DNA from: Psychromonas sp. psych-6C06
Lineage (GTDB): Bacteria > Pseudomonadota > Gammaproteobacteria > Enterobacterales > Psychromonadaceae
Direction of reading: 5' to 3'
DNA: 64,000 bases
Assembly: GCF_002835465.1 (NCBI RefSeq)
Contig: NZ_PIZM01000006.1
Location: 310,001 to 374,000, forward strand
In this document: piece by piece, positions 1 to 64,000 of the stretch
How positions within the stretch are numbered: the stretch's first letter is position 1
Layout: each line of letters opens with the position of its first letter
The notes under the pieces: model-generated
What the model saw: only the letters and a program-made list of their open reading frames with translations
Databases searched by the model: none
Told to the model about the DNA's origin: nothing
Made by a program: the position numbers and the translations under genes

Positions 1-1035
1 CATTGATAAGCGTTTGAATTCAGAAATCAACGATGCTGTACTTTCTAAGTTACCATGTAATAAATGTGCGGCATCTTTAGCGTTTTCTACTAACTGGGGA
101 AACTTTTCCGTTTGTTGATTATTAAGCGCACTTTGCATCTCATTAAAAACATGTGGTAAGTAAGAGGAGGCCGTGATTGCACAACCCAGTGGAGTATTTA
201 CCTCATGGGCAACACCTACTACAAGATCATTCATTGCTCCGTAAGCTTGTGCATGCTGTAGCTCTGTTTGGGTTTCTTTAAGTTGTTCGATAGTGTGCGC
301 TAGTTGGACATTTTTTGCTTCTAAGCTTAAGGTGCGTTGCTTTACCTTACTTTCAAGATCCTGATTAACCTCTTGTAACGCTTTTTGTGCAGCTACAAGT
401 TCTTCGGTGCGTTGAATGACTTTACTTTCAAGGGTTTTATTAAGATTTTCAATCTTTTCTTGGGCTAAAAAGCGAAGCCGGTATTCACTGATAGTAGAGC
501 CAAATAAGCGCAAAATATGTGATTGATATGTTTTAAAAGGGCGGTGATAAGTAAGGTTGTCACAGGCGATCCAGCCGATCAGTTTATCGTGCTCCCAAAG
601 TGCAATGGCGCCATTCCAGCCAAAACCAACGACTGTTGAGATATCCCCACTCTTGTTAAATTCATAAAGTGGTTGTTTATCCCAAATACACACTTTCTCT
701 TGGTTATCGAGTAGTCTAATTACGTCCCTTACTTCATTATCGACCGGAGATTTTTGGTCATATTCATTGCACAGCTGTCCCTCCTCATCAATTCCCCAAG
801 TACCATTAATAAATTCCTGCGCATCATCAATGAGTAAAATACCGATACGGTCTATTTCCAGAAGAGTTGTCGCGGTAACAATAGCAAGCCTATAAAGCTC
901 GCTCATGGATGTCGCTTTCGACATGGTCAGGGTTGCTTCATTGAGTTTATATAGCAGTCGATAAAAGGACTTGATATCTTCAATATCATCTACTTCTTGA
1001 AAGTCGGTACTATCGTAAATAGTAAGCTCTGACAT
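1..1035 (-). CDS. GAF-domain sensor histidine kinase, C-terminus beyond window
   Basis: The frame is open from an ATG at 1035 down to base 1, so only the first 345 residues are present. A GAAGGAG-like site (GAGGAG) lies 6 bases before the ATG. Residues about 30-190 read as a GAF-type sensory domain (around LLEIDRIGILLIDD and FGWNGAIALWEHDKLIGWIA). Residues 195-265 are a charged coiled coil, and a HisKA motif GVAHEVNTPLG places the phospho-accepting histidine at about residue 277. No membrane segment is seen in the part present, so it is probably cytoplasmic. The ATPase domain should lie left of the window. The ligand is unknown. Confidence 0.85.
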   Translation of the reverse strand, partial: MSELTIYDSTDFQEVDDIEDIKSFYRLLYKLNEATLTMSKATSMSELYRLAIVTATTLLEIDRIGILLIDDAQEFINGTWGIDEEGQLCNEYDQKSPVDNEVRDVIRLLDNQEKVCIWDKQPLYEFNKSGDISTVVGFGWNGAIALWEHDKLIGWIACDNLTYHRPFKTYQSHILRLFGSTISEYRLRFLAQEKIENLNKTLESKVIQRTEELVAAQKALQEVNQDLESKVKQRTLSLEAKNVQLAHTIEQLKETQTELQHAQAYGAMNDLVVGVAHEVNTPLGCAITASSYLPHVFNEMQSALNNQQTEKFPQLVENAKDAAHLLHGNLESTASLISEFKRLSM

Positions 1036-1392
1036 ATTTTCTCCTCGCTATATTTGATCAGTATAGTAATGACTTAGCTATTGGGAGAAAAAATCCTATC
1101 AATATTATCTAAATAGTATGAGAAAGGTTATGGCGATGGTCATTTATGTTTAATAGAAGCGTTATAGCCTTTTAAATCAGAGAGTGATTATTTTTAATAC
1201 ACACTACTTTTAGTTTTGGGTAATTTAAGGCGAACTATCGTAGTAATAGCGAATTATTGTTAGATAATTTAACCTAGAAGTCCTTGTCAATAGCGGTATT
1301 GCGTTGCTTATGCATAACTGAGGTTAATTACAGAAATGAACTTTTGCTGCGGTTAACAAGTCATTCCTCCACTTGCTAACCGAGAAAGGTAG
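1036..1392. other. Intergenic region without a gene
   Basis: This 357-bp stretch lies between the start of the GAF kinase and the stop of mutS, both on the minus strand. It must hold the kinase promoter and any mutS terminator, but no convincing hairpin with a T-run was seen. A faint resemblance to 6260-6350 (GAAGCGTTAT... and TAGCGGTATTG...) may be a decayed repeat; this is weak. Confidence 0.4.
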
Positions 1393-3960
1393 TTAATTTT
1401 TAGTTTCTTTTAATTGATAAAGTAGAGCAAGTGCTTGTTTTGGTGTTAAGTCATCAGGATCAACAGTATCGAGCAGTGTTAATGCTGGGTGAGGTGTGTT
1501 GTCCGCAATCTCGATGTTCACGGGTTGATGGTTATCTGCTTTGTTATTTAATGCACCAAGCTCTAATTGCTGTAACTTAGCTTTAGCATTTTTGACCACA
1601 TTACTCGGCACGCCTGCTAATGAAGCGACCTGTAAGCCATAACTCTTATTCGCAGCACCTTCTTGTAGCGCATGTAAAAATGCGATGCTGTCCCCATGCT
1701 CAACCGCATCGAGGTGAATATTGACTAACTCTGGTATGCTTTCTGGTAGCGCAGTTAGTTCAAAGTAATGGGTAGCAAAAAGGGTGTAAGCTTGGATTTT
1801 TTTAGCGAGCTCTTCTGCGCAGGCCCAAGCCAATGATAAACCATCAAAGGTGCTGGTACCTCGACCGATCTCATCCATTAAAACTAAGCTGTTTTGCGTG
1901 GCATTATGCAAAATATTAGCGGTCTCAGTCATCTCGACCATGAAGGTTGAACGGCCGCTGGCTAAATCATCGGAAGCACCAATACGGGTGAAGATACGAT
2001 CAACGGGGCCTATTTGAGCGCTTTGTGCTGGAATAAAACTACCGATATGTGCCATTAACACCATCAAGGCAACTTGGCGCATATAGGTTGATTTACCGCC
2101 CATATTCGGGCCGGTAATAATAAGCATTCTACGTTGATCGTTTAATTTAACTGGGTTAGCAATAAAAGGCGTTTTATTCACTTGTTCAACAACAGGGTGA
2201 CGACCCTCTTCAATGACAATACCACGCTCACTGTGCAGCACTGGGCGTACATAGTTCAGTGTCAGCGCACGCTCTGCTAAAGTATTTAATACATCTAATT
2301 CAGCAAGTGATTGTGCGCTAAATTGCAACTGTTTGAGGTAGGGCATGAGTTGATCAATTAACCCTTCATAGAGTTTTTTCTCGAGCGCAAGTGCTTTACC
2401 TTGGCTTGAGAGTACTTTGTCTTCGTGCTCTTTTAGTTCGGCAATAATATAACGTTCTGTATTTTTTAGTGTTTGTCGACGTACATAGTGCGCAGGTACT
2501 TGGTCGGCGACGTTACGGCTGGTTTCAATGTAGTAACCATGCACGCGGTTATAACCCACTTTAAGTGTAGCAATACCCGTTGCTTCGCGTTCGCGTAGCT
2601 CCAGTTTCTCAAGGTAGTCCGTTGCACCTTGTGCAAGGTCTCGCCATTGATCTAGCTCTTGGTTATATCCGGCTTTAATGACGCCACCGTCACGAATAAT
2701 GACCGGTGGGTTATCAATAACCGCCTTCTCTAACAAACTTAATAGTTCTGGATAGTTACCCATCTCTTTGCTCAGTTTACCGACCAGTTCATGCGGTAAC
2801 TCAGCAATTAAATGTTGTAGTTCTGGTAATAGAGAAAATGCAGTACGTAGTCGTGTTAAATCGCGCGGACGAGCTGAACGAAGTGCTAAACGGGCAATCA
2901 CACGTTCAATATCGCCGATCTGTTTAAGGGGCTCTGCCAGCGGTCCATTTAAATCCAAATCAATTAAGGTTTGTATCATGGTTTGACGATAGTTAAGCGT
3001 GTTGACGTTACGAATTGGCTGGTGGATCCAGCGCTTTAATAAACGGCTACCCATCGGGGTAACGGTAAAATCGAGAACCGAGGCGAGCGTATTATCAAAT
3101 CCTCCTGCTAGATTTTGCGTGAGCTCTAAATTTTTACGCGTTGCAGCATCTAAAATAACGCTATCGATATTTTGCTCTAACTTAATCGATTGCAGGTGAG
3201 GAAGGCTGGTGCGCTGCGTGTCTTTAATATATTGCAATAAAGCGCCAGCGGCACAAAGCGCAACTTCTGCTTGCTCAACGCCAAAACCGATTAAGTCTTT
3301 GGTGCCAAATTGCTGATTTAAAGTATTACGCGCGGTGCTTAAATCAAACTCCCACTCGGGTCGACGACGAATCGTTTGCAGGTGTTCGATAAATGCAAGA
3401 TGCTCAAAGTTATCTGGGTAAAGTAACTCCGCAGGGTTTAAGCGTTGTAATTCAGCTTGTAAGGTTTCTGTATGTTGAAATTGATTAACAATAAAACGAC
3501 CACTACCAATATCCAATGAAGCGATACCAAAACTGTCTTGATGGTGATAAACCGCGCACAGCAAATTATCCTGCTTATCATCTAATAACGCTTCGTCAGT
3601 GATGGTGCCAGGAGTAATAATACGCACAATCTTCCGTTCAACGGGGCCCTTGCTGGTGGCTGGATCACCAATTTGTTCAACAATCGCTACCGACTCGCCA
3701 AGTGTAATCAACTTAGCTAAATAACCTTCCACACTATGATAGGGAACACCGGCCATTGGAATCGCATTACCACCGGTTTTACCACGTTGGGTTAAAGAGA
3801 TACCCAGTAGTTGTGAAGCCTTGCGAGCATCTTCAAAAAACAACTCATAAAAATCGCCCATGCGGTAAAACATTAAGGTCTCGGGGATCTCACTCTTGAT
3901 GGTGAGATATTGTTGCATCATCGGCGTGTGTTGTTTTAATTGTGCTGCTGTTGGCTTCAT
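1393..3960 (-). CDS. mutS: DNA mismatch repair protein MutS
   Basis: Recognises base mismatches and small loops and starts methyl-directed repair with MutL. It is 855 residues, the usual MutS length. The N-terminal mismatch-binding motif GDFYELF has Phe37 and Glu39, the residues that stack on and bond the mismatched base. The C-terminal ABC-type ATPase shows Walker [10 protein letters not shown] (around 615) and Walker B/signature [12 protein letters not shown] (around 695), then a helix-turn-helix dimer region. The ATG at 3960 gives the family start [19 protein letters not shown]. It is divergent from pncC and recA, a common gammaproteobacterial neighbourhood. Confidence 0.98.
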
Positions 3961-4221
3961 AAATTATCCGTGCCACCCATTGTAAAATTTCCGTTAATTG
4001 AAAAATGGAAATGGGTGTTTAGTGAGCTGTTATCGCGCCGTATCAGTGAGAGTTATATAGAGATAGAGTCCTCTATTTCTCTCTATTCTGCGCTATTATT
4101 ACGTTTCGATTTAGGATAACGACAGTTCAACTTTATGTCTAGATTTAGATGATTGATTTTGCATGTTCATTGGTAACAGGTATACACTTCGTTTATAGCC
4201 ATTTACGACAGGAGATAGCTG

Positions 4222-4710
4222 ATGTTTACAGAAAAAACCGTACAAGAGTTAGCACTCTTATTGGGAGATAAACTTACCAAAGCTGGGCTGGTTGCTGCCA
4301 CGGCAGAATCTTGCACAGGAGGGGGAGTCGCTTATGCAATTACAGAGGTGGCAGGCAGTTCGCAATGGTTCGACCGTAGCTTTATTACCTACAGTAATGA
4401 TGCAAAAATGCAGATGCTTGAGGTAAATAAAGCATCGCTGGATCAATATGGTGCGGTGTCTGAGCAAGTTGTGACAGAGATGGCAACCAATGCAGTTAAG
4501 TTTTCTGAAGCGGATATCAGCGTCGCTATCAGTGGTATTGCTGGACCGGGCGGTGGAACTGCAGAAAAGCCTGTTGGGACCGTTTGTTTTTCATGGTACA
4601 ACGCACATGGTGGTGAAAAAACAGAAACATATCTGTTTGTAGGTGATCGTAGTGAGGTGCGCACTCAAGCAATTCGTTTAGCGCTGACGGGGTTAATTGA
4701 GATCATCTGA
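4222..4710 (+). CDS. pncC: Nicotinamide-nucleotide amidase (CinA C-terminal family)
   Basis: Deamidates nicotinamide mononucleotide to nicotinic acid mononucleotide, recycling pyridine nucleotide. At 162 residues it is the stand-alone CinA C-terminal domain. The motif AESCTGGGVA near residues 28-37 holds the catalytic Ser30, and GIAGPGGGT(A)EKPVGTV is the conserved substrate loop. A good ribosome site (CAGGAG) lies before the ATG. It sits between mutS (divergent) and recA (118 bp downstream), the classical cinA-recA order; recA has its own promoter. Confidence 0.93.
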   Translation: MFTEKTVQELALLLGDKLTKAGLVAATAESCTGGGVAYAITEVAGSSQWFDRSFITYSNDAKMQMLEVNKASLDQYGAVSEQVVTEMATNAVKFSEADISVAISGIAGPGGGTAEKPVGTVCFSWYNAHGGEKTETYLFVGDRSEVRTQAIRLALTGLIEII

Positions 4711-4752
4711 TCACAGCAACGAGCAAGCAATCAATATTTATGTAAATAAAAC

Positions 4753-4780
4753 TTGATACTGTATAAATCAGCAGTATACT
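4753..4780 (+). promoter_or_regulatory. recA promoter (-35 TTGATA, -10 TATACT)
   Basis: TTGATA at 4753-4758 and TATACT at 4775-4780 are separated by 16 bp, and the first LexA box starts inside the -35 element, as in the E. coli recA promoter. The ATG lies 49 bp after the -10. Confidence 0.8.
4757..4776 (+). promoter_or_regulatory. LexA box 1 of recA
   Basis: TACTGTATAAATCAGCAGTA has the CTG-N10-CAG core (4759-4774) with TA flanks on both sides, a close match to the gammaproteobacterial SOS box. It covers the space between -35 and -10. Confidence 0.85.
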
Positions 4781-4796
4781 GTTTGCATAAACAGTT
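4777..4796 (+). promoter_or_regulatory. LexA box 2 of recA, abutting box 1
   Basis: TACTGTTTGCATAAACAGTT has CTG-N10-CAG at 4779-4794. It directly abuts box 1, so the two centres are 20 bp (about two helical turns) apart, on the same DNA face. It overlaps the -10 and the likely transcription start. Confidence 0.8.
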
Positions 4797-4828
4797 AAAT
4801 AAAAAATATATTCATATCTGGAGAGAAC

Positions 4829-5884
4829 ATGAGTCAGGATAAAAACAAAGATAAAGCATTAGCAGCTGCACTTGGACAAATAGAAAAGCAGTTTGGTAAA
4901 GGATCGATCATGCGCTTGGGTGATGGTGCCAACGCAATGCTTGAAATTGACTCTGTTTCAACAGGTTCGCTTGGACTGGATGTGGCTCTCGGCATAGGTG
5001 GTTTGCCATATGGTCGTATCGTTGAGATCTACGGTCCAGAAAGTTCAGGTAAAACAACACTAACATTACAAGTGATTGCACAAGCACAAAAACAGGGTAA
5101 AACCTGTGCATTTATTGATGCCGAGCATGCACTTGATCCTATCTATGCAAAAAAACTGGGTGTTAACATTGAAGATCTTCTGATCTCTCAACCGGATACC
5201 GGTGAGCAAGCGTTAGAGATTTGTGACATGTTAGTACGTTCAGGCGCCGTTGGCGTAGTGATTGTCGATTCGGTTGCTGCATTAACACCAAAAGCAGAAA
5301 TTGAAGGCGATATGGGTGACTCACACATGGGTCTGCAAGCACGTTTAATGTCGCAAGCACTGCGTAAACTAACGGGTAATATCAAGCAAACGAACACTAT
5401 GTGTATCTTCATCAACCAAATTCGTATGAAAATTGGGGTAATGTTCGGTAATCCAGAAACGACAACTGGTGGTAACGCACTGAAATTCTATGCTTCAGTA
5501 CGTTTAGATATTCGTCGTATTGGTGCGGTGAAAAATGGTGATGAAATCACTGGTAATGAAACCCGTGTTAAGGTTGTGAAAAACAAAGTGTCACCACCAT
5601 TTAAACAAGCTGAATTCCAGATTTTATATGGCGAAGGTATCAATAAATACGGTGAGATGATTGATCTTGGTGTTAAAAATGAACTCGTAGAAAAATCAGG
5701 GTCATGGTATTCATATAATGGTACGAAGATAGGCCAAGGTAAAACCAATGCCTGTAAACATTTCTCTGAACATCCTGAACAAGCAGACGAGCTAGACAAA
5801 AAGCTACGTGACATTTTACTGGCTAAACCAGAAGAAGTTGCAAAAGCGCTTGAGAAAGAAGATGAAGTCGAAGAAGCGTTATAG
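4829..5884 (+). CDS. recA: Recombinase RecA
   Basis: Forms the ATP-dependent filament on single-stranded DNA for homologous recombination and stimulates LexA self-cleavage. It is 351 residues, normal length. Walker A GPESSGKT is at 69-76, with the IDAEHALD segment and the L2-loop region [21 protein letters not shown] intact. The acidic C-terminal tail ([10 protein letters not shown]) is typical of gammaproteobacteria. The ATG follows GGAGAG. Transcription is probably SOS-controlled through two LexA boxes. recX is not next to it; repeats C1 and B1 follow instead. Confidence 0.99.
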
Positions 5885-5890
5885 AGATTG

Positions 5891-6015
5891 ATATACCATT
5901 CTGCACAATGGTCAGGGCTTGTTGAGGAACAATGATAGAGAGCAAAGCGCATAATTGAGTTTGTCTATCGTTTTAACTCAAAAGATAGACCAGATAGTTA
6001 TGCGGATTGGTATTA
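5891..6015 (+). repeat. Dispersed repeat family C, copy C1
   Basis: Starts ATATACCATT and ends GCGGATTGGTATTA, giving imperfect inverted ends. The centre (CTTGTTGAGGAACAATGAT and GAGAGCAAAGCGCATAATTG) recurs at 52040-52200 in the same orientation and at 43671-43832 inverted. It begins 6 bp after the recA stop and runs directly into repeat B1. Confidence 0.75.
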
Positions 6016-6178
6016 TACCAATTCCGCTAATATAGTGATCAAATATTACGCAGGAAAAAGGAGTTAGTTCAAGGCGAAAATTGATGCAAATGGTTGTTCC
6101 CTTTACAAAATTTTTAACCCTGAAATAGCTTCTTTTAACCAGTAAGATTGATCAGTTATTTAGTGGATTTGGTATTAA
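6011..6178 (+). repeat. Dispersed repeat family B, copy B1
   Basis: About 168 bp with imperfect inverted ends (TATTATACCAATTCCGCTAA and TTAGTGGATTTGGTATTA). A near-identical inverted copy lies at 11681-11845, sharing for example CAAGGCGAAAATTGATGCAA. No coding frame is evident. Copy ends resemble a MITE, but no transposase is in the window. Confidence 0.8.
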
Positions 6179-6191
6179 TAGCCTAGACCCC

Positions 6192-6219
6192 AAAAAAGCG
6201 TGATTATTCACGCTTTTTT
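6192..6219. terminator. Bidirectional terminator between recA and the HD-GYP gene
   Basis: AAAAAAGCGTGA-TTAT-TCACGCTTTTTT: a perfect stem flanked by A-run and T-run, so it can work on both strands for the convergent recA and HD-GYP transcripts. Confidence 0.85.
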
Positions 6220-6376
6220 GTTTCTAAAGAAAAGTTAAGCAATGTTATACAGATTACATAACCTCAATTCTGGTTAGTGGAAGCGTTATGGCGATTTAAA
6301 ATCATGGTGTTGCTACTTTAATTAGCGGTATTGTATAGCTCGCCTCAATTAGATCAGCTCTTTACTATTATTGATA

Positions 6377-9232
6377 TTACAAATAATGATTAATATTTAC
6401 CTCATCAATCTGCTCTGGTAAAAGGTACTGATGCGCATATTGTAGATATACCTCAGAAGTTAAAAATAGCTTAAACAGTGCGGGGTCAATATGGTCATCT
6501 TTTACCATAAAGCTCATAATTTTAATCGCTTCACTTAAGGTTTTACGCTCTTTATAGGGCCTATCTGAAGCTGTTAGTGCTTCAAAGATATCTGCAACAA
6601 CCATAATGCGTGCTGTTACCGGCAACTCCGATGCTGGAATTTTGCGTGGATAACCTGTGCCATCCATCTTTTCATGATGCCCGCCGGCAATAGTCGGAAC
6701 ATTTTTAAGGTGCGTAGGAAAGGGGAGTTTCGATAACATAACAATGGTGTGAACCATATGTCCATTGATAATGAATCGATCTTCTTCGGTTAGGGTGCCT
6801 CGTTTGATGGAAAGGTTATACAGTTCTCCACGGTTAGAACGATATTGAGGCGTTTTCATATCAAAGCCCCATTCATTACCTGGCTCAGTTAGTTCAGCAT
6901 GCTCACGATCGATTAAATGCTCAGCTTTATCGGCTAATATAGGTTCTGCAACGGGTAAAGTGATATCTGGAATTTTATTGGCTTGATGGGGTGCTATGCC
7001 AATTTTATTGCTAAGGGTGCGTTTCCAAGTGCGCCTTGCAATACGCTGCAATAGCGCTATTTTATCATCAGACATAAATTCTCCGCCGATGTTACACTGC
7101 GCCACAAACTCAAACTCCTGATCTAATTCGCTAAGTAATTGATCGCGCTGCTGTGCTAATAATTGCGAATCGCCATTTTCATTCAGCCCTTTCCAATAAT
7201 TTGTGTGCGCTTCACTTTTTAACAACTCAAAGCGCATTCTAACTTCATTTAGACGATCATAAATAGCTTCAAGCTTTGTGGACTTATCAACGATATGTTC
7301 AGGAGTAATAATTTTCCCACAGTCATGTAACCAAGCTGCAATATGTAACTCCTCCCATTGTTCATCACTTAAATCAAAATCTTTAAACTCTACGTTTTGA
7401 GCTGTACATGCAGCTTGGCTGAGCATTTTGGTTAGTTCAGGGACTCGTGCACAATGACCTCCTGTGTAGGGAGACTTACTATCGATAGCGCCCGCAATGA
7501 GTAAAATAAAGCTTTGTAATAGCTGCTTCTGCTCTGCTAATAGTTGTTGACTCTGTATAGATAATGCTGAAAAACTGGCAATTGCTTGTGCATATTTTAA
7601 TTTTCCTCTACTCAGTGGGCTGCTCGGATCTGCAAGCACAGCGAGTAAACCTAAGTCTTCTCCGGATCTATTTTTCATCGGTATCAGTTGCCAGCACAAT
7701 GGTTGTGATTTTACTAGGTAGGGATCAATTATCTGCTTAATATCATTGGGGATTTGTTCGCTCGTTAGATTTTCCGACAGCGATTGACATGTCATCGTTA
7801 GCTTGCTTAATTGCTGATATAACTGCTTATTTTCAATGGAGCTTAATGCAAGTAGTTGGCTATGTTTTATCTGGTAGTTATTGTTATTGTTGAAAATGAT
7901 TAATGTGCCTTTACTATTGGGAATATTATTACACTCATCACTTATTTTATTGAGTAGCTGTTGTTCGCTCTGTTTACTCACTAGTGATGCTGAAAGGTTT
8001 TGAAAATGGGAAATCGTTTGTTTCATGTTATTGGTGACTTGGATGAGTGCCGCTATCTCTTTTACTGGCGTTTTACGATGTAGTTGCTCACTAAAGTCAA
8101 AATTATTAATTTTTTCCAAATCCTTGGTGAGTTCACTAATTGGCGTGCTAATTAAGCGGGCAAAATACCATGCCATCGGCAGCGTAGTAAGAATAATCAG
8201 AATAATAATCAATGCACTTTTCTGGCGTAAATCATAAGCGTTTGCGAGTAACTCCTTCGTTTTAACAATTTGAAATAAGAGCAAGGTTTGTTTATCAGAA
8301 AGGGGTGATACTTTGCCCAACCAATCCTCTCCCTTATAATTGAATAAAACACTGCCTTTCTGGTCACTATAATTTTTGAAAACATGGGCTAATGCAGGAT
8401 GTTGTAATTCAGAGATATTTTTAAAAGCATCGAACTTTCCCTGCGCTGAAAGTAGGAAGTCAGTATTTTGATAGGCAATGATTTTGCCCGTGTTATTAAC
8501 AACGATTCGCTCACTGCTTGGGTAACGACGAAATTCTTGTAACAGGTTAGATAAAGTACTTAGTGTATAGTCGGCACCAATGATTGAATTATTAATTTGG
8601 TCTTTAACAGCCAGTGTGACCCCAAACTCTTTAGTCGCATGGAATAGGTAAGGGTCTGTAATAATATATTTATCGCTTATTTGCACGCGTTTATACCAGG
8701 GGCGTTTTTCTATATTAAGGTTGTAATTGGGATCATCTACCATTGATAGTAAGTTATTTTCTATATCGTAAAAGTAATGTTGTGTCTTCTCCGATTGGCG
8801 AAGCGTCATCATAAAATAACTATCTTTGGGAATATTTGTCGAGTGGTGGACTGAGTTAATTTTTTTATACAGAAAAAAATCATTATTTGGATAGGCGATA
8901 AACAATGCAGATAAGCTATTAGTCGCTTTTAGCATCTCAGATAATACTGGTAACGATGTTATTTTTTCTTGTTTACTATTAATTGCAGTTAGATCCGATG
9001 CATTTAATATTTTGAGCATGGTATGTACATGCTCGCTCTCTCGATGAATTTTATCTACTAGCTGACGACTTGAGTTGTCAAAAAGTGTTTTACCTTCGTT
9101 GAGCATGTTTTGGCTAAACTGATAATAGCTATACCAACCAAGCAACAGACCTGAAACGATAATTAAAAAAGTAAATAAACTCGTTATATGGACTTGTAAG
9201 CTATATCTGTTTTTAAATTTAATCGTGGGCAT
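6377..9232 (-). CDS. Membrane sensor with Cache, HAMP, GAF-like and HD-GYP domains
   Basis: Probable cyclic-di-GMP phosphodiesterase. Its 951 residues read in order: TM1 (about 15-37), a large periplasmic dCache-type domain (about 38-330, with RPWYKR), TM2 (about 339-361), HAMP (about 360-415), a GAF-like cytoplasmic region (about 420-560) and HD-GYP (about 575-935). DSKSPYTGGH, LHDCGK (around 635), and HHEKMDGTGYP carry the metal ligands and the GYP motif, so the catalytic core looks intact. Between the HD and GYP halves lies an extra charged stretch of about 150 residues, longer than a simple HD-GYP. The ATG follows AGGA. It lies downstream of crp but beyond a terminator. Confidence 0.9.
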   Translation of the reverse strand: MPTIKFKNRYSLQVHITSLFTFLIIVSGLLLGWYSYYQFSQNMLNEGKTLFDNSSRQLVDKIHRESEHVHTMLKILNASDLTAINSKQEKITSLPVLSEMLKATNSLSALFIAYPNNDFFLYKKINSVHHSTNIPKDSYFMMTLRQSEKTQHYFYDIENNLLSMVDDPNYNLNIEKRPWYKRVQISDKYIITDPYLFHATKEFGVTLAVKDQINNSIIGADYTLSTLSNLLQEFRRYPSSERIVVNNTGKIIAYQNTDFLLSAQGKFDAFKNISELQHPALAHVFKNYSDQKGSVLFNYKGEDWLGKVSPLSDKQTLLLFQIVKTKELLANAYDLRQKSALIIILIILTTLPMAWYFARLISTPISELTKDLEKINNFDFSEQLHRKTPVKEIAALIQVTNNMKQTISHFQNLSASLVSKQSEQQLLNKISDECNNIPNSKGTLIIFNNNNNYQIKHSQLLALSSIENKQLYQQLSKLTMTCQSLSENLTSEQIPNDIKQIIDPYLVKSQPLCWQLIPMKNRSGEDLGLLAVLADPSSPLSRGKLKYAQAIASFSALSIQSQQLLAEQKQLLQSFILLIAGAIDSKSPYTGGHCARVPELTKMLSQAACTAQNVEFKDFDLSDEQWEELHIAAWLHDCGKIITPEHIVDKSTKLEAIYDRLNEVRMRFELLKSEAHTNYWKGLNENGDSQLLAQQRDQLLSELDQEFEFVAQCNIGGEFMSDDKIALLQRIARRTWKRTLSNKIGIAPHQANKIPDITLPVAEPILADKAEHLIDREHAELTEPGNEWGFDMKTPQYRSNRGELYNLSIKRGTLTEEDRFIINGHMVHTIVMLSKLPFPTHLKNVPTIAGGHHEKMDGTGYPRKIPASELPVTARIMVVADIFEALTASDRPYKERKTLSEAIKIMSFMVKDDHIDPALFKLFLTSEVYLQYAHQYLLPEQIDEVNINHYL

Positions 9233-9304
9233 AGGATTCCTATTAATAAGGTAAATATTTTATGCAAATATTGTACTTTTATTGTAATCCTAATCCTTTG
9301 CACA

Positions 9305-9332
9305 TAAAAAAACCGCATCAAGTGCGGTTTAA
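9305..9332 (-). terminator. Terminator of crp
   Basis: On the minus strand AAACCGCACTTGATGCGGTTT followed by a T-run, located 27 bp after the crp stop. It separates crp from the downstream HD-GYP gene. Confidence 0.85.
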
Positions 9333-9358
9333 AAGTTAGCTTTTTCTATTGTTGTGAT

Positions 9359-9997
9359 TTAGCGCGTGCCAAATACAACAATTGTTTTACCATGTGCAGA
9401 AATAAGTCCCTGCTCTTCTAGCATTTTTAAGATACGACCAACAGTCTCACGTGAACAGCCTACAATTTGCCCAATCTCTTGGCGTGTAATCTTAATTTGC
9501 ATACCATCTGGGTGAGTCATCGCGTCTGGTTGTTTTGCAAGGTCAAGAAGTGTGTTTGCAATACGACCTGTAACGTCTAAGAATGCTAAGTTACCTACTT
9601 TTTGGCTGGTGATTTGTAAGCGATTTGCCATTTGGTTAGACAGACGCATTAAAATCTCAGGGTTAACAGTAATTAACTGCTGAAATTTCTTGTATGAAAT
9701 TTCTGCTACTTCACAGGGTGACTTTGCTTTTACCGATGCACTACGAATCGGATCTTCTGACTTATCAAACAAGCCTAACTCACCTAAAAAATCACCTTGA
9801 TTTAGGTAAGATAAGATCATCTCTTTACCTTCTTCATCTTTAATAACAACAGCAACTGAGCCTTTCACGATGAAGTATAAAGTATCTGCTTTTTCACCTG
9901 CATGGATTAACATGCTTTTTGCCGGATATTTATGAGTATGACAATGTGATAAAAACCATTCTAATGTTGGATCCGTTTGCGGTTTAGTGATGATCAT
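9359..9997 (-). CDS. crp: cAMP receptor protein CRP
   Basis: Global cAMP-dependent transcription factor. It has 212 residues against 210 in E. coli. The N-terminal beta-roll carries the cAMP phosphate-binding cassette ([17 protein letters not shown]), followed by the long C helix ([10 protein letters not shown]) and the winged helix with recognition motif [25 protein letters not shown]. The ATG at 9997 is preceded by AAGGAAG. The neighbour yheU is also close to crp in enterobacteria. cpdA, the enzyme that degrades its ligand, lies at 36.8 kb in this window. Confidence 0.98.
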
Positions 9998-10250
9998 GTT
10001 ACTTCCTTAATCTATATTGAATAGCTAAATGGCTATCTCTCGTTGTTATTGTTTCAACAGGAGCAAAATGACAATGCTGTCATTATAAGTTTCCTGATTG
10101 TATCTCTTTTTACGTGTTGTCGATAACATTAATACCCTTATGTTCCATAAGAAATTAGACCTTTGTCAAAAAGCAACAATATTTAAAAGGCTTAATGATC
10201 ATTTTAATCTAAATCTATTATGTTTTTATGAACTATTACTAACGTGTTGC

Positions 10251-10484
10251 TTACTTTTCCTGCATTTGTGCATTGAATTGTTGCTTATCAATAAAAGTGA
10301 CGCTCTCCGATAACTCAGAATAGAGGATCACTATTTCACCTTTTTTGATCTGTTTGAGCATAGCTTGGCTTTTAGTTGCCAGTGATACTTCAGCTTCGCC
10401 GTAGTCTGTCTCTTCTCGGAGCAGAAAAGATTCGACTAAATTATGTAGTGTTTCACTATCAAGTGATTGGTACGGAATGAGCAT
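10251..10484 (-). CDS. yheU: YheU family protein (UPF0270)
   Basis: A 77-residue cytoplasmic protein of unknown function. The start MLIPYQSLDSETLHNLVESFLLREETDYGE matches the UPF0270/YheU signature, with the invariant REGTDYG-like segment. In E. coli yheU also sits in the crp region, which supports the call. No domain suggests a reaction. Confidence 0.9.
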   Translation of the reverse strand: MLIPYQSLDSETLHNLVESFLLREETDYGEAEVSLATKSQAMLKQIKKGEIVILYSELSESVTFIDKQQFNAQMQEK

Positions 10485-10513
10485 ATTATAAAGTTACTTT
10501 AGGTATTAAAAGC

Positions 10514-11047
10514 ATGAGTCTATTCGATGAGTTATTAAAAAACAATGTACGTTGGGCAATTCAAATTAACAAAGCAGATCATGACTTTTTTCTCGCTTAG
10601 CGCATCAACAATCACCAGAATATTTATGGGTAGGCTACTATGAAAAAGCGTTTCTATGCTGAAATTGATGGTTGATTATCTAATATCAAAGATATTTATG
10701 TGCGTCACAGCGATAATTTTAACGCTGGGATGAATGCGCAACAGTGTCAAAATTATTTAACACAACTTAGACGCTATTGATCTTTTAAGTTTATTTTTGC
10801 AGTGAATGACTACGTCAAACACTACGCAATACAAAACGAAAAGATGTTTTGCTATCCGTTAGACGAAACTCGCATAGAATGCCATGTTTCGCCTGCCTTG
10901 CTCGTTGTATTCAACAAGCTTAGGCAAAAGGGGGATCTATTAACTGTCTATGGTTTAATTTATTCAGTAAAAGATGGATTGTTGAAAGATCTTAAAGTCA
11001 ACTTTGAACGTATTGAAGATATTAATGAGTTTGACCAAATTCAATAG
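10514..11047 (+). pseudogene. Remnant of a beta-carbonic anhydrase gene
   Basis: Three pieces in order resemble a beta-class carbonic anhydrase. The start (10514) reads MSLFDELLKNNVRWAIQINK...DFF, then a T-run (7 expected, 6 present) shifts the frame and SRLAHQQSPEYLWVGY follows in another frame. The zinc-binding CSDSR part and the core with His-Cys are missing. Next comes IDG-stop-LSNIKDIYVRHS, where a Trp codon appears to have become TGA at 10673. After a repeat fragment (about 10775-10925) the C-terminal signature KGDLLTVYGLIYSVKDGLLKDLKV returns and ends at 11047. It cannot make active enzyme. An open frame at 10802-11047 is only repeat plus this tail. Confidence 0.85.
10775..10925 (+). 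repeat. Dispersed repeat family A, degenerate copy A4
   Basis: TTGATCTTTTAAGTTTATTTTTGC matches the left end of family A, and CACTACGCAATACAAAACGA through TTTTGCTATCCGTTAGAC matches its right-hand interior. The middle is missing and the right end is blurred. It interrupts the carbonic anhydrase remnant. Boundaries are approximate. Confidence 0.7.
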
Positions 11048-11215
11048 CCTCCTTACATTAATTTTAATGACCACTTTTTGCGATTAAATTCGTTTTACTA
11101 TTAGTTTGCGATAAAAGCCTAATATTTTAAAAAGACTAGACGCATCATTAATGTTTGTTGATTATGAAGCGTCTACAATAGCTAATATTATGTTTAACTT
11201 TATAAAGGAATTATT

Positions 11216-11524
11216 ATGAAAAAATTATTATTAACCTCATTACTTATTGTATTACCTAGTTTTGCTTTTGCGGCTGGCGATGCAGCAGCAGGCAAGGCGA
11301 AATCAACAGTATGTGCCACTTGTCATGGTAAAGATGGTATTGCTATCGCTCCTATTTACCCTAATTTAAATGGGCAAAAAGAGCAGTATCTTGTTAGCTC
11401 ATTAAAAGCTTACAAGTCAGGGCAACGTAAAGGCGGGATGTCTGCGATTATGATGCCCCAAGCAACCAATTTATCTGATCAAGATATCGCAGATTTAGCT
11501 GCTTATTACGCATCTATGAAATAA
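11216..11524 (+). CDS. Small class I cytochrome c
   Basis: Periplasmic monohaem electron carrier of 102 residues. It has a signal peptide ([19 protein letters not shown], cleavage around 19/20). Haem motif CATCH is at residues 33-37, and Met79 or Met80 (IMMPQATNL) is the probable sixth ligand. The layout resembles cytochrome c5/c553 types. The ATG follows AAGGAATT. The stop codon is the first triplet of a repeat (family D). An imperfect inverted repeat (TAGACGC at 11137 with GCGTCTA at 11169) lies just upstream; its role is unknown. Redox partner not identifiable. Confidence 0.93.
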
Positions 11525-11580
11525 TAGCAATCGCATTAAGTATTTGATCTAAACGTTGCGCAGGAAAATGGCTTAACTCA
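11522..11580 (+). repeat. Dispersed repeat family D, copy D1
   Basis: TAATAGCAATCGCATTAAGT then TTGATCTAAACGTTGCGCAG: the same series occurs at 51976-52039. It begins on the cytochrome c stop codon. Confidence 0.65.
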
Positions 11581-11631
11581 ATGTGAAATTTGACGACACT
11601 ATCCTGAGATTAACTTCGTTAATACTCAAGC

Positions 11632-11660
11632 AAGCATTAACAACAGTACGTTAATGCTTT
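11632..11660 (+). terminator. Possible terminator after cytochrome c
   Basis: AAGCATTAAC-AACAGTAC-GTTAATGCTT is a perfect 10-bp stem with 8-base loop followed by a short T stretch. A second hairpin (TGAGATTAAC...GTTAATACTCA) precedes it at 11604-11628. The T-run is weak. Confidence 0.4.
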
Positions 11661-11680
11661 AATGGTGGTTTCCTTTGCTG

Positions 11681-11845
11681 TTATACCAAATCCACTAAAT
11701 AACTGATCAATCTTACTGGTTAAAAGAAGTTATTTCAGCGTTAAAAATATCGTGAAGGGAACAACCATTTGCATCAATTTTCGCCTTGAACTAACTTCTT
11801 TTTCCTGTGTAATATTTGATCACTATACTAGCGGAATTAGTATTA
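11681..11845 (-). repeat. Dispersed repeat family B, copy B2 (inverted)
   Basis: Reverse complement of the 6011-6178 copy with only scattered differences. Ends are TTATACCAAATCCACTAAAT and GCGGAATTAGTATTA. Together with B1 it forms an inverted pair about 5.5 kb apart around the HD-GYP, crp, yheU and cytochrome c genes. Confidence 0.8.
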
Positions 11846-11871
11846 CTGCAATCGGCATAAAATTTAGGCAA

Positions 11872-11904
11872 TAAAAAAGGGTGAATATTTTCATATTCAC
11901 CCTG
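11872..11904 (-). terminator. Terminator of the peroxiredoxin gene
   Basis: Stem AGGGTGAATAT/ATATTCACCCT with loop TTTTC, followed on the minus strand by a run of six T. It lies 45 bp after the stop at 11949. Confidence 0.85.
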
Positions 11905-11948
11905 TAAAAACTACTTAGGAGAGATAGTTTTTATACGTAACTTGCTAT

Positions 11949-12551
11949 TTACAGGTCATCTGCATTTGATGCTAGGTATTTTGCAACACCTTCAGGAGAT
12001 GCATCCATACCCGCTTTATCTTTCGCCCATTGTGCAGGACACACTTCACCGTGCTCTTCGTGGAATTGCAGTGCATCAACCATACGTAACATTTCGTCTA
12101 CGTTACGGCCTAGTGGAAGGTCATTAACCACTTGATGACGAACAACACCATTTTTATCGATTAAGAAAGAACCACGAAGTGCAACACCCGCTTCTTCAAA
12201 TTCAACACCGTATGCTTGGCAGATTTCGTGTTTCACATCAGCAACAAGTGGGTATTGAACTGCACCGATACCACCGTCGTTGATAGAAGTGTTACGCCAT
12301 GCGTTATGTGAGAATTGAGAGTCGATTGAAACACCAATTACTTCAACACCACGTGCTTGGAATTCACCAAAACGTTTGTCAAATGCAATTAATTCAGACG
12401 GGCATACAAATGTAAAATCAAGCGGGTAGAAGAAAATAACCGCTTCTTTACCTTTAGTGAATTCAGCAAAGTTAAAGTTATCTACGATTTCGCCATTGCC
12501 TAATACAGCTGCAGAAGTAAAATCAGGTGCTTGTTTTGTTACTAATACCAT
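11949..12551 (-). CDS. Typical 2-Cys peroxiredoxin (AhpC/TSA family)
   Basis: Reduces hydrogen peroxide and organic peroxides in the cytoplasm. It has 200 residues. Peroxidatic Cys50 lies in DFTFVCPSE and resolving Cys171 in EVCPAQW, so both catalytic cysteines of the typical 2-Cys class are present, with the conserved Arg in ALRGSFLID. The ATG follows AAAAGGAA. No ahpF is adjacent, so the electron donor is probably the thioredoxin system (inference). It has its own terminator and looks monocistronic. No convincing OxyR site was seen by eye. Confidence 0.93.
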   Translation of the reverse strand: MVLVTKQAPDFTSAAVLGNGEIVDNFNFAEFTKGKEAVIFFYPLDFTFVCPSELIAFDKRFGEFQARGVEVIGVSIDSQFSHNAWRNTSINDGGIGAVQYPLVADVKHEICQAYGVEFEEAGVALRGSFLIDKNGVVRHQVVNDLPLGRNVDEMLRMVDALQFHEEHGEVCPAQWAKDKAGMDASPEGVAKYLASNADDL

Positions 12552-12706
12552 GAGAATTTCCTTTTAATAAAGAATGTGTTAACAATAAGTTGGTTCATTA
12601 TTTTTCATGCTTATTTGAGCGCAATAGCATGCAGGAAATTATAGGCAGAATCGAATTGTTTATATCAATTAGATTGATAGATTTTTTCTATTGAATTGAT
12701 TGATGT

Positions 12707-12739
12707 ATTTAATTGGGCATTTATCATGCCCAATTAAAT
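12707..12739 (-). terminator. Terminator of the men operon
   Basis: A 14-bp perfect stem (ATTTAATTGGGCAT / ATGCCCAATTAAAT) with a 5-base loop lies 20 bp after the menB stop. The T-rich foot is inside the stem rather than after it, so strength is uncertain. Confidence 0.65.
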
Positions 12740-12759
12740 TGATTAATACAGATAAGCGA

Positions 12760-13596
12760 TTATGGATTACGTCCAAATTTAGAGAAATCGGGTTTACGCT
12801 TTTCATTAAATGCGTTGCGCCCCTCTTGCCCTTCTTCGCTCATGTAGAATAGCATGGTGGCGTTGCCTGCTAACTCCTGAAGCCCAGCTTGACCATCACA
12901 ATCGGCATTTAGCGCAGCTTTTAAACAACGTATTGCCATAGGACTATTTTGCAATATTTCGCGACACCATTTCACCGTTTCCTTCTCTAACTCAGCAAGT
13001 GGTACAACGGTGTTCACTAACCCCATCTCAACAGCTTCCTGCGCATTATACATGCGACATAAAAACCAAATTTCACGTGCTTTTTTCTGACCGACAATGC
13101 GTGCCATATAGCTAGCGCCCCAGCCACCATCAAAGGATCCTACTTTAGGGCCTGTTTGACCAAACTTAGCGTTATCAGCCGCTATGGTTAAATCGCACAT
13201 CATATGTAATACGTGGCCACCACCCACAGCATAACCTGCCACCATCGCGATAACGGGTTTTGGACAAGTTCGAATCTGGCGTTGAAAATCCAGTACATTG
13301 AGGTGATGACCTCCTACTTCATCTTTATAACCAGAGTCACCTCGAATGCTTTGGTCACCACCAGAGCAAAAGGCGAGATCACCTTCTCCGGTTAGAATGA
13401 TGACTCCAATTGCATCATCGTAACGTGCATCATATAACGCTTGCATCATCTCATTGACGGTTTGCGGTCGAAAGGCGTTGCGTACCTGTGGGCGGTTGAT
13501 GGTGATTTTAGCAATACCATCTGCTTTTAAATAGGTGATATCAGTAAAGGTTAATTCACTACTCTGCCAAGTGATTGGTGCATAAAAATCGGTCAT
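12760..13596 (-). CDS. menB: 1,4-dihydroxy-2-naphthoyl-CoA synthase MenB
   Basis: Crotonase-fold enzyme that closes the second ring of o-succinylbenzoyl-CoA in menaquinone synthesis. It has 278 residues (E. coli MenB 285). Oxyanion-hole segments FCSGGDQ (around 78) and [22 protein letters not shown] are present, followed by the MenB-specific stretch [34 protein letters not shown]. It is the last gene of menF-menD-menH-menB, 26 bp after menH. menC and menE, which make its substrate, are not in the window. Confidence 0.97.
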
Positions 13597-13621
13597 AATT
13601 AATAGGCTCTATTAGTCTTGT

Positions 13622-14401
13622 TTATTTTAGGGTATTGAGGAGAAACTGTGAAAACTGTGAAGCATCTTGTTGATGGATATTGTGTCCCACCTTTTCAAAC
13701 TCTGTAACGTTTATATTTTTTAGCTCAAGCAGTTGCTTTGCTATTTTTTTAAATTTTTTGTCTTTTTCGCCAATGCAGTAATGGATAGTTAATGCAGTAT
13801 TCTCAAGATAAGACAAGGCACTTTGTTGCTTCCCCAAACTAGTTGAAAGCAACATGTTTGCCAGCGGGACACCATAATTGTTGGCACGCTTGCTAATCAC
13901 GAACTCTTTTTTACGATCGCTTAAGTCACTGAAAATACCTTGGTCATACCACTCTGAAAGAGTGTCTAAAATACCTTGAGTGGCGAATTTTTTCGCCCAA
14001 CCATGGTCATCCATAAAGCGTTGTTCTTTGATTTGTGGATCAATCAATCCAATATGGCTTGATTCAAGCACAAGCGCTTGTAAACGAGTGTCATTTTGTG
14101 TTCGAGCATAATCGAGGGCAATACGTCCGCCCAATGAATAACCGATTAAGGTAAATTGTTTAATATTCAGCTCGTTGAGAACATCATTAATTAAATGATG
14201 GCATTGATTAAAGCCATCACTTCGAGAGCTGGCAGTGGTTACTGAAGCACCATGACCAGGCAGGTCGATAGCAACACAATGGAAGCGATCTTTAAGTCGA
14301 TCAATGGTATCACTCCAATCATGGCAACTTCCTAAAAAGCCATGAAGAAAAACCAAGGCCGGCTGGTTAGAACAACCTTGTTGTTGCTTATAAAGTGGCA
14401 T
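13622..14401 (-). CDS. menH: SHCHC synthase MenH
   Basis: Alpha/beta-hydrolase-fold lyase that removes pyruvate from SEPHCHC in menaquinone synthesis. From the ATG at 14401 it is 259 residues. The motif HGFLGS gives the oxyanion region, GYSLGG carries nucleophile Ser89, and VGHNIHQQ near the C-terminus gives the catalytic His. An upstream TTG at 14428 would add 9 residues. I prefer 14401 because AAGGAG lies 10 bases before it and the start fits the family. It overlaps the menD end by 14 bp, suggesting translational coupling. Confidence 0.93.
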   Translation of the reverse strand: MPLYKQQQGCSNQPALVFLHGFLGSCHDWSDTIDRLKDRFHCVAIDLPGHGASVTTASSRSDGFNQCHHLINDVLNELNIKQFTLIGYSLGGRIALDYARTQNDTRLQALVLESSHIGLIDPQIKEQRFMDDHGWAKKFATQGILDTLSEWYDQGIFSDLSDRKKEFVISKRANNYGVPLANMLLSTSLGKQQSALSYLENTALTIHYCIGEKDKKFKKIAKQLLELKNINVTEFEKVGHNIHQQDASQFSQFLLNTLK

Positions 14402-16115
14402 GTTCAATCTGCTCCTTAAGTTGGTCAAGTTGAGTGGCGCTTTGTTGGTTCAATAGCGTTACCTCGATAAGAGAATGTTTACCTTGTAAGCATCGATTAT
14501 AAGTCTCTTGGAAATCAATAAGTTGATTTGGATTGTAATAGTCGATAGAAAATTGTTCACAGCTTGATTTGAAGTTTAGTCCGTGTGGCAATTGATAAAA
14601 TCTATTTTTCTGTTTTTCTGGTACTGGTAATAAGTTGAATATCGAACCGCCATCATTATTAATAACAATAACAATGAAGGGCATGGTGAGCGATTTGAGA
14701 AGTGCTAATGAGTTTAGATCGTATAATAATGATGTATCGCCCAGTAATAGCGTGGTGATTTTATTGCTATTATGCGCGACGCCAACTGCGCTGGCTAACA
14801 ACCCATCTATACCACTTGCACCGCGATTAGTATAAATCGTCGACTGGTTTTCTTTCATCAACATATCCGCAAGGCGGATAGGCATACTATTGCCAATAAA
14901 CAGTGATGAGTTATCGGGTAATAAATGATCAAGAGTGTTGATCACGGTCATTTCACTGTAGGGTTGAGCGGTTAAAAAGGGAGTAATAACCTGCTTTGCG
15001 AGCGTTTTATGACATACATGGAGCGATTGGTACCACGCTTTGTTTTTTACACTGGGTGAATACTGTTGTTTATTTATCCAATCACTGGCATGGCAATTAA
15101 AACGCTTATCTAATTGATGGTTGGGATCAATACGTGTTTCACTTGCATTGACCAACCAAAGTTCACCGTCTGCATCGCTGATAAAATTGCTTAAACGTTT
15201 ACTGAGTAACTGTTCTCCAAACTGTACGATGAGATCCGCTTGTTCAAGTAACCCTTTAAAGGTTGGGTTGAGTAAAAAGAGATCGTAATAGTGGAGGTTA
15301 GCGGGATAAGCCGCCTGTGAAGATTGAATATCCGCTAATAGTAATAAATCATGTTGTTGGCAAAATGCGCTGACGGCTTGTGCTTGTTGTGAACAGTGCA
15401 TTTTTCCTAAAACCACAATGATTTTCTTGTCATTCAGCTCTTCGCTTCTTGATAACCTGTCATTGTTAGCTGTTATAAATGTGGTAAATGGCTGATTATT
15501 CTCAATCCACTTTGATACATTTCTTAAATAAGGCTGGTACTCAATGCAACTCTGGCTTGGGTATAGTGGTTCTGCAAAGGCAATATTCAAGTGAATAGGG
15601 GCGGGGGTGTTTCGCTGTAAATTCAGGCCATGATCAAGCGTAGTTAACAGATAATTAGGGGAAACCTCTGTACTGGGTTGCACTATTTGTGTAAAAAAAA
15701 TCGGGTATTGAGCAAAAATACCATGCTGATCAATCGCTTGATTTGCACCACAATTAAGCAAGGAAACAGGCCTATCTGCTGACAAAACAATTAAAGGAAT
15801 TGCGCTTTGTCTTGCTTCGATAACAGCTGGATATAAGTTAGCTACAGCAGTTCCTGAAGTGGTGACAAGTACCACAGGTTTTTGGCTTGCTTGGCTGAGG
15901 CCGAGTGCCAAAAATCCCAGTCCTCGCTCATCAAAATGTAGGTACTCCTTAGCTTTTGGGTGGTTTGCGATAGCTAAGGTTAAGGGCGTTGAACGCGATC
16001 CTGGGGCGATACAAAAATCAGTTATTTTGTGACGAATAAGCTCTTCAACAAGCAATGAAGCCCACAACTGATTAATATTGCTATGTGAAGTTGTAAAGGG
16101 CTGAAGGTCTTGCAT
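14388..16115 (-). CDS. menD: SEPHCHC synthase MenD
   Basis: Thiamine-diphosphate enzyme joining 2-oxoglutarate to isochorismate. It has 575 residues (E. coli 556). The N-terminal block CIAPGSRSTPLTLA and HFDERGLGFLALGL are typical, and the cofactor-binding block GDTSLLYDLNSLALL...IVINNDGGSIFNLLP is complete. Its ATG overlaps the menF stop by one base (TAATG), and its end overlaps menH. This is the tight arrangement of a single men operon. Confidence 0.97.
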   Translation of the reverse strand: MQDLQPFTTSHSNINQLWASLLVEELIRHKITDFCIAPGSRSTPLTLAIANHPKAKEYLHFDERGLGFLALGLSQASQKPVVLVTTSGTAVANLYPAVIEARQSAIPLIVLSADRPVSLLNCGANQAIDQHGIFAQYPIFFTQIVQPSTEVSPNYLLTTLDHGLNLQRNTPAPIHLNIAFAEPLYPSQSCIEYQPYLRNVSKWIENNQPFTTFITANNDRLSRSEELNDKKIIVVLGKMHCSQQAQAVSAFCQQHDLLLLADIQSSQAAYPANLHYYDLFLLNPTFKGLLEQADLIVQFGEQLLSKRLSNFISDADGELWLVNASETRIDPNHQLDKRFNCHASDWINKQQYSPSVKNKAWYQSLHVCHKTLAKQVITPFLTAQPYSEMTVINTLDHLLPDNSSLFIGNSMPIRLADMLMKENQSTIYTNRGASGIDGLLASAVGVAHNSNKITTLLLGDTSLLYDLNSLALLKSLTMPFIVIVINNDGGSIFNLLPVPEKQKNRFYQLPHGLNFKSSCEQFSIDYYNPNQLIDFQETYNRCLQGKHSLIEVTLLNQQSATQLDQLKEQIEHATL

Positions 16116-17383
16116 TACTGTTCGCCTTTTAGAGTAATGATATCTAAGATTGTATGGATTTTATTATCGAGCTCTTGCCACTCTTGCTCTGCAATGGAAC
16201 CTGTCACAATACCTGCACCTGCAAACAGTTTTATGCGTTTTTCTGTGAGTAAAGCACTGCGAATAGCGACGCTAAAATCACTGTGATTGGCACTTAAGTG
16301 CCCCACAGCTCCAGCGTACCAACCGCGTAAATAGGGTTCATTGTCATTGATAAATTGTAGTGCCGGTAATTTAGGGCTACCACCAACCGCAGGTGTAGGA
16401 TGTAATCGATACAGTAATTCAGCGTCACTGGTTTCTGGTGGTAGTTGTGCGTGAATTGGGACACATAGGTGCTGCACATTATGTAGTTGTAGTACGTGAG
16501 GCTCTTCGCAACTAACCTGTGCCTTTAACCGTTTGAGGTTGGCAATAATAAATTCTTGTACCAAATAATTTTCACGATCAATTTTTTTATCGGTTAATAG
16601 GCTTTGCAATAAAATATTGTCTTCGCGCTCATTGCGCCCTCGGTTTACAGTACCTGCTAACGCCTCTGTCTGTAATTTATTATCGCTACGTTCAAATAAA
16701 CGCTCTGGTGAGCAACCAATAAAAACATTGTCTTTGGCAAATTTAAAACTGAACAAAAAGCTGTTGGGGTTTGCTTCATGCCACTGCGCTAATAGATCGC
16801 AGTAATCAAGCTGTGTTTCACAAATAAGCTCTGTTTGTCGCGATAATACCACCTTGGGTAATAACGCTTTGTATTCGATAGCCAAATCAACAAGCTCTGC
16901 CCAATGTTGTTGGTTGGGGGAGTCGTTACGTGATGTAATCTGTGTAGAGATATTATTAAGTGGCGCACTTGGGCGAAGTGTTGCGAGTAATAATAATGTA
17001 GTTTCAATCGAAGTATTACCATCAAAGTGGCAGATAAGTGTTAACACGCTGTTTTCTTCACTAAACTCTAAGGCTGGGCGAATAAAGCGCACTGCCGGAA
17101 AATTTTGCCACTGTTTGCCCTGTTGTTGAAAAGCTAGGCCGCCGTAATAGCGTGCTTCATCATTTATCTCTGGAATATGATTGATATCATCAATCGCGCC
17201 TAAGCAAACTACGCGCCTTTGATGTGCTTTATCTTGCCAAAAAATAGCTGGTGTGATCTCTTTTTGTGCTTTTAAAAATGCCAGTAACGATAATGGTTCA
17301 AGTGTGATGTTTAGATTTTTAGTGGGGTATTCTCCGACGCGTTGTCGAAGTTGTCGTAATTTATCGCTGATTTTTTCAATCAT
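16115..17383 (-). CDS. menF: Isochorismate synthase MenF
   Basis: Converts chorismate to isochorismate, the first committed step to menaquinone. From ATG 17383 it has 422 residues (E. coli 431). The chorismate-binding core is clear: FIGCSPERLF, LQTEALAGTVNRG, QEFI, LHPTPAVGGSPK, YAGAVG and GAGIVTGSIAEQEWQELDNKI. An in-frame GTG at 17455 would add 24 residues. The ATG fits family spacing better and leaves a 93-bp divergent promoter region with menA. First gene of the men operon. Confidence 0.94.
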   Translation of the reverse strand: MIEKISDKLRQLRQRVGEYPTKNLNITLEPLSLLAFLKAQKEITPAIFWQDKAHQRRVVCLGAIDDINHIPEINDEARYYGGLAFQQQGKQWQNFPAVRFIRPALEFSEENSVLTLICHFDGNTSIETTLLLLATLRPSAPLNNISTQITSRNDSPNQQHWAELVDLAIEYKALLPKVVLSRQTELICETQLDYCDLLAQWHEANPNSFLFSFKFAKDNVFIGCSPERLFERSDNKLQTEALAGTVNRGRNEREDNILLQSLLTDKKIDRENYLVQEFIIANLKRLKAQVSCEEPHVLQLHNVQHLCVPIHAQLPPETSDAELLYRLHPTPAVGGSPKLPALQFINDNEPYLRGWYAGAVGHLSANHSDFSVAIRSALLTEKRIKLFAGAGIVTGSIAEQEWQELDNKIHTILDIITLKGEQ

Positions 17384-17476
17384 CACATTAAAATCGCTCT
17401 TGGCTATGTATATAGAGTTGATTTTGCTAATGTAGCCTGAAAATAACCTCGTCACAAATAGATATTGGAAAATTCA

Positions 17477-18394
17477 ATGAACAACCTCTCCGTTTGGGTA
17501 AATGCCTTACGCTTACGCACGTTACCACTCGCGACGGCATCAATTATCGTCGCTGCTGGAATAGCCGTACATGAACATATGTTTGATCCCGTCATATTTT
17601 TCTTATCTTTGATTACCGCATTGCTGTTGCAGATATTATCTAATCTAGCTAATGACTATGGTGACGCCCTGAATGGTGTAGATGATGAATCGCGTGTTGG
17701 CCCACAACGCGCGATGCAAACAGGTGCTATTTCCGCTCAATCGATGCGTTTGGGTATTGTTATTACCACTTTATTGACACTTATTAGTGGCCTGAGCTTA
17801 TTAATAGTGGCGCTAGGCGATGATATTTTCAGCTGGTTACTGTTTATCGTCTTAGGAATATTAGCAATTATTGCCGCTATCACTTATACCATGGGCCACG
17901 TCCCCTATGGATATCGTGCTTTAGGTGACCTCGCTGTTTTTCTCTTTTTTGGTTTACTGGGTGTTATCGGAAGTTTCTACTTATATGGGCACCATGTTGA
18001 TTGGTTACTCCTACTGCCTGCATCTAGTATCGGCATGCTCTCTGCTGCGGTGTTAAACATTAATAATATGCGTGATGTTGAAAGTGATAGTAAACATCAT
18101 AAAACTACATTAGTTGTATTGTTTGGTCGCAAGAGCGCGTTTAACTATCACCTTTTTTTAGTGGTAGGTGCTCCCCTGTTAACTAGTTACTATTTATATT
18201 GTTTAGAAACGACGCAAACGTGGCAGTATATTTTCTTGCTGGCAATGAGCCCGCTAATCAAAAGTTGCTTAGCGTTAAAAGAAGCGATTGATGAAAATGA
18301 TCTGTCAGGTGAACGCTTTAATGAGCAACTAAAAAACACAGCAATGAGCACGTTTGTTTTTTCACTATTATTTGCCCTGGTTTTAATCGCATAA
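17477..18394 (+). CDS. menA: 1,4-dihydroxy-2-naphthoate octaprenyltransferase MenA
   Basis: UbiA-family membrane enzyme attaching the polyprenyl chain to DHNA, giving demethylmenaquinone. From ATG 17477 it has 305 residues; a TTG four codons upstream is less likely. The two Asp-rich motifs are NDYGDALNGVDD (around residues 60-72) and NNMRDVESDSKHHKTTL, both needed for Mg-diphosphate. About eight or nine hydrophobic segments follow. It is transcribed away from menF, so the shared intergenic region may co-regulate all five men genes. Confidence 0.96.
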   Translation: MNNLSVWVNALRLRTLPLATASIIVAAGIAVHEHMFDPVIFFLSLITALLLQILSNLANDYGDALNGVDDESRVGPQRAMQTGAISAQSMRLGIVITTLLTLISGLSLLIVALGDDIFSWLLFIVLGILAIIAAITYTMGHVPYGYRALGDLAVFLFFGLLGVIGSFYLYGHHVDWLLLLPASSIGMLSAAVLNINNMRDVESDSKHHKTTLVVLFGRKSAFNYHLFLVVGAPLLTSYYLYCLETTQTWQYIFLLAMSPLIKSCLALKEAIDENDLSGERFNEQLKNTAMSTFVFSLLFALVLIA

Positions 18395-18597
18395 TAAAAA
18401 CTTTTTATAACCGTTAGGCTATATAGGTTGAAATATGGCCGTAAATTTCCCATTTTTAGCAAGTTAAAGCAAAATAACGGCGAAAAAAACAACATATTTT
18501 CGATTTTTTGCAAATTCTGTGTTCTGTTTAACAGTAACGTTAGGTATAATGCGCGCGGAATATTGACCACGATTTTTTACTAAACAGAGTATAAAAA

Positions 18598-20691
18598 ATG
18601 ACAGATTTATCAAAATACAGAAACATTGGTATTTTCGCGCACGTTGATGCGGGTAAAACCACTACTACAGAACGTATCCTAAAACTTACTGGCCAGATCC
18701 ACAAAACTGGTGAAGTACATGATGGCGAATCTACAACTGACTTCATGGAACAGGAAGCTGAGCGCGGTATTACTATCCAGTCTGCTGCTGTAACTTGTTT
18801 CTGGGACGATCACCGTTTTAACGTTATCGATACTCCTGGACACGTTGACTTCACAGTTGAAGTATATCGTTCTCTTAAAGTACTTGATGGTGGTATCGGT
18901 GTATTCTGTGGTTCTGGTGGTGTTGAACCACAATCAGAAACTAACTGGCGTTATGCAAATGACTCAGAAGTTGCACGTATTATCTTCGTAAACAAATTAG
19001 ACCGTATGGGTGCTGATTTCTACCGTGTTGTTAAGCAAACTGAAGACGTACTAGCGGCTAACCCGCTAGTAATGGTACTTCCTATCGGTATCGAAGACGA
19101 TTTCTGTGGTGTTGTTGATCTACTAACTCGTAAGTCATACATTTGGGATGAAAGTGGCCTTCCAGAAAACTACACAGTTGGCGACGTTCCTGCTGACATG
19201 GTAGACAAAGTTGAAGAATACCGTGAAATGCTACTTGATACTGCTCTTGAGCAAGATGATGACTTATTAGAAGCATACATGGAAGGCGAAGAGCCATCTA
19301 TGGAAGAAATCAAGCGTTGTATCCGTAAAGGTACACGTACAATGGACTTCTTCCCAACATACTGTGGTTCTGCATTCAAAAACAAAGGTATCCAACTTGT
19401 TCTTGATGCTGTTGTTGATTACCTACCTTCACCAACTGAAGTTGACCCACAACCTCTTACTGATGAAGAAGGTGAGCCTACAGGTCGCGTAGCAACAGTT
19501 TCTGCTGATGAGTCTCTAAAAGCATTAGCATTCAAAATTACAGATGACCGTTTTGGTGCACTTACTTTCGTACGTATCTACTCAGGTACGCTTAAGAAAG
19601 GTGATACGATCATGAACGCTGCAACAGGTAAAACTGAGCGTATCGGTCGTATGTGTGAGATGCAAGCCGATGACCGTAACGAACTTACTTCTGCACAAGC
19701 CGGTGATATCATCGCGATTGTTGGTATGAAGACTAACGTTCAAACTGGTCACACACTATGTGATCCAAAAGATCCAATCATCCTAGAAGCAATGGTATTC
19801 CCAGAACCAGTAATCTCTATCTCTGTTACACCTAAAGATAAAGGTTCTACTGAGAAAATGGGTATTGCTATCGGTAAAATGGTTGCAGAAGATCCAACAT
19901 TCCGTGTTGAAACTGATGTTGATTCAGGCGAAACGATTCTTTCTGGTATGGGTGAGCTTCACTTAGATATCAAAGTAGATATCCTTAAGCGTACATACGG
20001 TGTTGACCTAGTAGTTGGTGAACCTCAAGTTGCTTACCGTGAAACAATCACGCAAGCAGTTGAAGACTCTTACACACATAAGAAACAGTCTGGTGGTTCT
20101 GGTCAGTTCGGTAAAATCGATTACCGTATCAAGCCTGGTGAAGCTGGTTCTGGTTTCACATTCTCATCAACAGTTGTTGGTGGTAACGTACCAAAAGAAT
20201 TCTTCCCTGCAATCGAGAAAGGCTTCGAAGGCATGATGGATACTGGTGTACTTGCTGGCTTCCCAGTATTAGACGTTGAAATCGAACTTTACGATGGTGG
20301 CTTCCATGCCGTGGATTCATCTGCTGTAGCATTTGAATTAGCAGCACGTGGTGCATTCCGTCAGTCTATCCCTAAAGCGGGTGCACAACTTCTTGAGCCA
20401 GTAATGTCTGTAGACGTATTTACTCCAGATGATCACGTTGGTGATGTTATCGGTGACCTTAACCGTCGTCGTGGTATGATCGCAGGTCAAGAAGCTGGTG
20501 CAACTGGTGTTCGTATTAAAGCTGACGTACCACTTTCAGAAATGTTTGGTTACATCGGTTCACTACGTACAATGACTTCAGGCCGTGGTCAGTTCTCTAT
20601 GGAGTTCAAAAACTACATGCCTTGTCCAAACTCTGTTGCAGAAGCTGTGATCGAGAAAGTTAAAGAAGAAAAAGCAGCTGCTAAGAAATAA
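18598..20691 (+). CDS. fusA: Elongation factor G, FusA2-type paralogue
   Basis: Translocation GTPase of 697 residues. G1 is [15 protein letters not shown] (14-28), G3 [12 protein letters not shown], and G4 [10 protein letters not shown]. Domains II to V are complete to the Lys/Ala-rich tail EEKAAAKK. The N-terminus [20 protein letters not shown] and the lack of neighbouring rpsL/rpsG/tufA suggest the second EF-G of Vibrio and Shewanella relatives rather than the str-operon copy (inference). Codons look like those of a highly expressed gene. A strong terminator follows at 20717. A second copy of the 3' end lies after that. Confidence 0.93.
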
Positions 20692-20716
20692 TATTTCTTA
20701 ATTAGTTTGTTTTTAT

Positions 20717-20750
20717 AAAACCCTAATAGTGAAAACTGTTAGGGTTTTTT
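20717..20750 (+). terminator. Terminator of fusA2
   Basis: AAAACCCTAA-TAGTGAAAACTG-TTAGGGTTTTTT, stem followed by six T, 26 bp after the stop. Confidence 0.88.
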
Positions 20751-20765
20751 TATATCCAAAATTCG

Positions 20766-20923
20766 TAAATGTTTGGGTATTAAAGTTCAGTTCACTACGT
20801 ACAATGACTTCAGGCCGTGGTCAGTTCTCTATGGAGTTCAAAAACTACATGCCTTGTCCAAACAGTGTTGCTGAAGCTGTGATCGAGAAAGTTAAAGAAG
20901 AAAAAGCTGCCGCTAAGAAGTAA
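20766..20923 (+). pseudogene. Duplicated 3' end of fusA2
   Basis: From TTCACTACGTACAATGAC (20791) to the TAA at 20923 the sequence repeats the last 44 codons of the complete fusA2 ending at 20691, and looser similarity extends a little upstream (AAATGTTTGG) and into the 3' flank. The differences I count are all synonymous (Ser TCT/AGT, Ala GCA/GCT twice, Ala GCT/GCC, Lys AAA/AAG). No start codon or ribosome site of its own is evident. It is best read as what remains of a second, once functional EF-G gene in tandem. Confidence 0.88.
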
Positions 20924-21048
20924 TTCTTAACTAGCTAAGGATCGGCTTCAAAATTACTTGTGCTTTTTTTTCAAAATAGCCAGTCATTTTAGGTTTTTTG
21001 AAAACAATTTAGCGTAAGTTATTGTGTAACGATCCCTGAATCTTCCGA

Positions 21049-21082
21049 AGCCCCTGTTATAAAAGTAACAGGGGCTTTTTTG
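21049..21082. terminator. Terminator after the fusA2 fragment
   Basis: AAGCCCCTGTTA-TAAAAG-TAACAGGGGCTTTTTT: perfect 12-bp stem plus T-run. It sits between the fusA2 remnant and the convergent thioesterase gene. Confidence 0.88.
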
Positions 21083-21095
21083 TGCTTGTAAGAAA

Positions 21096-21130
21096 GCTGT
21101 TGGCTGTCAGTTATCAGCTGCCAGCGTAAG
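21096..21130. repeat. Short heptad-periodic repeat
   Basis: Reads as five 7-bp units: AGCTGTT, GGCTGTC, AGTTATC, AGCTGCC, AGCGTAA. The same series in similar form occurs at 58237-58271 next to the larger heptad array. Confidence 0.6.
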
Positions 21131-21131
21131 T

Positions 21132-21608
21132 CTATTTCTTAACCTTTTTTTTCATAAATCTTGCCTCTGCTGTCGCCATTAATTTATTTTCCACATAGAG
21201 TGCCGCTTTTACTTTATAAAGAGAGGTGTAGTTGGAAATGACCATACCTTGTACAAGTATCTCACTATCAGTCGCAACTTCATGTAGAAAGCGTACTGAC
21301 ATATCTGCCGTAACAGCTTGTGCATTTTTAGCAAATATTGCTTGGCACATCGCCGCATCTAAGAGGGCACATAAAAAGCCTCCATGTAAAATACCTTGAT
21401 ACCCTTGTTGGTGTATTGACCCTTTGGCAATCGTCCAAACTTCATTATCGTTATGATAAAAGTCCAACTTTAAACCTAGTGGCGGATGTGTTCCACAGAG
21501 CATGCAGTGCTGATGGCTGGACTGTTTATTAAGTAGCTGTAAATTCGGCAATTTCCTTTCATTTTTTAGCGTCATTACTTTTGTATTTATTGACTCTACG
21601 ACGGTCAT
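21132..21608 (-). CDS. PaaI-type hotdog-fold thioesterase
   Basis: A 158-residue single hotdog domain of the 4HBT superfamily. HQQGYQGILHGGFLCALLDAAMCQAI carries the conserved HGG and following acidic residue of the PaaI-like acyl-CoA thioesterases, and ADMSVRFLHEV is the second conserved strand. It is probably cytoplasmic and hydrolyses an acyl-CoA; the substrate cannot be told. Cysteines in HQHCMLCGTHPP look like a small metal-site motif seen in some relatives. It is transcribed alone, toward the fusA2 remnant. Confidence 0.8.
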   Translation of the reverse strand: MTVVESINTKVMTLKNERKLPNLQLLNKQSSHQHCMLCGTHPPLGLKLDFYHNDNEVWTIAKGSIHQQGYQGILHGGFLCALLDAAMCQAIFAKNAQAVTADMSVRFLHEVATDSEILVQGMVISNYTSLYKVKAALYVENKLMATAEARFMKKKVKK

Positions 21609-21691
21609 ATCTTCTTCCTTTATAAAATAGTATTTGGCATATGCTAAATACTGGTATAGGATATCACTACTACTTATAAATAGGTATTAAA

Positions 21692-21985
21692 ATGCGTCCA
21701 AAAATAAAACGTCATATTTGTAAACACAACCGACCTAAATTCAGTTTATTTAAACCGAATGGGGTGCCTACTTCTGAATTGAATAAAACGGCGTTAGAAA
21801 AAGATGAATTTGAAGCCGTACGCTTAGTAGATATGTTGCAACTTTCGCAACAGGATGCTGCGGTAGAGATGCAGGTTTCACGTCAAACCTTTGCTAATAT
21901 TTTAAAATCTTCACGTCATAAAATTACTACCGCTTTAGTGCAAGGTAATGCCTTGCTATTAAATAAAGATAAGGAAGAACAATGA
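21692..21985 (+). CDS. DUF134 family HTH protein
   Basis: Small DNA-binding-type protein, 97 residues. The start MRPKIKRHICKHN, then KDEFEAVRLVDMLQLSQQDAAVEMQVSRQTFANILKSSRHKI, is a sigma-region-4-like helix-turn-helix typical of DUF134. Proteins of this family are commonly encoded beside NifX/NifB-like iron-sulfur carrier proteins, as here. The stop overlaps the next ATG (ATGA). It probably regulates the operon or a metal-cluster function (inference). Confidence 0.88.
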   Translation: MRPKIKRHICKHNRPKFSLFKPNGVPTSELNKTALEKDEFEAVRLVDMLQLSQQDAAVEMQVSRQTFANILKSSRHKITTALVQGNALLLNKDKEEQ

Positions 21986-22356
21986 GCTATGCAATTGCAA
22001 TGTCAGATCAAAAACTCGCACATCACTTCTCAAAGGCAGATATTTTTAGCTTTTATGATGATAATCATAGAAAAATTGCAGTATATAAGAATCCTGCATT
22101 GGGCATGAAAGGCTGTGCCGGTAAGCAAACAATTATTAACTTGTTCAAACAGCGTCAATGCCATACGGTTATTGTACGAAAAATAGGAGAGAAAACGCTT
22201 GCGAGGTTACTAGACTCTGGATTTGATGTGATACAGGGCAATACTCGCCATGATATTACAACGGTGCTAGAGGAAGCCTCGTTAAAAATACACCCATTAA
22301 CCGATGCCTCACAAGGCGTAGCGAATAATGCTCCTTGCTGCGGAAAGCATGCGTGA
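21982..22356 (+). CDS. NifX/NafY-like iron-molybdenum cofactor-binding domain protein
   Basis: A 124-residue single dinitrogenase-FeMo-cofactor-biosynthesis-type domain (NifB/NifX/NafY superfamily). Hallmarks are MSDQKLAHHFSKADIFSFYD at the start and GEKTLARLLDSGFDVIQGN in the middle. A Cys-His tail (NAPCCGKHA) could bind a metal or cluster. No nitrogenase genes are near, so it is more likely a general Fe-S or metal carrier (inference). The ATGA overlap with DUF134 and the GTGA overlap with the nqrM-like gene show a tight operon. Confidence 0.85.
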   Translation: MSYAIAMSDQKLAHHFSKADIFSFYDDNHRKIAVYKNPALGMKGCAGKQTIINLFKQRQCHTVIVRKIGEKTLARLLDSGFDVIQGNTRHDITTVLEEASLKIHPLTDASQGVANNAPCCGKHA

Positions 22357-22556
22357 ATATATTAATGGTGTTTATGCTCAGCTTTTTTGTTTTCCTTGTC
22401 GCTGTATTTGCGATGGCTTTGGGGCATATATTTGCAAAAAAGAAACTACAAGGAAGTTGTGGCGGTTTGGCGAATATCGGCATTGAAGAAAGCTGTCAGT
22501 GCACAGGCAAAATTTGTTCTTCTCGTCTATACCAGATAAAAGAACCTCAAGGCTAG
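22353..22556 (+). CDS. nqrM: NqrM-like Na+-NQR maturation protein
   Basis: Small membrane protein of the DUF539/NqrM family, which helps insert the iron centre into Na+-translocating NADH:quinone reductase. From GTG 22353 it has 67 residues: one TM helix (about 4-24), then KLQGSCGGLANIGIEESCQC with the conserved cysteines, and a further Cys in GKICSSR. The first codon overlaps the stop of the NifX-like gene. The last residues and the stop (TAG) coincide with the left end of repeat A1, so the original tail may have been replaced. nqr structural genes are not in the window. Confidence 0.8.
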   Translation: MNILMVFMLSFFVFLVAVFAMALGHIFAKKKLQGSCGGLANIGIEESCQCTGKICSSRLYQIKEPQG

Positions 22557-22934
22557 GGTCTGTTGATCTTTCGAGTTTATTTTTGCCACAAGTTGTTGGC
22601 TATTGCTGTCATGACTTCGTCAATACCACGCAATACAAAATAAAGAGTCATTTTGCTGTTTATACAAGGCTGAGCCTATGCCGTGTGGTTATTCCACATC
22701 AATAGACGAAAACGCAGTAAAAATGATCAACAAATGTTGCCCTTCGGGTTCAACACAACACGCTCTGTCCTTGCTCTATTTGACTATCTCAAACAGTACG
22801 CAATACAAAACGAAAAGACGTTTTGCTATCCGTTAGACTAAATTACCTTAGAATGGCTAAGCTACATTCCGTCTGCCTTGTTCAAAACGCGTTGTGTTAA
22901 ACAAAATTTAAAAGGCAAAGATCAACAGACCCTA
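22554..22934 (+). mobile_element. MITE-like element family A, copy A1
   Basis: 381 bp with perfect 18-bp terminal inverted repeats: TAGGGTCTGTTGATCTTT at 22554 and its complement ending at 22934. The TA at each outer end would fit a TA target duplication, as in IS630/mariner-type elements. There is no transposase frame. Internal near-direct repeats contain ACGCAATACAAAA. It is the longest copy: it carries about 58 bp that copy A2 lacks. It gives nqrM its stop codon and ends 31 bp before endA. Confidence 0.85.
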
Positions 22935-22965
22935 ATGATTTATTGATTTTAATTTAAGTAAGTGA

Positions 22966-23760
22966 GTGGCAGATGCTTTGTTAAACTCACTTTTTTATTC
23001 TGTTCAAATCGAGTCTGTTATCCGCTATTTTATTTTTCTATTGCTTTTACCTCTCCCTGTCATTGCAAATCAAGGTAATCAAACCAATAACTCTTTCCAT
23101 AAAGCTAAAAAGATGCTCGAAAAATCTGTTTATCTTGCTGATCATGAGCGTAAAACTATTTATTGTGATGCAGATTTTGATGAAAAAAAGCAGGTAACTT
23201 TTCCGCCTGGTTTTAATACCACTAAATACATAAAACGCGCTAAAAAAGTAGAGTGGGAGCATGTTGTGCCTGCAGAAAACTTCGGTCGTAATTTTAAGGA
23301 GTGGCGTGAAGGTGATACACAGTGCATTAACAGTAAAGGTAAATCCTTTAAGGGGAGGCGTTGTGCTGAGAAAATGAATCAACAATATCGTTTGATGCAG
23401 TCTGACATGTATAACCTTTACCCGGCTATTGGTGCAGTGAATGCAATGCGTAGTAACTATAACTTTGTTATGTTAAATGATCTGCCAGCAAGCTTTGGAA
23501 GCTGTGCGATGAAGATATCTTCTCGTAAAGTGGAGCCACCTGCCCAGTCGCGTGGGATGATTGCGCGAAGCTATTTATATATGGATCAAACTTATGCGTT
23601 ATACTCAATGAGCAAACAGCAGCGTCAATTAATGCATGCTTGGAATCAGCAATTTCCTGTTACGCACTGGGAGTGTATACGTGGACAGCGAATCAATACA
23701 TTGCAAGGAAATATCAATGATCTGTTAATGCAAAGTTGTGCACTGGCCGGTTTTAGGTAA
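22966..23760 (+). CDS. endA: Endonuclease I (EndA/Dns family), secreted
   Basis: Periplasmic or extracellular non-specific nuclease. The active-site motif VEWEHVVPAENFG holds the conserved His-Val-Val-Pro catalytic region, and NLYPAIGAVNAMRSNYNF and MARAYLYM-like IARSYLYM are further EndA signatures. Cysteine pairs suggest disulfides. A signal peptide runs over RYFIFLLLLPLPVIA. The start is uncertain: GTG 22966 gives 264 residues, TTG 22978 gives 260, and no strong ribosome site is seen for either. Repeat A1 ends just upstream and may have replaced the original leader. The stop overlaps the convergent ypjD end by 8 bp. Confidence 0.9.
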   Translation: MADALLNSLFYSVQIESVIRYFIFLLLLPLPVIANQGNQTNNSFHKAKKMLEKSVYLADHERKTIYCDADFDEKKQVTFPPGFNTTKYIKRAKKVEWEHVVPAENFGRNFKEWREGDTQCINSKGKSFKGRRCAEKMNQQYRLMQSDMYNLYPAIGAVNAMRSNYNFVMLNDLPASFGSCAMKISSRKVEPPAQSRGMIARSYLYMDQTYALYSMSKQQRQLMHAWNQQFPVTHWECIRGQRINTLQGNINDLLMQSCALAGFR

Positions 23761-24544
23761 GAATTATTTCTCGGACAAAACGACTGCCAAAATAGGCAAG
23801 CGTTAGTAACGAAGAGCCGATAATAGTGATATAAACCATTAAGCGACCTCGCCATCCCTGCTGGTAATGTCCCCACAGAATCACAGCATAAATAACCCAA
23901 GCGATCATCGATAGTATGGCTTTATGTGCTTTTCCCTGCGCAAACATATCCTCAAGGAAGATAAAGCCAGTTAACAAAGTACAGCTCAATAAAATAAAAC
24001 CGATAAATATAAATTGAAACAGTGATTTTTCCAGCGTCATGATAGGTGGCATACGTATGCTGGTGAGTGGTAGTTTGTGATTTTTTAATCGGTAGTCTAA
24101 ATAGGCTAATTGCAACGCTAATAAGCTGGCAATGGTTAGAATAGAGTAAGCGAGTAAAGCAAAAATAATGTGCGCGCCCACTTGTGGATGAGTTTCTAAG
24201 TGGGTAATAAAGTGACTGGGTAAAAAGGCGACAGCAATAAAGTTAATTACAGTAAATCCGTAAACTATAGGTAACAATACACCTGTATTTAACTTTCTAC
24301 TTGCCACTGTGCTGAGTAATGAAATAATAAAAGTGATAGCAGAAACGATATTTAGAATCTGCAAGTTTTGCCCATTAAGCATAAATACATGATCATAAAG
24401 CCAAGCAATATGCGCTAAAAGAGCAATAACAATAGTCATTGAAAAGGAGTGAGAGAGTGGTTTTTGCGATGAGAGTAATCGGTTGCTAGTAATGACTGTT
24501 GCAACAATATAAAAAAGACCACTGGTTAATGCTAAAAAATCCAT
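23753..24544 (-). CDS. ypjD: YpjD/CcsA-HemX type membrane protein
   Basis: Inner-membrane protein of 263 residues with about eight hydrophobic helices, belonging to the cytochrome c assembly (CcsA/HemX-like) family. Conserved pieces include THPQVGAHIIFALLAYSILTIASLLALQLAYLD and the KAHKAILSMIAWVIYAVILWGHYQQGWRG segment, which contains family His/Trp positions. It lies divergent from ffh exactly as ypjD does in E. coli. The precise role is unknown. Confidence 0.9.
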   Translation of the reverse strand: MDFLALTSGLFYIVATVITSNRLLSSQKPLSHSFSMTIVIALLAHIAWLYDHVFMLNGQNLQILNIVSAITFIISLLSTVASRKLNTGVLLPIVYGFTVINFIAVAFLPSHFITHLETHPQVGAHIIFALLAYSILTIASLLALQLAYLDYRLKNHKLPLTSIRMPPIMTLEKSLFQFIFIGFILLSCTLLTGFIFLEDMFAQGKAHKAILSMIAWVIYAVILWGHYQQGWRGRLMVYITIIGSSLLTLAYFGSRFVREIILT

Positions 24545-24682
24545 AGATATCCATATAACTATTTGGTTAGGTTATCAATTATATGCAATTTTTAGCGGAT
24601 GAGAAGTTAATACTACTTTGAGAAGCAATGTTGAGTATAATATCTCCTATTCTATTTTAATTTTTAGTAACGAGAGCGAAGC

Positions 24683-26098
24683 ATGTTTGAGAATTTAACC
24701 GACCGACTGTCGAAAACCTTAAAAACGATCAGTGGTAAAGGCCGCTTAACTGAAGACAATATTAAAGGCACACTACGCGAAGTGCGCATGGCGTTATTAG
24801 AAGCCGATGTTGCCTTGCCTGTTGTACGTGATTTTATTAAGGCGGTCAAAAAACGTGCCGTTGGCCGTGAAGTCCAAAAGACGCTCAACCCAGGGCAAGC
24901 TTTTCTTAAAATAGTACAAACAGAACTTGAATCAGCAATGGGCGAGGTTAATGAATCATTAAACCTTGCTATGCAACCACCTGCAGTTTTATTAATGGCG
25001 GGTTTACAAGGTGCGGGTAAAACAACCTCGGTTGCCAAACTCGCGCGTTTGTTGAAAACCAAAGAGAAGAAATCAGTCTTGGTTGTAAGTGCGGATATCT
25101 ATCGTCCGGCCGCTATCAAACAATTAGAAACATTAGCGGGTGAAGTGGATGTAGAATTCTTCCCAAGTGATATCACACAAAAACCGATTGATATTGCCAA
25201 TGCGGCGATTGATCATGCGAAAAAGAAATTTATCGATGTCGTTATTGTCGATACAGCGGGTCGTTTACATGTAGATTCAGACATGATGGACGAGATCAAA
25301 GATCTGCATGCTGCGATTACGCCAATTGAAACCTTATTTGTTGTCGATGCAATGACAGGTCAAGATGCTGCAAATACGGCGAAAGCATTTAATGAGGCGC
25401 TACCATTAACGGGTGTGATCTTAACTAAAGCTGATGGTGATGCACGTGGTGGTGCCGCCCTTTCTATTCGTCATATTACCGGTAAACCGATTAAGTTCAT
25501 CGGTATGGGTGAAAAAATTGATGCGCTAGAATCATTCCACCCGGATCGTATCGCCTCACGTATTCTAGGTATGGGTGATGTATTAACACTGATTGAAGAC
25601 CTTGAACAAAAAGTTGATAAGAAAAAGGCTGATAAACTAGCTAAAAAAATCACTAAAGGTAAAGGGTTTGATTTAGAAGACTTCCGCGATCAACTTGTAC
25701 AGATGAAAGGTATGGGTGGTATGGCTGGAATGATGGATAAATTGCCTGGTATGGGGCAAGTCCCGGATGCGATGAAAGATCAAGTGAATGATAAAGCGAC
25801 TAATCAAATGGAAGCTATTATCAATTCAATGACTAAAAAAGAACGTGCGAAGCCTGAAATTATTAAAGGGGGGCGTAAGCGCCGTATCGCTGCTGGATCT
25901 GGTACACAAATTCAAGATGTGAATAAACTACTCAAACAGTTTACACAGATGCAAAAAATGATGAAAAAGATGTCTGGAAAAGGTGGCATGCGTAAAATGA
26001 TGTCAGGAATGCAAGGTATGATGGGCGGTGCTGGCGGTATGCCTGGCATGGGCGGAATGGGTATGCCTCCAGGTCTAGGTGGCTTCCGCAAAAAATAA
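24683..26098 (+). CDS. ffh: Signal recognition particle protein Ffh (SRP54)
   Basis: GTPase that binds signal sequences and 4.5S RNA and delivers ribosomes to FtsY. It has 471 residues. The N domain is followed by G-domain motifs GLQGAGKTTSVAKLA (around 106), DTAGR, TKADGDARGG. The C-terminal M domain is Met-rich (MQKMMKKMSGKGGMRKMMSGMQGMMGG), with the RNA-binding segment GSGTQIQDVNKLLKQF. It ends with a terminator at 26156 and leads into the rpsP operon. Confidence 0.98.
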   Translation: MFENLTDRLSKTLKTISGKGRLTEDNIKGTLREVRMALLEADVALPVVRDFIKAVKKRAVGREVQKTLNPGQAFLKIVQTELESAMGEVNESLNLAMQPPAVLLMAGLQGAGKTTSVAKLARLLKTKEKKSVLVVSADIYRPAAIKQLETLAGEVDVEFFPSDITQKPIDIANAAIDHAKKKFIDVVIVDTAGRLHVDSDMMDEIKDLHAAITPIETLFVVDAMTGQDAANTAKAFNEALPLTGVILTKADGDARGGAALSIRHITGKPIKFIGMGEKIDALESFHPDRIASRILGMGDVLTLIEDLEQKVDKKKADKLAKKITKGKGFDLEDFRDQLVQMKGMGGMAGMMDKLPGMGQVPDAMKDQVNDKATNQMEAIINSMTKKERAKPEIIKGGRKRRIAAGSGTQIQDVNKLLKQFTQMQKMMKKMSGKGGMRKMMSGMQGMMGGAGGMPGMGGMGMPPGLGGFRKK

Positions 26099-26155
26099 AT
26101 ACGCTAGCCGTTGCCATTTAAACGTATTTAAGCGATAAGTAATCAGAATATACCC

Positions 26156-26187
26156 AAAAGCCAAACCTCAGTGTTTGGCTTTTTTAT
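26156..26187 (+). terminator. Terminator of ffh
   Basis: AAAAGCCAAAC-CTCAGT-GTTTGGCTTTTTT, perfect stem plus T-run, 58 bp after the ffh stop. Confidence 0.88.
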
Positions 26188-26341
26188 GCCTGTAAAGTGA
26201 GATTGAGTGCTTATTTTTTATTCAGAAATGTGATTTTGATTGTTATTTTTGTGGAAAAGAGTATGATTCGGCAGCTTTCTACAAAAGCAGGCGGTCAGCA
26301 TTCGCTGGCTAATTAACGTTTAACAAATAATAGAGGACGAT

Positions 26342-26590
26342 ATGGTAACTATTCGTTTAGCTCGTGGTGGCGCAAAAAAACGCCCATTCTACCAAGTGGT
26401 AGTAACTGATAGCCGTAACGCACGTGACGGTCGTTTCCTTGAGAAAGTTGGTTTCTTTAACCCAACTGCACAAGGTAATGCAGAAAAATTACGTTTAGAT
26501 ACAGATCGCATCAACCACTGGGTTGGTCTTGGCGCACAGCTAAGTGATCGTGTAGCTAAATTAGTAAAAGATAACGCTGTAGCTGCATAA
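26342..26590 (+). CDS. rpsP: Ribosomal protein S16
   Basis: 82-residue small-subunit protein. [41 protein letters not shown] is the full S16 signature. The ATG follows GAGGACGAT. First gene of rpsP-rimM-trmD-rplS; the 24-bp gap to rimM suggests a common transcript. Confidence 0.98.
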
Positions 26591-26614
26591 TTGCAGTTAG
26601 GTGAGGAGATTTAG

Positions 26615-27142
26615 GTGAGCAACATAGCAGAACCAATTGTCATTGGAAAATTTGGTGCCGTTCACGGTATTAAAGGCTGGTTAAAAATTCACTCCTACAC
26701 CGACGATGCTGAAAGTATTTTTCAATACAAGCCATTGTTAATGAAGTATCAAAGTCGTCTTCAAGAAGTGAATATCACTGAATGGAAATACCACAGTAAT
26801 ACTTTCGTTGCAAAGATAGAAACATTTGATGTACGTGAAGAAGCACAAGCCCTTGTTGGTATTGAACTTCTTGTTAGTGCTGATGAACTTCCTGAATTAG
26901 AAAGTGACTTCTATTGGCGAGATTTGATCGGGTGTCAGGTAAATACTGACAAAGGCTATCATTTAGGTGTTGTCACCGACATGATGGAAACAGGCTCTAA
27001 AGATGTGCTTGTGGTTAAAGCTAACTCGAATGATGCTTTTGGGCAAAAAGAACGATTAATCCCGTTCATTAAAGAGCAGGTAATATCTCATGTAGATATT
27101 GCAGGCAAACTAATTACAGTTAATTGGGAACCTGACTTCTGA
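26615..27142 (+). CDS. rimM: 16S rRNA processing protein RimM
   Basis: Assists 30S head maturation and binds S19. It has 175 residues: an N-terminal RimM barrel ([23 protein letters not shown]) and a C-terminal PRC-barrel ([37 protein letters not shown]). It starts with GTG after a strong GGTGAGGAG site. Second gene of the rpsP operon. Confidence 0.97.
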
Positions 27143-27161
27143 TATCCCTAGGAGAAAAGCG

Positions 27162-27911
27162 ATGTGGATTGGGGTTGTAAGCCTCTTCCCGGAGATGTTT
27201 CGGGCCATAAGCGAAAACGGGGTAACAGGTCGAGCGATTAAAAATAATCTGCTCTCTATCCAAACATGGAATCCTCGTGATTTTACGATGGATAAACATA
27301 GAACGGTCGATGATCGTCCCTATGGTGGTGGTCCTGGTATGTTGATGATGGTGCAACCTTTACGGGATGCAATCAACGCAGCAAAGCAGGCCGCAAGAGA
27401 AGCAGGACACGAGGCTAAGGTTATCTACCTTTCCCCTCAAGGCAGACGTTTAGACCATTGTGGTGCACAGGAACTATCTTCAAGCTCTGATGCTTTGATT
27501 TTAGTTGCCGGACGTTACGAAGGTATAGACGAGCGCATAATTGAAAGCTTAATCGACGAAGAGTGGTCGGTAGGTGATTATGTGTTAAGTGGTGGTGAGC
27601 TACCAGCCATGATTTTAATTGATGCTGTGGTACGTTTTGTACCAGGTGTCTTAGGTCATGTCTTATCAGCTGAGCAAGACTCCTTTGCGGATGGATTGCT
27701 TGATTGTCCTCACTATACTCGGCCCGAGGTGTTAGATGGAAAATCTGTACCGAGTGTTTTATTAAGTGGTGATCATGAGAAAATTCGTCTTTGGCGATTG
27801 GAACAGTCATTACAACGCACGAAAACTAGGCGTCCTGATTTATTAAATGATCTAGCTCTGACTGACGAGCAAGTTAAATTACTTGCTGCTCTGGAAAGTG
27901 ACTCCCACTAA
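27162..27911 (+). CDS. trmD: tRNA (guanine-N1)-methyltransferase TrmD
   Basis: Methylates G37 of tRNAs that read CNN codons, preventing frameshifts. It has 249 residues. The SPOUT-class trefoil knot is visible in [23 protein letters not shown] and [17 protein letters not shown]. The ATG follows AGGAGAAAAGCG, 19 bp after rimM. Confidence 0.98.
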
Positions 27912-27952
27912 CCAGCGATGTTATCGGCTAACTAGATATAAAAGGTATTAAA

Positions 27953-28309
27953 ATGAGCAATATTATACAAGCAATTGAAAACGAACAGTTACGTACAGAC
28001 ATCCCTGAGTTTGCACAAGGTGATACTGTTGTTGTACGTGTTCGCGTAAAAGAGGGTGATAAAGAGCGTCTTCAAGCATTTGAAGGTGTTGTAATCGCTA
28101 AGCGTAACCGTGGTTTACACTCAAACTTCACAGTTCGTAAAATGTCGAGCAGCGAAGGTGTTGAGCGTGTATTCCAAACACATAGCCCACTTGTAGGAAG
28201 CGTTGAAGTTAAACGTCGTGGTGTGGTTCGCCAAGCTAAACTTTACTACTTACGTGAACTTACTGGTAAAGCTGCTCGTATTAAAGAGAAGCTTGGTAAA
28301 AAGAAATAA
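27953..28309 (+). CDS. rplS: Ribosomal protein L19
   Basis: 118-residue large-subunit protein at the 30S-50S bridge. [32 protein letters not shown] and [36 protein letters not shown] are full-length family signatures. Last gene of the operon, ended by the terminator at 28350. Confidence 0.98.
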
Positions 28310-28349
28310 TCTTTTTATCCAATTGTAAGTAATACCATCTAGGTATACC

Positions 28350-28378
28350 AAGGCTCGCTTTTGCGGGCCTTTTTTTTC
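28350..28378 (+). terminator. Terminator of the rpsP-rplS operon
   Basis: AGGCTCGC-TTTT-GCGGGCCT stem with one G-T pair, followed by eight T. Confidence 0.85.
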
Positions 28379-28406
28379 ATTTTATTTTGTAGAGGGGCAT
28401 TAATCG

Positions 28407-28775
28407 GTGAATGCGTTAAAACGCTATTGTCTAATGGTCATCGCCTTTGTGAGTATCCTATTAGGCCTCATTGGTATTGTGTTACCACTCCTCCCTACCA
28501 CGCCCTTTTTTATTCTAGCGTTAGCTTGCTTTGCACGGAGTTCAACACGCTTCCATAAGCAGTTATTAAACGCGCCTTATATTGGTAAAACATTAACTGA
28601 CTGGCAGCAGCGTAAGTGCATTGACAAACAACGAAAATTGCAAATACAGCTTATCGTTGTAGCTAGTTTTACCCTATCGTTTTACTTATTAAACCACTAT
28701 TTCTATGTGCAAATATTATTGCTATTTATTATGCTGATCTTATTGTTCTTTATTCGACGTATTAAAGAATGCTGA
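28407..28775 (+). CDS. YbaN-like inner-membrane protein (DUF454)
   Basis: 122 residues, GTG start after AGAGGGG. LGLIGIVLPLLPTTPFFILALACFARSS is the DUF454 signature; about three hydrophobic segments. The function is not known; some relatives lie near haem or DNA-polymerase genes. It ends inside the 3' end of the convergent histidine kinase gene (36-bp overlap). Confidence 0.88.
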   Translation: MNALKRYCLMVIAFVSILLGLIGIVLPLLPTTPFFILALACFARSSTRFHKQLLNAPYIGKTLTDWQQRKCIDKQRKLQIQLIVVASFTLSFYLLNHYFYVQILLLFIMLILLFFIRRIKEC

Positions 28776-30692
28776 ATGGCTTGATTCAATATACGCATTA
28801 AATACTGGTAGTGTGATAATAAAGCGTGTGAATGCGTTTACTTCTGATTCTACTTCAATGGTTCCGCCATGGCGCTTAATGATCTGAGAGCATATGGTGA
28901 GGCCAATACCTAGTCCAAAGTTGCCTTCGCTTTTGCTGGTATAGTTAAGTTCAAATATCTTATCTAAAATAGCATTGGGGATACCGGGGCCATTATCTTC
29001 AATAACAACCTGGATCATCGGAGATTCGTCGTAGGGAAGGTATAAAGTTGATATCTGTATCTCTCCTTTATTTCCTGTCGCATCAATAGCGTTAGAAATA
29101 ATATTGGTCCATACCTGCTCCAGTTCAATTGGATGGCATTCTATCTGTGGTAATTGTTGGTATTCCTTTGTGACTCGGTAGTTTTTTAATTTACTTTCAA
29201 AAATAATTAGCGTCTCTTCAATTCCTTCATGAATATCGGTGGGGGCTGCCGATGCACTATCTTGTCCTGCATAATGTTTTAAGCTTTTGACTAAATCAGC
29301 AATGCGCGTTGCACAGGCATTACTATTTCTTAAAATGGTGCCGACTTGATGATATTGACTAAGTAGATTGACTGTTTGTGTAAAGTCTCGCTGCGCTGTG
29401 GTAGGAATATCGACCCTATCTAAAGCCATATTGACTAACTTCTTGGCAATGTTTTTATCTTTAACCGTTTTTAATAGTTTTTTGGTGCGAGCGCGCACTT
29501 CCGATGTGGATAACGGTGTTACTGTTAATCCCTGTTGTAGTGTTTTACTTACCAAGTTTGCAAATTCACTTTTACTTCCATGGCGAAGTAATGTCGATAT
29601 AAGTGTAATGAGTGACTCTGAGCCTCGTAAAATGGCTGCTACAGGGTTATTAAGTTCATGCGCAACACCAGAAACAAGTTGTCCTAATACTGCCATTTTC
29701 TCGCTTTCGATAAGATGGTTGTGTGCTACATCTAACGATTTTAGTGTTTCTTGTAGCGCAAGCTCAGTGGAGATACTGTGTTGTAAACGGCGATTAAAGT
29801 TGCGTAGTAGGAGGTTAGTGAAAGGTGCTAATAATGAAGTATTGGACTGCATTATTTGCGAAAAAATCACATTATCGAGCTTTAACACTTCTGTATCTAC
29901 GATAGCTATGCCGGTACTAAATGCAGCTTCTTCAGTCAAAAAGGACATACCTCCCACCATGCTACCTGCCTGCATAATGGTAATGTCTTGTGTTTCTCCT
30001 TGCGCATTACGCTTTTTGAGTAAAACCTTGCCTTTGATGATAAACCATAAATAACGGTTCTTTTGTCCCTCGCGCGTCAGGATATGGTTTGCATGGTAAC
30101 TACGTCGAATATTATGCTCATCGTTGTTTTCTAATATTTTATACAACGATGTAATCACTAAATGGGAGAGCTCGCTATCGCTATATAGCGAATAATCCAG
30201 AAATTTGTCTTTAAACTCACTGGTCGCTTTCGTGCTGTTGTGAGCTACTGATTCAGTTTGATTGATAGTTAGCTCGTTATTATCTGATTGCGATAATTTC
30301 TTACGCTGATGATGCGTTAGAGAGTAATTACTTATTTGTGTCTGAATCAGCTTTTTGAATGACGATTTTTGATAAGGTAATTGCAAAAAGTAATCGATGT
30401 GACCTTGATTTATACATTCAATCACCTGTGATAGAGAAGGAGATTGCGCATAAATAATCTTACGAATTAATTGGCATTGTGAATATCTGAAAAGTGATAG
30501 TGCATTACCATCATCAAGGCATTGTGCTGATAAAATTAACGCAATTTCGGTGCTATTTTGCAAAATAAACTTGCTAGCCTGCGCTAAGTTATTTGCCTCA
30601 GCAATATGTAATATACCATCTAACGGTTGAAGATCTTGTTTGATCTGAATAAGGCGCTCGCAGTCACTGTCTACGCATAACAGGGTTAGCAT
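28740..30692 (-). CDS. Histidine kinase with pseudo-receiver and cyclic-nucleotide-binding domains
   Basis: Cytoplasmic sensor of 650 residues. Residues 1-125 look like a receiver domain, but the phospho-acceptor position reads ALILSAQ with Ser55 in place of Asp, so it is probably not phosphorylated. Residues about 185-305 form a cNMP/CRP-like beta-roll (GKVLLKKRNAQGE...GSMVGGMSFLTEEAAFSTGI). HisKA follows with His345 in SGVAHELNNPVAAI, a long insert (about 355-450), then HATPase motifs (N box WTNIISNAIDAT, G boxes DNGPGIP and GNFGLGIGLTIC). ATG 30692 follows GGAG. No cognate regulator is adjacent. Confidence 0.88.
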   Translation of the reverse strand: MLTLLCVDSDCERLIQIKQDLQPLDGILHIAEANNLAQASKFILQNSTEIALILSAQCLDDGNALSLFRYSQCQLIRKIIYAQSPSLSQVIECINQGHIDYFLQLPYQKSSFKKLIQTQISNYSLTHHQRKKLSQSDNNELTINQTESVAHNSTKATSEFKDKFLDYSLYSDSELSHLVITSLYKILENNDEHNIRRSYHANHILTREGQKNRYLWFIIKGKVLLKKRNAQGETQDITIMQAGSMVGGMSFLTEEAAFSTGIAIVDTEVLKLDNVIFSQIMQSNTSLLAPFTNLLLRNFNRRLQHSISTELALQETLKSLDVAHNHLIESEKMAVLGQLVSGVAHELNNPVAAILRGSESLITLISTLLRHGSKSEFANLVSKTLQQGLTVTPLSTSEVRARTKKLLKTVKDKNIAKKLVNMALDRVDIPTTAQRDFTQTVNLLSQYHQVGTILRNSNACATRIADLVKSLKHYAGQDSASAAPTDIHEGIEETLIIFESKLKNYRVTKEYQQLPQIECHPIELEQVWTNIISNAIDATGNKGEIQISTLYLPYDESPMIQVVIEDNGPGIPNAILDKIFELNYTSKSEGNFGLGIGLTICSQIIKRHGGTIEVESEVNAFTRFIITLPVFNAYIESSHSAFFNTSNKEQ

Positions 30693-30820
30693 CTCTAATA
30701 CTCCGCAATGTAAGCTGTGCTTAGTATAGATTGCGCGTCAGTATCTGTATGCGCTAGCCTGCCAGTCTTATGACATTTATCAATTGTGCCCCTCGTGAAA
30801 TAATAAAAATGTGATAATCT

Positions 30821-31143
30821 TAGGGTCTGTTGAACTTTGCCGTTTAAATTTTGTTCAACACAACGCGTTTTGAACAAGGCAGACGGAATGTAGCTTAGTC
30901 ATTCTAAGGTAATTTCGTCTAACGCAGGACAGAGCGTGTTGTGTTGAACCCGAAGGGCAACATTTGTTGACCATTTTTACTGCGTTTTCGCCTATTGATG
31001 TGGAATAACCACACGGCATAGGCTCAGCCTTGTATAAACAGCAAAATGGCTCTTTATTTTGTATTGCGTGGTATTGACGAAGTCATTACTGCAATAGCCA
31101 ACAAATTGTTGCAAAAATAAACTCGAAAGATCAACAGACCCTA
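30821..31143 (-). mobile_element. MITE-like element family A, copy A2 (inverted)
   Basis: 323 bp, the reverse complement of the 22554 copy except for an internal gap of about 58 bp. Outer ends are TAGGGTCTGTTGAACTTT and GAAAGATCAACAGACCCTA, so one TIR has a change (AACTTT versus ATCTTT). It lies in the hldE upstream region, ending 34 bp before its ATG. Confidence 0.85.
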
Positions 31144-31177
31144 GTAGTCAGCAATATTAAATTATAAGAGAGAGAAA

Positions 31178-32608
31178 ATGAGAATAACATTACCCGAATA
31201 TGAAAATGCACAAGTATTAATTGTTGGCGATGTAATGTTAGACCGTTATTGGCATGGGCCAACTGGACGTATTTCTCCGGAGGCGCCTGTACCTGTGGTA
31301 AAAGTTGAGCAAATTGAAGAGCGCCCAGGTGGTGCCGCTAACGTTGCACTGAATGTTGCTGCATTAGGGGCTAAGGCGCGTTTAATTGGTTTAGTTGGCG
31401 ATGATGAGGCGGCCGTTGCACTTGCGAAAGGGTTGCAATCAGTACATGTGGCAACTGATTTTGTGACTGTTGATAACTTTCCTACGATCACCAAGCTACG
31501 AGTATTAAGCCGTCATCAGCAATTATTACGTCTAGATTTCGAAGAAGCCTTTCATGATATCGACAGCACACCTATTTTGACCAAGATGGAAGCGGGATTA
31601 GTCGCTGAAAATAGTGTTGTTATTTTATCGGATTATGCGAAAGGCTCATTATCTGATGTGCAAAAAATGATTCAACTTGCGAAGTCAAAAAATATTAAAG
31701 TTTTGATCGATCCAAAAGGATCTGACTTTGAAAAATATCGCGGAGCAACCTTATTAACTCCTAATTTATCAGAGTTTGAAGCGGTTGTTGGTCACTGCAA
31801 AACGGATCAAGAGTTAGTGGAACGTGCGCTGAAATTAATTAAAAAGTTCGACCTGGAAGCGATGTTAGTGACACGCAGTGAACATGGCATGACACTGATT
31901 AGAGAGGGAGTTGAACCTTTTCACCTGCCAACTCAAGCGCAGGAAGTCTATGATGTAACTGGGGCGGGTGATACGGTTATTTCGGTGTTAGCTACATCAC
32001 TCGCAGCAGGGAGCTCTTTTGAAGATGCTTGTACGTTAGCTAATGCTGGTGCTGGAGTTGTTGTTGGAAAAATTGGAACTTCAACAGTCAATACGATTGA
32101 ACTTGCTAACGCTGTTTATAGTCAGCAAGAGATTGGTTTTGGTGCGCTTTCGGAAGAACAGTTAAAAGTAGCTGTACAACTTGCTCAACATCGAGGTGAA
32201 AAAGTAGTAATGACTAACGGTTGCTTCGATATTTTACATGCTGGCCATGTTTCTTATCTAAACACTGCCCGCGAACAGGGAGAGCGTTTAATCGTTGCTG
32301 TAAATAGTGATGACTCTGTGCGTGGATTAAAAGGCCCTGGCCGTCCTGTTAATCCAGTCGATCGCCGTATGGCAGTGCTTGCTGGGTTAGGTGCGGTAGA
32401 TTGGGTGATTGAGTTCACCGAAGAGACACCACAACGCCTTATTGCAAATATTTTACCGGATATGCTAGTAAAGGGCGGTGATTACAAAGTTGAAGAGATT
32501 GCCGGTGGTGCAGAGGTTATTGAAAATGGCGGTGAGGTGCGTGTATTGCAATTTGAAGAAGGTTGCTCTACGACTGAAATAATTAAAACGATTCGTAATG
32601 AACAATAA
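31178..32608 (+). CDS. hldE: Bifunctional heptose-7-phosphate kinase/heptose-1-phosphate adenylyltransferase
   Basis: Two steps of ADP-heptose synthesis for the LPS inner core. It has 476 residues. The N-terminal ribokinase-type domain (about 1-318) carries [27 protein letters not shown] and the GAGDTV anion hole. The C-terminal nucleotidyltransferase (about 345-476) carries [16 protein letters not shown] with the HxGH motif and VKGGDYK. The ATG follows AGAGAGAG. Repeat A2 sits directly upstream, so any promoter must be within it or in the short 34-bp gap (inference). Confidence 0.98.
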
Positions 32609-32620
32609 TTTTTAGGGACA

Positions 32621-32648
32621 AAAAGGGGCTAGTTTAGCCCCTTAAAAA
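32621..32648. terminator. Bidirectional terminator between hldE and the astacin gene
   Basis: AAAAAGGGGCTA-GTT-TAGCCCCTTAAAAA: A-rich and T-rich feet on either side, between two convergent genes. Confidence 0.75.
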
Positions 32649-32660
32649 ACACACTCTAGA

Positions 32661-34313
32661 TTAACAATTTGAAACAAAGCTCCAAATTCCCCACTGTTCA
32701 CTATTAGTTTCAGGTGAGTTACCTTTAGTCCACCAGTTTGCGCGGTAAATTTTACCATTGATGCTACTTGTATCACCTGTGTTGTACACTTTACTTGCAT
32801 CCCAAGCACCATTACAAGCCCCTGTTGGTGGCTCTGTCGGAGTGGTTGCTTTTTTAACAGTCACTGATTTAGTCAACGATTTTTGTGCGCCTTTGTCATC
32901 CGTAACCGTCAATGTAACTTGATAATTACCCGCTTGCGCATAGGTATGCGTTGGCGCTGATGCTGAACTTGTATTGTTATCGCCAAAGTTCCATACATTT
33001 TTTGCAATGCTACCATCACTATCAGTTGATTGGTTACTAAACACAACCCTTAAGTTATCAGCTTTTGCTGTAAAGGCTGCTGTTGGTAGTTGGTTTTCCA
33101 CCGGTATTGTTGGTGCTGCACTGTAGTTTGCGGTTAGTTGTACATTTGCAAAATTTGCATAGCCTTCAAGCATGACATGATAAGTGCCCACTGCATTTTC
33201 AAGAGTACAACTTTCTATATTACCATCTTTCCATGGGCGACAATCATAGCTACTCGAAGAGGGTTTATTACCTTTTTTAACGTATAAGTCAGCATCACCG
33301 CTACCACCTTGAATGTTCACTGTTAAGCGACTGCTTGTCGGAACATTAATGGTATAGAACACTTGCTCAGCTTTGTTACCACTACTTGTAACAGTGTTAC
33401 CATTTGTTAGTACGGTATCAACTGGTTTAGGCGGTGTAGTGCCACTTTTCTTGCCATAAACTTGTTGTAACGCTGCGATATCAAGGTCGGTTAATCGACT
33501 ACGCTGACCTAGCTCTGAGTTAGCAACATTAGGGTTTTTTGATGTGATTGTTGCTTGGCCGTTAGTGCTAAACGCACGGTATCCATAATGCATGATTGAT
33601 TTTACATCGTAAGGTCCAATCGAGGCGGTAACACTTGCGCCTTTATTGAAGTTACTTTCCATGCCCGGTTTGATATTTTCCCAATGAATATTAACGTGTT
33701 GATCACGATCTGCACGTGATTGTTCGTGATAAAACCCTAAAGCGTGCAAAAATTCATGGGCAATGATACCTGTTTTACCACAACCCGGCCCAATAGAAAC
33801 AGGTTGCTTTGAACCTGTTCGACCTACATATGAGTAACAGCCATCACCACGAATAATTTCAATATAACCAGCTTCATTACTACGTTCAACAAAGGTGACA
33901 TTAGCAACACTTTCTATCCACTGCATTGCGTTTAAAATAGTTATTTTGTCGTTACCTGGAACGCTTGATGTAAAGGTATAAGGGACAATGCCATTTGGCC
34001 AAGTTGTTTTCCCTCCCCAAGAAGCTTTTGCTAAAAAGCTATCATCATCAAAATCGCTGATCACAAATGAAGGAACACCCTCAGCTTGCAGTTCGTGGTG
34101 TTCACCAAGAATAATATCTCCTTCATAAACGGCTACATCCTGACCATCTAAAGATTTTAATTGGTAATCTACCTGTGTATTTTCACCTAAAACTGTCGCT
34201 TGCTCTGTGCTAGTACTTTGGTATTGCACATTCACTGATTCTTCAGTGGCCGCATTTACGGTGAATGGTAATAGGCCGAGCGCTAATACAATTTTGTTTA
34301 GCTTGTATTTCAT
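32661..34313 (-). CDS. Secreted astacin-type metalloprotease with PPC, PKD and chitin-binding modules
   Basis: Exported zinc protease of 550 residues. A signal peptide (MKYKLNKIVLALGLLPFTVNA) and a propeptide-like part to about residue 90 are followed by an M12A catalytic domain with AHEFLHALGFYHEQSRADRD (zinc His residues and Glu) and SIMHYG (Met-turn with Tyr). After it come a PPC domain (GSGDADLYVKKG...), a PKD domain (FSNQSTDSDGSIAKNVWNFGD) and a C-terminal CBM5/12-like module (AWDASKVYNTGDTSSINGKIYRANWWTKG). It probably degrades protein on chitinous or particulate matter (inference). ATG 34313 follows AAGGATAA. Gene stands alone. Confidence 0.93.
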   Translation of the reverse strand: MKYKLNKIVLALGLLPFTVNAATEESVNVQYQSTSTEQATVLGENTQVDYQLKSLDGQDVAVYEGDIILGEHHELQAEGVPSFVISDFDDDSFLAKASWGGKTTWPNGIVPYTFTSSVPGNDKITILNAMQWIESVANVTFVERSNEAGYIEIIRGDGCYSYVGRTGSKQPVSIGPGCGKTGIIAHEFLHALGFYHEQSRADRDQHVNIHWENIKPGMESNFNKGASVTASIGPYDVKSIMHYGYRAFSTNGQATITSKNPNVANSELGQRSRLTDLDIAALQQVYGKKSGTTPPKPVDTVLTNGNTVTSSGNKAEQVFYTINVPTSSRLTVNIQGGSGDADLYVKKGNKPSSSSYDCRPWKDGNIESCTLENAVGTYHVMLEGYANFANVQLTANYSAAPTIPVENQLPTAAFTAKADNLRVVFSNQSTDSDGSIAKNVWNFGDNNTSSASAPTHTYAQAGNYQVTLTVTDDKGAQKSLTKSVTVKKATTPTEPPTGACNGAWDASKVYNTGDTSSINGKIYRANWWTKGNSPETNSEQWGIWSFVSNC

Positions 34314-34543
34314 ATCTTATCCTTAAGGTATTAAAAAATATTGTCAATAACTTATAATTGACAAATCATTTTGACAGTTAAGTAAGAATAAGTCTTTGAA
34401 GTTGCTCGAGGATATATAGGAAATAAAGTTAATTTTTAACAAGATATTAACAGTGGGGGGAGAATATGGCTTGCTGGGCTAGAGCGAGTAACCGACAATG
34501 AAAAGATGCCAGCTACTCGTTTATATATGAAAAAGAAAATTAA

Positions 34544-35887
34544 TTAAGGTGTTTGCGTTGTTTCTTCCGGATCTGCTTTTGGATCAACTACAACTAAACC
34601 TGCTGATACTAATGCAATATCTTCTTCAGAAAGGGTACCTGCAGAGTATTTCAGTTGTAACATGTTAATAATGTAATCGTAGCGAGCATTAGCCAACTGA
34701 TTCTCTGATGCATACAAGCTACGAGTTGCATCCAGTACATCAACAATAGTACGTGTTCCAACTTCAAAGCCGGCTTCTGTCGCTTCTAGTGCACTTTTTG
34801 ATGAAATCACCGTCTGTTCATAAGCGTTAATCGAGCTTAATGATGCACGCACATTATTAAAACCACTATTAATTTGTGCTTCAGTGCTACGGAAGGTTTG
34901 TACTAAATCTTCACTTGCCATTACATAGCCGTACTGTGCTTGTTTAACACGAGAAGTGATTGCACCACCCGTATATAAAGGTACGTTTAAGCTAATGCCG
35001 ACAGAGCCATTGCTCATATCTACGTCACGTGCATCGATATCATAATCAGTATTGTTATAACCCAAACCGGCTGTGAAATCTAAAGTCGGTAAGTGACCCG
35101 TTTCAGCTAAGTCAATTTGCATTTTCGCAAGCTCTTTCGAGATGCGCTTTTCATGAAGCTGTAAATTGTGTTCAAGTGCTTTATTGCGCCAGAATTTAAC
35201 ATCGCCAGATAACTCTTCAGGATCAAAGGTTTCAGTATTAAGGTAAGAGATATTTAGCACATCTTCACCTGTTAATTCACGTAGCACATAGTAGCTGTTG
35301 GCTAAGGTATTTTCGGCTGAAATAAGATCGGCATTGGTACGATCATATTCTGCTTGTGCTTCATGCACATCAGTAATTGCAATTAAACCAACATCAAAAC
35401 GCTGTTTGGTTTGCTCAAGTTGGCGTTCGACAGCACGCTTATTGGCTTTTACTGACTTCACTGCCTCGTCGGCACGCAAAACATCAAAATAAGCCGTTGA
35501 GGTACGCAATAATAAAGTTTGTGCTGCATATCCATAAATAGTAGCGTATTGAGTTGCTTGTTTTTCAGAAATATCAAGTTGTTGCCAGTATGAGCCATTA
35601 TAAATCGACTGGCTTAAGCTTAGGTTTGCACCGTAGTTTGAGTTTGTAGCTGTATCTTCACTTGCTTTGGTATAACCGGCATTTAGTCCAAAGCCTATTT
35701 GTGGTAACAATGCTGCATCTGCTTCACTGATTTTTTCACGAAATAGGTCGTATTGCGCTTTGCTTTTCAGGATAACAGGGTCTTTAAATTTGGCCGTTTG
35801 ATAAACTTGTAATAAGTTATCTGCATTGACCGCTGAATGAAATGTGGTTAACGCTATTATTGAAGCGACAGAGAATCGTTTGATCAT
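34544..35887 (-). CDS. tolC: Outer-membrane channel TolC
   Basis: Trimeric exit duct for tripartite efflux pumps and type I secretion. It has 447 residues from ATG 35887; a GTG one codon upstream is less likely. Signal peptide MIKRFSVASIIALTTFHSAVNA, then the two OEP repeats (VYQTAKFKDPVILKSKAQYDLFREKISEADAALLPQIG and RTIVDVLDATRSLYASENQLANARYDYIINMLQLKYSAGTL). Divergent from nudF, the conserved enterobacterial order. The C-terminal tail is short and acidic. Confidence 0.96.
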   Translation of the reverse strand: MIKRFSVASIIALTTFHSAVNADNLLQVYQTAKFKDPVILKSKAQYDLFREKISEADAALLPQIGFGLNAGYTKASEDTATNSNYGANLSLSQSIYNGSYWQQLDISEKQATQYATIYGYAAQTLLLRTSTAYFDVLRADEAVKSVKANKRAVERQLEQTKQRFDVGLIAITDVHEAQAEYDRTNADLISAENTLANSYYVLRELTGEDVLNISYLNTETFDPEELSGDVKFWRNKALEHNLQLHEKRISKELAKMQIDLAETGHLPTLDFTAGLGYNNTDYDIDARDVDMSNGSVGISLNVPLYTGGAITSRVKQAQYGYVMASEDLVQTFRSTEAQINSGFNNVRASLSSINAYEQTVISSKSALEATEAGFEVGTRTIVDVLDATRSLYASENQLANARYDYIINMLQLKYSAGTLSEEDIALVSAGLVVVDPKADPEETTQTP

Positions 35888-36003
35888 CACAAGGTTTCCT
35901 ATTTTAGGTATCTGTTTTTTAATTGAATCAGGCTAGCATATAATCCGCTAAGTATATTATAAAATATGAAATTGTTATCTATAAAAAGAGAGGTTAACAG
36001 CAA

Positions 36004-36639
36004 ATGAACAAACATTCACTTTTGAGTGGCCATAATGAAGCTACTTTTGGTAAAAAAGATCTACAGATACTTGATAAGAAGCCATTATATAACGGCTTTT
36101 TCCAGTGCAATAAATATACCTTTAAGCATAAATTGTTTGCCGGTGGCTGGAGCCCTGAAATTCAACGAGAAATTTTTGAACGTGGTCATGCTGCTGCGGT
36201 CTTACCTTACGATAAAGAAAATGATGCCGTAGTGCTTATTGAGCAATTTCGTTTTGGTGCCATTGAGACAGAGCTATCTCCTTGGTTATTGGAATTAGTG
36301 GCTGGCATTATTGAGCCTGGTGAAGAAGCCGTTGAAGTTATTCAACGTGAAGCGCAAGAGGAAGCGGGGCTGATCATAGAATCGAGCCAGTTTATAATGA
36401 ATTGTCTACTAAGTCCGGGCGGTTCAACTGAGCATGTTGATATTTTTGTTGGTGCTGTAGATAGCACAAAAGCACAGGGCTTACATGGTTTAGAAGAGGA
36501 AGGTGAAGACATTCGCGTGCATGTCGTACCAAGAGAAACTGCATATCAATGGGTGCTAGAGGGAAAAATTAATAACTCTGCAACCGTCATTGCTCTCTTG
36601 TGGTTACAAATAAATAAAGATAATGGTCTGACCCTGTAA
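36004..36639 (+). CDS. nudF: ADP-ribose pyrophosphatase NudF
   Basis: Nudix hydrolase splitting ADP-ribose to AMP and ribose 5-phosphate; 211 residues. The Nudix box GIIEPGEEAVEVIQREAQEEAGL is complete, and LSPGGSTEHVDIFVG is the ADPRase-type motif after it. The ATG follows GAGAGGTTAACAGCAA. Divergent from tolC. yqiB, usual between nudF and cpdA in enterobacteria, is absent here. Confidence 0.95.
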   Translation: MNKHSLLSGHNEATFGKKDLQILDKKPLYNGFFQCNKYTFKHKLFAGGWSPEIQREIFERGHAAAVLPYDKENDAVVLIEQFRFGAIETELSPWLLELVAGIIEPGEEAVEVIQREAQEEAGLIIESSQFIMNCLLSPGGSTEHVDIFVGAVDSTKAQGLHGLEEEGEDIRVHVVPRETAYQWVLEGKINNSATVIALLWLQINKDNGLTL

Positions 36640-36793
36640 AAGTAAATTGAGGCATCACCTACATTTTTAACCATTAGTGCATCTTCGATTACACACAAAT
36701 GATAAAATTGCGTACTCGCTCGGTGACTAATAAAGTGCTTAATTTATAATCACCGCAACGTAATTGGATCATAAATTTAGATTAATAGGTGCT

Positions 36794-37618
36794 ATGAAAA
36801 GCAAAACGGTACAATTAAAAGCAGATGCACAGGGTGATTTAGCTTTTTTACAAATCACTGACACTCATCTTTTTGCGGATAGGCAAAAGGATTTACTCGG
36901 TATAAAAACAGTACAAAGTTTTGAAGCTGTAGTTGCGCATGCAAGTAAATATAAGCAATGTCATGCAGTATTGTCGACTGGCGACCTGTCTCAAGATCAC
37001 TCTGCGCAATCCTATTTAGATTTCAGTAAACATATTAAAACATTACAATTACCTTGCTATTGGTTACCGGGTAACCATGATATGCAATCGGTGATGCTTC
37101 CTAGTTTACTGTCAGAAGGTTTAGCTCAAACGACGGTCATTGAAAGTGATCATTGGCAGGTTGTGCTTCTCGACTCACAAGTTGAAGGCGTACCACATGG
37201 CCTATTAAGCCCTAGCCAGTTAGCCTTTTTGCGTAAAACGCTGACGAATAAACCGCAAAAAAATACACTTATTTGTGTGCATCATCATGTTTTACCTGTC
37301 GGTAGCGCTTGGTTAGACCAGCATATTCTAAAAAATGCTGATGAGTTATTGTCGTTAATCAAGCCTTTTAGCAATGTGAAAGCGGTGCTTTCTGGGCATG
37401 TTCATCAAGCTGGTGACAAATTACAAGATGGTGTGCGTTTTATTACCACTCCTTCGACCTGTGTGCAGTTTAAACCTAATAGTGATGATTTTGCATTAGA
37501 TAGTGTGGCGCCGGGATATCGTTATTTGAAGCTTAGTGCGCAGGGGGAAATAGAAACCGTAGTAGAGCGTATCGATAAAGATGCTTTCTCGGTGGATGCA
37601 GATGCAACGGGCTACTAA
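36794..37618 (+). CDS. cpdA: 3',5'-cyclic-AMP phosphodiesterase CpdA
   Basis: Class III metallophosphatase that hydrolyses cAMP, lowering CRP activity. From ATG 36794 it is 274 residues (E. coli 275). A TTG at 36764 would add 10 residues, but TAGGTG precedes the ATG. Metal motifs are all present: LQITDTHLF (DxH), STGDLSQD (GD), PGNHD, HHHVLP and SGHVHQ. Its stop overlaps the yqiA ATG (TAATG). Confidence 0.96.
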   Translation: MKSKTVQLKADAQGDLAFLQITDTHLFADRQKDLLGIKTVQSFEAVVAHASKYKQCHAVLSTGDLSQDHSAQSYLDFSKHIKTLQLPCYWLPGNHDMQSVMLPSLLSEGLAQTTVIESDHWQVVLLDSQVEGVPHGLLSPSQLAFLRKTLTNKPQKNTLICVHHHVLPVGSAWLDQHILKNADELLSLIKPFSNVKAVLSGHVHQAGDKLQDGVRFITTPSTCVQFKPNSDDFALDSVAPGYRYLKLSAQGEIETVVERIDKDAFSVDADATGY

Positions 37619-38190
37619 TGGCAAAGATACTATTATCTTTACACGGTTTTCATAGTTCGCCTGCCTCGTTAAAAGCACGTCAACTTGATGAGTATATTAA
37701 AGAAAACCACCCTGAGATTACTTTTATTTGCCCACAGCTTCCTAGCTTACCTGGACAGATGTGGGAGCTCATTGATGCTATTTTTGAACAATATTGTGAT
37801 GATGATATTGCGGTAGTAGGTAGTTCATTAGGTGGGTATCTTGCGACTAAAGTTGCTCAACATTATAAATGTCGAGTTATTTTAGTGAATCCAGCTGTTA
37901 CTCCCTACCGCCTATTACAAGTTTACGAAGGAATACAAACCCATCCATATACTGGAGATGTATATCAGATTGATAATGATTACATGCAACAACTTAAGGC
38001 ATTAGACGTAACTAATATTGAACAACCTGTGCTTTTTTGGGTACTTATTCAAGAGGGCGATGAAGTTCTAGATTATCGTCAAGCAATGACTAAATATCAA
38101 GGTTGTAAAATAAGTTGTGAAAAAGCGGGAGACCATAGCTTTATTGGGTTTGAGCGCTATATTCCTGATATAATAAAATTTCTTTTTTAG
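37618..38190 (+). CDS. yqiA: YqiA esterase family protein
   Basis: 190-residue small alpha/beta-hydrolase (UPF0227/YqiA). LHGFHSSPASLKARQL and the nucleophile elbow VGSSLGGYLATKVA are typical; the catalytic His is in GDHSFIGFE. Coupled to cpdA by a one-base overlap and followed by parE, as in E. coli. The natural substrate is unknown. Confidence 0.95.
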   Translation: MAKILLSLHGFHSSPASLKARQLDEYIKENHPEITFICPQLPSLPGQMWELIDAIFEQYCDDDIAVVGSSLGGYLATKVAQHYKCRVILVNPAVTPYRLLQVYEGIQTHPYTGDVYQIDNDYMQQLKALDVTNIEQPVLFWVLIQEGDEVLDYRQAMTKYQGCKISCEKAGDHSFIGFERYIPDIIKFLF

Positions 38191-38370
38191 CATTAATAAT
38201 GCTCGCTAGTTGATCGTTGAAAATGCGTATTTAAACAATTAAACTTCGCTTTTTCTTGAACTAACTGTAAATGGGCTTTTTAGCGCTTATTTATGGGCTA
38301 TTTTTAGCCATTTAATGGTTAATTTGTCGTTACCGAGTTTTAATCTACCCACTTTTTAATAGGTCTTCTC

Positions 38371-40260
38371 ATGAGCGAGCAATACAATTCCGATTCCATT
38401 GAAGTTTTAAACGGACTTGATCCTGTTCGTCATCGTCCAGGTATGTATACCGAAACCAATCGCCCTAACCATCTAGCGCAAGAGGTCATCGATAACTCAG
38501 TTGATGAGGCACTTGCCGGACATGCCAGTTCAATCCAAGTTATACTCCATGAAGATCAATCATTAGAAGTGATCGATGATGGCCGAGGTATGCCTATCGA
38601 TATTCACCCAGAAGAAAAAATATCGGGTGTTGAGCTTATTTTTTGTAAATTACATGCTGGTGGTAAATTCTCAGGGAAAAATTACGAAATATCAGGTGGT
38701 TTGCATGGTGTAGGTATCTCAGTCGTTAACGCATTATCAACACGAATTGATGTACATATTCGCCGTGATGCAAAGGTTTATCATATTGCCTTTGAGAATG
38801 GCGACAAGGTCGAAGAGCTTCATGAAGTGGATACCTGTGGTAAACGCAATACCGGTACTAGCGTTCATTTTAGACCTGATGCTAAATATTTCGATAGCGC
38901 CAAATTTTCAGTATCGCGCTTATTGCACCTATTAAAAGCTAAAGCAGTATTATGTCCGGGCTTAAGCATTAAATTTAAAGATAAAGTTAATAAAAATAAC
39001 TATGAATGGTGTTATCAAGATGGTTTAAACGACTATTTGTTAGAAGCTGTATCTGAAAATGAATTGTTGCCGGCAACGCCATTTGTTGGGCAATTTACGG
39101 CTAACCGCGAAACTGCGGATTGGGCCGTTGTTTGGTTACCAGAAGGTGGTGACTCTATCTCTGAAAGCTACGTTAACCTTATACCCACAGCACAGGGTGG
39201 TACACACGTTAATGGCTTTAGACAGGGGCTATTAGATGCGATGCGCGAATTTTGCGATATTCGTAATTTACTACCACGAGGAATTAAGCTAAGTCCTGAA
39301 GATATATGGGATAAGTGTGCTTATATTCTCTCTGTTAAAATCAAAGAGCCACAATTTGCAGGTCAAACTAAAGAGCGCTTATCTTCTCGTCAATGTGCTG
39401 CATTTGTTTCAGGAGTTGTTAAAGATGCCTTTAGCTTATGGTTAAATGCAAATGTTAACGAAGCAGAAGCATTGGCTGAATTTTGTATTAACAATGCACA
39501 AACTCGCACCCGTAAAAGTAAGAAAGTTGCACGTAAAAAAATAACACAGGGACCGGCATTACCGGGTAAGTTAACCGATTGTTCAGGACAAGATCCGGAA
39601 CGAGGTGAGCTGTTTTTGGTGGAAGGAGACTCAGCAGGAGGCTCTGCTAAACAGGCTCGAGATCGTGATTTTCAAGCTATTTTACCTTTACGCGGGAAAA
39701 TTAAAAACACGTGGGAAGATGAGTCCGATATTATTTTGAATTCAGAAGAGATCCACAATATTTCAGTGGCGATAGGCATCGACCCCGCTTCTAAGGATCT
39801 TTCAGGATTACGCTACGGGAAAATATGCATTCTTGCAGATGCCGATTCCGATGGGCTACATATCGCCACCTTAATTTGTGCGTTGTTTGTACAACATTTT
39901 CGCGCTGTTGTTGATGCCGGCCATTTTTATGTGGCGATGCCTCCCTTGTATCGTATCGATGTAGGTAAAGAAGTTTTTTATGCCCTTGATGAAGATGAAA
40001 AAGAAGGCATTTTAGACCGAATTGAAGCTGAGAAAAAGCGCGGTAAAGTGGGTGTACAACGCTTCAAAGGATTGGGAGAAATGAATCCTGATCAACTTCG
40101 TGAAACAACCATGGATCCTAATACACGCCGATTAGTTCAGCTTACTAGTGGTGACGCTGAAAAAATGCTGGAAATGATGGATATGTTGCTAGCTAAAAAG
40201 CGTGCATCGGATCGCAAGGTCTGGTTAGAAAGCAGTGGTGATATGCTATCGGTGGATTAA
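38371..40260 (+). CDS. parE: DNA topoisomerase IV subunit B
   Basis: ATPase subunit of the decatenating type II topoisomerase; 629 residues, normal length. GHKL motifs EVIDNSVDEALAG, DDGRGMP and GGLHGVGISVVNALS are followed by the TOPRIM domain ELFLVEGDSAGGSAKQARDRDFQAILPLRGK and DADSDGLHI. GyrB-type extra insert is absent, confirming ParE. parC is not adjacent. Confidence 0.98.
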   Translation: MSEQYNSDSIEVLNGLDPVRHRPGMYTETNRPNHLAQEVIDNSVDEALAGHASSIQVILHEDQSLEVIDDGRGMPIDIHPEEKISGVELIFCKLHAGGKFSGKNYEISGGLHGVGISVVNALSTRIDVHIRRDAKVYHIAFENGDKVEELHEVDTCGKRNTGTSVHFRPDAKYFDSAKFSVSRLLHLLKAKAVLCPGLSIKFKDKVNKNNYEWCYQDGLNDYLLEAVSENELLPATPFVGQFTANRETADWAVVWLPEGGDSISESYVNLIPTAQGGTHVNGFRQGLLDAMREFCDIRNLLPRGIKLSPEDIWDKCAYILSVKIKEPQFAGQTKERLSSRQCAAFVSGVVKDAFSLWLNANVNEAEALAEFCINNAQTRTRKSKKVARKKITQGPALPGKLTDCSGQDPERGELFLVEGDSAGGSAKQARDRDFQAILPLRGKIKNTWEDESDIILNSEEIHNISVAIGIDPASKDLSGLRYGKICILADADSDGLHIATLICALFVQHFRAVVDAGHFYVAMPPLYRIDVGKEVFYALDEDEKEGILDRIEAEKKRGKVGVQRFKGLGEMNPDQLRETTMDPNTRRLVQLTSGDAEKMLEMMDMLLAKKRASDRKVWLESSGDMLSVD

Positions 40261-40575
40261 TGCTTTAAGAAAAAAAGTTACTTTATTTAGGCCATGACAA
40301 TAAGCCATTTACAACATCGTCATGGCTTCTCAATCATGTCACCTTATCCATTGCCTACTATTTACTTTAAGCTATCGCCTTCTACATTTCTAAAATGAGA
40401 GGTTGACGGCGAAGTAAAGTAATTCATTTCTAATAAATATCCGCATTGAATGCCAGTTAAGTTAATTAGTCTATTATAAATATGAAACCTTATTGCTAAT
40501 AAAATCAGTATTTAGCCATCTTTATTAGCGTTAAAAATCACGTCTCATATTATTTTAATTACTGGTGCCTATTGC
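40261..40575. other. Intergenic region between parE and the TRAP-type lipoprotein
   Basis: 315 bp. A loose inverted repeat (GCCATGAC near 40292 and GTCATGGC near 40320) lies just after parE but has no T-run. No gene or repeat family seen in this window was recognised here; the promoter of the following operon should be inside. Confidence 0.4.
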
Positions 40576-41652
40576 ATGAAACTATTATCCATTAAACCGC
40601 AAAATATTCTTTTTATAATGGCTAGCATTGCAGTGCTATTAACACTTCAATCATGTCAGTCTAAACCCGAAGTCATTAAATGGCAGTTGCAATCGCAAGC
40701 AACGAAAAGCAGTACTGATTATAAAGAGTTGGTCAAAATGGCTGAAAATATTAAAGTGATGAGTGGTGGTCGTTTTATTATCACCCCTTATCCTGGTGGT
40801 GAGATAACCAATGGGCCAGATATCTTTAATGCCGTCAAAGTAGGTAAAGTGCAAATGGGAAGTGGTTGGCCAAATTGGTGGTCCGGTCAACATCCTGCTT
40901 GGGCTGTGATGAATGCAGGCCCCTTTGACTTCATGAACATTGACGCCTCACTGATGTACTTCTTAGCGGGAGAAGGGACAAAGTTAGCTAACGAGTTAGC
41001 AAACCCTGAAGGCGTTATTTGGCGAGCCGCGTGGTGGCCAGGCATGGAGTTTGGTTTGTTATCCAAGAAACCGATTACTGGTATAAATGATCTTAAGGAG
41101 ATGAATGTCAGAATAGGCCCTGGACTGCCTAGTGAAGTACTTGCAGCCACAACAGGTGCCTATGCCATCCCATTAGTACCGAATGAAATTAAGTCTTCTC
41201 TGCAGAACAATTCTTTGGATGCTGTTGAGTGGACAAGTGTTTCGGGGGCGTGGAACTTAGGGCTAAATGATATTGCCAAGCATGCGATTGTTCCGGCAAT
41301 TTGGCAACCTTCTGTATTGGCTGACTTTTTGATTAATCAACAAGCGTATCAGGCATTACCTGGCGACTTACAAGCCATATTAGAAACTGCGATTAAATCA
41401 TATACATTAACCACAACAATGAAGGCAAAAGTTGAAGATTTTGAAGCACTACACGCATTCAAAAATAATGGTACTCAAATTACGCAATGGTCAGACAGCG
41501 ATATTGAGCAATGGCGCACTGTATCAGAAAAAATAGTAGGGGAATATAAAGCGAAGGATGAGTTTACCAAGCGATTAATCGAATCAAAACAAGACTTTAA
41601 AAAAGAATATACGCTCTATTATCAGTTGTTTGGAGCTTATGATAATAAATGA
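40576..41652 (+). CDS. TRAP-type (DctP family) solute-binding lipoprotein
   Basis: Probable sensor-linked binding protein of 358 residues. A lipobox LTLQSC puts the lipidated cysteine at residue 27. The body is DctP-like: [58 protein letters not shown] and [18 protein letters not shown], with the conserved Arg of the ligand carboxylate site (NVRIG). No TRAP permease genes (DctQ/DctM) are present. Instead its stop overlaps the ATG of a hybrid histidine kinase (ATGA), so it probably presents a ligand to that kinase (inference). The ligand is likely an organic acid by family. Confidence 0.9.
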
Positions 41653-43547
41653 GATCCTATAATCTTTTGTCGAAAAAAGTACTGCTATTTGTCTTAGTTA
41701 CGACTATCTCTTTAATGGTTGCGCTGTTTGCATGGCGAGTTAATGTTGCAGATAAGCATATTAAAAATAATATAAATGAGCGTGTAACAGGTATTGGTAC
41801 GCGTATTGCCCAAAACGCAATTCCATTGGTTTACAACATTTATCAAAAGTCTGCAGAAAGACGGTTTACTGAAGAGACGGCTTCAGCAATTTTAGATTCT
41901 GAACTGAGTGCTGATTTTGTTTCGGCGATAAAGGTGTTCGGCAATTTTGGTCATCTTTTTATGGGAAAATATAAAGATCGTCAGGGTAAATTTATTACCG
42001 TCATCGATGATGCTGTAACGCCTGATTTTGTAATGAATCTTGATGCAGTTAGAGTACCCGTTAAGTATAACAGTATGACGATTGGCCATATTATGGTCTA
42101 TTTCTCATCAGAGGCTCAAGACGCTCAGTTACAGAAAATTATTATTCAAGAGTTATTACAAATCTTAACGCTGACAATTTTTATTGTATTATTAATCTTT
42201 CTAACACGAAAATCATTGATTGAAAAAAATAACGCAGAATCTGCGTTAATCGAGTTAGAAGTTACACAGGCTAAATTGGTAAAATCAAGACAGCAACTTC
42301 AAGATGCAAACCTCTCTTTAGAGCAAAAAGTAGATAGTCGCACCACTGAGTTGATCAGCGCGAATGAAAAGTTATTGCAAGCCACTGAAAAAGCAGATGC
42401 AGCAAATAAGGCGAAAAGCCTCTTTTTAGCAAATATGAGTCATGAGATACGCACACCGATGAATGGTGTGATTGGTTTAACTGAGCTTTTATTGCGCACC
42501 GATTTAAACGAGATGCAGCAAGACTACTTGGTTAAATTACAATACTCCTCAAATAATCTGTTACACATCTTAAACGACATTCTTGATCTCTCTAAGATAG
42601 AAGCAGGTAAATTCAGTGTTGAAAAAATTGAATTTGATTTTATGAAAATGCTGCACTCTGTGCTGAGTATTGCACGTACTTCAGCAGTAGAGAAACAATT
42701 AGCGCTAAAGGTTAAAGTTGAACAACCTTTTCCTGCACAGGTTATCGGAGACTCCGTGCGTTGTTCACAAGTTTTTGCAAACTTAATTAGTAATGCAATT
42801 AAATTTACCGAAGCGGGCTCTATTACGATTAATTTAAGCCGAGAAGATGGAAGTGATTTTTTACAGGTTAAAATATCGGACACCGGTATTGGGATTAGCC
42901 CTGCGCAACAAAAAAAGTTATTTTCAACTTTTACACAAGCAGACGACTCGACCTCCAGAAAATATGGAGGGACAGGTCTAGGCCTTGTAATTTGTAAGCA
43001 CCTAATTAATTTAATGGGAGGAGAGATAGATTTAGATAGCGAAGTAGGTAAAGGCACTACCTTTAGTTTTCAACTGTTGCTCCCTGTTACCCAGCGTAAA
43101 AATACTGCTGAAGCTAATCACGCCGATAAAATAGAGGTGGATTATATCTCCTTGAAGCTACAGAATAAAAAGGTGTTATTAGTTGAAGATGTAAAAATTA
43201 ACCGCATGATTGCTCAAAAGTTATTAGAGCAGGCTGGTTTAGTTGTATCTTGCGCCGTGAATGGTTTAGAAGCGGTAGAAATGGCAAAAAGCAATTGCTA
43301 CGATATGATTGTTATGGATATCCAAATGCCAGAAATGGATGGTTATGAAGCAACAAAAATTATCCGAGGGCTGAAAAACTATCAACACACCCCGATTGTT
43401 GCAATGACAGCTAACGCTATGTCAGATGATAAAGAGTTAAGCTTACAAGCAGGAATGGATAGTCATCTTACGAAGCCGATTCAATTTGAACAAGTGATTG
43501 CGGAATTAGAGCGTTTAGCGGAGGTTAAACTCGGCAATAAAGCGTAA
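41649..43547 (+). CDS. Membrane hybrid histidine kinase with receiver domain
   Basis: 632 residues. TM1 is about 9-29, a periplasmic domain of about 135 residues follows, and TM2 about 168-187. A coiled coil leads to HisKA with His265 in [16 protein letters not shown]. ATPase boxes are [19 protein letters not shown] and [16 protein letters not shown]-terminal receiver holds Asp557 in [11 protein letters not shown] and the switch Lys in HLTKPI. No HPt domain or output regulator is seen here, so the phosphorelay partner must be elsewhere. Translationally coupled to the TRAP-type lipoprotein. Confidence 0.93.
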
Positions 43548-43579
43548 ACCAGCAAACTTTTTGCAGTGTTAACTCTAAA

Positions 43580-43668
43580 GCATCAATAGGCAATGCTTGC
43601 AATTTTTCCTATTGACTGGAATAACTGCAGTATATCGGCTCTGCCTTGTATCAATAAGCTCCATTCTA
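43580..43668 (-). repeat. Degenerate family A fragment A5
   Basis: TTTTTCCTATTGACTGGAAT then GGCTCTGCCTTGTATCAATAA resembles the centre of family A as oriented in A2. Both ends are lost. It lies directly against repeat C2. Confidence 0.5.
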
Positions 43669-43670
43669 GA

Positions 43671-43832
43671 TAATAGCAATCCGCATAACTATCTGATTTA
43701 CCTTGTTGGTTAAAAGAGTAGATAACTGCGTTGCATTGAATCGCAATAGTTAGCTATTAGTCAATCATAGGCCTTGCTCTCTATCATTTTTCCTCAACAA
43801 GCCCTGATCACAATATTATGCGCAATGGTATA
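43671..43832 (-). repeat. Dispersed repeat family C, copy C2 (inverted)
   Basis: TAATAGCAATCCGCATAACT at the left and TATTATGCGCAATGGTAT at the right form imperfect inverted ends. The inside (CTTGCTCTCTATCATTTTTC, CTCAACAAGCCCTGATCA) is the complement of C1 and C3. The rest of the 43548-44047 gap holds no gene that I can see. Confidence 0.75.
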
Positions 43833-44047
43833 AGCAAAGCGATATAACATCGCTATTTCCGTGAATTTTTACCATAATTGGCTTTCAATTACGCAAAACT
43901 AATAGCGCGCCTCTTAAAAATAATTACTCTCTTATTCAAGATACTATACCGCGTTCATCGACTAAAATTGCAGTCAAATAGCTGTAATAATGATCTTGAA
44001 ATATTCAACCGCCCTTAGAGAATGTATACACTATCGGGCGTTACAGA

Positions 44048-44599
44048 TTAGTTTTCTTCACGTTTCGTTAAAGGCCTGCGATTTACCACAACAGGCGTAC
44101 GTTTTTTCGTTTTTTTCTCAATGTTAGTTATCTTGATCACTGACTTTTGAAGTATGAGGTTATTCGGGTACAAAATAACATTGCCATCATCACGCTCAAT
44201 AGACAGGTGAAACATGCCGATATCTGTAATCACGCCAGTCATCTCATCATTTTCAATTTTTATTCTATCGCCAATACGGTAAGGAAAGACAAAAAAGATC
44301 AACACGCTTGCTGTGACATTACTGAGCATTGACCACTGTGCAATTAGAGCAACGCCTAACACTGCAAAAATTGAGGAAAGAAATAAAGACACGTCTCCAT
44401 AACCAATATCGATGACATTGAGAAATATGCTAAATAATAAGGCGAACAATAGGCTACTAATGCACAGCGCAATAAACTTACGTCGATTATCAGATACATT
44501 TTTCTTTTTTGCCTGTGATTGAATTTGCTTATTAACAAACTGTTTAAGAAAACCAAAAGCAATTAAAAAAATAATTGATAACATAATGTTTAATAACAT
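44048..44599 (-). CDS. Short MscS-family mechanosensitive channel-like protein
   Basis: 183 residues with three hydrophobic segments (about 1-20, 45-65, 72-110). The pore-helix and beta-domain signature SSIFAVLGVALIAQWSMLSNVTASVLIFFVFPYRIGDRIKI is followed by GVITDIGMFHLSIERDDGNVILYPNNLILQ, the MscS beta-domain. It lacks the large C-terminal cage domain of E. coli MscS, ending in a basic tail. Probably a minimal stretch-activated channel; ion selectivity cannot be told. Confidence 0.85.
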   Translation of the reverse strand: MLLNIMLSIIFLIAFGFLKQFVNKQIQSQAKKKNVSDNRRKFIALCISSLLFALLFSIFLNVIDIGYGDVSLFLSSIFAVLGVALIAQWSMLSNVTASVLIFFVFPYRIGDRIKIENDEMTGVITDIGMFHLSIERDDGNVILYPNNLILQKSVIKITNIEKKTKKRTPVVVNRRPLTKREEN

Positions 44600-44885
44600 A
44601 ACTTTCTTTCCCTTCTGCGCTTAATGGGCGCAGAGTACATGCAATATTTGGCGACAATGCCGATTCGATACTGTATATCGACTTTATCGTACTGTCTAAC
44701 TATTTGCAGGGAGTTAAGGGGAATATCAAAGTCTGTAAGCATGACTTGCATGTACAATTTGTTCTCAATAAGTGTTTTTTAGCCTTGATGAATAACTATA
44801 ATGTTTTTCCGGGGAGGGGCATTAGCGTTTGTTGGGTAAACATGTCGCTTTTAAATTCTACTGTGCATGTTTTTTCGAATTTACT
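44600..44885. other. Intergenic stretch upstream of repeat A3
   Basis: About 285 bp between the MscS-like start and repeat A3. A short open frame at 44704-44943 runs into the repeat and has no family resemblance or ribosome site. I see no supported gene; the MscS-like promoter should lie here. Confidence 0.4.
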
Positions 44886-45065
44886 TGTTGACCATTTTTA
44901 TTGCTTTTTCGCCTATGCAATGTGTAATAACCACATGGCATAGGCTCTGCCTTGTATAAACAGCAAAATGACTGTTTATTTTGTGTTGCGTGGTATTGAC
45001 GAAGTCATTACAGCAATAGCCAATAAATTATTGCAAAAATAAACCCGAAAGATCAACCGACCCTA
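44886..45065 (-). mobile_element. MITE-like element family A, truncated copy A3
   Basis: Matches the right half of copy A2 from TTGTTGACCATTTTTA to GAAAGATCAACCGACCCTA. The other terminal repeat is absent. The preserved end lies over the 3' end of the SDR gene and supplies its last three codons and the TGA stop. Confidence 0.8.
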
Positions 45066-45859
45066 GCAATAGTCTCGGTAATCGCTTTCATTACAGATTC
45101 ACATATTGCAGGATCAAGTGCATCGGGGTGAGGATCTGCAAACTTCTCTTTATCGTTGTCAAAATATAAACCTGATGCATGTGTAAACTCATCACACAGT
45201 GAGGCTTGGCAAAGAACTTCGGCACCTAAACTGAGGTCGTTGCCTACAATGCCAAATGCATTTTTGACCATTTTACTCGCAAGTAAAGATTTTGGGTTGA
45301 TAGCAATAATAGCGGGCCCACTCATCTTTAATTGCATACCTAGTACACGGGAAAAAATGGTTAATGCCAGTTTACTTTGTGCATACGCTTCACCATCGCT
45401 TAATACCTCTTTACCTGCCATTGCGTTTAAATTTACCGTTGATTGTGCCGCTGAAGAAAGGTTCAGCACACGACTTTGTTTATTCATAATCGGTAATAAA
45501 GCGTTTGTAAGTATGTAAGGCGCAATCGTATTAACCGCGAAACGAATATCTAAATTATCACTGCTACGATGATTATCTGCACTATAAACACCAGCATTAT
45601 TAATTAAAACATCAATGTGTTGGTGTTTATGTTTCAGCATGTCGGCTAATGCATTGACCTCCTTAATAGAGGAAAGGTCTGCAATATAGCTCTCAGTCTG
45701 TACACTATTAGAAAGCAGGGCAAGATTACGCTCTACCTCGGCTAGCTTGTTGCTATTACGGCCGTGTAAAAGTACATGGTGACCCTGTTTAACCAGCATT
45801 TTAGCGGTTTCAAAACCAATGCCATCGGTTGCGCCCGTGATTAAAATTGTTTTTTGCAT
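45053..45859 (-). CDS. Short-chain dehydrogenase/reductase
   Basis: NAD(P)-dependent oxidoreductase of 268 residues. ILITGATDGIGFETAKML gives the TGxxxGxG cofactor motif, VLINNAGVYSADNHRS the NNAG motif, and YAQSK the catalytic Tyr and Lys; Ser is in LNLSSAAQS. HGRN after the second strand favours NADPH. Substrate unknown. The C-terminus (ARVG, then TGA) is encoded by repeat A3, so the natural tail may have been altered. It is 56 bp downstream of the nitroreductase on the same strand and probably shares its transcript. Confidence 0.9.
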   Translation of the reverse strand: MQKTILITGATDGIGFETAKMLVKQGHHVLLHGRNSNKLAEVERNLALLSNSVQTESYIADLSSIKEVNALADMLKHKHQHIDVLINNAGVYSADNHRSSDNLDIRFAVNTIAPYILTNALLPIMNKQSRVLNLSSAAQSTVNLNAMAGKEVLSDGEAYAQSKLALTIFSRVLGMQLKMSGPAIIAINPKSLLASKMVKNAFGIVGNDLSLGAEVLCQASLCDEFTHASGLYFDNDKEKFADPHPDALDPAICESVMKAITETIARVG

Positions 45860-45915
45860 ATTTAACTCCAGAAGTAACCAAACTATTAATAGTCAATGCT
45901 CATAGATACGAAGTG

Positions 45916-46572
45916 CTAGATGATGTTTACAACACGTTCAAGTGGTAAACGAGATTTAGGTAATGCTAAGTTATAATCCTCTTCGTTGTGATGATAACCA
46001 ATTGCAAGTGCAACATCACAAACAAAACCATCTAATTCCTCTGCAAAAATATCACCAATTAACTCGCTATCGATGCCTTCCATTGTTGTTGAATCGATGC
46101 CTAGACGCGCTAAAGTATGCAATGTATTTCCTAATGCTAAATAGGTTTGTGATTTTGTCCAGCTAGCATTATTGCCTGTTTCATCAGTATTTAGGTCTAC
46201 AAATGCAAATGCACCAAATGCTTGCTCTCGGTTTTCTGCTTGTGTGCGCTTATTAATAATATCTTGATCAATAACATGTCCGTAATCTTTACGTTTGTAA
46301 GCTGGATTATGAGCAAAGAGAATCGTATGCGATGCGTCTTTAATATGGTGTTGGTTAAATTGAAACTTATTTGCAAAGCTATCAAACATACGCTGTTTTG
46401 CTTGCTCGCTCTCGATAACAATAAACTTCCAAGGTTGCGAGTTAATTGATGATGCAGAAAGGTTCATCGCCTGATAAATCACATCAAGGTCTTGTTTTGA
46501 TATGCGTTTAGAAGCGTCATATTTTTTAGTTGTGTAGCGTTTTTGTAAATCAGCAATAATAGGGTGAGTCAT
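45916..46572 (-). CDS. NfsB-like NAD(P)H nitroreductase
   Basis: FMN-dependent oxidoreductase of 218 residues from ATG 46572 (GGAG ribosome site); a TTG at 46584 is less likely. E. coli NfsB is 217 residues. RYTTKKYD near the start binds FMN phosphate, LSASSINSQPWKFIVIES is the flavin-contacting segment, and GIDSTTMEGID and ALAIGYHHNEEDYN are the C-terminal signatures. Reduces quinones or nitro compounds by family. It is divergent from a LysR regulator across a 110-bp region holding a palindrome. Confidence 0.92.
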   Translation of the reverse strand: MTHPIIADLQKRYTTKKYDASKRISKQDLDVIYQAMNLSASSINSQPWKFIVIESEQAKQRMFDSFANKFQFNQHHIKDASHTILFAHNPAYKRKDYGHVIDQDIINKRTQAENREQAFGAFAFVDLNTDETGNNASWTKSQTYLALGNTLHTLARLGIDSTTMEGIDSELIGDIFAEELDGFVCDVALAIGYHHNEEDYNLALPKSRLPLERVVNII

Positions 46573-46645
46573 TTTTTTCTCCAATTTGAATAAGCTAATG
46601 TTGTTGAATGAATCATAGTGGGTTTTATTATTTACTTGAACAGTG

Positions 46646-46662
46646 TAATGTTTGAAACATTA
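46646..46662. promoter_or_regulatory. Candidate LysR operator (17-bp perfect palindrome)
   Basis: TAATGTTTGAAACATTA, odd-length perfect palindrome centred on 46654, contains the T-N11-A arrangement expected for LysR-type regulators. It lies 21 bp before the lysR ATG in the divergent promoter region with the nitroreductase. Confidence 0.65.
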
Positions 46663-46682
46663 TCAAATTATTTTTGAGAATT

Positions 46683-47618
46683 ATGTTATTAGAAGATCTG
46701 CAAGTTGTTTCTAAAGTCGCGGAGTATCGCAGTATTACAGCCGCCGCAACGCATTTAGATATGCATACTGCGACTGCAAGTGCAGCTGTAAAGCGTGTTG
46801 AAGCTTCGTTAGGTATAGAGTTATTTATCCGTACCACGCGCCACTTGCGTTTGTCGAGTGCAGGAGAACGCTATATTCCGCAGTGTGAACAAGCATTATT
46901 AATGCTCAAGCATGCGAAGCAAAATATTAAGAATGAGCTAGATATTGTTGATGGTGATTTGCGTATTGCTGTCTCTTCGGATTTAGGTCGAAACTTAGCT
47001 GTGCCTTGGTTAGATGAATTTATGTCAAAGCATCCGAAACTTAAGCTACGTGTGAGTATCAGTGATAGTAATATTGATTTTTATCGAGATTCGGTCGATA
47101 TGGCACTACGTTATGGTTCACCGACTGATACTAATCTTTACGGTTTTAAAATTTGTGATGTGCCGGGGGTCTTATGTGCTTCGCCGGAGTATTTGAAAAA
47201 ACAAGGAATGCCAGATCATCCTGATCAGTTAAACCAATATAACGGCCTGTTTTATCAGATGCATGACATTGTTTATGATCTTTGGGAGTTCCAACAAAAA
47301 GGGCAAACCTTTAAAGTGAAAATGGGGAGTAATCGTATCGCTAATGATGCTGAGTTGGTAAGACGCTGGTGTGTCGCAGGGCACGGACTAGCGGTTAAAT
47401 CTAGCCTAGATATGGCTGCTGATCTGTTGTCAGGGAAGCTACTGAATGTGATGCCGGATTATCATCCTCGTAGCACTGAGCTTTGGTTAGTTTGCCCAAG
47501 CCGTCAATCGATAACGCCTGCCGTACGTTTGTTGCGTGATGCATTTCGAGATAAATGTGCACACATTCTAAAACAATTAACCGAACGAGAAATTATACCA
47601 AACAAAGTAAATAGCTGA
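46683..47618 (+). CDS. LysR-family transcriptional regulator
   Basis: 311 residues from ATG 46683 (TTG 46674 is an upstream alternative). The N-terminal winged HTH is VSKVAEYRSITAAATHLDMHTATASAAVKRVEASLGIELFIRTTRHLRLSSAGERY; the remainder is a periplasmic-binding-fold effector domain. It probably controls the divergent nitroreductase-SDR pair and itself through the palindrome between them (inference). Inducer unknown. Confidence 0.93.
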   Translation: MLLEDLQVVSKVAEYRSITAAATHLDMHTATASAAVKRVEASLGIELFIRTTRHLRLSSAGERYIPQCEQALLMLKHAKQNIKNELDIVDGDLRIAVSSDLGRNLAVPWLDEFMSKHPKLKLRVSISDSNIDFYRDSVDMALRYGSPTDTNLYGFKICDVPGVLCASPEYLKKQGMPDHPDQLNQYNGLFYQMHDIVYDLWEFQQKGQTFKVKMGSNRIANDAELVRRWCVAGHGLAVKSSLDMAADLLSGKLLNVMPDYHPRSTELWLVCPSRQSITPAVRLLRDAFRDKCAHILKQLTEREIIPNKVNS

Positions 47619-47762
47619 GCAATTTTACTGCTTAAAATAACTTACTATGTTGAGTTTTTGCCTGAATTAAGTCACTTTTCCAGCGCAAAAATTTACATCA
47701 CATAGTTAATTAGACTGGTATTACTTATTTACAGCTGAGGTAAATTAATGTTTTAGTATAAA

Positions 47763-48281
47763 TTAAAGAATCACACTTCTTAATTGGTTTAAAGCGGGTA
47801 CTGAAAAACCACGGTCATAAAAATAGAGTATTTCTCCTGCTTGGTTGATGAGAATGACTCTAGCGTTGTTGGCATTTTCATTACCCGTAAATGCTTGCAT
47901 CGTTTCACCATCTTCATAGAGTGTGATAACACCTTTCCATAGCTCTTTGGGGATCCCTGCTCGCATGCCATCATTGATCTTAGTTTTAAACATGCGTGGC
48001 AACATCCCTTGTATAGCCGGAATCTCGTAAGCATCAACTCTAGTCTCTGTCATATCTAAAGCGATTAACCACCTATCGATATCAAACTGAGTATCTTGTT
48101 TATACCCAACGAGTAACAGTGTTTGCTCTGCAGTAAACATATCTGGAATGCTAACATCTTGCTGTTCAAGTGTTTGTCCGAGCATACGAGGCACTGTTTG
48201 ACCATCAACATCATTGTTTTTATAGGTGCTACTACAAGCGGTTATCAGCAGGCTGAACAAAAGTACGGTAAGTAATTTCAT
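47763..48281 (-). CDS. Small lipoprotein of unknown function, DUF4174-like
   Basis: 172 residues. The lipobox LLITACSS puts the acylated cysteine at residue 16. The body has a possible thioredoxin-like beta-alpha pattern without a CxxC motif (TLLLVGYKQDTQFDIDRWLIALDMTE... and ARVILINQAGEILYFYDRGF). The latter pattern, 'no redox cysteines but a thioredoxin-like strand order', is an impression from reading only. Standing alone between lysR and cbiX. ATG at 48281. Confidence 0.7.
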   Translation of the reverse strand: MKLLTVLLFSLLITACSSTYKNNDVDGQTVPRMLGQTLEQQDVSIPDMFTAEQTLLLVGYKQDTQFDIDRWLIALDMTETRVDAYEIPAIQGMLPRMFKTKINDGMRAGIPKELWKGVITLYEDGETMQAFTGNENANNARVILINQAGEILYFYDRGFSVPALNQLRSVIL

Positions 48282-48378
48282 GGCAAACTCTCTTATTTTT
48301 CAGTAAAAAAACATTTCTATTTTCACTGTTTAATACGCAATTAAATTCGCTATAGATCATGCTTACTGTTGATTATTA

Positions 48379-48747
48379 CTAATTCACGGAATTAGCAGCT
48401 TCAATTAATAAGGTCATCATTAAAGGGGAAGCGCCGATATGTGTGGCAAGTTTAATTTCAGTGTCTGGGAATTGCTTTTTTGCTTGATTAATCGCATGAG
48501 GGATATCACTGGTCACATGTGTACCAGAATTAAGGAAATAAGGTAATAAGGTAATCGAAGTAGCGCCTTGGTTAACACATTGCTCAATACTTTCACTTAT
48601 TGAAGGAGTCGATAGCTCTAAAAAACCTGCTTGAAAAATACGGTACTGAGCACCACAGTTATTTTTTAGCTTGTCAGCGATTGCAACCACCTCATCATTT
48701 GATTGTTGACGACGGCTTCCGTGTGCAATTAACAGTAATGCTTTCAT
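48379..48747 (-). CDS. Short CbiX-type sirohydrochlorin chelatase-like protein
   Basis: 122 residues from ATG 48747 (an ATG four codons upstream has no ribosome site). MKALLLIAHGSRRQQSNDEV carries the metal-site His of the CbiX/SirB family, and LPYFLNSGTHVTSDIP and ATHIGASPLM the second His region. Single-domain (CbiX-small) forms insert cobalt or iron into tetrapyrroles as homodimers. No sirohaem or cobalamin genes are adjacent, so the metal is uncertain. Confidence 0.88.
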   Translation of the reverse strand: MKALLLIAHGSRRQQSNDEVVAIADKLKNNCGAQYRIFQAGFLELSTPSISESIEQCVNQGATSITLLPYFLNSGTHVTSDIPHAINQAKKQFPDTEIKLATHIGASPLMMTLLIEAANSVN

Positions 48748-48838
48748 TATTTTTTCCATGTTTAAAATAACCTCAATGTTGGAGAAAATGGCATATAGCC
48801 CCAGATCAGAGGTTAAATATTAATTTATTTTATTGGGA

Positions 48839-49054
48839 TTATACCCATCCTAATCGCCATTGCTGGCTATCTTTTAAATCTCGCCAGTTTATGGCGTATT
48901 CATTGTTATTAATCACTGCTTCAATAAGGCACTCAATCACCACCTGTTGCTCATCAAAAGTAACACTAGTGATCACAAAGTGCTTTTCTTTATTAGTTAC
49001 TGTGGTTTTAGTCCATTTACTATGTAATAGCGCTTTAGGGCTGACTCTATTCAT
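48839..49054 (-). CDS. Small conserved TIGR02450-family protein
   Basis: 71 residues; the start NRVSPKALLHSKWT, the middle NKEKHFVITSV and the end INWRDLKDSQQWRLGWV match the short Trp-rich TIGR02450 family found in marine gammaproteobacteria. No function known. 61 bp downstream of the MATE gene on the same strand. Confidence 0.85.
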   Translation of the reverse strand: MNRVSPKALLHSKWTKTTVTNKEKHFVITSVTFDEQQVVIECLIEAVINNNEYAINWRDLKDSQQWRLGWV

Positions 49055-49114
49055 CCGTTGCTCACCAAGTGTGTTTTTTTTATTACTACGAATGTTGTTG
49101 AGATCTGGATCACT

Positions 49115-50611
49115 CTAAGGTTGAAGATTTTTATCGGTTATATCTTTGTCCTTTTGATAATCTTGCTCTACTAGAGGCTCATCATTTTCAGCACACATAT
49201 ATGCACGACTTGAACAAAATGGAGTTAAAGGTAATGCGGGGGTCAGCGGTGGCTCTTCTTTGTTGATCTCACAATCTTTTGTGTGATGCATTTTTTTAAG
49301 AATACGCTGCGCCCACGCCCATGCGATAATACCAAACAGAACAGAGCCTAGCGCTTGCCCCGCGACGACGCCAATGGCACCAAACCACTGCGCACCAAAA
49401 TAGACGAGTGGAATAGTACCAATGGTCGCTTTACCGATATTCATGGCTGTCGATGTTGTTGGGTAACCAAGGTTGTTAAAAGCTGCGTTGGAAATAAATA
49501 AAATGCCGTTAAAAATAAAGGTAATGCATAACCATGTACAATAAAATTGTAGTAGTTCGGCGGCATCACCCTGAAGACCAAAAATTTGCATAATATGTGC
49601 TTGAAGCAGGTAGATAATTACCGCCATTATTGCTACATAACAGCTGGTGAACTGTAGCGCTCGTGTCATGGTGTGGTTGACTCTATCATGCAAATTGGCA
49701 CCATAATTTTGTCCTATAATCGGGCCAACAGCGCCAGACATAGCAAAGATCATGGCGAAAGCGACCGGTATTAATCTTCCAACGACTGCCCAACCTGCTA
49801 CATAACCATCTCCAAAGCTGGCGATCATCATTGTCACATAAGCATTTCCTAAGGGCGTTGCTACATTGGTCGTCATTGCCGGGATAGCGACATTAAAAAT
49901 CTCTTTTTGATCATCAATCCAAGCGCGGTAATTAAAGCGTCCGAGTAGCTGGTGGATATGAACAACGCCATAAATCGCTACCCAAGCTACGGCGAATCTA
50001 GCTAGCACAGATGCGACAGCTGCTCCGTGTAATCCCCAGTCAAAGACAAAAATAAACAGTGGGTCTAGCATTGCATTAGTGGCTCCCCCTGCTAATGTTG
50101 AATACATGGCACGTTTAGCATCACCTACTGACCTTAAGGCGGCCCCTGCACCCATCGCAACAGCTAAAATGGGTAAGGAGGGTAATAAAATTCGTAGATA
50201 CTCAACGGCAAATTGGTGTGTGCTACCTTTTGCTCCCAGCATGGAAATCATCTCTGGTGTAAAAATCCAAGCGAGTGCTGCGACAAAAGCGCTCACTATA
50301 AAGCCACTGACCAGAATGTTGATCACTAATCGACGTGCTTTTTCACGGTTTTGTTGGCCAATCGCTCTTGATACCAATGCGCTCATCGCAATAGATAAAC
50401 CAATTGATATTGATGTGGTGAAAAAGGCTATCGTGCCAGCATAACCGACCGCAGCTGCTAATTCTGTTTCACCTAACAAGCTGATAAAAAATAGATCTGC
50501 GAGATCGACTAGAAACAAAGCCGTTAAACCAATTGCATTAGTTGAAGACATAACCACGATATGGTTAAAAATATTGCCTGTCACAAATTTAGCTTTTTTA
50601 CTATTTGGCAT
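49115..50611 (-). CDS. MATE-family efflux transporter
   Basis: 498 residues with about 12 hydrophobic helices. VDLADLFFISLLGETELAAAVGYAGTIAFF and GAGAALRSVGDAKRAMYSTLAGGATNAMLDPLFIF are MATE/NorM signatures in the first half, and GPIIGQNYGANLHDRV in the second. It should export cationic compounds in exchange for Na+ or H+. An unusual hydrophilic C-terminal tail of about 50 residues (from HHTKDCEINKEE) follows the last helix. Divergent from the LRR-kinase across 118 bp. Confidence 0.93.
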   Translation of the reverse strand: MPNSKKAKFVTGNIFNHIVVMSSTNAIGLTALFLVDLADLFFISLLGETELAAAVGYAGTIAFFTTSISIGLSIAMSALVSRAIGQQNREKARRLVINILVSGFIVSAFVAALAWIFTPEMISMLGAKGSTHQFAVEYLRILLPSLPILAVAMGAGAALRSVGDAKRAMYSTLAGGATNAMLDPLFIFVFDWGLHGAAVASVLARFAVAWVAIYGVVHIHQLLGRFNYRAWIDDQKEIFNVAIPAMTTNVATPLGNAYVTMMIASFGDGYVAGWAVVGRLIPVAFAMIFAMSGAVGPIIGQNYGANLHDRVNHTMTRALQFTSCYVAIMAVIIYLLQAHIMQIFGLQGDAAELLQFYCTWLCITFIFNGILFISNAAFNNLGYPTTSTAMNIGKATIGTIPLVYFGAQWFGAIGVVAGQALGSVLFGIIAWAWAQRILKKMHHTKDCEINKEEPPLTPALPLTPFCSSRAYMCAENDEPLVEQDYQKDKDITDKNLQP

Positions 50612-50729
50612 GAATGTTATCCAGATTAGTGAGGAGGATGTTGAGGCAACATAATGTGATGCGTAAGAAGTATGGAATAAGTTCTTTTTTATAACAACAT
50701 ATACATTTAAACTGTTTTTTTGATTTTTA

Positions 50730-52001
50730 ATGAAGGTTTCTATTTTGCATACACTTTCTCAATTAAATGCTGGTGAATTAACCGGTGTTTCTCGCCTTTC
50801 TCTTTCGGAGGGATTACGTGAATTTCCTATGGCTATTTTGTCACTTGCAGACAGTTTAGAAGTTCTGGATTTGTCTAATAATCAATTGTCATCGTTACCT
50901 AATGAAATCGCACAGCTTCATAAGTTAAAAATTGTGTTTGCATCAAATAACCTTTTTACAGAATTACCCGCAGTGCTCGGGAAATGTAAAAACCTTGAAA
51001 TGATCGGTTTTAAATCCAATCAAATTTGTGATGTCCCTGCGCAAGCATTACCCGAAAAACTGCGTTGGTTAATTTTAACAGATAATAAAATTGGCAATTT
51101 ACCAGAGCGTTTAGGTGATTGTATACGACTACAAAAATTAGCGCTGGCGGGTAATGTATTAACGCACTTACCTGACTCTTTTGATCAGCTTGTTAATTTG
51201 GAATTGCTTCGTATTTCAGCGAACCAGTTAACGACATTCCCTGTTCAATTATTGTCACTACCTAAATTGGCCTGGTTTGCCTTTGCCGGCAATCCTTTCT
51301 GCAAAACTGATATTGCAATTAAATCTGTGCCCAGTATCGCTTCATCAAGTTATAGGCTAGGCAATATATTGGGGCAGGGCGCGTCGGGTATTATTTATCA
51401 AGCACATTGGAATACTGTAAAAAATGATTTTCCTGCGGATATTGCAGTGAAAGTCTTTAAAGGTGAGGTGACCAGTGATGGTTATCCGCAGGATGAGTTA
51501 CAGGCTTGTTTAAAAGTGGGTAATCATCCTAATCTCGTACAATCTCTAGCACAGGTAGAAGCACCAGATAAACTCTCACTAATCATGGAGTTAATACCAG
51601 CACATTATACTAACCTTGGTCTGCCACCAACGTTACAAAGTTGTACTCGAGATACCTTTCCGAACGACTATCGTTTGAATATTCTGCAAATCGACAAAAT
51701 GGTGAAGCAAATGCAAGCGGTCTTTGAACATTTGCATGATAACTTAGTGTGTCATGGCGATCTTTATGCACACAATACCTTAGTGGATCAGCAGGCAAAT
51801 ATTATCTTTGGTGATTTTGGCGCTGCGTCGATGTACCAAATGCTCAGTGAGAGCCATCAACAGAAAATAAGAGAGATTGAGCATCGTGCATTGATACACT
51901 TTGTGGATGATCTTTTATCTGTTTGCCGTGAAGAAGATCGCGGGACAGTACAATATCAGAGGCTTAAAAGGAAAATAATAGCAATCGAATTAAGTCTGTG
52001 A
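50730..52001 (+). CDS. Leucine-rich-repeat protein kinase
   Basis: 423-residue cytoplasmic protein. Residues about 20-195 hold about seven leucine-rich repeats (LEVLDLSNNQLSSLPNEIAQL and similar). Residues about 207-410 form a eukaryote-like Ser/Thr kinase: glycine loop LGQGASGIIYQA, ATP-binding Lys241 (IAVKVF), catalytic HGD344LYAHN349 and metal-binding D362FG. All key residues are there, so it is likely active. The last codons and the stop lie in repeat D2, so a few native residues may be missing. No clear ribosome site for the ATG. Substrate unknown. Confidence 0.9.
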   Translation: MKVSILHTLSQLNAGELTGVSRLSLSEGLREFPMAILSLADSLEVLDLSNNQLSSLPNEIAQLHKLKIVFASNNLFTELPAVLGKCKNLEMIGFKSNQICDVPAQALPEKLRWLILTDNKIGNLPERLGDCIRLQKLALAGNVLTHLPDSFDQLVNLELLRISANQLTTFPVQLLSLPKLAWFAFAGNPFCKTDIAIKSVPSIASSSYRLGNILGQGASGIIYQAHWNTVKNDFPADIAVKVFKGEVTSDGYPQDELQACLKVGNHPNLVQSLAQVEAPDKLSLIMELIPAHYTNLGLPPTLQSCTRDTFPNDYRLNILQIDKMVKQMQAVFEHLHDNLVCHGDLYAHNTLVDQQANIIFGDFGAASMYQMLSESHQQKIREIEHRALIHFVDDLLSVCREEDRGTVQYQRLKRKIIAIELSL

Positions 52002-52039
52002 TCTAAATTTTGCGCAGAAAAAGAGACTTAACTTAAAGC
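51976..52039 (+). repeat. Dispersed repeat family D, copy D2
   Basis: TAATAGCAATCGAATTAAGT then GATCTAAATTTTGCGCAGAA, matching D1. It starts inside the kinase gene and supplies the final codons IAIELSL and TGA. Confidence 0.65.
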
Positions 52040-52200
52040 TAATACCATTGCGCATAATATTGTGATCAGAACTTGTTAAGGAAAAATGATAGAGAGCAAG
52101 GCGCATGATTGAGTAATAGGTAGCTATTGCCATTGAATGCAATGCAGTTATCAACCCTTTTAACCCACAAGGTAGATCAGATGGTGATGCGGATTGCTAT
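52040..52200 (+). repeat. Dispersed repeat family C, copy C3
   Basis: Starts TAATACCATTGCGCATAA and ends GATGCGGATTGCTAT. Interior GAAAAATGATAGAGAGCAAG matches C1 and C2. It follows D2 without a gap. Confidence 0.75.
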
Positions 52201-52305
52201 AAATCTGACCGAAATAGTTACTCCTATTACGAAAGTTTCAACGAAGAGGTAAGTTACTTTAGCCAGTAAAATAGATCCGCTATTTGTTCGTTTGGTATAA
52301 GTCGT
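52200..52305 (+). repeat. Degenerate family B fragment B3
   Basis: Resembles the right half of B1: AGTTACTTTAGCCAGTAAAA, then TTTGGTATA. It completes a D-C-B stack at this site. Confidence 0.5.
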
Positions 52306-52338
52306 TCTTTACAGAAATAAAGAGACTACCCTAATATG

Positions 52339-52371
52339 AAAAAGCCCTACCATGAACTGATAGGGCTTTTT
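52339..52371. terminator. Bidirectional terminator between LRR-kinase and chemotaxis genes
   Basis: AAAAAGCCCTA-CCATGAACTGA-TAGGGCTTTTT, stem with A-run and T-run. Confidence 0.8.
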
Positions 52372-52501
52372 ATCTTTAATAAATAATAGGTCTACTTACT
52401 TTTAATGCAGATAACCAACCGTGGCTCCAATACTGCAGGCTTTTCTGAAAATTATTTTTACCAAACGGAGCGTAAATAGCAAAGGTCAACACAACCTAAG
52501 G

Positions 52502-53662
52502 TTAGTTGTTTAGTGCTTTTGCATGATTAGCAATGGTATCAGCCATCTCTGTTACTTCTTTAAGTACTGTTACAGAGCCTTCAACGACCTCTTTTACGAG
52601 ATCTAAGTTTTCATTGATATTGGCGGCTACCGTAGTTTGTTCTTCGGCTGCAGATGCAATTTGGTAACTCATATCTGAAATGTGGTGAACTTTCTCTACA
52701 ATACCTGCCAACTTACCACCAGCTTGCGTTACTTGATCAACACCAACATCAGCTTCTTTTACACTTTTTACCATTAAGTTAACCGCTTCTTGAGCACTTT
52801 TTTGTAATTGTTCAATCATTCCTTGAATTTCAACGGTTGCGTCTTGCGTTCGCTTCGCAAGGTTACGTACTTCATCTGCCACCACTGCAAAACCTCTACC
52901 TGCTTCACCAGCACGCGCCGCTTCAATTGCCGCATTTAATGCTAAGAGATTAGTCTGCTCGGAAATACTGCGAATCGTATCAACGACACTGCCAATACCT
53001 TCAACTTTGACCTCGACACTGTTAACTGCATCAGAAGATGCACCAATGTTACTGGATAAAGAGTTAATAGACGCGATCGTTGCATCGACAAATTGACTAC
53101 CTTCTTGAGCAACGTCAGATGCTTCAGTCGTTGATGAAGAAGCACTATTAGCATTGTTGGCGACCTCTTTAACAGTGGCAGTCATCTCATTCATTGCTGT
53201 TGCAAGTTGTTCGATTTGTTCAAACTCCTCCGCCATGGAGTCATTAATGATCTCCATACAGACACCAAGATGTTCTGTCACTTCGCTTAATCCTGCGATC
53301 TCTTTTTGATGGGCTTCTCTTTGGCGTTCATGTTCGGTGATACTTGGTGCTAATAAATGTAAAATTTCACCGCTTTCATTTTTAGGTTGAGTTTGAATGA
53401 ATTCACCGAGCTTATTTGATGCGAGTGCGTTAATGACATCCTGCTTATTACTTTGCTGTTGTTTTTTTTGTAACAAGACGATTAGGTAAAGAATGGCTGC
53501 AAAGCAAGCTAAAAAAATAATATCCAGCATTAGATTGTTGCTACTGATAATGTGCTTAATAGCCAGTAATAGAGCACTAATTGCGATTAAAATGGTTGCC
53601 TTAGCATTGAGTGATAAGGCGAAGGCTTTTTGCGCTGTATTGGATAGTTTAGATTGAGACAT
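52502..53662 (-). CDS. Methyl-accepting chemotaxis protein, without large periplasmic domain
   Basis: 386 residues from ATG 53662 (AGGT site); a GTG at 53710 would add 16. Two adjacent hydrophobic helices (about 22-42 and 46-66) form a hairpin in the membrane with almost no periplasmic part. The signalling tip EQTNLLALNAAIEAARAGEAGRGFAVVADEVRNLAKRT is canonical, with flanking methylation-helix sequence. It likely senses a cytoplasmic or membrane-associated cue. Faces the LRR-kinase across a terminator. Confidence 0.93.
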   Translation of the reverse strand: MSQSKLSNTAQKAFALSLNAKATILIAISALLLAIKHIISSNNLMLDIIFLACFAAILYLIVLLQKKQQQSNKQDVINALASNKLGEFIQTQPKNESGEILHLLAPSITEHERQREAHQKEIAGLSEVTEHLGVCMEIINDSMAEEFEQIEQLATAMNEMTATVKEVANNANSASSSTTEASDVAQEGSQFVDATIASINSLSSNIGASSDAVNSVEVKVEGIGSVVDTIRSISEQTNLLALNAAIEAARAGEAGRGFAVVADEVRNLAKRTQDATVEIQGMIEQLQKSAQEAVNLMVKSVKEADVGVDQVTQAGGKLAGIVEKVHHISDMSYQIASAAEEQTTVAANINENLDLVKEVVEGSVTVLKEVTEMADTIANHAKALNN

Positions 53663-53856
53663 GTGGATACCTGCATAATTAATTAAGTTCTTAATCACAG
53701 AGGAATACACTTTTACCTCATCGATTAAGCAGAAACTAGCTAATAGATAAGTCTAGAACGGTTGACCAGAAAAAGTAGCGATCTTTACAATAAAAAACAG
53801 AACTGTGAGGAGTGACCTATCTGATTGTTTTTTATCATAGAAAATCGCTTATATTG

Positions 53857-55365
53857 TTACTTTTCCTCTTGCCAATATACTGGTTTTAACAGAGCCTGTT
53901 GTTTTGATTGTTGCAGAGCATGTAATAATGAGTTTTGTTTGCGTTGTATCCATTTTAGATATTCATATTGCAAAGCATTATCGGGTTCATCATGCGCTAT
54001 CTCATCAATAAGGTTCAGCATGGAAAACTCATTTAATCCCTGTTTGATATCTAGCCAAGGCGAACGGAATAAGTTGCTCTGTTGTCTTGAAAAAACATTA
54101 CCTACGCTCAGTCCTGTTAATAGCGCACTTTCTAATAAACCTTGGTAAGCAAGAAACTGCTGCACAGAGAGTTCATCACTATTATTAAGGGCCTTTGCTA
54201 TTTCATTCCAAGTGTTATCTAAGGTGCGTCGTGCGAAGGGGATGATGTTATTGGATTTGTCGCCTGAAAAAGTGCTTTTTTCTAACTGAATCGACCACTC
54301 TGTAAATGACAGGATGAACTGGCAATACCTTGATGATGTCAGTAAGCTGATAATAGGTTCAATTTCTGGTAGTGCGCGTTGCTGAGTGTTTATCTGTCGA
54401 ATCAAGTTTTTTGATTTTGGTAGTTTACGCAAATAATAAGCTTTATTTTCTAATAAACGAGACTGAATAAAATATTCATCTAACCAAGAAAATGAACGTG
54501 CAAGCCAATGCAGGTCTTCAATCCACGGAGTTTGCGTCAGCCCATCTATTTCATTCTTAAATAATACAATGTTCTGATGTAAAAACTTAACCCCATTTAA
54601 TAACTCACAAAGCGCTTCTAATTGATGCCCTTCTATAAAGCAATTTTCGTGGTATTGAATCTGTTTAAGTCCGTGCTGTAGGTTTGCTAATAATGCTTGT
54701 GTAACGGACAAGCTTTCGCTAATTGGCGAGTGTTCAAGGGGTTTAATATCGAATGTTGCATTATCGGCTAGCATGTAACCACGTTGCGCTTTACTCACAT
54801 TACCTAAACGAACACTGGGTAGGTGTGCGATTTGCTCGCCGAGTATAAATAATTGCTTTTCATCACCCTTTACGAGTTCAAGTTCAATTTCACAGAGTGC
54901 GACTTTACCCTTATTGGTTTCAACAAAACCACTGTCGTAAGCGACTTCAATAAGAGTGTCATTAGCGATTTCAATTAACCAAGTCTGACGCTCAAAGTCG
55001 GTGCTAAAAATGGGGGTTAGTGCTTTTTGTAGTTCCTGAGTATCGCTATTTTCTGGCCATATTTTTGTTGGGAAACGAGTCAACTCTGGGCGTAGACCTT
55101 CAATTGGTTCGTTATATTCTGGGCGCTGATGTAACCCACCAATCACTCGTCCTGCTGTTTTAATGGTTTGTACTGCTTTGCCATCACAGCTACGAACACG
55201 TAACCCCATATCAAATTGGCGAAGGCGTCGATCTGCAGTATCAAAGTAAACATTATGTAAAAATTGTGTTTTGTTAGAAATGCAGTGAAATTTGTTAAGT
55301 GTGCTGTACAAAGTGTCTGCAAATGCAGCATTAAAAATGAATTTTAATTCTATTTCTACTTCCAT
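53857..55365 (-). CDS. ygiF: Inorganic triphosphatase, CYTH plus CHAD-like domain (YgiF)
   Basis: 502 residues. The N-terminal CYTH domain starts MEVEIELKF with the ExExK triphosphate-binding motif (E4, E6, K8), and basic and acidic strand residues (GLRVRSCDGKAVQTIKT, LCEIELELVKGD) follow. From about residue 215 a helical CHAD-like domain with His and Lys/Arg follows, thought to bind polyphosphate. By family it hydrolyses inorganic tripolyphosphate. Divergent from the PhoU-like/pit pair, which suggests shared phosphate function (inference). Confidence 0.93.
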   Translation of the reverse strand: MEVEIELKFIFNAAFADTLYSTLNKFHCISNKTQFLHNVYFDTADRRLRQFDMGLRVRSCDGKAVQTIKTAGRVIGGLHQRPEYNEPIEGLRPELTRFPTKIWPENSDTQELQKALTPIFSTDFERQTWLIEIANDTLIEVAYDSGFVETNKGKVALCEIELELVKGDEKQLFILGEQIAHLPSVRLGNVSKAQRGYMLADNATFDIKPLEHSPISESLSVTQALLANLQHGLKQIQYHENCFIEGHQLEALCELLNGVKFLHQNIVLFKNEIDGLTQTPWIEDLHWLARSFSWLDEYFIQSRLLENKAYYLRKLPKSKNLIRQINTQQRALPEIEPIISLLTSSRYCQFILSFTEWSIQLEKSTFSGDKSNNIIPFARRTLDNTWNEIAKALNNSDELSVQQFLAYQGLLESALLTGLSVGNVFSRQQSNLFRSPWLDIKQGLNEFSMLNLIDEIAHDEPDNALQYEYLKWIQRKQNSLLHALQQSKQQALLKPVYWQEEK

Positions 55366-55529
55366 AATTTCTTTGATAAACCTATCTACTCAGGGAATTT
55401 AAATGTCGAATTCGTGATAATTTTGTGAATTATACTAAATTCAGGTTCAATTGTGTTGAAAAGAAAGCTAACATGCGCCGCATATTTGTTGTTCAGTTTG
55501 ATCACTTAAATAAAATAATAGGGTATGTT

Positions 55530-56210
55530 ATGCCAGTTAATTCAATATTTGGAGTATTTGCAAAATCTCCAATTAAACCGATTCAGATGCATATTGATAA
55601 AGCTGCTGCTTGCAGTGAATTATTAGTTTCATTTTTTCATGCTAGTGCGAAACCTGACTGGGTTGAAGCTGAAAAAATTCGTAAAGAAATATCCACACTT
55701 GAAAAACAAGCTGATGAACTGAAGCGAGAATTACGCTTAACGTTACCTCGTGGCTTGTTTATGCCTATCGATCGTTCTGATTTGATTGAGCTTGTAAACC
55801 GTCAAGATAAAATTGCTAATACGACTAAAGATATCGCAGGACGTATCTATGGTCGCCAATTACAAATTCCAAATGAAATCTTTACTGACTTTATGACTTA
55901 TGTTGAACGTTGTGTTGATGCGGTTAAACAAGCACGTAAAGCAATTAATGAGTTAGATGAATTGCTCGAAACAGGCTTTAAAGGCCGTGAAGTTGATATC
56001 GTGACCGAGATGATTGGTGAATTAGAAAGTATTGAAGATGATACTGATACATTACAAATCCGTTTACGTCGTCATCTACTTTCTGTTGAGGAGCACTACA
56101 ACCCTGTTGATGTCATGTTCCTTTATCAAATTCTTGAGTGGGTTGGCCAATTGGCAGATCATTCAGAGCTAATTGGTACGCAGCTTGAACTTATTCTTGC
56201 TCGTTCATAA
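55530..56210 (+). CDS. PhoU-like protein (DUF47, TIGR00153)
   Basis: 226 residues from ATG 55530, which gives the family start MPVNSIFGVFAKSPIKPIQMHI; an ATG in frame 105 bp upstream would add 35 non-conserved residues. All-helical PhoU-like fold with acid clusters for metal (ETIS/EKQADELKRELRLTLPRGLFMPIDRSDLIELVNRQDKIAN). Stop to pit ATG is 19 bp. These proteins are the usual partner of Pit low-affinity phosphate transporters and probably tune them. Confidence 0.93.
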   Translation: MPVNSIFGVFAKSPIKPIQMHIDKAAACSELLVSFFHASAKPDWVEAEKIRKEISTLEKQADELKRELRLTLPRGLFMPIDRSDLIELVNRQDKIANTTKDIAGRIYGRQLQIPNEIFTDFMTYVERCVDAVKQARKAINELDELLETGFKGREVDIVTEMIGELESIEDDTDTLQIRLRRHLLSVEEHYNPVDVMFLYQILEWVGQLADHSELIGTQLELILARS

Positions 56211-56229
56211 TATTCACTAGGAGTTAAAC

Positions 56230-57495
56230 ATGGATATTTTAGCAGTACACGGCGAAACTTTAGTTATTTTTGCTGCTGTTGTAGGCTTTTTGATGGCTTG
56301 GGGTATTGGTGCAAATGATGTTGCCAATGCAATGGGGACATCAGTTGGGTCAAAAGCACTTACTATTAAACAAGCAATCATCATTGCGATGATCTTTGAG
56401 TTTGCTGGTGCATACTTAGCGGGTGGAGAAGTAACTTCAACGATTCGTAAAGGTATCATTGATGCAACTTATTATGTTGACCAACCTGAGTTGCTGGTCT
56501 TTGGTATGACCGCCGCTTTACTTGCCGCTGGTACATGGTTAATTATCGCATCGTATTATGGCTGGCCAGTTTCTACTACTCACTCTATCGTTGGTGCTAT
56601 TGTAGGATTCTCTGCCGTTGGTGTTGGCATGGACAGTGTGACATGGTCAAAAGTAGTTGGCATTATTGGTAGCTGGGTTATCACGCCACTTATATCGGGC
56701 ATAATCGCATACTTTATATTTATGAGTTCGCAAAAGTTGATATTTAACACTAAAGATCCTATCGATAATGCGAAGCGATATGTTCCTATCTATATGTTTT
56801 TAGCTGGTTTTGTAATGTCATTAGTGACCATTATTAAAGGCTTAAAACATGTCGGACTACACTTTGAAACAAGTAATGCATTTATCCTTGCTATTGTGAC
56901 AGGTGTGATTGTTGCGATTATCGGTAAAGTATTTATTAATCGTATCAAGATTGATCCGAAAGCTGATAAAAAGATGCACTTTGCGAATGTGGAAAAAATA
57001 TTTGCGGTATTGATGATTGTTACTGCATGTGCAATGGCCTTCGCCCATGGTTCAAACGACGTAGCTAATGCGATTGGTCCACTAGCTGCTGTTGTGAGTA
57101 TCGTTGGTCATAACGGTGAAATCGTTCCTAAATCGGAACTTGCTTGGTGGATTTTACCACTAGGTGGTGTAGGTATTATCTTAGGTCTCGCTATTTTCGG
57201 TAAACGTGTAATGGCAACTATCGGTACTGGTATTACTCATTTAACGCCAAGCCGCGGTTTTGCTGCTGAGCTAGCTGCCGCTTCAACGGTCGTTATTGCA
57301 TCAGGTACTGGTTTACCTATTTCTACCACTCAAACCCTCGTGGGCGCGGTCTTAGGTGTAGGTATGGCCAGAGGTATCGCAGCATTAAACTTAGGCGTTG
57401 TTCGTAATATCGTTATCTCATGGGTAGTAACACTGCCAGTTGGTGCTGGTTTATCTATCGTATTCTTCTACGGATTAAAAAATATGTTTAGCTAA
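56230..57495 (+). CDS. pit: PiT-family inorganic phosphate transporter
   Basis: 421 residues with about 10 to 11 helices. Two PiT repeats each carry GANDVANAMGTSVGSKALT (near 30) and HGSNDVANAIGPLAAV (near 277), and both halves also have PVSTTHSIVG and PISTTQTLVG. Moves metal-phosphate or phosphate with H+ or Na+. Good ribosome site TAGGAG. A strong terminator follows. No Pho box was recognised upstream of the operon. Confidence 0.96.
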   Translation: MDILAVHGETLVIFAAVVGFLMAWGIGANDVANAMGTSVGSKALTIKQAIIIAMIFEFAGAYLAGGEVTSTIRKGIIDATYYVDQPELLVFGMTAALLAAGTWLIIASYYGWPVSTTHSIVGAIVGFSAVGVGMDSVTWSKVVGIIGSWVITPLISGIIAYFIFMSSQKLIFNTKDPIDNAKRYVPIYMFLAGFVMSLVTIIKGLKHVGLHFETSNAFILAIVTGVIVAIIGKVFINRIKIDPKADKKMHFANVEKIFAVLMIVTACAMAFAHGSNDVANAIGPLAAVVSIVGHNGEIVPKSELAWWILPLGGVGIILGLAIFGKRVMATIGTGITHLTPSRGFAAELAAASTVVIASGTGLPISTTQTLVGAVLGVGMARGIAALNLGVVRNIVISWVVTLPVGAGLSIVFFYGLKNMFS

Positions 57496-57518
57496 TTAGT
57501 CCGCTAAGCAGTAATGTG

Positions 57519-57543
57519 AAAGAGAGCTTCGGCTCTCTTTTTT
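57519..57543 (+). terminator. Terminator of the PhoU-like/pit operon
   Basis: AAGAGAGC-TTCG-GCTCTCTTTTTT: stem with a stable TTCG loop and T-run. Confidence 0.9.
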
Positions 57544-57609
57544 GTTAATCGCACTTTTACTTAAATGTAATTGCTTTAAAATAACCGCAGTCTTTATTCT
57601 TGGTAACAG

Positions 57610-58227
57610 GTGAACCCTTTGAAAAAATTTAAAATGCTTTTTGCAACACTACTGGCAACGGTCTCGATGAATACTTTCGCTGAGGTGCGTTATATCAGTG
57701 ATGACGTTTTTATCTATCTACACTCAGGACCAAGCTTAGAATATCGCATTATTGGTACATTAAAAGTTGGCACACAGGTAGATACTTTAAAGTACGATGA
57801 GAAAACCAAGTTCATGCAGGTAAAGTCTGAAACCGGCCGTGTGGGGTGGATGAAGTCTTCTGAATTACAAGCAACACTGCCAGCTAAAAGCTTACTACCT
57901 ACTGTGCAGGAAAAGTTAGTCGCAGCTGAAGAAAAATTAGCTAACATTGCGGCTGAAAATGCTGCTAGCCTTGCTGATAAAGAGCAACTGTTTCAAGAGC
58001 AAATTATACAGGTTGATAATTTAGAGCAGGAAAAGGCATCATTACAGCAACAAATTTTAGATCTTAAAGCGCGTAATTTAGAGTTGGACTTATTGCAAGA
58101 AACGAAAGAGTCACGCATTCAAATGGAATGGTTGCTTAATGGTGGTGGGGTGTTATTTTTTGGATTGTTAATTGGCTTATTAATTCCTTTTCTACCACGC
58201 CGTAAAAAACGTACTAATAACTGGTAA
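57610..58227 (+). CDS. SH3-domain membrane protein YgiM family (TIGR04211)
   Basis: About 205 residues. Signal-like N-terminus (FKMLFATLLATVSMNTFA), then a bacterial SH3 domain (VRYISDDVFIYLHSGPSLEYRIIGTLKVGTQVDTL...GRVGWMKSSEL), a long coiled coil (about 105-170) and one C-terminal TM helix with a basic tail. Start is ambiguous: GTG 57610, or TTG 57619, which has AGGTGA five bases before it. ygiF and ygiM are often near each other in related genomes. Probably an envelope protein; exact role unknown. Confidence 0.85.
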   Translation: MNPLKKFKMLFATLLATVSMNTFAEVRYISDDVFIYLHSGPSLEYRIIGTLKVGTQVDTLKYDEKTKFMQVKSETGRVGWMKSSELQATLPAKSLLPTVQEKLVAAEEKLANIAAENAASLADKEQLFQEQIIQVDNLEQEKASLQQQILDLKARNLELDLLQETKESRIQMEWLLNGGGVLFFGLLIGLLIPFLPRRKKRTNNW

Positions 58228-58237
58228 TTGAAAAGAA

Positions 58238-58267
58238 GCTGACAGCTGATAGTTTTCAGCTGTCAGC
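58238..58267. repeat. Perfect 12-bp hairpin after ygiM
   Basis: GCTGACAGCTGA-TAGTTT-TCAGCTGTCAGC. It has no T-run, so it is not a standard terminator. It is made of AGCTGAC-type heptads and resembles 21096-21130. Confidence 0.7.
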
Positions 58268-58350
58268 GAGTAATAGCTAAAGAGTCCTTCTTGCTTGTTA
58301 AAGCTTGCTCTTCCTACTAAGCACCACAGCGCTTTCTCTATTCTATTATT

Positions 58351-58476
58351 ATAGCTTATAGCTTATAGCTTATAGCTTCTAGCTTCTAGCTTCTAGCTTC
58401 TAGCTTCTAGCTTATGGCTTCTAGCTGACAGCTAATAACTGACAGCTAATAACTGACAGCTGATAGCTAATAACCT
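58351..58476. repeat. Heptanucleotide tandem array, 18 units
   Basis: Continuous 7-bp register without slips: four ATAGCTT, five CTAGCTT, one ATGGCTT, one CTAGCTG, then alternating ACAGCTA/ATAACTG units, ACAGCTG, ATAGCTA and ATAACCT. Nearly every unit carries AGCT, so on either strand it reads (AGCTNNN)n. It ends exactly at the gspB stop triplet (58477). Confidence 0.9.
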
Positions 58477-59247
58477 CTAATACCCTTTCCAGTCCGTTAA
58501 CGACTCTACACTAAAGCTTTGTCTTTCTAAGCGGAAAATACTTCGCTGAGGCTGTATTTCAATGAGTTCTAACTGTCCTGTACTATCAAACTCACCTTCT
58601 GTAAGCTTTTCACCGTTGATGCGAATCCACCTATCAGCAACCACTGATGAGTACATATGCGAGTCGTAACGGATAAGTGGTACTTTATTTTGAAAGTCAC
58701 TGCTCATGTCTCGAATATCGCTGCCATCATTCATCCCTTCTTCGGGAGTGAAGTCATCTTTTATTTCACTATTTTCTTCAATTTCGCTTAACAGAAGTGC
58801 TAATTCAAAGCGTTTTTTGAGATCGTTTGGCGTATCTTCATAATCTACTTCAGTTGATGTGTTTTCTTCATTAAGTGAGATAACTTGTTGTGAATTGTCT
58901 TCCTCTTCAATCACTTCCTCTTCCTGAACAGATACGGTTTTAGGTGCTTGAACTGTTATTTCTGCCTTAGGTGCTTGCGTTGGAAGTGGTTTAGTATCAA
59001 ATGTTACTTGCACCATGTGGTTCTTTTGAGGTTGCTGTGTGACGATGTTATTCATTGCCGGTGCCACTTTAGCTGGTGGGTTAAGCAATAAATATATCAG
59101 CGCGCTTAATAATACGATGATCACGAGTAATGCCGCAGAAATAATCACTTTCCATTGCATGAATATATTCACTTTAGGGGCGACCGGTGGGGGAGTCCCT
59201 GTCTGGTCAAAATTACTTTTTTGTAATGCTTGTAAAATAGTCGACAT
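58477..59247 (-). CDS. gspB: GspB/ExeB-type general secretion protein
   Basis: 256 residues. Start MSTILQALQKSNFDQ, one TM helix (about 32-54), a Pro- and Glu-rich spacer and a C-terminal T2SSB-like domain (PLIRYDSHMYSSVVADRWIRINGEKLTEGEFDSTGQLELIEIQPQRSIFRLERQSF). It works with ExeA/GspA to place the secretin in the peptidoglycan layer. Its ATG overlaps the exeA stop (TAATG). The heptad array begins immediately after its stop. Confidence 0.9.
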   Translation of the reverse strand: MSTILQALQKSNFDQTGTPPPVAPKVNIFMQWKVIISAALLVIIVLLSALIYLLLNPPAKVAPAMNNIVTQQPQKNHMVQVTFDTKPLPTQAPKAEITVQAPKTVSVQEEEVIEEEDNSQQVISLNEENTSTEVDYEDTPNDLKKRFELALLLSEIEENSEIKDDFTPEEGMNDGSDIRDMSSDFQNKVPLIRYDSHMYSSVVADRWIRINGEKLTEGEFDSTGQLELIEIQPQRSIFRLERQSFSVESLTDWKGY

Positions 59248-60842
59248 TAGTTTGCTTCCTGCAATAATCGAGGTGAATCGGGCGAAGCGATCTGCATTAG
59301 TGGCATCAATGTACGTGGTCCTACAATACCATCGTCCATAAGTCCTTGCTCACGTTGAAATGCACTCACCTGCTCTAGTAAACGTAGGTCAAAGCGAGTT
59401 TTATTTTCGCTAGACCATCCCTGTTCTTTGTTAAGTTGATTGGCTAACCAAGTCACTTTTTCGCCCTCTTGCCCAAACTTAATGGCCCCATTTAATGGGA
59501 AGGGAGCTTTCCATATTAACGTGCTTTCGCCTGTCCAATATTGTTGAAACCACGCTTCTGTGACATAGATGAGGTTACCATTTATAAGTAGTTGATAGTT
59601 GTCTGCGATCTTGTAAATGACCGCGTACACTTCATCTTTATTGTTATTAGCTAAGCGGATTACACTTGGATAATTTAACTGTTTAAGTTGCTCTAGGTTA
59701 ACTTTACGTTCATAACAATTCATTAATGCACTGTTATTTTGTTGGCAACTGATAGCGTTGCTATTTACCTGATATCCCCATACGGAATATAAACTTGTTA
59801 ACGCATTTTGATAGTTGCTGTTACTCAGGTCTAGCTGTGGGTAGGCATTAAACCACTCGCTACCTAAGGCAACATGCTCTTGCTCATCAAACGATAAGCT
59901 TTTTTTCAGAGTGACTAAAGCGTCATCGGGGATTAAGCGCTGTATAATTTGTGGTGCTTGCCAGAGAGTCAATGCAATTAATGCGACTAATGCAGGAATT
60001 CGCCATTTGGTCAGCAAGGATTTTGACTTCGTCTTATGGTGTTCAAAATGCACTTCTCGGCTAGCTTGCTTGACCATTTTTAGAGTAACAATATGGCTAT
60101 CTTCGGTATAAGCTGCCAATAAGCTGCGATCACAAAGAATATTCGTTAAACGTGGAGTGCCTTTACACTTCCTAAAGATCTCTTGTAGCGCGGATTTATC
60201 AAAAATAGCATGCATTGACCCGGCAATATTAAGTCGATGCTGAATATACAGATTGCTTTCTTGCTGTGTTAAAGAGAGAAGGTGGTAACGTGCTGTTATT
60301 CGCTGTGCTAATTGGCGAAATTCAGCCTGCTTTAGCTTCTCCTGTAACTCTGTTTGACCAATTAAAATAACCTGTAATGGTTTTTTATCGTTAGTTTCGA
60401 TGTTAGTAAGCAAGCGAAGTTGTTCAAGCGCTGCAAAACTAAGGTGTTGTGCTTCATCGATAATGACAATGGTATGGCGATTTTGTAAACAGTTTGCAAT
60501 CATCCATGTGGTCAGTTCATTGAAAAGAGAGCGTAGATTGTTTTTCTGATATTGAATATTAAAGCTATCGCAAATCGTCGACAGTAATTCAATCTCACTT
60601 AAAGCTGGATTAAGAATAAAAGCAATATCGCTATCATCGCTCATATGTTCGACCAAAGAGCGACAAATAGTGGTTTTTCCCGTCCCCACTTCACCTGTTA
60701 GTAGTGCAAAACCGCCATGACCTTTTAAGCCTTCTTTGAGATGGTCAATCGCCTCTTTATGACGTTCACTCAAAAAAAGAAAGTTAGGATCCGGTGAAAT
60801 GGAAAAAGGTTTTATTTTTAATGAAAAAAATTCTTGGTACAT
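59247..60842 (-). CDS. gspA: ExeA/GspA-type secretion ATPase with peptidoglycan-binding domain
   Basis: 531 residues from ATG 60842 (MYQEFFSLKIKPFSISPDP); an upstream frame of 21 codons is not conserved. AAA ATPase: Walker A GEVGTGKT at 50-57, Walker B VIIDEAQHLS (D129, E130). TM helix about 270-288. The C-terminus carries a PG_binding_1 domain (FDLRLLEQVSAFQREQGLMDDGIVGPRTLMPLM). Uses ATP and peptidoglycan binding to assemble the type II secretion secretin. Coupled to gspB. Confidence 0.93.
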   Translation of the reverse strand: MYQEFFSLKIKPFSISPDPNFLFLSERHKEAIDHLKEGLKGHGGFALLTGEVGTGKTTICRSLVEHMSDDSDIAFILNPALSEIELLSTICDSFNIQYQKNNLRSLFNELTTWMIANCLQNRHTIVIIDEAQHLSFAALEQLRLLTNIETNDKKPLQVILIGQTELQEKLKQAEFRQLAQRITARYHLLSLTQQESNLYIQHRLNIAGSMHAIFDKSALQEIFRKCKGTPRLTNILCDRSLLAAYTEDSHIVTLKMVKQASREVHFEHHKTKSKSLLTKWRIPALVALIALTLWQAPQIIQRLIPDDALVTLKKSLSFDEQEHVALGSEWFNAYPQLDLSNSNYQNALTSLYSVWGYQVNSNAISCQQNNSALMNCYERKVNLEQLKQLNYPSVIRLANNNKDEVYAVIYKIADNYQLLINGNLIYVTEAWFQQYWTGESTLIWKAPFPLNGAIKFGQEGEKVTWLANQLNKEQGWSSENKTRFDLRLLEQVSAFQREQGLMDDGIVGPRTLMPLMQIASPDSPRLLQEAN

Positions 60843-60948
60843 AAATAACCTAAAGAAATAAAAGTATCGTCCGTGATGCGGGTATTTTAACTGATTGTGA
60901 GACAAACAGGAAAAAACAAAGTTGCAATTTGCTATGTCAGAAATACTT

Positions 60949-62286
60949 TTATTCTATATCGCGGTGTATCGTTTTGTAATCTTTAATCCAAGGGTCTATT
61001 TTAGGGAACTGATTTTGAAACTCTTTACTCGCAAGCTTGGCCATTTTATAGGTATGAAAAGTGCCTAATAAAATAATATATTTGGACTTTTTAGATGTAA
61101 CACCATGGTAGAGATATGTCTTTCCTTTTAATCTTGGATACTCGTCGAAAAAACGCTCCACAGAGCTTTCATTTGGTAATGCGGCTAGTTGCAAACTATA
61201 ACTACTGCTTGGCATGGCTAATAAAGTACCTACGGCGGTAAGCGTTGTAACCGACGGTGGATTGCCCGAGGCATCTACTTGTTCGCTGACCGCTGGGCTT
61301 GGCTGTGTATTGGCATTATTTATTATTTTTAACCACTCTTTTTGCATTGCCTGTTCTTCAGAGTCTTTAAAGTAATTAGCAATTGCAGGCGCCTGCGAAT
61401 TGATAATAAACACTGTTAAGATTACCGAAACAATTGCCACGCTATGGGGTATGTAGGGCGCAAAAGGGTGCGGGTGTTTAGGAAGTTCAGCTTCGCTAAT
61501 CGCTTGCTTAGCAATAGGTGCGCTAATGCTAATAGATGATTGTGTATAAGCACTTAACAAACAACGATCGCATATCTGGTTAATAAGCTTTGGAATACCA
61601 CGACTGGCTTTATAAATGACGGGTATAGATTGCGGATCAAATATTGGTCCTTTGGCGCCAGAACGATTAAGGCGATGGTGAATATAAAAGCTAGTTTCTT
61701 GTTTGTTTAAGCCTCGCAAATGATAGCGGGCAGTTATACGCTGCGATAGTTGGCGTAACTCTTTTGTTAACAGCTTCTTTTGTAGGTCAGTTTGACCGAC
61801 AAGAATAATTTGCAGTGGCTTTTGGTTATCAGACTCGATATTGGTTAATAGGCGTAATTGCTCTAAAACATTAAACGAAAGGTGCTGTGCTTCATCAATT
61901 AATACAATTGCATGGCGTCCATGTTGGTGATTCTCTAACATCCATGAAGCTAGGGCATCAAACATTACTTTAAGAGAGATGTTATCGCGATCGTAACTGA
62001 TAGAGAATTGGTTACAAATTTCAACAAGCAAAGCAATTTCAGACACCGCTGGATTAGTAATGGAAGCAACATCTGTATCGGCTGGCATATCTTGTAATAG
62101 AAAGCGACAAACACTGGTTTTTCCCGTGCCGACTTCTCCTGTTAAAACAACAAACCCGCCATTACCTTGTAGTCCGTACGTAAGGTGGGCAAGGGCCTCT
62201 TTATGTTGTTCGGTAAAAAACAAAAAATCAGGCTCAGGCGCAATTGAAAATGGCTGCTGATTTAATGAAAAAAATTCCTGGTACAT
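60949..62286 (-). CDS. ExeA-like AAA ATPase with C-terminal SPOR domain
   Basis: 445 residues, a paralogue of the next gene. MYQEFFSLNQQPFSIAPEPDFLFF and Walker A GEVGTGKT (50-57), Walker B VLIDEAQHLSFNVLEQLRLLTNIES are nearly the same in the ATPase part. After a TM helix (about 280-300) the C-terminus differs: SYSLQLAALPNESSVERFFDEYP...YIILLGTFHTYKMAKLASKEFQNQFP reads as a SPOR domain. Both tails should bind peptidoglycan but different forms of it. The 106-bp gap to the second gene suggests a shared transcript. Confidence 0.88.
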   Translation of the reverse strand: MYQEFFSLNQQPFSIAPEPDFLFFTEQHKEALAHLTYGLQGNGGFVVLTGEVGTGKTSVCRFLLQDMPADTDVASITNPAVSEIALLVEICNQFSISYDRDNISLKVMFDALASWMLENHQHGRHAIVLIDEAQHLSFNVLEQLRLLTNIESDNQKPLQIILVGQTDLQKKLLTKELRQLSQRITARYHLRGLNKQETSFYIHHRLNRSGAKGPIFDPQSIPVIYKASRGIPKLINQICDRCLLSAYTQSSISISAPIAKQAISEAELPKHPHPFAPYIPHSVAIVSVILTVFIINSQAPAIANYFKDSEEQAMQKEWLKIINNANTQPSPAVSEQVDASGNPPSVTTLTAVGTLLAMPSSSYSLQLAALPNESSVERFFDEYPRLKGKTYLYHGVTSKKSKYIILLGTFHTYKMAKLASKEFQNQFPKIDPWIKDYKTIHRDIE

Positions 62287-62577
62287 GTTAAACCCAAAAT
62301 GAGAGTGAGAACCTAATAAATATTTTAATTAGCCATGCGACTTCAGGCGCAAAGTCTGCTGGTAAATAGTCCGAGATGCCTGCTTTATCGCTTGCACTAC
62401 GTTGTGTTATTGGAAAACTGGATCACAATAAAAAGAGTTCTATTTTTAATTTAATCCAAGATTTCGCAAGTTACGGTTGATATCTTCGGTCAGTACCGGC
62501 ATCCGAGCTAGTGCCTGACAAAGCATCTTGAGGTAACATGGGTATAATAACTAAAATAGCAAGCGAAGGGGAAAACA

Positions 62578-63807
62578 ATGCGTAAATTTTTGGTCGGGGG
62601 CGCAGTTCGCGATAAATTATTACAGCTTAGCGTTAAAGATTGCGACTACATGGTGGTGGGATCAACGCCAGAGGAACTGTTATCACTTGGTTATCAGCAG
62701 GTAGGAAAAGATTTCCCTGTTTTTTTACACCCACAAACCGGTGACGAGTATGCGCTCGCTCGTACAGAGCGAAAAGCGGGCAGTGGTTACAATGGCTTTA
62801 GCTGCTACAGTGGCCAAGATGTTACCCTTGAAGAGGATTTAATTCGACGCGATTTAACCATTAATGCCATTGCTGAAGATGAGCATGGCGAACGCTTTGA
62901 CCCTTATCATGGTCAGCAAGATATTAAAGATAAAATACTACGACATGTTTCACCTGCTTTTAGCGAAGACCCCTTACGAGTATTGCGTGTCGCACGTTTT
63001 GCAGCGCGTTTTCACTCACTTGGTTTTAGCATTGCATCAGAAACAATGCATTTGATGCAACAGTTGAGTGAAAGTGGTGAATTAAGTTATTTAACCCCAG
63101 AGCGCGTATGGACTGAAACGGAAAAAGCATTAGCGACAGGGGCACCACAGATCTATTTCCAAGTATTGCGTGATTGTGGTGCACTAGAACACCTCTTTCC
63201 TGAAATTGATAATCTATTTGGTGTTCCGGGACCTAAACGATGGCACCCAGAAATAGATACCGGCATTCACACTTTGATGGTTGTTGAGCAATCGGTTTTG
63301 TTATCGGATGATATTGCATTTCGATTTGCTTGTTTAGTGCATGACTTAGGCAAGGCGTTAACACCGAAAGATAAATGGCCAAGTCATAAAGGGCATGGTT
63401 TTTTAGGCCTCGCTGTCATTAAACGGTTATGTAAACGCCTTAAGGTACCCAATGACTGTCGCGATTTAGCGTTAATGGTCAGTGAGCATCATACTTTGAT
63501 TCACAGTGCATTTGAGCTCAAGCCGAGCACCCTGTTAAAGCTGATGAATAGCTGTGATGCATGGCGAAAACCAGAACGTTTTTTGCAGATGTTGCAGTGT
63601 TGCATTGCAGACTCAAAAGGGCGAACAGGTTTTGAAAATAAGCCTTACCCAAGTGCCGATTATGTCTGGCAAGCATTTCAGGCAGCTTTAACTGTGGATG
63701 TGCAAGATATTATCAAACAAGGTATTCAAGGGGCTGAAATCAAAGAAGCATTACTTGATGCCCGGATTAAAGCGGTTGCTATTTACAAAGAAAATATCCA
63801 ACAATAG
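62578..63807 (+). CDS. cca: Multifunctional CCA tRNA nucleotidyltransferase
   Basis: Adds or repairs the 3' CCA of tRNA. It has 409 residues. Class II head: [10 protein letters not shown] with catalytic Asp21 and Asp23 (KDCDYMVVG), [16 protein letters not shown] and [18 protein letters not shown]-terminal HD domain ([15 protein letters not shown]) adds phosphatase and phosphodiesterase functions, as in gammaproteobacteria. The ATG follows AAGGGG. The 291 bp before it hold no recognised feature. Confidence 0.97.
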
Positions 63808-63815
63808 AGGCTAAG

Positions 63816-64000
63816 ATGAGTCAATCATTAGCAACGATTAGTCTTGCAAACTTAGCCTTTGCCTTTATTCCGGTTGTGGTGGTTATTGTTATTATGTGTA
63901 AGTGGTCGTTAGATATAAAACGGCCCTTACATGCCTTCGCGCGTATGCTTGCGCAGCTTTTATTGGTGGGGTATTTTTTAACTTATCTTTTTGAAAGTGA
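63816..64000 (+). CDS. FetB/UPF0014-like membrane protein, N-terminal part
   Basis: Open from ATG 63816 (AGAGG site) to the window end, 61 codons. Two hydrophobic segments with ISLANLAFAFIPVVVVIVIM and RPLHAFARMLAQLLLVGYFLTYLFES; the middle resembles the RxxxQLLLVG motif of the FetB/UPF0014 ABC permease family linked to iron export. Eight bases separate it from the cca stop. The identification is tentative because most of it is outside the window. Confidence 0.6.
   Translation, partial: MSQSLATISLANLAFAFIPVVVVIVIMCKWSLDIKRPLHAFARMLAQLLLVGYFLTYLFES

What the first reader, a model, noticed from the sequence alone, without database searches (positions are those of the whole stretch)
58351..58476. 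In-register heptanucleotide array (AGCTNNN)n ending at the gspB stop
Eighteen 7-bp units run without any slip for 126 bp, moving from pure ATAGCTT to pure CTAGCTT to alternating ACAGCTA/ATAACTG blocks, as expected of repeated slippage or unequal exchange with different seeds. Each unit has the self-complementary AGCT, so the array is symmetric on both strands. It ends exactly at the stop codon of gspB. Length change could alter the mRNA end of gspB and of ygiM.
Basis: seen in the sequence. Interest (0 to 1): 0.65.

Follow-up and report, generated by a model that had tools for sequence, protein, structure and literature searches.

The report
Expanded stop-codon-adjacent heptad repeat element
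A run of 7-letter DNA repeats after the gspB gene proves to be an expanded copy of a short repeat that this group of bacteria carries just past the stop codons of many unrelated genes, with close copies nearly always facing the same way, which hints at a signal read in the messenger RNA.

Summary
The array is real: 18 in-phase heptads at 58353-58478, 14 with an exact AGCT core. It is one of many AGCT-cored arrays in this genome. In intergenic DNA of 1.6 Mb, AGCT stands out at spacings 7 and 8. Of 19 intergenic chains, 11 lie within 30 nt of a stop codon (random mean 3.0) and none lies between divergent genes. The 'alternating' gspB-proximal part is two overlapping minus-strand copies of an interspersed repeat, AGCTGTCAGTTWTTAGCTGTCAGCT (about 33 nt when extended), found in 7 of 24 genomes of the genus. 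All 53 close copies examined were intergenic. Of these, 49 read in the sense direction of the nearest stop, including all 37 within 40 nt (median gap 11 nt); diverged copies are less strict (12 of 20 sense). At four orthologous loci that share it, the repeat is better conserved than both flanks. Best reading: a REP-like 3'-end element that at gspB has expanded by slippage. An RNA-level role is inferred, not shown; covariation gives no support for a hairpin. Copy-number variation within the species could not be tested. New variant of a known kind.

The parts
58353..58478 (.). Heptad array, 18 in-phase units, 14 exact AGCT
58423..58461 (-). Two overlapping copies of the interspersed element (58423-58447: 0 mismatches; 58437-58461: 1 mismatch), sense for gspB, 15 nt from its stop
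58353..58422 (.). Nearly uniform expansion blocks (AGCTTAT / AGCTTCT on +, AGCTATA / AGCTAGA on -)
58244..58268 (+). Diverged element-like copy (4 mismatches) 16 nt after the ygiM stop, sense for ygiM
58238..58267 (-). Terminator-like hairpin (12 bp stem, T-rich tail) for transcripts leaving gspB, built of the same words (AGCTGAC/AGCTGTC)
57610..58227 (+).
58477..59247 (-). gspB (T2SSB, PF16537), the gene whose stop the array touches

Best explanation
The array is the gspB copy of a lineage-specific interspersed repeat of about 33 nt (sense strand AGCTGTC AGTTWTT AGCTGTC AGCTWTC AGTWA) that sits about 11 nt after the stop codons of unrelated genes, in the sense direction, and ahead of the transcription terminator where one is recognisable. 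At gspB the element has grown by 7-bp and 14-bp slippage or unequal exchange into an 18-unit array; AGCT cores 7 nt apart let strands realign in register. Shown: the array, its match to the element, the stop-proximal location and the orientation bias of close copies. Inferred: slippage as the growth mechanism, and that the element acts in the mRNA (3'-end protection, processing or termination) rather than as DNA.
For: Element in 7 of 24 genomes of the genus at <=3 mismatches, reversed control 0 in all 24. 53 close copies (<=2 mismatches, near hits merged): 53 intergenic, 49 sense and 4 antisense to the nearest stop; 37 of 37 within 40 nt are sense; median gap 11 nt. In the seven long stretches, which were not picked from the element list, 9 of 9 close clusters are sense. 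Upstream genes are unrelated: lysS, GspF/PilC-like, RluE-like, maf, sucD, purD, L-serine ammonia-lyase, purF, galE, ruvX for the 10 of 36 loci checked. At 4 of 4 orthologous loci compared the element is 88-94% identical, the downstream 60 nt 62-77%, the pre-element spacer 36-78%. A canonical terminator lies within 180 nt of the stop in 12 of 36 element loci, in all 12 downstream of the element, against 127 of 1239 genes and 49 of 368 convergent ends of G000. AGCT spacing peaks at 7 (61 against 9.1) and 8 (43 against 9.1) in intergenic DNA. 11 of 19 chains within 30 nt of a stop, random mean 3.0, 0 of 2000 as high; 0 divergent against 4.6 expected. 14-bp duplications inside elements elsewhere, e.g. 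L296. The sense 33-mer folds at -11.9 kcal/mol, antisense -7.9, shuffles of the sense consensus -4.4.
Against: Covariation on 52 distinct variants does not support the hairpin (score reached in 53 of 500 shuffles), so the fold energy may follow from the repeat words alone. The sense/antisense energy gap is in effect one observation, because copies were picked by one asymmetric query. Diverged copies are not strictly oriented: of 20 clusters at 3-6 mismatches in the seven stretches 12 are sense and 8 antisense, within 40 nt of a stop 7 and 3; one antisense example is in this window at 21102-21126. The four orthologous loci were compared because both species matched the query, which favours the element over its flanks. 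17 of 24 genomes of the genus gave no match, so it is not essential. No expression data.
Confidence: 0.6

Rival explanations
1. Neutral minisatellite: slippage arrays arise anywhere from hairpin-prone AGCT seeds, are purged from coding and promoter DNA, and so survive mainly near 3' ends; no function.
For: Arrays are mostly intergenic (19 chains against 4 in coding DNA) and avoid divergent spacers; units differ between loci and species; AGCT arrays with many different triplets occur in many phyla. Period 7-8 equals a 4-bp palindrome plus a 3-4 nt loop (inference).
Against: Does not explain one interspersed 25-33 nt sequence behind unrelated genes, the near-uniform orientation of close copies, or higher conservation than flanks at four orthologous loci (these were picked for having the element). 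TCGA, TGCA, ACGT and GATC show no such spacing peak at 7-8 here.
Confidence: 0.21
2. REP-like mobile element: a miniature element copied to gene ends by a tyrosine transposase or similar, with no host role.
For: Location matches published REPs: intergenic, convergent or unidirectional, close to 3' ends. Y1_Tnp genes in 7 of 7 genomes with the element.
Against: Y1_Tnp also in 12 of 17 genomes without it, one of these below the family cut-off; no GTAG/CGTC end tag in the consensus; no palindrome supported by covariation. Whether copies flank transposase genes was not tested.
Confidence: 0.13
3. The array is itself a transcription terminator or its relic that replaced an ancestral bidirectional terminator of the spacer.
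For: 10 of 20 congener spacers carry a CGCA..TGCG hairpin that is absent here (by eye); a minus-strand terminator-like hairpin of the same words lies at 58267-58238.
Against: The scan finds no terminator inside the array, and the whole spacer folds only moderately (z -2.35 on +, -2.14 on -). Elsewhere the element precedes a separate terminator (12 of 36).
Confidence: 0.05

Closest known systems
REP elements (GTAG/CGTC super-families; PMC3733652, abstract and one section read)
   Same: Short interspersed repeats, intergenic, between convergent or unidirectional genes, often close (<20 bp) to 3' ends of ORFs, probably transcribed
   Different: No GTAG/CGTC tag, heptad-phased direct-repeat make-up, hairpin not supported by covariation, near-uniform sense orientation of close copies, tandem 7/14-bp expansion
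GGGNATC heptamer repeats of Xanthomonas and Nostoc (PMC4692102, abstract and one section read)
   Same: Heptameric, mostly intergenic, under-represented between divergent ORFs, many within 50 bp of the stop on the coding strand
   Different: G-rich, proposed G-quadruplex; here the core is the palindrome AGCT with no G-tracts, and a longer compound element recurs
TAACTGA direct repeats of marine Beggiatoaceae (PMC4679880, abstract and three sections read)
   Same: Intergenic heptamer direct repeats with patchy phylogeny; TAACTGA itself occurs in the + strand of this array
   Different: There one fixed heptamer, in the main genome mostly just upstream of start codons; here mixed heptads just downstream of stops
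Bacterial long simple sequence repeats / minisatellites (Mrazek et al. 2007, seen only as cited in PMC4679880)
   Same: Heptanucleotides described as the most abundant unit class, slippage proposed
   Different: Here a constant AGCT core with variable triplets plus a dispersed seed element

Membership tests
REP element (GTAG/CGTC) | Terminal GTAG or CGTC tag | tested here: not met
   Consensus of 36 copies with flanks has neither at its ends
REP element (GTAG/CGTC) | Palindromic unit forming an RNA/DNA hairpin | tested here: inconclusive
   Good predicted fold but no covariation signal
REP element (GTAG/CGTC) | Intergenic, near 3' ends, few between divergent genes | tested here: met
REP element (GTAG/CGTC) | Associated RAYT transposase flanked by copies (GTAG class) | tested here: inconclusive
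   Y1_Tnp in 7 of 7 genomes with and 12 of 17 without the element; flanking not examined
Heptameric simple sequence repeat | Tandem in-register 7-bp units beyond chance | tested here: met
Phase-variable contingency locus | Unit number varies among isolates and switches expression | not testable with these tools
   One genome per species; no isolates or reads
Intrinsic terminator | GC-rich stem followed by T-run within the array | tested here: not met
   In the spacer only 58267-58238 (-), outside the array, fits the scan
Known Rfam RNA family | Match at gathering score over the element or array | tested here: not met
   Window 57500-59000 gave one sub-threshold match elsewhere (58816-58874, E 0.19); in 20 loci, 19 of them among the 40 element loci plus L071, 8 matches, none on the element

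The most novel reading that the evidence does not exclude
The element is a directional mRNA signal placed just beyond the edge of the terminating ribosome, used by one bacterial lineage at tens of unrelated genes (stability, processing or termination) and read by a lineage-specific RNA-binding factor; heptad expansion at gspB tunes its strength.
Probability: 0.22. Interest if true: 0.7.

Novelty: new variant of a known kind. Interest (0 to 1): 0.45.

Why it matters
It ties two kinds of bacterial intergenic repeat together: heptamer arrays and stop-proximal interspersed elements. It gives a concrete origin for an array (expansion of an oriented element) and a sharp bias (37 of 37 close copies near stops are sense) that a 3'-end mapping experiment can test.

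Tried and rejected
Rejected: terminator inside the array. Known RNA family. Hairpin proved by covariation (negative). RAYT association as an explanation (not discriminating). Rho YC-dimer spacing: one paper listed, not read; by reading, the sense consensus is not C-rich, idea dropped. DNA uptake sequences: a paper on them appeared in the listing and was not read; copies only in intergenic DNA and tens per genome argue against it. A first, stricter terminator scan gave 5 of 36 against 68 of 1239; the looser one is quoted in the argument. Rows dropped: 4 of the 40 loci fetched (L326, L327, L328, L332) had no copy at <=2 mismatches and are not in the orientation count. The list was cut by the tool, so the fetched loci come from G000, G006, G009, G022 and G024 only; no copy of G025 or G030 was examined for orientation. 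Diverged copies (3-6 mismatches) are counted apart.

Full report
OBSERVATION. The array is there and in register: 18 heptads from 58353, 14 with an exact AGCT, no slip, the last running into the gspB stop. A four-unit AGCT pattern never appears in 100 dinucleotide shuffles of the window. The spacer lies between convergent genes: an SH3_3-domain gene (+, ends 58227) and gspB (-, T2SSB, ends 58477).

GENOME-WIDE. The same four-unit pattern occurs 41 times per strand in the whole genome (overlapping matches counted), the reversed control 0. I read 1.6 of 3.72 Mb (C2 1-800000, C1 1-400000, C6 140001-539979). In 800 kb of C2 there are 7 exact period-7 runs; 6 contain AGCT, three of those at one locus, so 4 of 5 loci. 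Among all 256 tetramers in intergenic DNA of the 1.6 Mb, AGCT has 61 pairs at spacing 7 and 43 at spacing 8, against about 9 at other spacings. CAGC at spacing 8 scores marginally higher than AGCT at 7, part of a related period-8 word family; TCGA, TGCA, ACGT and GATC show no such peak at 7-8. Nineteen intergenic chains of three or more AGCT were found (10 convergent, 9 tandem, 0 divergent) and 4 in coding DNA. Some chains share a spacer (19 chains at about 14 spacers). Eleven of 19 lie within 30 nt of a stop codon; random placement, chain by chain, gives 3.0 on average and never 11 in 2000 trials; divergent 0 against 4.6 expected, P 0.0055. Gene calls are my own ORF and codon-usage calls, not curated annotation.

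ORTHOLOGOUS SPACER. Twenty-one spacers were printed, 20 of congeners and that of G000 (G030 and G010 shown only in part). By eye, 10 of 20 congeners carry a CGCA..TGCG hairpin, G024 carries a different array (AGCTATC)n, and G022 keeps only TAGCTAAT beside the gspB stop. The array thus appears recent and lineage-specific.

THE ELEMENT. Reading gspB's strand, the stop-proximal part of the array is AGCTGTCAGTTATTAGCTGTCAGTTATTAGCTGTCAGCT. The 25-mer AGCTGTCAGTTWTTAGCTGTCAGCT recurs at unrelated places. With up to 3 mismatches it is in 7 of 24 genomes of the genus, G000 included (hits per genome, overlaps included: G024 92, G009 60, G000 31, G006 30, G025 13, G030 8, G022 4), with 0 for the reversed control in all 24. 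In a 197-genome sample of the order (13 of the 24 genus members among them) a 31-letter form is in 5 genomes: G000, G006, G022, and G104 and G181, two of one genus in another family. Forty loci were fetched from the cut list, taking mainly copies with few mismatches, without regard to direction; none is from G025 or G030. At <=2 mismatches, with near hits merged, these and the seven longer stretches gave 53 copies, all intergenic, 49 sense and 4 antisense to the nearest stop; 37 of 37 within 40 nt are sense. Some are orthologues (purD, rluE-like, gspF/pilC-like and sucD pairs) or tandem duplicates, so at most about 33 independent near-stop cases remain. Median distance from the stop 11 nt, quartiles 8.5-16.5. 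In the seven stretches alone, which were not chosen from the element list, 9 of 9 close clusters are sense, 8 of them within 40 nt. Against this, of 20 diverged clusters (3-6 mismatches, homogeneous arrays included) in the same stretches 12 are sense and 8 antisense; within 40 nt, 7 and 3. The orientation rule holds for close copies and weakens with divergence.

EXTENT AND CONSERVATION. Columns not used for selection (25-32) are still conserved, giving AGCTWTCAGTWA at the 3' end, with an A-rich lead (36 copies). At four orthologous loci the element is 94, 94, 88 and 91% identical; the following 60 nt 68, 62, 77 and 73%; the gene ends 88, 84, 87 and 90%. These loci were compared because both species matched the query, so the contrast is biased towards the element. 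The upstream genes checked (10 of 36) are ordinary and unrelated. A GspB tree of 22 genomes places four carriers (G000, G024, G022, G009) with one very long-branched non-carrier, with weak support; the label takes 3 changes on this tree, and one origin is not ruled out.

MECHANISM. Shown: where the element is and which way close copies face. Inferred: RNA function. The sense consensus folds at -11.9 kcal/mol against -7.9 antisense, with sense lower in 34 of 36 copies and shuffles at -4.4. But all copies were found with one asymmetric query, so this is close to a single observation, and covariation is no better than shuffled columns (53 of 500). Sequence, not structure, looks conserved. Canonical terminators follow 12 of 36 copies, in all 12 downstream of the element, against 127 of 1239 genes (10%) and 49 of 368 convergent ends (13%) of G000. 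In the window the terminator-like hairpin for gspB transcripts lies beyond the array at 58267-58238 and uses the same words. Growth by slippage is inferred from uniform 7-bp blocks and 14-bp duplications here and at L296, and from a chain of 62 AGCT in G024. That the element starts near the downstream edge of a terminating ribosome is my inference from the median gap.

KNOWN KINDS. Location matches REPs as described in PMC3733652 and GGGNATC heptamers in PMC4692102. TAACTGA repeats (PMC4679880) are a heptamer kind placed mostly before start codons in their main genome. No Rfam family matches the element or array. In the rows listed by the paper searches (each shows only the best few of its hits) I saw nothing that describes this AGCT element; most subscription journals are not held. 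The reversed TCGA control also occurs in about 24 of the 394 genomes (my count of the table), perhaps partly because AGCTCGA units contain both. So AGCT is special in this genome by the census, not shown to be special in bacteria.

VERDICT. Function unproven.

Noticed in passing
window 21095-21126: A diverged element-like copy (4 mismatches), 5 nt from a minus-strand gene's stop but antisense to it; a counter-example to the orientation rule.
   Followed up: partly
G000:C5:123948 onward (L002, L061); G000:C1:19927-20016 and 226856-227019: A second, period-8 family (AGCTTTTC / AGCTTTCC, and AGCCTTCC-like words) shares the AGCT core; the two C1 arrays lie between convergent genes.
   Followed up: partly
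L063 / G000:C2:362344-362397: A 54-N run lies inside an (AGCTGTT)n array with the same units on both sides, possibly an unresolved array length in the assembly.
   Followed up: no
G024:C1:63300-63737: A chain of 62 AGCT units (438 bp) overlaps the end of one called gene and lies 41 nt before the next.
   Followed up: no
L137 (Zobellella denitrificans), about 4420: By eye, an (AGCTAGA)n array may supply the TAG stop codon of the upstream reading frame.
   Followed up: no
L299 (G009:C16:50300-55300), 204-1256: Four matches to the TwoAYGGAY RNA family within 1.1 kb, two on each strand.
   Followed up: no
window 59247-62286: Two GspA-like AAA ATPase genes in tandem next to gspB; the second has a SPOR domain where the first has GspA_C39-like and peptidoglycan-binding domains.
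   Followed up: no
L034 (G000:C2, upstream of 500277): CCACAGAGG...CTCTGTGGTTA interspersed repeat next to an (AGCTGTT)n array.
   Followed up: no
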